Source: Streptosporangiaceae bacterium (GTDB lineage Bacteria > Actinomycetota > Actinomycetes > Streptosporangiales > Streptosporangiaceae). Taken from it: DNA of 32,836 nt. Location: positions 1 through 32,836 of the forward strand of contig JASHQL010000269.1 of the NCBI GenBank assembly GCA_030039155.1, in the 5' to 3' direction. The notes under the pieces are model-generated. The model ran no database searches, was not told the origin of the DNA, and worked only from the letters and a program-made list of their open reading frames with translations. Below, piece after piece: positions 1 through 32,836 of the stretch (positions are counted from its first letter, which is position 1; the number at the start of each line of letters is the position of its first letter). The position numbers and the translations under genes are program-made.

Positions 1-527
1 ACCTGTCCGGCGCGATGCTGGCCAAGGCGATGACTGCCGAGCGGATGGAGCCACGGTCGATCAGGTACCTGCAGGCAGACGTCGGCGAGGCCGACTGGCT
101 GCTCGGCGCCCAGTTCGACGTTGTCACCTGCAGCTTCGGCCTGTCGGACATCGACGACCTGGACGCGGCGCTGGCGTCGGTCGGCAGGGTGCTGCGGCCT
201 GGCGGCCAGTTCGTGTTCTCGATCCTGCACCCGTGCTTTCCCGGCGGCACCGACGTGTCGGGCGCGTGGCCGTCGACCGGCTCATACCGGGTCGAGGGCT
301 GGTGGCAGTCCGACAGCGCGCTGTCCGGGCTGCGCAACCGGGTCGGAGCCAGCCACCGGATGCTGTCCAGCTACCTGAACGCGCTGCGCCACCATGGCCT
401 GTGGGTCGATGCGATGGCCGAGCCTGCGCCGCCGGCCGACTGGGCCGGCGCCCGGCTTGATGCGGCCAGGGGGCCGGTCTTCCTCGTGGTGCGCTGCGTC
501 AAGCTCGCCCAGCTGGTCTACGGCTGA
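1..527 (+). CDS. class I SAM-dependent methyltransferase, 5' end probably outside the window
   Basis: ORF 15..527 contains FDVVTCSFGLSDIDDLDAALASVGRVLRPGGQFVFSILHPCF (post-motif I to motif III of class I MTases). The glycine-rich motif I is absent, so the N-terminus probably lies upstream of base 1. Confidence 0.8.
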   Translation, partial: LSGAMLAKAMTAERMEPRSIRYLQADVGEADWLLGAQFDVVTCSFGLSDIDDLDAALASVGRVLRPGGQFVFSILHPCFPGGTDVSGAWPSTGSYRVEGWWQSDSALSGLRNRVGASHRMLSSYLNALRHHGLWVDAMAEPAPPADWAGARLDAARGPVFLVVRCVKLAQLVYG

Positions 528-567
528 GCCGGCCAGGGGCAGGCGAGCCAGGCCGGGCGCTAGAGCG

Positions 568-2133
568 CTAGCCGAGCGGCCGGTCCTGGCCCGCCCAGTA
601 CGGGGCGCGCAGCACCCGCTTGAGCAGCTTCCCCGACCCGGTCCGCGGCAGTTCGGCGGCGAACGCCACCGAGCGCGGGATCTTGTAGCCGGCTAGGTGC
701 TCGCGCGCGAACGCGGTCACCTCGGCCTCGGTCAGCGACGCGCCGGGCGCCAGCACCACGGTGGCGTGCACCGTCTCCCCCCACTCAGCCGACGGGATGC
801 CGAACACCGCGGCGTCGTAGATGGCCGGATGCTGCTCGAGTACCGCCTCAACCTCCGCGGGGTACACGTTCATCCCGCCGGAGATGATCATGTCGTTCTT
901 CCGGTCGCAGATGTAGTAGTAGCCCTCGTCGTCGCGATAGGCGATGTCGCCGACGGTCAGGAACCCGTCGAGGCTGGCGGCACTGTAGCTGTCCGGCGCC
1001 TTGTAGTACTCGTCGAACATCGACGGGGACCGCACGTACAGCTCGCCGGGGTGATCAGGCCCGGTGCCGGTGACGTCGTTCCCCTCCCGGTCGATCAGCC
1101 GAATCTCCACCCCAGGCGCCGGGCGGCCGCAGGAGCCGGGCTTGCGCAGCTGGTCCTTCGGCTCAAGCACGGTGTTGATGCCGAGCTCGGTAGAGGCGTA
1201 GATCTCCCAGAGCGAGTCGTCGGGGAAGTCCGCCAGGTAGCGCTGCTTGAGCGCGAGGCTCCACGGCGCGGCGTTGGCGATCATGCGCCGCATCGAGGAG
1301 CGGTCAAAATGTGACTTCACCGAGTCGGGCAGCGCGCAGACCATCCTGATCACCGCGGGCGCGGCGAAGCTGGAGCTGACCCGGTAGGTCTGCACCAGCC
1401 GCAGCCAGTCCTGCGGCTCGAACTTCCGCTGCACCACGACCGTCTGGCCGAGCGCCAGCGCCACCGACATGAAGCCGCTCGGCCCGCCGTGGTAGAGCGG
1501 CCCCGAGGTCAGGTACACGTCGTCAGGGGTGTAGCCGATCATGCCGTACAGCTCGTAGATCGCCCGCTCGTCCTTGAGCCCGTGCCTGACCGCGCCCTTC
1601 GGCTTGCCGGTGGTGCCGGAGGTGTAGATCATCATGGCGCCAGTGGCGCCGGCGATCGAAGCCTCGTCAGCCGCCGCCGGCGGCTCGACCGGAAACCCGG
1701 CCACGAAGTCGTCGCCGAGCATGCCGTGCGGCGGCACGCCGCTGAACACGATCACGTGCTTGAGCCCGCGCAGGCTGTCCCGCAACACCTCGAACAACTG
1801 GGCTTGCTGGCCGGCCACCACCGCGATCGGCGCGTCCGAGTGGCCGATGATGTGCAGCGCCTCCTCCGGCGCGAGCCGGTAGTTCAGCGGCACCGCGATC
1901 GCGCCTATTTTCCTGGCCGCGCAGATGACCGCGACCACCTGGGCCGAGTTCGGCCCGCACCACAGCACCCGCTGGCCAGGCCCGGCGCCGAGCGACACCA
2001 GCGCGTTCGCCATCCGGTTGGATCGGGCCTCCAGCTCGGCGTAGCTCCACCGCAGCACGTCGATGCCGTTGTCCTCGATGACGGCGGGCTTGGCCGGCTG
2101 GCTGTTGGCGTAGCTAGTCAGCAGGTCGGGCAA
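568..2133 (-). CDS. AMP-dependent acyl-CoA synthetase/ligase (FadD-like)
   Basis: 521 aa ORF with the AMP-binding motif MIYTSGTTGKPKGA, YASTELG, and C-terminal DRKNDMIISGGMNVYPAEVE...PRTGSGKLLKR. Confidence 0.93.
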   Translation of the reverse strand: MPDLLTSYANSQPAKPAVIEDNGIDVLRWSYAELEARSNRMANALVSLGAGPGQRVLWCGPNSAQVVAVICAARKIGAIAVPLNYRLAPEEALHIIGHSDAPIAVVAGQQAQLFEVLRDSLRGLKHVIVFSGVPPHGMLGDDFVAGFPVEPPAAADEASIAGATGAMMIYTSGTTGKPKGAVRHGLKDERAIYELYGMIGYTPDDVYLTSGPLYHGGPSGFMSVALALGQTVVVQRKFEPQDWLRLVQTYRVSSSFAAPAVIRMVCALPDSVKSHFDRSSMRRMIANAAPWSLALKQRYLADFPDDSLWEIYASTELGINTVLEPKDQLRKPGSCGRPAPGVEIRLIDREGNDVTGTGPDHPGELYVRSPSMFDEYYKAPDSYSAASLDGFLTVGDIAYRDDEGYYYICDRKNDMIISGGMNVYPAEVEAVLEQHPAIYDAAVFGIPSAEWGETVHATVVLAPGASLTEAEVTAFAREHLAGYKIPRSVAFAAELPRTGSGKLLKRVLRAPYWAGQDRPLG

Positions 2134-2257
2134 CGCACCCTCCGCACGGTCACGGGGCGAGACGAGGGCAAGACGGGGTCACGACCGACGGCCGCAACCC
2201 CAGCGGTATCAGTATTGTCCGGCTGACATGCGGCAGACGTTCATTTGCTGTTATCTA

Positions 2258-2827
2258 TCAGGCCAGATGCGATTGCAAGCCCGCGGCCGCGGCGGCAGCG
2301 GCGAGCCTCGGCCCGACCGCCGCAGCGACCTCAGCCGCGACCTCGGCCGGCGACCTGGCCGAGGTGTCCACGACGAGATCGGCGGCCTCGGTCAGCCACG
2401 GCAGCGCGGCGGCGTAGCCGGCCAGGTGGTCGAGCCGCCACTGCAGGATCCTGGTGCCACCGCCGTCGGCCAGGATCCGCTCGGTGATCACCTCGGCCGG
2501 CGCGTCGAGCAGCACGTGGAAGACGTCAAGCCCGAGCCGCCGAAGGCCGGCCGCGAGTTCCGCCCAGTACGAGCGCACCAGCACCGACTGCACCGCGATC
2601 AGGTGCTGCCCGGTGAACCGCGCCACCTCGGCGGTCACCACCGGCACCAGCGCCCGCCACGGCGCCAGATCCTGGAAGTCGGTGAACTCGTGATCGCTGA
2701 GGTTGTAGCGCAGCATGTAGCCGACAGTTTCCGGGTCGAACGTCCGCGCCCCGGCCAGCAGCGCGGTCAGCTCACCGGCGGTCGTGGTCTTGCCGACGCC
2801 GAATGTGCCATTGATCCAGATGATCAA
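2258..2827 (-). CDS. P-loop NTPase / TmrB-like kinase
   Basis: MIIWINGTFGVGKTTTAGEL Walker A at the N-terminus. TTG start overlaps the upstream TGA (TTGA, 2824-2827). Confidence 0.8.
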   Translation of the reverse strand: MIIWINGTFGVGKTTTAGELTALLAGARTFDPETVGYMLRYNLSDHEFTDFQDLAPWRALVPVVTAEVARFTGQHLIAVQSVLVRSYWAELAAGLRRLGLDVFHVLLDAPAEVITERILADGGGTRILQWRLDHLAGYAAALPWLTEAADLVVDTSARSPAEVAAEVAAAVGPRLAAAAAAAGLQSHLA

Positions 2828-3516
2828 GACAGCGCCGCCGACCAGGCCGCAGCCAGCCGGAGGGCAACCTCGACCAGGTGATCGGCCCGGCGGGCCGCTG
2901 CGGGCTCCTCGGCAATGGTCTCGGCCAGCAGCGCGTCAACGTTCACGCCAGCCGCCTCGGCCTCGGCCCGGCCGCCGGATTCCAGCCACCGCTTCAGCTG
3001 CGCGCCGTCGACCTCGGGATGGAACTGCACGGCCAGGTCGCGGCCGGCCGTGAACGCCTGCACGCACAGCGGCGTGCTCGCCAGCACCCGCACGCCGGCC
3101 GGCGGCAGGCACATGTCACCGTGGAACTCCAGCCACGGCCCGGCCGGGATGAGCCCGGCATCGACCGTGTCTACCGTGGTCCAGCCGATCTCCTTGACCG
3201 GCGCGGGGACCACCTTGCCGCCGTAGGCAACGGTGAGCGCCTGCGCGCCGAAACACACCCCGAGGACGGGAACGAGGGACTCCCGCACGTCCCGCAGCCA
3301 CCGCAACTCCGCCTGATTGGCCGATGCATAGGCCTGGTCGTCGTAGATCGCGTACGCCGCGCCGAGCAGCACCACGTGGTCGAAGTCAGCCGGCGGCGGC
3401 AGCGGCCCGTCCGCCGGGTACATGTGGGTGCTGACCTGCCAGCCGCGGCCGGCGAAGGCGTCGGCCAGGAACCCGGCGTCATCGGTGAGGTGATGGCGGA
3501 CCACAAGCACGCGCAT
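2824..3516 (-). CDS. class I glutamine amidotransferase (GATase1) family protein
   Basis: MRVLVVRHHLTDDAGFL...VPVLGVCFGAQALTVAYGGKV (nucleophile elbow GVCFGAQ) ...AVQFHPEV (catalytic HPE). Start taken at internal ATG 3516 rather than ORF start 3549. Confidence 0.9.
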   Translation of the reverse strand: MRVLVVRHHLTDDAGFLADAFAGRGWQVSTHMYPADGPLPPPADFDHVVLLGAAYAIYDDQAYASANQAELRWLRDVRESLVPVLGVCFGAQALTVAYGGKVVPAPVKEIGWTTVDTVDAGLIPAGPWLEFHGDMCLPPAGVRVLASTPLCVQAFTAGRDLAVQFHPEVDGAQLKRWLESGGRAEAEAAGVNVDALLAETIAEEPAAARRADHLVEVALRLAAAWSAALS

Positions 3517-3582
3517 CCAGCCAGGGTAGCCGGGCGCAAGAAATAGCATGCGCGGCCTGGCGCCCGGCCGGGATCATGGGCC

Positions 3583-4434
3583 ATGGCCTGGAATCTGACC
3601 AGCGACGGCAACGAGTTCGTCGCGGCGGCCGGCGACTGGCTGCGCAGCGAGCCGGTCCGGCACACCACGCTGCTCACGGTGCTGCAGACCGTGCTCGACC
3701 GCGGGCCGGGCGCCTACGGCGACCAGCCGCCGCACTTCGGCTGGCACCAGGACGGCGGCCGGACGGACGGCGCGGTCCTGCGCACGCCGCCGTATTCGAT
3801 GCTGGTGGCCCCGCTGCCGCCAGGCGCTGCCGGCCCGCTGATCGACGCGCTGCAGGCCCGCGGCGAACTGCCGCCCGCCGCCAACGTGGTCAAACCCGAC
3901 GCGGACGCGGTCACCGCGGCCTGGCGCGCCGCGACTGGCGGCGGCACTAGCGTCGGCATGCGGACCCGGCTGTACCGGCTCGGCACGCTGCTGCCGCCAG
4001 ACCCGCGGCCGGCTGGCCGGGCACGGCCGGGCACCCTGCAGGACGCTGACCTGCTGACCGACTGGTACGTGGCGTTCGCCGCCGAGGCGGGCACCCGAGC
4101 GCACCGGGCAGGCCAGGCCGTTGCCGATGTGCTCGAACGCGGCGCGGTCACCCTCTGGGAGGCCGACGACGCGCCGGTCTCGATGGCCGCGCTCAGCCGG
4201 CAGGTCGCCGGGGCGACCCGGGTCGGCCAGGTCTACACCCCGCCTGAGCTGCGCAGGCGCGGCTACGGCGCGGCGGTGACCAGCGCAGCCACGCAGGCGG
4301 CGCTCGCCGCAGGCGCGGCCGACGTGCTGCTGTTCACCGACCTGGCCAACCCGACTAGCAACGCCATCTACCAGCGGCTTGGCTACCAGCCGCTGGCCGA
4401 CTGGTGCGAGCTGACCTTGCTGCCTGCCAGCTAG
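3583..4434 (+). CDS. GNAT family N-acetyltransferase
   Basis: C-terminal GNAT core GQVYTPPELRRRGYGAAVTSAATQAALAAGAADVLLFTDLANPTSNAIYQRLGYQP. Confidence 0.9.
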   Translation: MAWNLTSDGNEFVAAAGDWLRSEPVRHTTLLTVLQTVLDRGPGAYGDQPPHFGWHQDGGRTDGAVLRTPPYSMLVAPLPPGAAGPLIDALQARGELPPAANVVKPDADAVTAAWRAATGGGTSVGMRTRLYRLGTLLPPDPRPAGRARPGTLQDADLLTDWYVAFAAEAGTRAHRAGQAVADVLERGAVTLWEADDAPVSMAALSRQVAGATRVGQVYTPPELRRRGYGAAVTSAATQAALAAGAADVLLFTDLANPTSNAIYQRLGYQPLADWCELTLLPAS

Positions 4435-4853
4435 CCGCGGTAGGCCCAGCCCGACCAGGCGGCGACCGCGACCAGGATGACCGGCCCGCCGGGCGGCCGG
4501 GCGCCGTACTGCGGGTACTTCCCGGCCAGCAGCCGCCAGTGCGCCGCGTGCTCGGCGCCGCCGCGCACGATGACGGCCGCGCCGTCGGCGCGCGCCCACC
4601 ACAGCCGCTCCCAGTCCGCCGAGTACTCGTCGGCCAGCAGGCTGACCAGCGGGTTCTGCTCGATGTTGGCGAGCCGCCGCAGCGCCGTGGTCGACTTCGG
4701 CTTGTCGTCGATGCCGGTCACGATCCGCCCGCTGTCGTCGACGGCGAACGTGCACGGCACCACGTGCGGCCTGCCCCGCAGGTCGGCGGTCGCCAGCCTG
4801 GCCACCGGCTGCGCGGCGAACCTGGCCATCGCCTCGGCCGGGTCGAGCCGCAC
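4431..4853 (-). CDS. PPOX class (probably F420-dependent) oxidoreductase
   Basis: ARFAAQPVARLATADLRGRPHVVPCTFAVDDSGRIVTGIDDKPKSTTALRRLANIEQNPLVSLLADEY is a typical split beta-barrel flavin/F420 fold signature. Confidence 0.88.
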   Translation of the reverse strand: MRLDPAEAMARFAAQPVARLATADLRGRPHVVPCTFAVDDSGRIVTGIDDKPKSTTALRRLANIEQNPLVSLLADEYSADWERLWWARADGAAVIVRGGAEHAAHWRLLAGKYPQYGARPPGGPVILVAVAAWSGWAYRG

Positions 4854-4854
4854 G

Positions 4855-4885
4855 CTAGGCCGTGCCCCTGCGCGGCACGGCCTAG
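4855..4885 (-). terminator. perfect 12-bp inverted repeat at the rtcB stop codon (candidate terminator or processing hairpin)
   Basis: CTAGGCCGTGCC-cctgcgc-GGCACGGCCTAG. The rtcB stop TAG is inside the stem. No T-tract. Confidence 0.5.
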
Positions 4886-6051
4886 TCGCCCTTCACGTTG
4901 ACGATCTGCCGCAGCGTGTGCGTGATCTCTACCAGGTCGGCCGCGTCCGCCATCACCTGGTCGATTTGCTTGTACGCGGCCGGGATCTCGTCAAGGAAGG
5001 CGTCGGTGTGCCGCCACTCGATGCCCGCCATCGCGGCCTCCAGCTCGGCCCTGCTGAACTTCCGCCGCGCGGCCGACCGGCTGAAGGCGCGGCCAGCGCC
5101 GTGCGGCGCCGAGTTCAGCGCGAGCCGGCTGCCCTTGCCGGCCACCACGTACGAGCGGGTGCCCATCGAGCCGGGGATCAGCCCTGGCCTGCCAGCCGAC
5201 GCGTCGATCGCGCCCTTGCGTGACAGCCAGACCTGCTTGCCGAAGTGCTCCTCCCGCGCTGTGTAGTTGTGGTGGGTGTTCACCGTCTCGACGGCCTCGG
5301 CCTGCTGGCCGATCCACTGCTGCAGGCAGTCGGTGACGCGCGCCATCATCTCGGCCCGGTTCAGCAGCGCGAAGTGCTGGGCCCAGCGCAGGTCCCTGAT
5401 GTAGGCCCAGAACTCCTCGGTCCGCTCGACCAGGTAGGCGAGGTCGGGGTCGGGCAGCCGGATCCACCACTTCTCGCACAGCCCGCGGGCGATCTTGATG
5501 TGCTTGTTCGCCAGCTTGTTGCCGACGCCGCGCGAGCCCGAGTGCAGGAACAGCCACACCCTGTCCTGCTCGTCCAGGCTCACCTCGATGAAGTGGTTGC
5601 CTGAGCCGAGGCTGCCGAGCTGCAGCCGCCAGTTCCCGGCAATCTGGTCCGCGCTTGCCGCACCGTCGAGCCGCTCAAGCTCCTCGATCCTGGCCTGGGT
5701 GCCGGCCCTGTCGACCGAGGCGTTGTGCTTGCCCGCGGACAGCGGGATCGCGCGCTCGATCGCGGTGCGCAGCCCGGCCAGCGGCCCGCGCGCGGCAACG
5801 TCCTGCGCGGTGAACTGGGTCCTGACCGCGATCATGCCGCAGCCGATGTCCACGCCGACCGCGGCCGGGATGATCGCGCCGAGGGTCGGGATCACCGAGC
5901 CGACCGTCGCGCCCTTGCCCAGGTGCGCGTCCGGCATCAGCGCGAGGTGCGGGTGGATGAACGGCATCGAGGCCGTACGCTCCGCCTGCTGCCTGGTCCC
6001 GTCGTCAAGTACCGACGCCCAGTTCATCAGCGTCTTGCTGAGCTGCTCCAT
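4882..6051 (-). CDS. rtcB: RtcB family RNA-splicing ligase
   Basis: MPDAHLGKGATVGSVIP, GVDIGCGMIAVRT, LGSGNHFIEV, HSGSRGVGN, GSMGTRSYVV, GAGRAFSR. Start taken at MEQLSKTL (ATG 6051), inside ORF 4882..6165. Confidence 0.95.
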   Translation of the reverse strand: MEQLSKTLMNWASVLDDGTRQQAERTASMPFIHPHLALMPDAHLGKGATVGSVIPTLGAIIPAAVGVDIGCGMIAVRTQFTAQDVAARGPLAGLRTAIERAIPLSAGKHNASVDRAGTQARIEELERLDGAASADQIAGNWRLQLGSLGSGNHFIEVSLDEQDRVWLFLHSGSRGVGNKLANKHIKIARGLCEKWWIRLPDPDLAYLVERTEEFWAYIRDLRWAQHFALLNRAEMMARVTDCLQQWIGQQAEAVETVNTHHNYTAREEHFGKQVWLSRKGAIDASAGRPGLIPGSMGTRSYVVAGKGSRLALNSAPHGAGRAFSRSAARRKFSRAELEAAMAGIEWRHTDAFLDEIPAAYKQIDQVMADAADLVEITHTLRQIVNVKGD

Positions 6052-6100
6052 GGTCCTGCCTCCGCGCAGGCACGGTAACCAGGTGCAGCCGGTCAGCGCA

Positions 6101-7015
6101 TCAGGATTTCTGCTGCGCATCGAGCTGCCGCTGTGCTTCGTCCAGGATCGCGACGACCTGAGCACCGAACCTGACGTTGCACGGATGGCTGGCCGCGGCG
6201 TCCGGGATGGCTGCCTTCAGCTCGGTCAGCGCAACCCTGGCCGCATCGGCCGCCTGAGCGGTCTCCACCGGGGCCTCAAGCCGTCCCGAGTCTCCCCACA
6301 GCGACATCTCGTAGCATTCCGCCTGCGGTGTCGCGTTCAAGGTAGTCGTCACCGTGCTGGTCGCGCCGCCGTCGTGCCCGAACGTGAGATGGACAAGATC
6401 GGCACGCCCGCCGACCGCGGCGACCCTGTTGACCGGCCCGAGGCAGGCCGTCAGCAGCGAGACCGCGTGCGGTCCCAGGTCCCAGAGCGCGCCCTTGTCC
6501 CGCCGCCACGGGGTGTTGAACGGGTTGTCCGCGCGCAGCGCGTCGCCGAGCCAGACCATCGAGCCGCTAGTCCAATCGCTGCCGGCCACCTGGGCCAGCC
6601 AGGCCCTGACGTCTGGCTGGTAGCGGGCGGTAAAGAAGACCAGCGCCGCGACGCCGGCCTCGTCCACGGCGTCGGCGAGCCGCTGTGCGTCCGCGGCGGT
6701 CAGCGCGATCGGCTTCTCCAGCAGCAGGTGCTTCCCGGCGCTGGCCGCGCGCACCGCGATCTCGCTCTGCACGTCGGGCGGAACCGAGAAAACCACTCCG
6801 TCGACGCGGTCAAGCAGATCGTCCACCGACTCGCAGGCGGTCACGCCGAAGCGGCCGGCCAGCGCGGCGGCGGCGCCGGCGTTCCTGCCCCAGACGGCTT
6901 CGAAGGAGATTCCCTCGGCCGATGCCAGGGCCGGCGCATGGCAGATCGTGGCCCAGTAGCCGGTGCCGACGAGCCCGAAGCGGAGCGGTGCATCGTTTGT
7001 GTTCATCGTGACCAT
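6101..7015 (-). CDS. Gfo/Idh/MocA family oxidoreductase
   Basis: LRFGLVGTGYWATICHAPAL (Rossmann), KHLLLEKPIALTAADAQRLADAV (EKP motif). Start 7015 or 7006. Confidence 0.92.
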   Translation of the reverse strand: MVTMNTNDAPLRFGLVGTGYWATICHAPALASAEGISFEAVWGRNAGAAAALAGRFGVTACESVDDLLDRVDGVVFSVPPDVQSEIAVRAASAGKHLLLEKPIALTAADAQRLADAVDEAGVAALVFFTARYQPDVRAWLAQVAGSDWTSGSMVWLGDALRADNPFNTPWRRDKGALWDLGPHAVSLLTACLGPVNRVAAVGGRADLVHLTFGHDGGATSTVTTTLNATPQAECYEMSLWGDSGRLEAPVETAQAADAARVALTELKAAIPDAAASHPCNVRFGAQVVAILDEAQRQLDAQQKS

Positions 7016-7073
7016 TGTGACCGGTGCGCCGCTCGCGCAGCTAGCCCAGGCCAGCAAGCATTAGGCTGCGCCC

Positions 7074-7925
7074 GTGGACAGACTTGCGGGCAAGCGGGCG
7101 GTGATCACCGGGGCGGCCAGCGGCATCGGCGAGGCGACGGCCCGGCTGTTTGCCGCCGAGGGCGCGGCCGTGGTCATCACCGACATCGACGCCGGCCGCG
7201 GCGAGCGGATCGCGGCAGAGCTCGGTGATCGCTGCCGCTTCGTGCAGGCCGATGTCGCCGAGGAGGGGGCGGTCGACGCGGCCGTCGCGGTAGCCGTCGA
7301 GCAGTTCGGCGGGCTGGACTGCCTCTACAACAACGCGGGCACGCCCGGCTCGATCGGTGCCATCGAGGACATCGACATGGCGTCCTTCGACCGGACCGTC
7401 GCGGTGCACCTGCGCGGCGTCTTCCTCGGCATCAGGGCCGCGGCGCGGGTGATGCGGCCGCAAGGGCACGGCAGCATCATCAACGCGGGCAGCGTGGCCG
7501 GCCTGTCGTCCGGCTATGCCGGGCACGACTACAGCGCCTGCAAGGCGGCGATCATCCAGCTCACCAGGACCGCAGCCAACGAGCTCGGCGAGGACGGGAT
7601 CAGGGTCAACGCGATCTGCCCTGGCGGCATCGCCACCTCGATCTTCGGCCGCGCCGCCGGGCTCGACGGCGAAGAGGCGCAGCGGACCGTGCAGTTCATG
7701 ACGATGGCGCTCGCCGACAGCGCGCCGATCCGCCGGGCCGGCCTGCCTGCCGACATCGCCGAGGCCGCGCTCTGGCTGGCCAGCGACGCGTCCGGCTACG
7801 TCAACGGCCAGGCCATCAGCGTCGACGGCGGCCTGCTGACCGGCCCGCTGCGGCGCAACCGGCCGGTCTCCTCGGACGACCTGCTGGCCATGCTGCGGGA
7901 CGCGGCACGTCAACCGGAATCCTGA
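7074..7925 (+). CDS. SDR family oxidoreductase
   Basis: GKRAVITGAASGIGEATARLFAAEGA (TGxxxGIG), NNAG, YSACKAA (YxxxK), C-terminal SGYVNGQAISVDGGLLTG. GTG start. Confidence 0.95.
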   Translation: MDRLAGKRAVITGAASGIGEATARLFAAEGAAVVITDIDAGRGERIAAELGDRCRFVQADVAEEGAVDAAVAVAVEQFGGLDCLYNNAGTPGSIGAIEDIDMASFDRTVAVHLRGVFLGIRAAARVMRPQGHGSIINAGSVAGLSSGYAGHDYSACKAAIIQLTRTAANELGEDGIRVNAICPGGIATSIFGRAAGLDGEEAQRTVQFMTMALADSAPIRRAGLPADIAEAALWLASDASGYVNGQAISVDGGLLTGPLRRNRPVSSDDLLAMLRDAARQPES

Positions 7926-7963
7926 CCGAGCCGATATCCGCGCAGCGGGCTACAATCGAACAT

Positions 7964-8599
7964 ATGAACGGCTCGCTGCAAGGTTCGCTGCTTGACCTCG
8001 CCGAGCGCCCAGGCCTGCGGCCGCTCGGCGACGGCTCGGTGCGGCGCACCCGGCTGGCCGGCGGCGCCTGGCTGGATGTGCGGCCCGGCTGGCTCGCCGG
8101 TGCCGATGAGCTGTTCTGCAGGCTGCTCGACGCGGTGCCGTGGCGGGCGGAGCGGCGGCAGATGTATGACCGGGTGGTCGACGTGCCAAGGCTGGTCTGC
8201 TTCTACGCCGAGGGCGAGTCGCTGCCTGACCCGGCCCTGGAGGCGGCCCGCGCCGCGCTGACCGAGCACTACCTGGGCGAGCTTGGCGAGGACCTGGTCA
8301 CCGCCGGGCTCTGCCTGTACCGGGACGGCAGGGACAGCGTGGCCTGGCACGGCGACACCATCGGCCGCGGCAGCCGGGCGGACACGATCGTGGCGATCTT
8401 GTCCCTGGGTACGCCGCGGGCACTGCTGCTGCGCAAGACCGGCGGCGGTGCCGCGTCCATCCGGCATGAGGTCGGCCATGGCGACCTGCTGGTGATGGGC
8501 GGCAGCTGCCAGCGCACCTGGCAGCACGCCGTGCCCAAGACCGCAAGGCCGACCGGACCGCGGATAAGCGTCCAGTTCCGCGCGGCCGGCGTCCGCTGA
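7964..8599 (+). CDS. AlkB-like 2OG-Fe(II) dioxygenase
   Basis: WHGD (HxD), TWQHAVPK (distal His), RISVQFR (2OG-binding Arg) arranged as in AlkB homologues. Confidence 0.88.
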   Translation: MNGSLQGSLLDLAERPGLRPLGDGSVRRTRLAGGAWLDVRPGWLAGADELFCRLLDAVPWRAERRQMYDRVVDVPRLVCFYAEGESLPDPALEAARAALTEHYLGELGEDLVTAGLCLYRDGRDSVAWHGDTIGRGSRADTIVAILSLGTPRALLLRKTGGGAASIRHEVGHGDLLVMGGSCQRTWQHAVPKTARPTGPRISVQFRAAGVR

Positions 8600-8629
8600 C
8601 GGCGTCCCGCCCAAGGCCGTACTAGCCCC

Positions 8630-8659
8630 GTGTTACCTACCGGGCCTGACAGGTAACAC
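8630..8659. promoter_or_regulatory. perfect 9-bp inverted repeat upstream of GH15 gene (candidate operator or terminator)
   Basis: GTGTTACCT-accgggcctgac-AGGTAACAC, 30 bp after the alkB-like stop and 36 bp before the GH15 ATG. Confidence 0.5.
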
Positions 8660-8695
8660 TGAGCAGATAGCCTGTCGCGGCCGAAGGGGAGGCAG

Positions 8696-10615
8696 ATGAC
8701 CGCTGGCGTCGATTTTGCCGAGTTCTCGCCGTACCCGCCGATCGCCGACTACGGGTTCCTGTCCGACTGCGAGGTGACCGCGCTCATCGCGCCGAGCGGC
8801 GCCATCGAGTGGATGTGCCTGCCCAGGATGGACAGCCCGAGCATCTTCGGCGCGCTGCTCGACCGGGACGCCGGCCGGTTCAGGTTCGGGCCCGAGGACA
8901 TGTCGGTGCCGGCCGACCGCAGGTACCTGCCCGGCACCATGGTGGTGGAGACGAGCTGGGACTGCGGCGAAGGCTGGATCGTGGTCCGCGACTGCCTGCT
9001 GATGGGGCCGTGGCGGCACGAGCACCCGGAGCGCAGCTCGCACACCAGGCCGCCGACCGACTACGACGCAGAGCACACGCTGCTGCGCACGGTCCGCTGC
9101 GTGAACGGGACCGTACAGCTGGTGATGGACTGCGAGCCAGTCTTCGAGTACGGCCAGGAGCGGGCGCGCTGGCAGCACACCGACCGCGGCTACCACCAGG
9201 CGATGATCCAGCCGGAGAGCGGCGACTTCCAGCTGACCCTGACCTCGGACATCAGGATCGGGCTCGAAGGACCGAGCGCACGGTCGAGGACGCTGCTGCA
9301 CGAGGGGGACACCAGGTTCTGCGCGCTGTCCTGGGGCCACATCCCGCCGCCCGACAACTACCGGGACGCCTACCGCCGCCAGGTGTGGACCGCGCATCAC
9401 TGGCAGCACTGGCTGGCCAGGGGCAGGTTCCCTGACCACCGCTGGCGCGGCTACCTGACCCGCAGCGCCCTCACGCTCAAGGGCCTCACGTTCGCGCCGA
9501 CCGGCGCGATCGCCGCCGCTGCTACCACCTCGCTGCCCGAGACGCCGGGCGGCGAGCGGAACTGGGATTACCGGTACAGCTGGATCAGGGACGCCACGTT
9601 CGCGCTATGGGGCCTGTTCACCCTCGGCTTCGAGTGGGAGGCCAACGACTACTTCGCGTTCCTCACCGAACTGGTCGAGCGGGACCGCGGCAACCTGCAG
9701 ATCGTGTACGGCATCGACGGCAGGTGCGACCTGACCGAGGAGACGCTCAAGCACCTGCACGGGTACCAGGGCGCCCAGCCGGTCAGGATCGGCAACGGCG
9801 CGTACTCGCAGCAGCAGAACGACGTGTGGGGCGTGGTGCTCGACTCGCTCTGGCTGCACACCAAGTCCAGGGACCGGCTGGACGAGCGGGTCTGGCAGAT
9901 GGCAAGGCACCAGGTCGAGCATGCGCTCGAGCACTGGCACGAGCCGGACCGCGGCATCTGGGAGGTGCGCGGCGAGCCGCAGCACTTCACCTCGTCTAAG
10001 CTCATGTGCTGGGTGGCGGTGGACCGTGGCGCCCGGCTGGCCAGGCTGCGCGAGGACCACGACGCCGCGCACCGGTGGCAGGAGGCGGCGGACGAGATCC
10101 ACGCCGACATCTGCGCCAACGCGCTTGACGACCGCGGCGTGTTCTGCCAGCACTACGGCACCACGGCGCTGGACGCCTCGCTGCTGCTGATGCCGCTGCT
10201 GCGGTTCCTGCCGGCGCACGACCCGCGGATCCGCGCCACCGTGCTCGCCATCGCCGACGAACTGACCGAGGACGGCCTGGTGCTGCGCTACAAGACCGAG
10301 TCGACCGACGACGGGCTGTCCGGGACCGAGGGCACGTTCACGATCTGCTCGTTCTGGCTGGTGTCGGCGCTGGCCGAGATCGGCGAGCACCGGCGGGCCA
10401 GGGACATGTGCGAGAAGATCCTGTCGCACGCCAGCCCGCTGCTGCTGTACGCGGAGGAGATCGACGCGCGGTCAGGCCGGCACCTCGGCAACTTCCCGCA
10501 GGCGTTCACCCACCTGGCGCTGATCAACGCGGTGATGCACGTGGTTGGCTATGAGGAGGAGGCGGCGCGGCAGGCGCTGGCCGGGGCCGCGGTGGTCCCG
10601 ACCACCGGCGACTAG
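8696..10615 (+). CDS. glycoside hydrolase family 15 (glucoamylase/trehalase-like)
   Basis: IADYGFLSDCEVTALIAPSGAIEWMCLPRMDSPSIFGALLD, ERNWDYRYSWIRDATFALWGL, EEIDARSGRHLGNFPQAFTHLALINA. Confidence 0.95.
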   Translation: MTAGVDFAEFSPYPPIADYGFLSDCEVTALIAPSGAIEWMCLPRMDSPSIFGALLDRDAGRFRFGPEDMSVPADRRYLPGTMVVETSWDCGEGWIVVRDCLLMGPWRHEHPERSSHTRPPTDYDAEHTLLRTVRCVNGTVQLVMDCEPVFEYGQERARWQHTDRGYHQAMIQPESGDFQLTLTSDIRIGLEGPSARSRTLLHEGDTRFCALSWGHIPPPDNYRDAYRRQVWTAHHWQHWLARGRFPDHRWRGYLTRSALTLKGLTFAPTGAIAAAATTSLPETPGGERNWDYRYSWIRDATFALWGLFTLGFEWEANDYFAFLTELVERDRGNLQIVYGIDGRCDLTEETLKHLHGYQGAQPVRIGNGAYSQQQNDVWGVVLDSLWLHTKSRDRLDERVWQMARHQVEHALEHWHEPDRGIWEVRGEPQHFTSSKLMCWVAVDRGARLARLREDHDAAHRWQEAADEIHADICANALDDRGVFCQHYGTTALDASLLLMPLLRFLPAHDPRIRATVLAIADELTEDGLVLRYKTESTDDGLSGTEGTFTICSFWLVSALAEIGEHRRARDMCEKILSHASPLLLYAEEIDARSGRHLGNFPQAFTHLALINAVMHVVGYEEEAARQALAGAAVVPTTGD

Positions 10616-10686
10616 CCAGGATCAGCCGCCAGCCAGGATCAGCCGCGCTAGCCAGGATCAGCCGCGCTAGCCAGGGTCAGCCGCCG
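10613..10686. repeat. ~19-bp direct tandem repeat, 4 copies, between convergent genes
   Basis: TAGCCAGGATCAGCCGC(c) / CAGCCAGGATCAGCCGCGC / TAGCCAGGATCAGCCGCGC / TAGCCAGGGTCAGCCGCCG. It includes both flanking stop codons (GH15 TAG 10613-10615; MTase TCA 10677-10679). Confidence 0.85.
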
Positions 10687-11369
10687 GCCTGGCCCCAGAC
10701 ATAGAGCCGCTCAGTCTGGTGCTCGGCCGGGTACGGCGGCCTGGCCAGCGCTCGGGTGATGCCGAAGCCGGCCTGCTCGGTCATCGACACCAGTTCGGTG
10801 AGCGACACCAGGCTCGCCCTGACCGTGACCGGCCGGCCGAACCAGTCCGCCGACTCGATCTCGCCGCTGCCGCCGTGCATGGCGATCAGCAGGCCGCCGC
10901 CGGGCGCGAGCACCCGGCGGAACTCGGCCAGCGCCAGCGGGATCTGCTCGCGCGGCAGGTGGATCACCGAGTACAGGGCCACGATGCCGGCCAGCGCGCC
11001 GTCGGCGGCCGGCAGCGCCCGCATGTCTGCCGCCCCGAACCTCAGGCCGGGCTGCCGGCGGCTGGCCTCGGCCACCGATGCGGGGGACAGGTCGACGCCG
11101 ACCGCGCGCAGGCCGCGGTCGGCCAGGTACCTGGTGACGTGCCCGGCGGCGCCGCAGCCGACGTCCCAGACCGCCGCCCCGGCGCCGAGTGCCGCCGCGA
11201 ACTCGTCCAGGAGTTCCCGGTCGGCGGGCTTGCCTGCCAGTTCGGCCGCGAACGCCGCCGCGTAGTCGGCAGCCACCGCGTCATAGGTGGCCCTGATGTC
11301 CGGCCACCGCCCGCCCGGCGGCGAACCCGGCGGCGGCCCCGGCTGTGGCGGCCCCGGCGGCTCGGTCAC
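10677..11369 (-). CDS. class I SAM-dependent methyltransferase
   Basis: YDAVAADYAAAF...VWDVGCGAAGHVTRYLADRGLRAVGVDLSPASV...EFRRVLAPGGGLLIAMHGG. Preferred GTG start at 11369 overlaps the upstream TGA (GTGA). ORF extends to 11381. Confidence 0.9.
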   Translation of the reverse strand: MTEPPGPPQPGPPPGSPPGGRWPDIRATYDAVAADYAAAFAAELAGKPADRELLDEFAAALGAGAAVWDVGCGAAGHVTRYLADRGLRAVGVDLSPASVAEASRRQPGLRFGAADMRALPAADGALAGIVALYSVIHLPREQIPLALAEFRRVLAPGGGLLIAMHGGSGEIESADWFGRPVTVRASLVSLTELVSMTEQAGFGITRALARPPYPAEHQTERLYVWGQAGG

Positions 11370-12235
11370 GACTCGCGCCACAGCGGCGCGGTCAGGCAGG
11401 TCGGCCCACCGTCGCCCTTCAGCGAGATCTCCGACCCGGCGTAGACGTGCACCTCGCAGCCGTGCCGCTGGAGCGCCAGCCGGGTCACCGGATTGCCGTC
11501 AAGCATGACGACGACGCCGGGCCGGACCGGCAGCACGTTGCACGCCATCGTCAGGTACTCCTGCTCAGGTACGGGAACGACGGCTACCTGCCGGTCTGCC
11601 AGTTCCTCCAGCAGCGCGACCGGGCAGAGCGGCGGGAAGACCACCGCCAGGTCGTCCGCGACCGGTGAGATGACCGACATCAGGTGCAGCACGTGCTCAG
11701 GTCCCTGGTCGTGCGGCAGGTCGACAGACCTGACCGTCACCTGGTCGGCCGCGAGGATGCCGGCGAGCTGGCCGACGCCGGCGGCGTTGGTCCGGTAGCT
11801 GCGCCCGACCAGCAGCGTCTGCTCGTCAAGCCAGCTGAAATCGCCGCCGTCGGCGTGCGCGGCGCCGGTGAGCCTGGCCCGCACCGGCACCCCGGCCGTC
11901 GCCATGGCCAGGCCGAGCAGCGGCGGCTCGGCCTGCCGCACCGGCTTGATCATCTGAAAGAGCACGGCGCCGCGGCCGAGTACCAGCCCTGGATCACGCA
12001 CGTAGGTTGCGTCCACCAGCTGGTCAGCGGCGGCCACCACGGTGACCTCGCAGCCGAGCCGGTCAAGCAGCTCGCAGAAGCCCTCGTGCTGCCGCAGCAG
12101 CGCCGCCGGTTCAGGCTGCCGCCAGCCGGCTCCGGCAAAGTCGCCGGAGACCGCAGGACGGCGGACAAGCACCCGGCGCAGCGGTGCCACCATCGAGCGG
12201 ACGCCGTACCGGCCATCCGCCGCGCCGGTCGTCAC
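11366..12235 (-). CDS. amidinotransferase-fold hydrolase (dimethylargininase/DDAH-like)
   Basis: RVLVRRP, ADGGDFSWLDEQTLLVGRSYRTN, EHVLHLMSVIS (His), NVLPVRPGVVVMLDGNPVTRLALQRHGCEVHV, GGPTCLTAPL (Cys). GTG start 12235 overlaps the permease TGA. Alternative ATG at 12193. Confidence 0.85.
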   Translation of the reverse strand: MTTGAADGRYGVRSMVAPLRRVLVRRPAVSGDFAGAGWRQPEPAALLRQHEGFCELLDRLGCEVTVVAAADQLVDATYVRDPGLVLGRGAVLFQMIKPVRQAEPPLLGLAMATAGVPVRARLTGAAHADGGDFSWLDEQTLLVGRSYRTNAAGVGQLAGILAADQVTVRSVDLPHDQGPEHVLHLMSVISPVADDLAVVFPPLCPVALLEELADRQVAVVPVPEQEYLTMACNVLPVRPGVVVMLDGNPVTRLALQRHGCEVHVYAGSEISLKGDGGPTCLTAPLWRES

Positions 12236-13764
12236 TCTCGCGAGCCAGTGGCAGCCAGGCTCTCTGTCGTGATCTCGATGCCGAGCAGGCCGCGCCGCCG
12301 CTTGCGCTCGCCGATCAGCCAGAACAGCAGGCCCAGCAGGATCATGACGCCGAGCGAGCCGAGCGTGACCCACTCGAAGAACGCGCGGGAGGTGTCCCAC
12401 GCGGTCTTGACCGAGTACGACTGGCCGAGCAGCTCGTTGATCGCGCCGGGCCACACCAGCGTGACGACGGTGACGACCACGAACGCCTCGGTGATGAGCA
12501 CGGCGGCCCAGGCACCGACCGGGCCGAACGGCACCCGGTATGGCCGCGGCGCGTCCGGGAACTTGCGCCGCAGCACGGTCAGCGCCGGGAAGATGAAGAA
12601 GTAGCTGAGCGTGGTGGTCGAGATGGTCAGCGCGAGCATCACCGAGAAGAAGCTGGCCAGGCTGCCCTTGGTGACCTCGAACACGAGCACGCACATGACC
12701 GAGGCGACGATGCCGGAGGACACATTCACCGCGATCGGCGTGCCGAACTTGGTGAACTTGCCCATCCAGGCGGGCGCCGCTCCGTCCAGCGCGGCGATCG
12801 CCTGGGTGCGGTCAGCGCCCTCGAGCCAGACCGAGCCGCTGCCGAGCAGCGTGATGATCACCAGGATGGCGAAGACCACGTCAAGCGCATGCGAGTGCAG
12901 CACGCCGGCCACCGCCGAATAGGCGTCAACGAACCCGCCCACGTTGGACAGCCCGGCGCTCGGGATGACCAGCACGATGCCGAGGATGACGAGGCCATAC
13001 AGCACCGCGGCGATCACGCCGGACCCGATGATCATCTTGGGCACGTCTCGCCTGGGGTTGCGCATCTCCTCCGATGCGCCGTTGGACAACTCGAAGCCCA
13101 CCCACAAGAACACCAGGATGCCGATCGCGGTCAGGAACCCGTTGATCGACGGGGCAAGATCGCCAGCGGTGGACGCGCCCGCCGGGCGGCCGCGGGAGAC
13201 CAGGAACGCGATGAACAGCACCGTGAAGATGGCCACGACGGCGATCTTCACGAACGTGCCGATGTTCGGGCCCCACTTGCCGATCCTGAACGCCACGATG
13301 GCGATGGCCACGGTGACCCAGGTGAATGCAAGCCCGACCACGATCTCCCAGGTCGTGCTCATCGGCTTGGACAGCACGAACTCGTTGAGCGTCGCGATCG
13401 TCGCGGCGGTCAGCGAGCCGCCCACCCACAGCGGGTTGGACAGCCAGTACAAGATCGCGGTGACCGCGCCGGCGGCGCGGCCGAACGACAGCCTGGCCCA
13501 CTCGTAAGGCCCGCCCTCGACCGGGAACGCCGAGCCGAGTTCCGCGGTCAGCATCCCGTACGGGATCAGGAACAGCACCAGCGAGATCAGCAGCCAGGTG
13601 ATGGCCTGCGCGCCGGCCTCGGCGGCCGCGGCCACGCTGTCCAGGCCGACGATCGCGCAGGCGGTGAACAGCACCAGGTCCAGGCGCCCGAGCACGCGGC
13701 GCAGCTTTGCCTTCTGGGTCGAGACGAGAGTTCCGTCGCCGACGGATGCGGCTCGTGTGGCCAT
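12232..13764 (-). CDS. APC superfamily amino-acid permease
   Basis: 510 aa polytopic protein: RRVLGRLDLVLFTACAIVGLDSVAAAAEAGAQAITWLLISLVLFLIPYGMLTAELGSAFPVEGGPYEWARLSFG; ~12 hydrophobic segments. Confidence 0.93.
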   Translation of the reverse strand: MATRAASVGDGTLVSTQKAKLRRVLGRLDLVLFTACAIVGLDSVAAAAEAGAQAITWLLISLVLFLIPYGMLTAELGSAFPVEGGPYEWARLSFGRAAGAVTAILYWLSNPLWVGGSLTAATIATLNEFVLSKPMSTTWEIVVGLAFTWVTVAIAIVAFRIGKWGPNIGTFVKIAVVAIFTVLFIAFLVSRGRPAGASTAGDLAPSINGFLTAIGILVFLWVGFELSNGASEEMRNPRRDVPKMIIGSGVIAAVLYGLVILGIVLVIPSAGLSNVGGFVDAYSAVAGVLHSHALDVVFAILVIITLLGSGSVWLEGADRTQAIAALDGAAPAWMGKFTKFGTPIAVNVSSGIVASVMCVLVFEVTKGSLASFFSVMLALTISTTTLSYFFIFPALTVLRRKFPDAPRPYRVPFGPVGAWAAVLITEAFVVVTVVTLVWPGAINELLGQSYSVKTAWDTSRAFFEWVTLGSLGVMILLGLLFWLIGERKRRRGLLGIEITTESLAATGSRE

Positions 13765-13809
13765 CGCAACTCCTGGTTCGCCGTAACCTTTGCTGCAATC
13801 TATTTCGGC

Positions 13810-13824
13810 GCCGGCTTCGCCGGC
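13810..13824 (-). terminator. short GC-rich hairpin between ybaK-like gene and permease gene
   Basis: GCCGGC-ttc-GCCGGC. No clear T-tract. Confidence 0.3.
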
Positions 13825-13855
13825 TAGGCCCGGCAGCCGCGAAAGTAGCGGAGGG

Positions 13856-14344
13856 CTAGTGGCCCGGCCGGGCGATCGGCGCGGTGATCGCCGAGGTCAC
13901 CGCGACGAGGTCGGCGGGGGCCAGTTCGATCTCCAGTCCGCGCTGCCCGGCGCTGCAGAACACGGTCGGCTGGCCGGCCGCCGAGGCGTCGAGGACAACC
14001 GGCAGCGGCCTGCGCTGGCCGACCGGGGAGATGCCGCCGGTCACATAACCGGTAGCGCGCTCGGCAGCGGCCGGATCGGCGAGCGCCGCCTTCTTCCCGC
14101 CGACCGCGGCGGCCAGCGCCTTGAGGTCAAGGCTCGCCGCGACCGGCAGCACCGCGACGGCAAGCCGGCCGCCATCCACCGCGACGATCAGCGTCTTGAA
14201 CACCCGCTCCGGCGGGACGCCGAGCGCCTCGCTGGCCTCCAGCCCGTAGGAGTGGTGCCGCGGGTCGTGCGGGTAGCTGTGCACGGTATGCGCGACGCCC
14301 CGGCTCGCGAGCAGTTCGGTAGCACGGGTTCCGCGGCCTGGCAT
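13856..14344 (-). CDS. ybaK: YbaK/EbsC family aminoacyl-tRNA deacylase (Cys-tRNA(Pro)-type)
   Basis: TRATELLASRGVAHTVHSYPHDP...ERVFKTLIVAVDGGRLAVAVLPV...KKAALADPAAAERATGYVTGGISPVGQRRPLPVVLD. Confidence 0.92.
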   Translation of the reverse strand: MPGRGTRATELLASRGVAHTVHSYPHDPRHHSYGLEASEALGVPPERVFKTLIVAVDGGRLAVAVLPVAASLDLKALAAAVGGKKAALADPAAAERATGYVTGGISPVGQRRPLPVVLDASAAGQPTVFCSAGQRGLEIELAPADLVAVTSAITAPIARPGH

Positions 14345-14442
14345 GGCCGCCAGGATAAGCCTCTGGCGTCGCACGGGGCTGGCGAGGATGCTGGGGTCTT
14401 GCAGAACGGCGCTGCCAACACCTCAGCGAAGGAGCTTGCTTC

Positions 14443-15249
14443 ATGCCCACCGTGCACGCAAACGGCATCGATATGTACTACGAGGTCCAGGGCTCGGGCG
14501 AGCCGCTCGTGCTGATCCCCTATACCTCGGCTGACCAGGCTTGCTATGCGTTCCAGGTGGCGGATTACGCCAACCACTTCAGCTGCTACAGCGTCGACCT
14601 GCGCGGGGCCGGCCTGACCGACAAGCCGGACGGCGAGTACACCACCGAGCTGTACGCCGATGACATCTCTGCCTTCATGCAGGCGGTCGGCATCGAGCGC
14701 GCGCACGTCAGCGGCGTCTCGCTCGGCGGCGCGATCGGGATGTGGCTGGCCGGCAAGCATCCGGAGCAGGTGAAGTCGCTGTCGCTGCACAGCGCGTGGC
14801 ACGCGACCGACGAGTACCTGCGCGCCTCGGTGAACAGCTGGCGGATCATGGCCGAGGGCCTCGGCAACATCCCCGACGTGGTGATCTCCGGCATCTTCCT
14901 GTGCTGCTTCACCCCGGAGATGTACGAAAGCCGGCCTGACTACCTGCAGTCGCTTGCCGACTTCGTGCGCAGCAGGCCGGTGCAGCCGGTTGACGCGTTC
15001 ATGCGGCAGACCGACGCGGTGCTGGCACACGACGCCACCAGCGTGCTCGGCGCGATCACCGCGCCCACGCTGATCACCTTCGGCCGGCATGACTTCGTCT
15101 GCTCCACCAGGTTCGCGGCACCGCTGCAGGGCAACATCGCCAATACCGAGCTGGTGATCTTCGAGGACTGCGCGCACGCCGCGATCTACGAGAACGTCGA
15201 GGAGTTCAACTCCAGGACGCTGCAGTTCCTGCAGCATCACTCCGGCTAG
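14443..15249 (+). CDS. alpha/beta hydrolase
   Basis: YYEVQGSGEPLVLIPY...HVSGVSLGGAIGMWLAGKHPEQV (GxSxG) ...TLITFGRHDFVCS. SD gaaggag upstream. Confidence 0.92.
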   Translation: MPTVHANGIDMYYEVQGSGEPLVLIPYTSADQACYAFQVADYANHFSCYSVDLRGAGLTDKPDGEYTTELYADDISAFMQAVGIERAHVSGVSLGGAIGMWLAGKHPEQVKSLSLHSAWHATDEYLRASVNSWRIMAEGLGNIPDVVISGIFLCCFTPEMYESRPDYLQSLADFVRSRPVQPVDAFMRQTDAVLAHDATSVLGAITAPTLITFGRHDFVCSTRFAAPLQGNIANTELVIFEDCAHAAIYENVEEFNSRTLQFLQHHSG

Positions 15250-15294
15250 CCACCGGGGCCGGCCGCCGCACCGCCGGCTTTGCAAGACTGAACC

Positions 15295-16332
15295 GTGCCG
15301 AGGTGGATCCTGCATGTGGATCTCGACCAGTTCATCGCTGCGGTCGAGATCCTGCGCAGGCCTGAGCTGCGCGGCCTGCCGGTCGTGGTCGGCGGCGACG
15401 GCGACCCGGCGAAACGCGGCGTGGTGGCCACCGCGTCGTACGAGGCGCGCCAGCACGGCGTGCATTCCGGCCTGCCGATGCGGACCGCCGCCAGGCGGTG
15501 CCCGGACGCGGTCTTCCTGCCGTCCGACCGCGCCGCCTATGAAGCCGCCTCCGACGAGGTGATGACGGCGCTGCGCGGTCTTGGCTACGTCACCGAGGTG
15601 ATGGGCTGGGACGAGGCATTCGTCGCGGTCGATGCGGACGACCCTGAGGCGGTGGCCAGGCAGATCCAGCAGCACATCAGGGCGGCCACCGAGCTCGACT
15701 GCTCGGTCGGCATCGGGCAGAACCGGCTGCAGGCCAAGCTCGCCACCGACTTCGGCAAGCCGGCCGGGGTCTTCAGGCTCACCCACGACAGCTGGTTCCC
15801 GGTGCTCGGCGGCAAGCCGACAGGCGCGCTGTGGGGCATCGGCGGCAAGACCGAGCGCAAGCTCTCCGAGCTCGGCATCCACACGGTCGCCGAGCTGGCG
15901 GCCGCCGACATCGCCGTGGTTGCCGGGCGGTTCGGCCCGACGATCGGCCCCTGGCTGGTGCAGACCGGCCGCGGGCTTGGCTCAACCGAGGTGTCCGCCG
16001 AGCCGTACCTGCCGCGGTCACGCAGCCGCGAGATCACCTTCCAGCAGAATCTTGCCGACTGGTCGCAGGTCCGCGAGCAGGTCGTGCTGCTGGCCGGGCA
16101 GGTCACCCGCGACGTCGAAGAGGAGCACCGGCCGGCCATCAGGGTCGTGGTGAAGGTCAGGTACGCGCCGTTCTTTACCAGCACGCACGGCCACGCGCTG
16201 GCCGAGCCGACCAGCGACGGCGAGCTGATCGCGGCCGCCGCGCTGGCCGCGCTCGGTAAGTTCACCGACCGCAGGCCGGTTCGGCTGCTCGGCGTCCGCG
16301 CCGAGTTCGCCGACCCGTATGAAGATCGCTAG
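15295..16332 (+). CDS. dinB2: Y-family DNA polymerase, DinB2-like (Pol IV family)
   Basis: ILHVDLDQFIAAVEILRRPELRGLPVVVGG...SYEARQHGVHSGLPMRTAARRCPDAVFLP...EVMGWDEAFVAV...SVGIGQNRLQAKLATDFGKPAGV. WDEA instead of SIDEA, Ile at the steric-gate position. Confidence 0.9.
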   Translation: MPRWILHVDLDQFIAAVEILRRPELRGLPVVVGGDGDPAKRGVVATASYEARQHGVHSGLPMRTAARRCPDAVFLPSDRAAYEAASDEVMTALRGLGYVTEVMGWDEAFVAVDADDPEAVARQIQQHIRAATELDCSVGIGQNRLQAKLATDFGKPAGVFRLTHDSWFPVLGGKPTGALWGIGGKTERKLSELGIHTVAELAAADIAVVAGRFGPTIGPWLVQTGRGLGSTEVSAEPYLPRSRSREITFQQNLADWSQVREQVVLLAGQVTRDVEEEHRPAIRVVVKVRYAPFFTSTHGHALAEPTSDGELIAAAALAALGKFTDRRPVRLLGVRAEFADPYEDR

Positions 16333-17624
16333 ACCGTCGCCGCCTGGCCCGCGCCGTACTGGTCCGCGCCGTCCCGGCAGGCGCCGTCCTGGCCTGCGCC
16401 GTCACCGGCCGCTGGCGGCGGCGGAGCGCCCACCCTGACCGCCAGCTCGCGCAGCGAATCGGGCACCGGTTCGGCGATCGCCAGCAGCTCGGCGATGACC
16501 TGCCGCACCCGGCCGGTGTCGCTGAACCGTCCTGACTGCACGGCCTCCGCCCGCAGCAGCGCGGTCACCGCCTCGCTGACCTGCCGGCGCTGCGCGTGCG
16601 CCCTGGCCACGTCGATGAGCATCCTGGCGTGCCGGCTCGGCGAAAGTCCCGCGGTGCTGATGGCGGCGCTGGCTCGCAGCGCGTGCCCGGCGTCGCCGAG
16701 GTCGACGCTGACCGCGATCTCATACAGCGCGACCTGCTGGCAGCCGAACTCCGGCGCGCCGTTCGCCTGGTGGTCGCCGAGCCTGGCGGCCAGGTGGCGG
16801 GCCCTGGCCAGATGGCCATAGGCGGCCGACGCGTGGTTGGTCCGGGCGGCGGCGGCCGCGCGCAGCAGCGTGAGCCCGCCGCACAGCGCGATCGCGTCCG
16901 GATCGCCGAGCTCGGCCAGGCTGCGCAGGGCCGCCGCGGCGGTCCTTGCCGTTTCCTCGGCCAGCAGGTAGCGGCGGGCGTCGAGGAAGACCGACGCGAG
17001 CCGGTAAGCACCGGCAGCGACCAGCAGCAGGTTCCCGGCTCGTTCGGCGGCCGCCATCGCCCGGTCGGCGGCGATCCACGCCGCGTCGCACCTGCCGAGC
17101 TTGGCAAGCGCCGCGGAACACGCCTGGTACGCCACGGCCATCAGCTCGCAGACGTCGGCCTGCTGGCTGTCGGGCACGTTCCTGGCCGCGGCCTCGAGCC
17201 CTGGCAGCAGGTCGCCGAGCACGTCGGCCAGCTCGTCGTACCTGGCGGTCCTGGCCAGGGCGCAGGCGCGGTCGGTGCCGGCCCGCAATTGCGCCAACGA
17301 GGGCGGCGCGACCTCGCCGAGCATCGCGGACAGGGCGTGCGCACCGGACAGCACCACCAGCAGGCGATCGCTGTCGCCAGCCGGCTGGCGAGCGGCGGGC
17401 TCCGGGTTTCCTGCGGTCAGCTCGGCCAGCGGCAGCTCGAGCGCGTCGGCAAGGGTTTTCAGCACAGACAGCCGGTCCACCGGCTGGACGCCGCGCTCCA
17501 CCTGCGAGAGCCAGGACACCGGCCGGTCCAGCAGCGCCGCGAGCTCAGGCTGGGACAGCCCGTGCCGCCGCCGCTCCTGGGCGATCCGCCTGCCGAGCAC
17601 AAGCTGGTACTCCGCCGCATTCAC
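16329..17624 (-). CDS. XRE-family helix-turn-helix regulator with C-terminal TPR-like region
   Basis: LGRRIAQERRRHGLSQPELAALLDRPVSWLSQVERGVQPVDRLSVLKTLADALEL (HTH_3), followed by a helical Ala/Leu-rich region. Confidence 0.9.
   Translation of the reverse strand: MNAAEYQLVLGRRIAQERRRHGLSQPELAALLDRPVSWLSQVERGVQPVDRLSVLKTLADALELPLAELTAGNPEPAARQPAGDSDRLLVVLSGAHALSAMLGEVAPPSLAQLRAGTDRACALARTARYDELADVLGDLLPGLEAAARNVPDSQQADVCELMAVAYQACSAALAKLGRCDAAWIAADRAMAAAERAGNLLLVAAGAYRLASVFLDARRYLLAEETARTAAAALRSLAELGDPDAIALCGGLTLLRAAAAARTNHASAAYGHLARARHLAARLGDHQANGAPEFGCQQVALYEIAVSVDLGDAGHALRASAAISTAGLSPSRHARMLIDVARAHAQRRQVSEAVTALLRAEAVQSGRFSDTGRVRQVIAELLAIAEPVPDSLRELAVRVGAPPPPAAGDGAGQDGACRDGADQYGAGQAATV
16345..16404. 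repeat. 15-bp tandem repeat, 4 copies, in the regulator C-terminus
   Basis: tggcccgcgccgtac / tggtccgcgccgtcc / cggcaggcgccgtcc / tggcctgcgccgtca, encoding DGAGQ-DGACR-DGADQ-YGAGQ on the minus strand. Confidence 0.8.
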
Positions 17625-17723
17625 CGGGATGCCGCCTGAGCGCGTGTCCAGGGCATACCGCTACTCCCGATTTGCCTGGCGCATTTTGGCCCGTGAACCT
17701 GATGCACAACGAGAATTGCACGC

Positions 17724-17738
17724 CGTCACTGCGTGACG
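17724..17738. promoter_or_regulatory. inverted repeat upstream of XRE regulator (candidate operator)
   Basis: CGTCAC-tgc-GTGACG. A second inverted repeat, CTTCGCC-ac-GGCGAAG, lies at 17780-17795 in the same AT-richer intergenic region. Confidence 0.35.
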
Positions 17739-17874
17739 CAAGTGCGTGGAACGCAATCCTGCGGGCATTCTCGCATCTCCTTCGCCACGGCGAAGACGCT
17801 TTCCGACTCTAGATTCCTTTCTGTGTCATTCCTAGCGTGCTGGCTCAGCTTCCGGCCCCGCTGCGTACCTGGCC

Positions 17875-18309
17875 CTACCCGCTGACCTGCAGCGTGATGT
17901 CAGTCCCTGCGAGTGCCTTGCTCACCGGGCAGGCCGCCTTTGCCTGCTCGGCGATGCCGGCGAAGTCCTGCGCGGAGACGCCTGCCGCCGAGCCGCTGAC
18001 CGTGAGCCTGATCCCGCTGATCCGGAATCCGCCAGCAGGGTCAGGCCCGAGCGTGACGTCTGCCTGCACGTCGATGGCCTGGTCACTGCCGCCGGCCGCG
18101 CCGAGCAGCGCGGAGAACTGCATGGCAAAGCAGGCGGAGTGCGCGGCCGCGATCAGTTCCTCGGGGCTCGTGGTGCCGTCGGCGTCGTCGGCTGCCCGCT
18201 TGGGGAAGCTGACCTCGTAGGAGGCGATCCCCGAGCTGACAAGCTGCACGGTGCCAGATCCTTCTTGCAGGCTGCCGGTCCAGTTGGTGCGGGCGGTACG
18301 TGTCGGCAT
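17875..18309 (-). CDS. OsmC family peroxiredoxin-like protein
   Basis: MPTRTARTNWTGSLQEGSGTVQL...TSPEELIAAAHSACFAMQFSALL...AEQAKAACPVSKAL (both conserved Cys). Confidence 0.93.
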   Translation of the reverse strand: MPTRTARTNWTGSLQEGSGTVQLVSSGIASYEVSFPKRAADDADGTTSPEELIAAAHSACFAMQFSALLGAAGGSDQAIDVQADVTLGPDPAGGFRISGIRLTVSGSAAGVSAQDFAGIAEQAKAACPVSKALAGTDITLQVSG

Positions 18310-18430
18310 GGCTCTCCTTGGCTGGCGATTCTTCGCGTCGGGACAATGGCGGGTCGCAGCGATGGCTGCCCGATATCCAGCTTGCCACCGTGCCGACATG
18401 GGGAATGGCGGGTTTGGCCGGAGAACGGAA

Positions 18431-18481
18431 TGGCCGGCCAGGCAGCCGCCGGGCCCGGCCAGCGCCCCGCCTGGCCGGCCA
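18431..18481. promoter_or_regulatory. perfect 13-bp inverted repeat with 25-nt loop in divergent intergenic region
   Basis: TGGCCGGCCAGGC ... GCCTGGCCGGCCA between osmC start (18309, -) and membrane protein start (18572, +). Confidence 0.5.
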
Positions 18482-18571
18482 AGCCCCGCACTGGGCGCTG
18501 CCAGGCCCTCGCCCTAGGCTAAGGAACCTCGCGAGCCCGCAGATCCGCCACGTCAGCCTGCTGGGAGAGCC

Positions 18572-19693
18572 ATGGTCGTTCCCCTGGTCGCCCGCTGCTT
18601 CGCGGCGGCCTTCGGCGGGCTGCTCGTGCTGACCTCGGTGGCCAGCGTGGTCGGCACGCTGATCGTGCCGAGGCCGGTGTCAACCTGGCTGACCAAGCGG
18701 GTCGACCAGCTGGTGAACCTGGTGTTCAGGGGGCTGTCCAGGCCGTTCGCCGACTACTACAAGCGGGACAGGGTGCTCGCGGCGCAGGCCGCGACGCTGT
18801 TGATCTGCCAGATCGCCGCCTGGCTCGGCATGTTCTTCATCGGCTTCGCGCTGCTGTTCTGGCCGCTGATCAACGGCGGCATCACGCAGGCCTTCAGCAC
18901 CGCCGGACCCGCGCTCTGGGAGATCGGCGCCGACCACGCCCGCGGCGCAGCCCAGGTCACCATCCAGGACATCGCCTCGATCGTCGGCCTGATCACGATC
19001 ACCTTGCAGATCGCCTACCTGCCGACGCTGTATGCCGCGTTCAACCGCAGGGAGACCGAGGTCGCGCTGCTCACCAGCCGCGCCGGGGTGCCGTCCTGGG
19101 GTCCTGAGCTGCTGGCCCGCACGCACTACGGGCTCGGCTCCGGGCTCTCCACGATCGACTCGCTGCCGGAGTTCTACGACAACTGGGACCGCTGGGCGGC
19201 CGACATGGCGGAGAGCCACACCACCTACCTGCCGCTGGTCAGGTTCCGCTCGCCGCGGCCGCGGTCGTCCTGGATCATCGCGCTGCTCGCGGTGCTCGAC
19301 TCGGCCGCGCTGATCCTCGCGCTCTCGCCGGAGGCGGCACCGGAAGTGGAGGCGCGGCTGTTCCTGCGCAGCGGCTTCATCTGCGTCAACGACATCGCCA
19401 GGGCGATGGGCTTCGCGGTTCCCGAGGAGCCAGATCCCACCGCAGGCATCCAGCTGAGCTACGAGGAGTTCCTGGACGCGGTCGAGCGGCTGCGCGAGGT
19501 GGACTTCCCGATCGAGCGGAAGCCGGAGGAAGCCTGGCCTGAGTTCGTCGGCTGGCGGGTCAACTACGAGCCCGGCGCCTACGCGCTCGCCGCAGAACTG
19601 GACGCGGTGCGCGCCCCGTGGTCCGGCCCGCGCAAGATCCCGGGGCCGGTCATCCAGCCGTTCCGGCCCGGCCGCGGCCGCCAGCCGAAGTAG
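18572..19693 (+). CDS. uncharacterised membrane protein with ion-channel-like topology
   Basis: Hydrophobic segments near residues 5-30, 65-95 and 130-160, with a re-entrant-like segment INGGITQAFSTAGPALWEIG, then a soluble C-terminal region. Confidence 0.7.
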   Translation: MVVPLVARCFAAAFGGLLVLTSVASVVGTLIVPRPVSTWLTKRVDQLVNLVFRGLSRPFADYYKRDRVLAAQAATLLICQIAAWLGMFFIGFALLFWPLINGGITQAFSTAGPALWEIGADHARGAAQVTIQDIASIVGLITITLQIAYLPTLYAAFNRRETEVALLTSRAGVPSWGPELLARTHYGLGSGLSTIDSLPEFYDNWDRWAADMAESHTTYLPLVRFRSPRPRSSWIIALLAVLDSAALILALSPEAAPEVEARLFLRSGFICVNDIARAMGFAVPEEPDPTAGIQLSYEEFLDAVERLREVDFPIERKPEEAWPEFVGWRVNYEPGAYALAAELDAVRAPWSGPRKIPGPVIQPFRPGRGRQPK

Positions 19694-19718
19694 CTGGCGG
19701 CCACCGGCCGGCCCGGCG

Positions 19719-20981
19719 CTAGCGGCGGGCGTCCCGCAGGTACCGGCGCCAGCCCTGGGTGCCGATCCACGGCAGCCGGTAGGCGCGGTAGGTGTTCACC
19801 CCGGCCGGGAACTCAGCGTTGAACAGCAGCTGCCCGGAGGGGCTGAACTCGGAGAAGTACGGCAGCGCGCCCCAGCCGACGAACAGGTCGCCGTCTGCGG
19901 TGGTCTGCGCGTTGCCCTGCGACGCGGCGGACAGGCCTTCTGGCTGGTCGTCCGAGGCGACCAGCGTCGCGACCTTGGTCCGCCAGTCGAGCCGCACGGT
20001 CACCGCCCGGCTGTAGGGCAGCAGCGGGGTGCCCTCCGAGTCGTTGTCGAAGAACGTGTAGGTGTCCCGGCCGACCTGCTCCGGGTCGTGCTGCCAGGCG
20101 AAGATCTCCCCGGCGCTGTCCAGCGTCTGGCCAGGCGCGGCCTGCTCGGTGAACGTGCTGTCCTTGCCGCCGAGCTGCCAGTTGATCTGCCCGGTCCGCA
20201 GGCTCACGTCGAAGGTGGTCCAGGTGGCGCGGGAGTCGATCAGCAGGGTGCCGTTGCTCGCCAGGTGCACGGCGTTGATGTGGAACCAGTCCCATGCCGT
20301 GCTGGCCGAGGCGGGCAGCGGCTGCTCGCTCTCGCTGTACGGCACGTGATCGGCGCTGTCCCACTGGAACAGCACCTGGCCGGTCTTGATGTCGATCTCC
20401 TGCACGATGCCGTCGAGCACGGTCTGGTCGGCCGGCCCGCCGATCGAGGTGAGGTTCGCCGTCGTCTCGGTATAGGACAGGATCAGCGCGGTGTTCCACG
20501 GCGTGATCAGGAACTCGTGCCCGTCGGCGCTGTAGCCGTTCCCGGCGTTCACCGTGGCGATCTGCTGGTAGTGGTCGTTGTAGATGTAGTCGGTGCCGGA
20601 CGACAGGCCGCCGAAGCCGGTGCCCTGCCACCAGGTCAGCACCGGCTGGCCGTCGTAGATCTGAGTGCGGAAGTCCGTCGCCTCCTGCCCGGCTGGCACG
20701 GCGTGGAACCAGACCACCTGACCCTGGCTGTTCAGGATCTCCGGGCCGTTCGCGTAGCTCGACGTGTCGCCGAACGGCGAGATGAAGATGTCGCCGCCGC
20801 GCTGGCCCGCGGTGTTGGTCAGGATCGTGACCGGCGGCGGGGCCGTCGGGCTGGTGCTGGTCGCCGCGGCGGCGCCGCCAGCCGAGGCCAGCGTGGCAGG
20901 CACCACGGCAGCGAGCAAGGCCGCCGCCGGCCACCGCCGGAGCCGGCCGGGCCTGGCGGACGAACTGAGCACTGAGTGCAT
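19719..20981 (-). CDS. secreted arylsulfotransferase (ASST)-like beta-propeller protein
   Basis: Signal peptide MHSVLSSSARPGRLRRWPAAALLAAVVPATLASAGGAAAA; GPEILNSQGQVVWFHAV, ADGHEFLITPWNTALI, DGIVQEIDIKTGQVLFQWDSADHV, DWFHINAV, QHDPEQVGRDTYTFFDND. Confidence 0.85.
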   Translation of the reverse strand: MHSVLSSSARPGRLRRWPAAALLAAVVPATLASAGGAAAATSTSPTAPPPVTILTNTAGQRGGDIFISPFGDTSSYANGPEILNSQGQVVWFHAVPAGQEATDFRTQIYDGQPVLTWWQGTGFGGLSSGTDYIYNDHYQQIATVNAGNGYSADGHEFLITPWNTALILSYTETTANLTSIGGPADQTVLDGIVQEIDIKTGQVLFQWDSADHVPYSESEQPLPASASTAWDWFHINAVHLASNGTLLIDSRATWTTFDVSLRTGQINWQLGGKDSTFTEQAAPGQTLDSAGEIFAWQHDPEQVGRDTYTFFDNDSEGTPLLPYSRAVTVRLDWRTKVATLVASDDQPEGLSAASQGNAQTTADGDLFVGWGALPYFSEFSPSGQLLFNAEFPAGVNTYRAYRLPWIGTQGWRRYLRDARR

Positions 20982-21123
20982 GGCAAAGCCCTTCACTGAG
21001 GGGAACGAGAACCACGGGGCCGATGCGCTTCGGCAACCCGGACCGGCACCCGGCACTGCACTCCGATGGCAGCGGCGGGGCCGGCAGCGCACCGTTGCGC
21101 GGCGGTGGCTGCCAAGCCAGCCT

Positions 21124-21151
21124 AACCTATTTCAGACTTAAACGATAGGTT
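21124..21151. promoter_or_regulatory. 7-bp inverted repeat in AT-rich island upstream of ASST-like gene
   Basis: AACCTAT-ttcagacttaaacg-ATAGGTT. Locally AT-rich in an otherwise very GC-rich window. Confidence 0.45.
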
Positions 21152-21196
21152 GACTATGGAATAGCAGAGTGGTGGTGAGCCGGTGCACCGGCAACC

Positions 21197-22438
21197 TCAT
21201 GGCCCGGCGACCGCCATCCGCAGCAGCCGCGGCGCCGAGCCCGCCGGTGGCGGTAGCTCGAGCGGCTGGCTGCCTGGCTGGATCGAGCCGAGGATCGCTC
21301 GGTGCCTGGCCCCGGTCGCCGCCGGCACCGATCCGGGCAGGCCGTGCCAGCTCAGGAACCCGAGCACGGCAAACGCCAGCGCTTCCTTCGCCTGCGCCGG
21401 CACGCCGAGGTCGTCGGTGCTCAGCACCGGCACCCCTGGCACCGCCGCGCGCAGCCAGCGCACCGTCGTCGGGTTCCTGCTGCCGCCGCCGGACAGCACA
21501 AGCTCGCGCAGCCCGTGCTCGGCGGTGGCCCTGGCCAGCAGGTCGACCAGCAGCCTGGTGACCGTGGCCGCCACGTCGGCCGGTGTCGGCGCTGGCCGGA
21601 TCCCGGCGACCGCCGCCCGCAGGTAGCCGGCGTTGAACAGCTCCCTGCCGGTGCTGCGCGGCGGCCGCAGCCGGTAGTAAGGCTCGGCCAGCAGCGCGGC
21701 AAGCAACGGCTCGCTCACCTGGCCGGACGCCGCAATGGCGCCGCCTTCGTCGCAGGCCATCGCGCCGCCAGCTGCCAGCATCGCCGCCGGGTCCATCAGC
21801 GCGCCGGCCGGGCCCAGGTCGTAGGCGGTCTGCACCTGCCCGTCGCTGACCACCGTGAGATTCGCGATGCCGCCGAGGTTGACCGCGGCCACCGGGCCTG
21901 GCCTGGCCGCCAGCAGCAGCTTGTCGAACATCGAGACCAGCGGCGCGCCCTGGCCGCCGGCCGCAAGGTCGCGGCTGCGCAGGTCGGAGATCACCGGCAC
22001 GCCAAGCCGCTCTGCCACCTCGCTGGCGTTGCCGAGCTGCAGCGTGCCGAGCGCCCGGCCCGCCTGGTCCACCCAGTGGAAGAAGGTCTGGCCGTGCAGC
22101 ACCGCGAGCTCGGCTCGGCCAGCCGCGAGCTCCCGGTTCGCCGCCACGAACGCGTCGGCGTAGCCGCGGCCGAGTTCCGCGTGCAGCCTGCAGAGCTGGC
22201 CGGCTCCCGGCCGTCCAGGCGGCAGCGCCGCCAAGATCCTCTTTCGCAGCGCCGGATCAAATGGCAGGCTGAGCAGGCCGCGGTAGCCGCAGGTCAGCTG
22301 ATCGCCGTCCAGCTCCAGGTCGGCGCAGGCGACGTCGATGCCGTCGACCGAGGTCCCGGACATGCAGCCGAGTACCCTGGCCCGGCGCGGTTGTGAATAT
22401 GCGACAATTCTGGGACTCGCCACGAAAAACAGTAACAT
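21197..22438 (-). CDS. anmK: anhydro-N-acetylmuramic acid kinase
   Basis: VLGCMSGTSVDGIDVACADLE, LHGQTFFHW, LGNASEVAERLGVPVISDLRSRDLAAGGQGAPLVSMFD, AAVNLGGIANLTV, DLGPAGALMD, ELVLSGGGSRNP. Start uncertain (ATG 22438 or a downstream GTG); the 22741 ORF start is not preferred. Confidence 0.95.
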   Translation of the reverse strand: MLLFFVASPRIVAYSQPRRARVLGCMSGTSVDGIDVACADLELDGDQLTCGYRGLLSLPFDPALRKRILAALPPGRPGAGQLCRLHAELGRGYADAFVAANRELAAGRAELAVLHGQTFFHWVDQAGRALGTLQLGNASEVAERLGVPVISDLRSRDLAAGGQGAPLVSMFDKLLLAARPGPVAAVNLGGIANLTVVSDGQVQTAYDLGPAGALMDPAAMLAAGGAMACDEGGAIAASGQVSEPLLAALLAEPYYRLRPPRSTGRELFNAGYLRAAVAGIRPAPTPADVAATVTRLLVDLLARATAEHGLRELVLSGGGSRNPTTVRWLRAAVPGVPVLSTDDLGVPAQAKEALAFAVLGFLSWHGLPGSVPAATGARHRAILGSIQPGSQPLELPPPAGSAPRLLRMAVAGP

Positions 22439-22475
22439 GGCCAGGTCCACCGGGGCCGGCCTGAGGAGGGCCGCG

Positions 22476-23489
22476 GTGCCTGCAAAGCCGCAGTCACAGC
22501 AGCATACGCCGGTCATCGGCTGGCCGGCGCCCGCCAGCACGGTGCCTCCCAGCACCGGGCCTGCCAGCACCGGGCCTGCCAGCACGGCGCCTGCCAGTAC
22601 CGAGCTGCGGAACGACCGCACCACCGAGATCGACACGGTCGGCACGCTCCAGTTGCTGCGGCTGCTCAACGCGGAAGACGCCACGGTGGCGGCCGCCGTG
22701 GCCGACATCCTGCCGGTGCTGGCCGAGGTGGTTGACCGCACCGCGGCGCTGCTGCGGGCCGGCGGGCGGGTGCATTACTTCGGTGCCGGGTCGTCCGGCC
22801 GGATCGGCGTGCTCGACGCGGCCGAGGTGGTGCCGACCTTCGGCGTGCAGCCCGGCCTGTTCGTGGCGCATCAGGCCGGCGGCGACGCCGCGGTCAGTCA
22901 GCCGGTGGAAGGCGCAGAGGACCGGGCGGAGCTCGGCCGCCTGGCGGCAGCCGGGCTGACAGCGGCCGACTTGGCGGTCGGGCTGTCGGCAAGCGGGCGC
23001 ACGCCGTACGTGGCCGGCGCGCTCGGCGGTGCCCGTTCGGCTGCCGCGCTGACGGTCCTGATCAGCAGCAACCCGGCGGCGCCGCTGGCGGCGCTGGCCG
23101 ACTACTGCCTGATCGCCGACACCGGCAGGGAAGCGATCGCCGGGTCGACCAGGCTGAAGGCGGCTACCGCGCAGAAGCTGATCCTGAACTCGCTGTCCAC
23201 CGCGGTCATGATCAGGCTTGGCCGTACCTACTCCAACCTGATGGTGTCGCTGTCCGGCAGCAACGCCAAGCTGCGGGCACGGCAGCTGACCATCTTGACG
23301 GAGGCCTCTGGCGCCGCACCGGAAGCCTGCCTGGCAGCGCTGGCCGGCTGCGACGGCGACCTGCGGCTCGCGGTGCTGTGCCTGCTGTCCGGGCTTGACC
23401 CATGCCAGGGCCGCGCCGCGCTTGCCGCTGCCGACGGCAACGTCCGTGCCGCGCTGGCCGCCGCCGGCAAAGGAGCAGCAGGTGGCTGA
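22476..23489 (+). CDS. murQ: N-acetylmuramic acid 6-phosphate etherase
   Basis: STELRNDRTTEIDTVGTLQLLRLLNAED, HYFGAGSSGRIGVLDAAEVVPTFG, VEGAEDRAELG, STRLKAATAQKLILNSLSTAVMIRLG. GTG start at 22476, six bases after a perfect AGGAGG (22464-22469). Confidence 0.94.
   Translation: MPAKPQSQQHTPVIGWPAPASTVPPSTGPASTGPASTAPASTELRNDRTTEIDTVGTLQLLRLLNAEDATVAAAVADILPVLAEVVDRTAALLRAGGRVHYFGAGSSGRIGVLDAAEVVPTFGVQPGLFVAHQAGGDAAVSQPVEGAEDRAELGRLAAAGLTAADLAVGLSASGRTPYVAGALGGARSAAALTVLISSNPAAPLAALADYCLIADTGREAIAGSTRLKAATAQKLILNSLSTAVMIRLGRTYSNLMVSLSGSNAKLRARQLTILTEASGAAPEACLAALAGCDGDLRLAVLCLLSGLDPCQGRAALAAADGNVRAALAAAGKGAAGG
22533..22607. repeat. 15-bp tandem repeat, 5 copies, in the murQ N-terminal extension
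   Basis: gccagcacggtgcct / cccagcaccgggcct / gccagcaccgggcct / gccagcacggcgcct / gccagtaccgagctg = ASTVP-PSTGP-ASTGP-ASTAP-ASTEL. Confidence 0.88.
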
Positions 23490-24390
23490 CGAAGTCGCAA
23501 CACCGGGGCCAGACGTGCTGGTCAGCATCCGTGCGCTGCTGCCGAACCTGGCGCCGGTCGAGCGGCGAGTCGCCCATCAGGTGCTTGCCGACCCGTACGG
23601 CACCGCGATGCAGTCCATCTCCGAGCTGGCCGCGTCCTGCGACACCTCGGCAACCACGGTGGTCAGGTTCTGCCGCTCGGTCGGCCTGCGCGGGTACCCG
23701 GAGCTGCGGATCGCCCTCGCCGCCGCGGCCGCGCACGCAGGCGCCGCGGCCGGAGCCGAGCCGTGGCACGACATCGTGCCTGGCGACGATCCGGCCGCGA
23801 TCACCGCGAAGATCGCCCGCGCCGACGCGCGCGCGGTCACCGATACCGCACGGCACCTGGATATCGGCACGCTGGTCAGCGTGGTCGCCGTGCTGGCCGA
23901 CGCCCGCCGTATCGACATCTACGGCGTCGGGGCGTCCGGTTATGTGGCACTCGACCTGCAGCAGAAGCTGCAGCGGATCGGCAAGCCGGCCTTCGCCTGG
24001 CCTGATCCGCACATGGCGATGACCTCGGCCGCGCTGCTCGGGCCGGCTGACGTGGCGGTCGCGCTCTCGCATACCGGCACCACCGCCGACACCATCGACG
24101 CGATGCGCGAAGCCGGCAGCCACGGCGCGCGCACCGTCGCGATCACCAACTTCCCGCGGTCAGCCATCGCGGCCGCCGCCGACTACGTGCTGCTCACCGC
24201 CGCCCGCGAGACTGCCTTCAGGTCAGGCGCGATGACCAGCAGGATCGCGCAGCTGACCGTGGTCGACTGCCTGTTCGTGGTGCTCGCGCAGCATGACCTG
24301 CCGGCCAGCACGCAGGCGCTGGAGCGCACGTTCGAGGCGGCGCAGGCCAAGCGCACCAGGCGCGGCCGGCGGTTCAGTTCCGGCGGCTGA
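23482..24390 (+). CDS. murR: MurR/RpiR family transcriptional regulator (HTH + SIS)
   Basis: VERRVAHQVLADPYGTAMQSISELAASCDTSATTVVRFCRSVGLRGYPELRIAL and SIS domain IDIYGVGASGYVALDLQQKLQRIG...ALSHTGTTADTIDAMREA. GTG 23482 overlaps the murQ end; AGGAG upstream. Confidence 0.92.
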   Translation: MADEVATPGPDVLVSIRALLPNLAPVERRVAHQVLADPYGTAMQSISELAASCDTSATTVVRFCRSVGLRGYPELRIALAAAAAHAGAAAGAEPWHDIVPGDDPAAITAKIARADARAVTDTARHLDIGTLVSVVAVLADARRIDIYGVGASGYVALDLQQKLQRIGKPAFAWPDPHMAMTSAALLGPADVAVALSHTGTTADTIDAMREAGSHGARTVAITNFPRSAIAAAADYVLLTAARETAFRSGAMTSRIAQLTVVDCLFVVLAQHDLPASTQALERTFEAAQAKRTRRGRRFSSGG

Positions 24391-24392
24391 GC

Positions 24393-25580
24393 GTGCTCAA
24401 TGACGCCTGGGCGCCGCGGCTGACCGCACGCTATCTGACCGGCACCGCCAGGCCGGCCGAGGGCTATCTGGCGTTGACCAGGCTGCTGCACCGCGCCCTG
24501 CAGGCAGCCGCGCCGCCGGCCGTCGCGGTCGAGGTGAGCACGGCGAGCGGGCCGGTGTACGCGGCCGCGGGCGGCTGGGCCTGCCTATCCGGCCAGCCAG
24601 CTGGCCCGATCGCGGCGACCGCGCAGACCAGGTTCGACCTTGCCTCGCTCACCAAGCTGATCGTCACGGTGCCGCTGGTGCTGCTGCTAGACCAGCGGGG
24701 CGGCTGGCGCCTGGACGACCCGGTCGCCCGCTGGCTGCCCGGCGCGCCGCGATCCGCGGTCACGATCAGGCACTGCCTCACGCACACCGCCGGCCTGGCC
24801 GCGCACCGGCCGTACTTTGCCAGCTTCAGCGAACCCGCGCAGATCAAGCGCGCGGTGATCGGCGAACTGGCCGGCGCCGTGCCCGGCACTGTGTGCTACA
24901 GCGACCTGGGCTACCTGCTGCTCGGCTGGGCGGTCGAGGAGTGCGCAGGCCAGCCGCTCGATGTGCTGGCCAGCCGCGAGCTGACCGGCCCGCTCGGCAT
25001 GACCAGCACCGGCTACCGGCCGGCCACGGGGGGATTGCGGGGGCCGTCCCGCCGAGCGGGCACGGCCGTGGGCTCCGCGGGCTTGCCCGCCGGAGCCAGC
25101 CCCGCCGAACTGACGAGCATCGCCGCCACCGAGGCCGATGGTGACCAGCGGCTGACCGCGGGCCTGGTGTGGGGCCAGGTCCACGACGGCAACGCGTTCG
25201 CGCTTGGCGGCGTCTGCGGTCACGCGGGGCTGTTCGGCACCGCGGCCGACGTTGCCAGGTTCGCGGCTGCGCTGCTCTGCCCGGCACGCCATCCGGTGCT
25301 CGGCGAGCCGGCCATCACGCTGATGATGAGCAGGCAGACAACGGCGGCGGCCGACGACGTGCGGGCGATCGGCTGGCGGCTGCGGCCGGCCGGCTGGGGG
25401 GACTGGCCGCCGGGCACGCTGTGGCATACCGGCTTCACCGGCACGTCGATGCTGATCGCCCCCGCGCTCGATGTGGCGGTGGTGCTGCTCGGCAACGGGG
25501 TGCACCCGGCCAGGCAGCCTGCCGCCATCGCGCGGCTCAGGGCCGGCCTGCATCAGGCAGTGCGCGCGGCGCTTGACTGA
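24393..25580 (+). CDS. beta-lactamase-fold serine hydrolase, candidate AmiE/YbbE-like
   Basis: FDLASLTKLI (SxxK), VCYSDLGYLLLGWAV (YSD variant of YxN), WHTGFTGTS (HTG). Three bases separate the murR TGA from the GTG start. Confidence 0.9.
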   Translation: MLNDAWAPRLTARYLTGTARPAEGYLALTRLLHRALQAAAPPAVAVEVSTASGPVYAAAGGWACLSGQPAGPIAATAQTRFDLASLTKLIVTVPLVLLLDQRGGWRLDDPVARWLPGAPRSAVTIRHCLTHTAGLAAHRPYFASFSEPAQIKRAVIGELAGAVPGTVCYSDLGYLLLGWAVEECAGQPLDVLASRELTGPLGMTSTGYRPATGGLRGPSRRAGTAVGSAGLPAGASPAELTSIAATEADGDQRLTAGLVWGQVHDGNAFALGGVCGHAGLFGTAADVARFAAALLCPARHPVLGEPAITLMMSRQTTAAADDVRAIGWRLRPAGWGDWPPGTLWHTGFTGTSMLIAPALDVAVVLLGNGVHPARQPAAIARLRAGLHQAVRAALD

Positions 25581-25598
25581 CGTCGGCGGCCGACCGGC

Positions 25599-26117
25599 TC
25601 AGGCCGCGTCGGTGTCGCCGTCGGCTTGGCGCTGCGGCGCTGCCGCGGCGGCCCCCCTGGACCGGCCCGACTGCTCTGGCAGCGGGACAAGCCCCTCGGG
25701 CGGGGACAGCACCGCCGCCGCGGCACGCTCGGCGACATCGCGCAGCGTGTCGCCGACCAGCCTGGCAGCGTAGGCAAGCAGGCCCTTGCGCTCGGCGTCC
25801 CGCTCTTCGGCGGCCGCCGAGGAGAACTCCTCAGCCAGCCGGGTCACCAGGCTGGCCGGCGTCGGCCACTGCCCGACCGCACGCCTGGCCTCCGGCGTCA
25901 CCTTGTGCACGTACCAGAACGTCGGGTCGCCGCCGGTGGTGGTCTTCCTGAAGTCGACGTAGACCGGGTCAAGCGCCTCGAGCGCCGCCGCGACGTCGCG
26001 CTCGCCGAGGCCAGTCCGCCCGGCGATGTCGCTCACCGTGACCATGAAGCTCGCCTCGAGCAGGCCGACGGTGGCATCGAGCACCGGCAGGTCCCTGGTC
26101 GTCCAGGTGTCGTCCAT
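25599..26117 (-). CDS. winged-helix domain-containing hypothetical protein
   Basis: MDDTWTTRDLPVLDATVGLLEASFMVTVSDIAGRTGLGERDVAAALEALDPVYVDF followed by a helical region. Confidence 0.75.
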   Translation of the reverse strand: MDDTWTTRDLPVLDATVGLLEASFMVTVSDIAGRTGLGERDVAAALEALDPVYVDFRKTTTGGDPTFWYVHKVTPEARRAVGQWPTPASLVTRLAEEFSSAAAEERDAERKGLLAYAARLVGDTLRDVAERAAAAVLSPPEGLVPLPEQSGRSRGAAAAAPQRQADGDTDAA

Positions 26118-26390
26118 GCTGCACGCTGCCAATCCGGAACGGTTTCCTGACCGCCACGAGACTAGCGACAATGCTGGCCAAGCGATGCTATTGCGGTGTG
26201 AGTAAGGCCACTAGCACGAAGTTGTGGCACGCCAGGCTATTCCGGGGCCGGCCGGTGGGCTCTGCGGCAGACCCGAGTGAAAGCACGGAGCCTGCGCCGC
26301 TAAGCTGTGCGCGCCCGCTCGGCTGAGCGGCCACGGCACCACCCTGGGGGACTGCCCCCGATCCCCGCCCACCACTGAGAGGTATCACCC

Positions 26391-26894
26391 ATGAGTCACG
26401 TCACCGGAGTCGAGCGGACCCTGGTGCTGCTCAAGCCGGACGCGGTGGCACGCGGCCTGGCCGGACGCGTGCTCACCCGGTTCGAACAAGCCCTACTCAA
26501 GATCGTCGCCATCAAGATGGTCTGGATGGACGCCGAGCTGGCCAAGCGGCATTACTTCGACCTGGAAGAGCGGTTCGGCCTCGCGGTGTACAACCTGATG
26601 GCTGACTTCATGCAGACCGGCCCGGTGATCGCGGTCGTGCTCGAGGGCGTGGACGCGATCTCCTGCGTACGCAAGATGGTCGGCGCGACATATCCGGATC
26701 AGGCGGCACCAGGCACGATCCGTGGTGACTTCGCCCACATGAGCAGGGCATACGCGAACGACCGTGGCGTGGCGGTGGCCAACCTCGTGCACGCGTCAGG
26801 CAACGCGGAAGAGGCCGAGCACGAGATCGGCGTGTGGTTCGCCAAGGACGAGATCCACGAGTACGCCACCGCCGCCGAGCACTACCACAGGTAG
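26391..26894 (+). CDS. divergent nucleoside-diphosphate kinase family protein
   Basis: ERTLVLLKPDAVARGLAGRVLTRFE, GPVIAVVLEGVDAISCVRKMVGATYPDQAAPGTIRGDFA, NLVHASGN (catalytic His). Insertion HMSRAYANDRGVAV precedes the catalytic His motif. Confidence 0.88.
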   Translation: MSHVTGVERTLVLLKPDAVARGLAGRVLTRFEQALLKIVAIKMVWMDAELAKRHYFDLEERFGLAVYNLMADFMQTGPVIAVVLEGVDAISCVRKMVGATYPDQAAPGTIRGDFAHMSRAYANDRGVAVANLVHASGNAEEAEHEIGVWFAKDEIHEYATAAEHYHR

Positions 26895-26942
26895 CAGCCG
26901 GCCGGCTGAACCGAAGGCCTGACAGCCTCGTTCCCCTGATTG

Positions 26943-26964
26943 CGGCCCGGCGCCCGCCGGGCCG
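26943..26964. terminator. 10-bp GC hairpin between ndk-like gene and secreted propeller gene
   Basis: CGGCCCGGCG-cc-CGCCGGGCCG. A 14-bp perfect palindrome CAGCCGGCCGGCTG follows the stop directly at 26895-26908. No T-tract. Confidence 0.4.
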
Positions 26965-27039
26965 GTGCGGCCTCAGCCTGCTCGCAGTCCCCCCGCGGCG
27001 TCGCCGGCCCGGCCGCCATCGCGTCCGACGGGAGCAACC

Positions 27040-28167
27040 ATGAGGCTGTTTCACAAGGTCACGGCGGCTGCGGCCGCTGCCGGGGCCATCACCGCGGCAG
27101 GGCTCACCCTGCCAGTCGCGGCACAGGCACAGCAGCACAGCGGCGGGGCCTACCTCAGCGCATTCCACCACCTGCGGACGGTCGGCAGCACCGTGCCAGG
27201 GAACGGCGATGTCAATCCGTACGGCATCGTGGTGCTCAAGCACTCGGTCGGCCGCCTGGTCGCCGGCGACGTCCTGATCAGCAACTTCAATGACAAGAAG
27301 AACGAGCAGGGCACCGGGCACACCATCGTCGAGTTGGCACCTGGCGGCCACCGCACCGTGTTCGCCAACATCACCGCGGCCAGCCTGCCCGGCGCCTGTC
27401 CCGGCGGCATCGGGCTGACCACGGCGCTGGTCGTGCTGCCAGGCGGCTGGGTCATCGTCGGCAGCACGCCATCGCGCAACGGCAGCGTGTCCACCTCAGC
27501 GGCCGGCTGCCTGATCCTGCTGAACAGCCAGGGCCAGGTGAACCAGGTCTGGTCCGGCGGCGCCATCAACGGGCCGTGGGACGCGACCGCGGCGGCGCAC
27601 GGCGACATGGCGTCGGTGTTCGTCGACAACGTGCTCAACGGCACCAGGGCGGCGGGCGGCAAGCAGGTGTTCCGCGGCACCGTGCTCAGGTTTGACCTGA
27701 TCCTCTACGGCAGCAACCAGGCGCCGGTGGTCACCAGCACGACCAAGATCGGCCAGGGCTTCGCCGAGCAGGGCAACGCCTCTGCGTTCGTGCTCGGCCC
27801 CACCGGGCTCGGGCTCAGCCACGGCACGCTGTACGTGGCAGAGACCGACACCAACCGGATCAAGGCAATTCCGGCGGCGATGACCAGGATGACCAGCGCC
27901 GGCAACGGCACGCTGGTCACGGCCGGCGGCAAGCTGTCAGCGCCGCTTGGGCTGGCCATCGCGCCTGACGGCCACATCCTGACCGTGAACGGCAACAACG
28001 GCCTGATCGTCGAGACCACGCCAGGCGGCAGCCAGATAGCAGCCAGGCTGCTTGACAGTTCTGGGTCGCCGAAGGGCGCGGGCGCGCTGTTCGGGCTCGC
28101 GGTCTGGGGCGGGCACGGCGTCTACTACGTGGACGACGCGCAGAACACCCTGCGGCTGCTGCACTAG
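27040..28167 (+). CDS. secreted NHL/SMP-30-like beta-propeller protein
   Basis: Signal peptide MRLFHKVTAAAAAAGAITAAGLTLPVAAQAQ; repeated blades such as VNPYGIVVLKHSVGRLVAGDVLISNFND and LGLAIAPDGHILTVNGNNGLIVETTPGG. Confidence 0.82.
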   Translation: MRLFHKVTAAAAAAGAITAAGLTLPVAAQAQQHSGGAYLSAFHHLRTVGSTVPGNGDVNPYGIVVLKHSVGRLVAGDVLISNFNDKKNEQGTGHTIVELAPGGHRTVFANITAASLPGACPGGIGLTTALVVLPGGWVIVGSTPSRNGSVSTSAAGCLILLNSQGQVNQVWSGGAINGPWDATAAAHGDMASVFVDNVLNGTRAAGGKQVFRGTVLRFDLILYGSNQAPVVTSTTKIGQGFAEQGNASAFVLGPTGLGLSHGTLYVAETDTNRIKAIPAAMTRMTSAGNGTLVTAGGKLSAPLGLAIAPDGHILTVNGNNGLIVETTPGGSQIAARLLDSSGSPKGAGALFGLAVWGGHGVYYVDDAQNTLRLLH

Positions 28168-28189
28168 CCAGCTGCGCTGGGGGACGGGC

Positions 28190-30541
28190 TCAGCTTGCTG
28201 CGCCTGTCCCCAGCCAGCGATCGAGCCAGGCAAACTGCTCGGCGAGCACGTGCAGCACCGACTCGCGGCCCGCGTAGCCATGGCTCTCGTGCGGGAGCAC
28301 GACAAGCCGCGCGGTCCCGCCGTTCCCCTGTACCGCCTGGAACAACCGCTCGGACTGCAACGGGAACGTGCCAGAGTTCGCGTCTGCGGCCCCGTGGATC
28401 AGCAGCAGCGGCGCGGCGATCTGATTGGCGTAGCGGAACGGCGAGACCCGGTCATAGACCCCGGTGGCCTCCCAGAAACTGCGCCGCTCGGTCTGGAAGC
28501 CGAACGGGGTAAGGCTGCGGTTGTACGCTCCGCTGCGCGCGATGCCGGCCGCGAACAGGTCGGTGTGCGCGAGCAGGTTGGCCGTCATGAACGCGCCGTA
28601 GCTGTGCCCGCCGACCGCGACCCTGTCCGGGTCGGCGATGCCCAGCTCAGTCAGTGCGGTGATGTGCGCCGACGCCGCGGCGGAGATCTGCTCGACGTAG
28701 CTGTCGTTCATGGTCTCCGGGTCGCCGATGACCGGCATCGTGGCATTGGCGAGCACCGCGTAGCCGCGCAGCACGAACCAGACGGGCTCCGGCGCGTTCA
28801 GCCTGGTGAACCGCTGGGTACTGCCGCGCACCTGGCCGGCCGTGCCGGCGTCGCCGTAGTCGAGCGGGTAGGCCCAGATGACCAGCGGCAGCCTGCCGTC
28901 GCGTGCCGGGTCGTAGCCCGGCGGCAGGTACAGCATCCCGGTGAGCTGCACGCCGTCGCCGCGGTCGTAGGTCAGCAGCTGCCGCTGCATCCTGGTCAGC
29001 TGCGGATGCGGGTCCGGCCAGCTGGTGAGCTGCCTGCGCCGGCCGCCGTCGAGCGCTGCCGCGAACAGGTTCGGCGGCGCGGCCGGCGTCTCATGCGAGA
29101 TGACCACCTCCGTCCTGCCATCGGCGACGAAACCGAGCACGTGCTCGTAGGCGTCAGCGGTGCTGTGGAACAGCCTGGTCGTGGCGGAGTCGGCCAGGTC
29201 GAACCGGTCCAGGAACGGCCGGTCGCCGTCCGGCGTCGCGCCGTCTCCGCGCAGGTAGATCTGCGAGCCGTCCTGCAGCACCGTCCTGGATCCGTCCTGG
29301 TGCGTGGTCATCAGCGGCGAGCCGGGATCGTGGTAGGAGTCGTCGGCCGAATGGTCGAAGAGCACCCGGCCTGCGCCGCTGTCTGACAGGTCGCGCAGCC
29401 AGGTGGTGAGCCAGCGCCGGTCCCTGTCGTGCTCGGCGACCAGCAGCAGGTCCGGCTCGCGCAGGTCCAGCCAGCCAAGGCAGCGGTGCTCGAGCCTGGC
29501 CACCGGCTCGGGCGCGCCGGTGAACGGCGCGGCGAGCCGGAACATCTGGTCCCGGTGCTCGGCTGGCGCGTGCGGGTCACCGCCGTCGAGTGCCTCGGTC
29601 CAGACCAGGGTGGCCGGCCGCGACTCCAGCCAGGACACCATCCGCGGCCCGGTCGGCACGCCCTGCCGCGGCACCTCGTCGCTCACCGGCAGTTCGGTCA
29701 CCAGGTACTCGGGAACGCCGGCCGCGCTCCAGACCTCGACCCGGCGGGCGAAGTAGACCCAGGGCACCCGGAACGAGAACGGCCGCTGCAGCTTGCCGAC
29801 CAGCACGTGCTGCCCGTCTGGTGACTCGCCGAGGAAGCGGTAGAGCCCGGCAGGACCGAGCGTGACCGCGACGCCCGACTCGGGATCTACCCGCAGCGGC
29901 ACGGTGGTGGCCAGTGCCTCGAACGCGTCCTCGTCGGCTACCGTGCGCAGCAGGTCCTGGAAGGTGGCCATCTGCGAGTGCTTGCCCGCGGTCTCCTCGA
30001 CCTGCGGCTCGGCCAGCGCGACCGGCAGGGCGACCGGCCCGGCAGGCGCGCCGAGCACCAGCAGCGACCGGCTGTCCCTTGACCAGCGGATGGTGCTGCC
30101 CGCCGACGTCGGATCGCCGCCGAGCACGTCCCTGACCCGCAGGCCAGGCAGCTGCCTGGCGGTACCGGACTCGGCGTCGGCGACCCAGACGCCGATGCCG
30201 TCAAGCTCGTCGCAGGTGAAGGCGAACCGGCGGCCGTCGGGCGCCCATGCGGGCACGCTGACCGAGGCATCGGGTGGCAGTTCTAGCTGCCGCTCGCTGC
30301 CGTCGGCAAGCGACAGCAGCGAAATGCCGGTCAGCCGCCTGATCCGCTGCCTGCCCGCGATGACCGGGTCGAGCCGCATGCCGCCGAGCGACAGGTACCG
30401 CCTGGCGAGCTGGGCAACCGGCGGGTGCGACTCGTACCGCACCAGCGCCGCCCGCGTCCGGTCCGGCGACAGCACCGTGGCAGGCGTCGGCGCCGCGTCG
30501 ATGATCGAGACGATGTCACTGTCGGGGGTCAGGTACGGCAC
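28190..30541 (-). CDS. S9 family prolyl oligopeptidase/acylaminoacyl-peptidase
   Basis: VAVGGHSYGAFMTANLLAHTDLFAAGIARSGAYN (GxSxG), HGAADANSGTFPLQSERLF, HESHGY. GTG start 30541 with GAGGAA upstream; the 30949 ORF start is not preferred. Confidence 0.9.
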   Translation of the reverse strand: MPYLTPDSDIVSIIDAAPTPATVLSPDRTRAALVRYESHPPVAQLARRYLSLGGMRLDPVIAGRQRIRRLTGISLLSLADGSERQLELPPDASVSVPAWAPDGRRFAFTCDELDGIGVWVADAESGTARQLPGLRVRDVLGGDPTSAGSTIRWSRDSRSLLVLGAPAGPVALPVALAEPQVEETAGKHSQMATFQDLLRTVADEDAFEALATTVPLRVDPESGVAVTLGPAGLYRFLGESPDGQHVLVGKLQRPFSFRVPWVYFARRVEVWSAAGVPEYLVTELPVSDEVPRQGVPTGPRMVSWLESRPATLVWTEALDGGDPHAPAEHRDQMFRLAAPFTGAPEPVARLEHRCLGWLDLREPDLLLVAEHDRDRRWLTTWLRDLSDSGAGRVLFDHSADDSYHDPGSPLMTTHQDGSRTVLQDGSQIYLRGDGATPDGDRPFLDRFDLADSATTRLFHSTADAYEHVLGFVADGRTEVVISHETPAAPPNLFAAALDGGRRRQLTSWPDPHPQLTRMQRQLLTYDRGDGVQLTGMLYLPPGYDPARDGRLPLVIWAYPLDYGDAGTAGQVRGSTQRFTRLNAPEPVWFVLRGYAVLANATMPVIGDPETMNDSYVEQISAAASAHITALTELGIADPDRVAVGGHSYGAFMTANLLAHTDLFAAGIARSGAYNRSLTPFGFQTERRSFWEATGVYDRVSPFRYANQIAAPLLLIHGAADANSGTFPLQSERLFQAVQGNGGTARLVVLPHESHGYAGRESVLHVLAEQFAWLDRWLGTGAAS

Positions 30542-30671
30542 GCCAGCTTCCTCTCTGCCCGCCGGCCTGGCGCGGCCGCTACAGGGTTGCGCGTCCCGGC
30601 CGCCAGCGCAAATTGCCTGATGGCACCGGCACCAGGCCGGTCGTCTGGCAGCCGGTACGGTGGGCGTCGTG

Positions 30672-32038
30672 ATGGGGCAGACGGCGCAGCAGCTGACCGC
30701 GAGGCTGGCCGCGGAGCAGGCAGGCAGCAGGCTGCCGTCGGTGACGGCAGGGCTGGCCAGGGATGGCGAGCTGATCTGGTCGGCAGGCCGCGGCCGGGTC
30801 GGCGACCGCCAGCCGGACTCCGGCGTGCAGTACCGGGCCGGGTCGATCACCAAGAGCTTCGTGGCCGTGGCCGTGCTACGGCTGCGTGACCAGGGCAGGT
30901 TCAGCCTGAACGACACTGGGCGCGTTTCCGGCCACGGCGCAGGTACCACTACTCCAACGTCGGGTACGCACTGCTCGGCCAGCTGCTAGGCCGTGTCCCG
31001 CAGGCCTTGGTGGATGCGGGCGGCGATCCAGGCGGCGTCCGGCAAGGCGGCGGAGGAGCCAATAGTGGTGCTATTGGCGACGACGACAACGCCGCCGGTC
31101 GTCGTCTGGGCGCCGATCCGCGCCGCCGAAGGTCTGCGGGACACGGCCTAACCAGCCAGCACGGCACGAGCTGGGAGCAGGTCGTCGCCGACGAGGTACT
31201 CACCCCGCTCGGGCTGAGCCGGACCACGCCGCGCCCCGTGCCACCGCATGCGAGCGGGTTCGCCGTGCATCCGCATGCGGACCTGCTGCTGGCCGAGCCT
31301 GAGCACGATGCGGGCGCGATGGGGCCGGCCGGCCAGCTCTGGACCACGGTCGCCGACCTGGCGAAGTGGGCGGCATTCCTGGCCGGCCAGCGCGGCGACC
31401 TGCTGGCCAAGGACACGCTGGCGGAGATGCGCGAGCCGGCCGGCGTCGACGACATCCCTGGCCAGCCCTGGGCACTCGGCTACGGCCTCGGCTTGCAACT
31501 GTGGAACTCGGGCGGGGTCAGGCTGTACGGCCACTCGGGCTCCATGCCCGGATTCGTCGGCATGCTGCAGATCGCCGAGGACGGCACCGCGGTGATCGTG
31601 CTGGCGAACTCCACAGTGGGCGCGGACATGACGGTGGCGGCCGACCTGCTGAAGATCCTGGCCGAGGCCGAACCCGCCGGGCAGCCTGAATGGTCGCCGC
31701 GGCAAGTCCCCGATGACGTCAGGGCGATGCTCGGCACCTGGTACTGGGGACCGGCGCCGTTCACCGTGTCGCACTCCGGCGGCCTGCTGCACCTGACGCA
31801 CGCGGGCGGCGGCCCGCCGGTCAGGTTCCGCAGGTCCGGCGAGACCGGCGACTGGATCGGCCTGGACGGCTACCACGCGGGGGAACCGCTGACGCTGGTG
31901 ACCGGCAGCGAGCGATCCGTTCCCGTGCTCAATCTTGGCTCTTTTCTTTACACCAGGACGCCCTACGATGCCGCGGCGCCGGTGCCTGGCGGGGTTGACC
32001 CGGCCGGCTGGATGGCACCACCCAGCCGGCCGGGCTAG
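30672..32038 (+). pseudogene. serine hydrolase (beta-lactamase family) disrupted by internal deletion/frameshift and a 160-bp insertion
   Basis: N-terminal frame (30672..30989) has SITKSF (SxxK). The C-terminal frame has YHYSNVGYALLGQLL...HGTSWEQVVADEVLTPLGLSRTT...YGHSGSMPGF. The frames differ by 2, and the segment expected between SLND and YHYSN is missing. Confidence 0.85.
30987..31150. mobile_element. MITE-like non-autonomous element with ~20-bp TIRs and TA target duplication
   Basis: Left TAGGCCGTGTCCCGCAGGCC (30987-31006); right GGTCTGCGGGACACGGCCTA (31131-31150), reverse complement identical at 19/20. Central GCCAATAG-tggtg-CTATTGGC stem (31058-31078). Excision leaving one TA joins LLGQLL directly to TSQHGTSWEQVV. 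Confidence 0.85.
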
Positions 32039-32055
32039 GTCACCGCGTCAGCGGC

Positions 32056-32655
32056 TCAGTACCAGCCGGTGGCGAGCTCGTGCGCCCATGCGGCACTCGG
32101 CGAGCCGTAGCGGCTCTTGATGTAGCGCATGCCCCAGCGGATCTGCGTCCACGGGTTGTCCGGCCAGTCCTTGCCTGCCGAGCTCATCTTCGAGCCTGGC
32201 ACCGCCTGCGGGATGCCGTACGCGCCTGAGTAGGGGTTGCTGGCGTGTACGTTCCAGCTGCTCTCCCGGTTCCACAACCAGACCAGGTACTTGAACTGGC
32301 GGTGCCGCCAGTGGAAGTGCCCGAGCATGTGCCAGGCAATCTGCCGGGGCGTGCGGTTGTGGTGCTTGCGCCGCGCAGCGCTGGCCTGGCCAGCGAGGTC
32401 GTCAGCCCTCGTGGCGGTCAGCGCCACGGTCAAGCTGTCGAGGCTGATGGAGCGCCCGGCGCGGGCTGGGGATTGCGCCGCCTGCGAGGCCGCTGGCCTG
32501 ACCGCTGCTGCGGTGCTGCCTGACGCGGCCACTGCGCCTGAAGTCAGGACGCCAGCGGTGGCGGCGGCTGCGGCCAGTACGGTGACGGCCGCGGCACGGA
32601 CTGCGAGAAGGGATCGGAATGACGGTCGGGGGTGTGCGGAACTGACGGGGGGCAA
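32056..32655 (-). CDS. secreted lytic transglycosylase domain protein
   Basis: Hydrophobic export signal, then RQIAWHMLGHFHWRHRQFKYLVWLWNRESSWNVHASNPYSGAYGIPQAVPGSKMSSAGKDWPDNPWTQIRWGMRYIKSRYGSPSAAWAH (SLT-like ESsW, AYGIPQA, NPwtQIrWGmrYI). Confidence 0.9.
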   Translation of the reverse strand: MPPVSSAHPRPSFRSLLAVRAAAVTVLAAAAATAGVLTSGAVAASGSTAAAVRPAASQAAQSPARAGRSISLDSLTVALTATRADDLAGQASAARRKHHNRTPRQIAWHMLGHFHWRHRQFKYLVWLWNRESSWNVHASNPYSGAYGIPQAVPGSKMSSAGKDWPDNPWTQIRWGMRYIKSRYGSPSAAWAHELATGWY

Positions 32656-32780
32656 GAGGTGCCTTTGGTCGGGCGCGCATTCGAGTTGGCGCGCTCGGCG
32701 TCCACCCTGGACGCCTGCCGTCTGGCCGGGGGCGGCCAGGGCAGCGGCGTGCGGACGTGGCGCGGGTCAGGGCGACTGGT

Positions 32781-32797
32781 GGTTACTCTTGGTAACC
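32781..32797. promoter_or_regulatory. inverted repeat upstream of lytic transglycosylase gene
   Basis: GGTTAC-tcttg-GTAACC, about 126 bp upstream of the start. Confidence 0.4.
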
Positions 32798-32836
32798 GTC
32801 GCGCACGCAGGGTGCTGTCGAAGGTCTACCTTGCCT

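Follow-up and report, generated by a model that had tools for sequence, protein, structure and literature searches.

A hairpin of 160 bp stands between two TA dinucleotides inside a serine hydrolase gene of a Streptosporangiaceae bacterium, within a window (the whole stretch of DNA that was analysed) of 32,836 nucleotides. What is this sequence, how did it arrive there and what keeps its shape? The original prediction, made from the letters of the window, described a MITE-like element with a TA duplication, inserted in frame. We consider it quite probable that positions 30987–31150 are a MITE-like hairpin that was mobilized in trans by an IS5-type transposase, is kept as an RNA structure and was inserted at a TA of a hydrolase gene that is now a pseudogene. 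It has an empty counterpart site, TA at both ends, inverted repeats of about 18 bp and other copies, and its family has a conserved length, core and fold.

From TA to TA the element spans exactly 30987–31150 (164 bases), scoring 149 bits with model R1 on the plus strand, which is the strand of the G·A core. The left copy of the TA target duplication (30987–30988) lies within a CTA leucine codon, at the site that is empty in orthologues, and the right copy occupies 31149–31150. The left terminal inverted repeat (TIR), GGCCGTGTCCCGCAGGCC, covers 30989–31006 on the plus strand and the right one 31131–31148 on the minus strand; the element ends, TAGGCCGTGTCCCGCAGGCC and the reverse complement of GGTCTGCGGGACACGGCCTA, are identical at 16/16 and 19/20 positions. 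The element strand folds into a single near-perfect hairpin at −135 kcal/mol, an energy reached by none of 200 dinucleotide shuffles (mean −79.2, s.d. 3.9; z = −14.4). Towards the tip, the 5′ side of the conserved core (GGCAAGGCGGCGGAGG, family consensus GGCAAGGCGGAGGAGG; 31041–31056, plus strand) and its 3′ side (GACGACGACAACGC; 31079–31092, plus strand) together form G–C pairs separated by tandem G·A steps. Between them stands the apical stem-loop GCCAATAG-TGGTG-CTATTGGC (31058–31078, plus strand), the pairing of which is kept and the sequence of which varies among copies. The position, TIRs, whole-length hairpin and apical stem originally described are therefore confirmed, as is the single-hairpin RNA fold that was to be checked. 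At 164 bp the element is too short for a transposase, and the open reading frames across it contain no transposase domain. It falls within the length of MITEs (about 100–400 bp, with no transposase gene), ends in TIRs with a target-site duplication, is missing from orthologues and is multicopy in relatives; by the usual features it is a MITE. Elsewhere in the window, at 4856–4884, there is a 29 bp perfect palindrome, TAGGCCGTGCC-CCTGCGC-GGCACGGCCTA, whose outer bases are those of the element TIR. Its right end falls at the stop codon of a minus-strand ORF (4882–6165), so that the palindrome could be a miniature made of TIRs only, or a terminator.

The host gene encodes a serine hydrolase (PF00144 and DUF7586), homologues of which occur in much of the bacterial family; 23 such loci were retrieved. 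On the plus strand, a remnant of the N-terminal part (PF00144, 30660–30917) is read in frame 0 up to the junction of another lesion (30918–30919), where about 54 orthologue codons are missing and the frame changes. The gene resumes in frame 2 at 30920–30986 (ARFRPRRRYHYSNVGYALLGQL; its last codon is the CTA at 30986–30988), and the C-terminal part (the end of PF00144 and DUF7586, 31151–32038) follows the insert in the same frame. Twelve aligned orthologues have no gap at the insertion point (e.g. LLGALLASKHGQPW); thus, the site is empty in them and one TA represents the duplicated target. Deleting 160 bp plus one TA, as originally proposed, restores LLGQLL-TSQHGTSW at the junction. The claim of an in-frame insertion stands in part: the 54 codons of the insert are open in the frame of the C-terminal part, but the gene is already broken upstream. 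About 160 nt are missing there, which is not a multiple of three, and owing to this deletion and frameshift the open frame through the insert preserves no protein; the hydrolase gene is now a pseudogene. The upstream deletion may be a mis-assembly in the draft metagenome-assembled genome (MAG; 599 contigs, 88% complete). The missing ∼160 nt (window 30909–30990) are located some 70 bp upstream of the insertion and their size is near the 160 bp of the element; this likeness may be chance, and we see no mechanism behind it. The open 54 codons could suggest that the element is normal hydrolase coding sequence, but this is extremely improbable, as the aligned orthologues lack it, which already refutes the idea, and the same kind of sequence is found elsewhere in this genome and in other genomes, outside the hydrolase gene.

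A search for other copies and empty sites, which the original prediction had proposed, yielded relics in the same genome and copies in relatives in addition to the empty orthologues. The window genome, an incomplete draft MAG, holds one intact copy and relics of about 110 bp (C318, with the core half lost) and about 70 bp (C44). A full-length copy that is 85% identical to the window element (L034) is found in another family of the same order, and many genomes of the order contain matches to the element, some to its interior only. With a covariance model of the family, built from 15 copies, each genome searched among the relatives yielded 2–28 matches when both strands were counted. The length of the copies is almost constant, mostly 163–166 bp. 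Two kinds of variant hairpin were noted: L082, L084, L086 and L088 (211–217 nt) have a second hairpin of about 50 nt inside the 3′ core side, and, in the window genome, a 155 bp hairpin at L006 (G000:C341, about 3241–3400) starts at a stop codon and has a near-identical TIR, GGGCGTGTCCCGCAGGCC, without the conserved core.

The range of the family extends further. When a DNA pattern of the core was searched over GTDB genomes, the matches listed included Nocardia, Rhodococcus, Pseudonocardia, Micromonospora, Propionibacteriaceae, Frankiaceae, Sporichthyaceae, Streptomyces, Nocardioides, Actinopolymorpha, a Micrococcales MAG and a Byssovorax MAG, and almost all of the matches listed are flanked by the full hairpin. 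In a phylum survey with the model, in which 11 candidates per genome were scored, at least 6 of 246 genomes were positive. The copies in the Byssovorax MAG (Myxococcota; L180, L190, L222 and L243) have a core identical to the actinobacterial one and different, shorter arms; they could be mis-binned contigs. No match for the window copy was found on plasmids, and L044 has partial relatives on five Streptomyces plasmids; the core pattern had no match among viral contigs, nor did a typical family copy among phage records. Searching Rfam with the window copy and with the elements at eight further loci gave no family, even at a cutoff of E = 0.1. Neither the core sequence as a bacterial element nor an actinobacterial element of this kind was found in the literature outside subscription journals, and a 2024 review of prokaryotic MITEs mentions neither actinobacteria nor Streptomyces (PMC10969869). 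The element belongs to a widespread actinobacterial family that was found neither in Rfam nor in the literature searched and is apparently undescribed.

The constant part of the family is GCAAGGCGGAGGAGG and GACGACGACAACGC on both sides of the variable stem, although the copies found with the pattern share it by construction. As a helix, this core consists of G–C pairs separated by tandem G·A/A·G steps, three times, and the G·A steps would be expected to adopt a sheared geometry. The G–C pair of the first step is replaced by C–G in L075, L067 and L084 and that of the second step in L077 and L085, double changes that represent few independent events; the third G·A step is replaced by Watson–Crick pairs in L238, L201, L240, L192, L210 and L177. 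The core variant of G006 and G012 is longer by a G on one side and a C on the other. A coding role of the core was rejected because the stems of different copies differ by one base, which breaks reading frames. A G-quadruplex (GG-N-GG-N-GG-N-GG), which we also considered, may still form, although some copies lose a GG tract and the paired model explains the double changes.

Is the fold under selection, and on which strand? The covariation set, aligned without regard to structure, comprised 28 copies from other orders. The hairpin predicted on this same alignment, which favours its fit, has 36 pairs, 26 of which are changed on both sides; 88.4% of cells are paired, compared with 67.6 ± 1.0 after shuffling, and the covariation score of the whole hairpin is 0.537, compared with 0.182 ± 0.013 for shuffled and at most 0.154 for slid versions. 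The first copy set independently gave a similar whole-length hairpin. All 99 distinct copies (99/99) have the better RNA fold on the core strand, by an average of 21 kcal/mol. With a neutral loop in place of the core, better RNA pairing on this strand persisted in 33 of 35 representatives; in this arms-only test the G·U pairs numbered 186 versus 54 and the Watson–Crick pairs 1417 versus 1415 (Wilcoxon p = 4.5 × 10⁻⁷, which is merely indicative as the representatives are related). A count of G·U versus A·C (86 versus 18) is biased by the predictor and was set aside as evidence. Since copies occur in both orientations to genes, mutation linked to transcription or replication does not readily account for the strand preference. 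It points to selection on the RNA of the core strand, single-stranded DNA being less likely. The shape of the family copies has probably been kept as RNA on one strand, so that they would be more than junk DNA.

The placement of 84 copies was classified with a home-made, rough gene caller: 24 are in convergent and 11 in divergent sites, 21 lie along the core strand and 27 against it, and one is intragenic. Almost all of these copies are thus intergenic, and many touch a stop codon. The element starts with TAG from either side, so that insertion into the TA of a stop codon restores a TAG stop. As there is no orientation bias to the neighbouring genes, a simple cis-acting role in mRNA is not supported.

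How the element moves is suggested by its ends. A TA is duplicated at the target, usually preceded by C (45/58) and followed by G (40/58). The family ends vary by lineage and include GGG(A/C)GTGTCTGACAAAT, GGCCCTGTCTCGAAGTCC, GTGTCGTGGAAACG, GTGGCCTGTCGCAT and others. Copies with GGG.GTGTC-type ends at TA or CTAG targets match the IS5-family (DUF4096) insertion sequences (ISs) of relatives, and Micromonospora copies have GAG(C/A)GACCGGC ends and a TNA duplication with all four bases at N (TAA, TTA, TCA and TGA). In the IS5 family, the IS427 group typically duplicates TA and the IS1031 group TNA. An automatic call of a TNA duplication at L180 proved to be spurious. The best match between IS and element TIRs in relatives is 16/18 bases, between a 941 bp IS in G077 (TIR GGGCCTGTCTGACAAATG) and the family TIR common in its genus (GGGAGTGTCTGACAAATG); this IS has a two-frame transposase scoring 138 and 163 bits against the NCBIfam IS5 model (NF033580). 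The IS5/IS427-type partner originally suggested is therefore supported by relatives with matching TA-flanked GGG..TGTC ends. The other candidate, an IS630/Tc1-mariner-type enzyme, is rejected: a search of the window genome found no DDE_3 domain, and the DDE_3 loci of relatives lack a TIR of such a type.

Domain, protein and pattern searches for a partner in the window genome (88% complete) found no DUF4096 or DDE_3 gene and no match to the partner transposase; mobilization in trans is thus what we infer, and the element was probably moved by the transposase of another element. No IS with the exact TIR of the window element, for which the original prediction had proposed to look, was found, and none of 15 regions inspected contained an autonomous IS with the Micromonospora TIR. 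A pattern search of three genomes for autonomous ISs with family TIRs returned element copies, miniatures and singletons only; a gene near one singleton match, which from its sequence we take to be IS481-like, was judged to be unrelated to the family. The miniatures at L309, L310 and G006:C1:5051728–5051788 are 59–61 bp long and consist of two TIRs only, L309 with a TTA duplication. At L130 (G006:C1:6982460–6983504), a 947 bp DUF4096 IS adjoins a family element and ends at its TA.

As these are described, the element resembles the ERIC, Correia and RUP repeats in architecture, being a TA-flanked mobile hairpin (PMC2229807, PMC10969869), but it is distinguished by its conserved tandem G·A core, phylum-wide range and exchangeable ends. 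In the consulted parts of the sources, ERIC (IRU/RU-1) of enterobacteria and vibrios is about 127 bp long with TA ends, forms one long RNA stem-loop and is multicopy and mostly intergenic; RNA folding and orientation-dependent RNase E effects are reported for it in Yersinia (PMC2229807, PMC10969869, PMC2267715). The present family differs from ERIC in its 18 bp IS5-type TIRs, 164 bp length, tandem G·A core and two kinds of target duplication, and also in lineage, as those parts of the literature searched do not place ERIC in actinobacteria. Correia/NEMIS of Neisseria is a small MITE that forms a hairpin, has TIRs and ends in TA, and its transcripts are cut by RNase III (PMC2229807, PMC10969869); in contrast to our family, it is reported in Neisseria, has an IHF site in its long form and, in the sections consulted, is described without a tandem G·A core. 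RUP of Streptococcus pneumoniae is a 107 bp MITE at TA, for which trans mobilization by an IS was deduced from shared TIRs; unlike our family, its partner is IS630-Spn1 and, in the section consulted, no conserved internal motif is reported (PMC2229807). With the IS427-like and IS1031-like groups of the IS5 family the element shares matching TIRs and TA or TNA duplications, but it has no transposase. Since it is alike to the IS compared in the TIR alone, it is not a simple deletion of that IS.

Which reading do these observations favour? The best one is a trans-mobilized MITE that carries a selected RNA structure, which we hold to be quite probable. A more novel reading, at a little under even probability, is a mobile structured RNA: the conserved unit would be an RNA rod of tandem G·A steps that spreads through the actinobacteria, and with its core alone into relatives in a myxobacterial MAG, by swapping DNA ends among IS5 subgroups, and a function of the RNA in the host or in mobility would keep the one-strand fold under selection. 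It is unlikely that the element is an ordinary DNA-level MITE without an RNA role, in which the palindrome reflects its origin and the pairing comes from intrastrand correction or from two equal transposase sites. The TIRs, the TA duplication, the matching IS5-type ends and the lack of orientation bias to genes would agree with this, but non-Watson–Crick G·A steps recur at the same positions in different orders, covarying pairs occur far inside the TIRs, and the arms favour one strand via G·U pairs, which DNA-level symmetry would not yield. A primarily cis-acting RNA (a 3′-end stabilizer, a terminator-like hairpin or an RNase site), selected at gene ends and dispersed by transposition, has a low probability of about one in five. 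The strong RNA fold and the intergenic placement, often at a stop codon and with more convergent than divergent sites, speak for it; nevertheless, both orientations to neighbouring genes are about equally common, stop codons may in any case be where the TA sites of high-GC genomes accumulate, and the window copy sits in a pseudogene. Equally doubtful is the idea that the RNA or hairpin serves the mobility of the element itself, for instance if the transposase or a host factor uses it as cofactor or target, with the core as a replicating unit that recruits IS5-subgroup ends. In its favour, one and the same core is flanked by TIRs that are unrelated, and the target duplication beside it can be TA or TNA, but the existence of TIR-only miniatures of about 59 bp and of a coreless element sharing the TIR indicates that the ends were able to move without the core.

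Under the best reading, that of a trans-mobilized MITE with a selected RNA structure, an IS5-family transposase (IS427-like, with a TA/CTAG target) made elsewhere would recognize the inverted repeats and move the element, which would be kept as an RNA structure. Read-through from neighbouring transcription on the core strand would produce the long hairpin, the middle of which would be a rod of three tandem G·A steps between G–C pairs. Selection would preserve this RNA shape, and the outer ends would change to suit different IS5-type transposases. Our best guess is that a host RNA-binding protein or RNase recognizes or processes the read-through RNA, which would make gene-end insertions tolerable.

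MITEs are usually regarded as leftovers of insertion sequences that are defined by their ends. In the present family the ends change and the middle is conserved, with apparent strand-specific selection on RNA, in many actinobacterial orders. The persistence of a bacterial miniature element as RNA thereby becomes testable, and annotators could then label many gene-end hairpins that have so far had no explanation.
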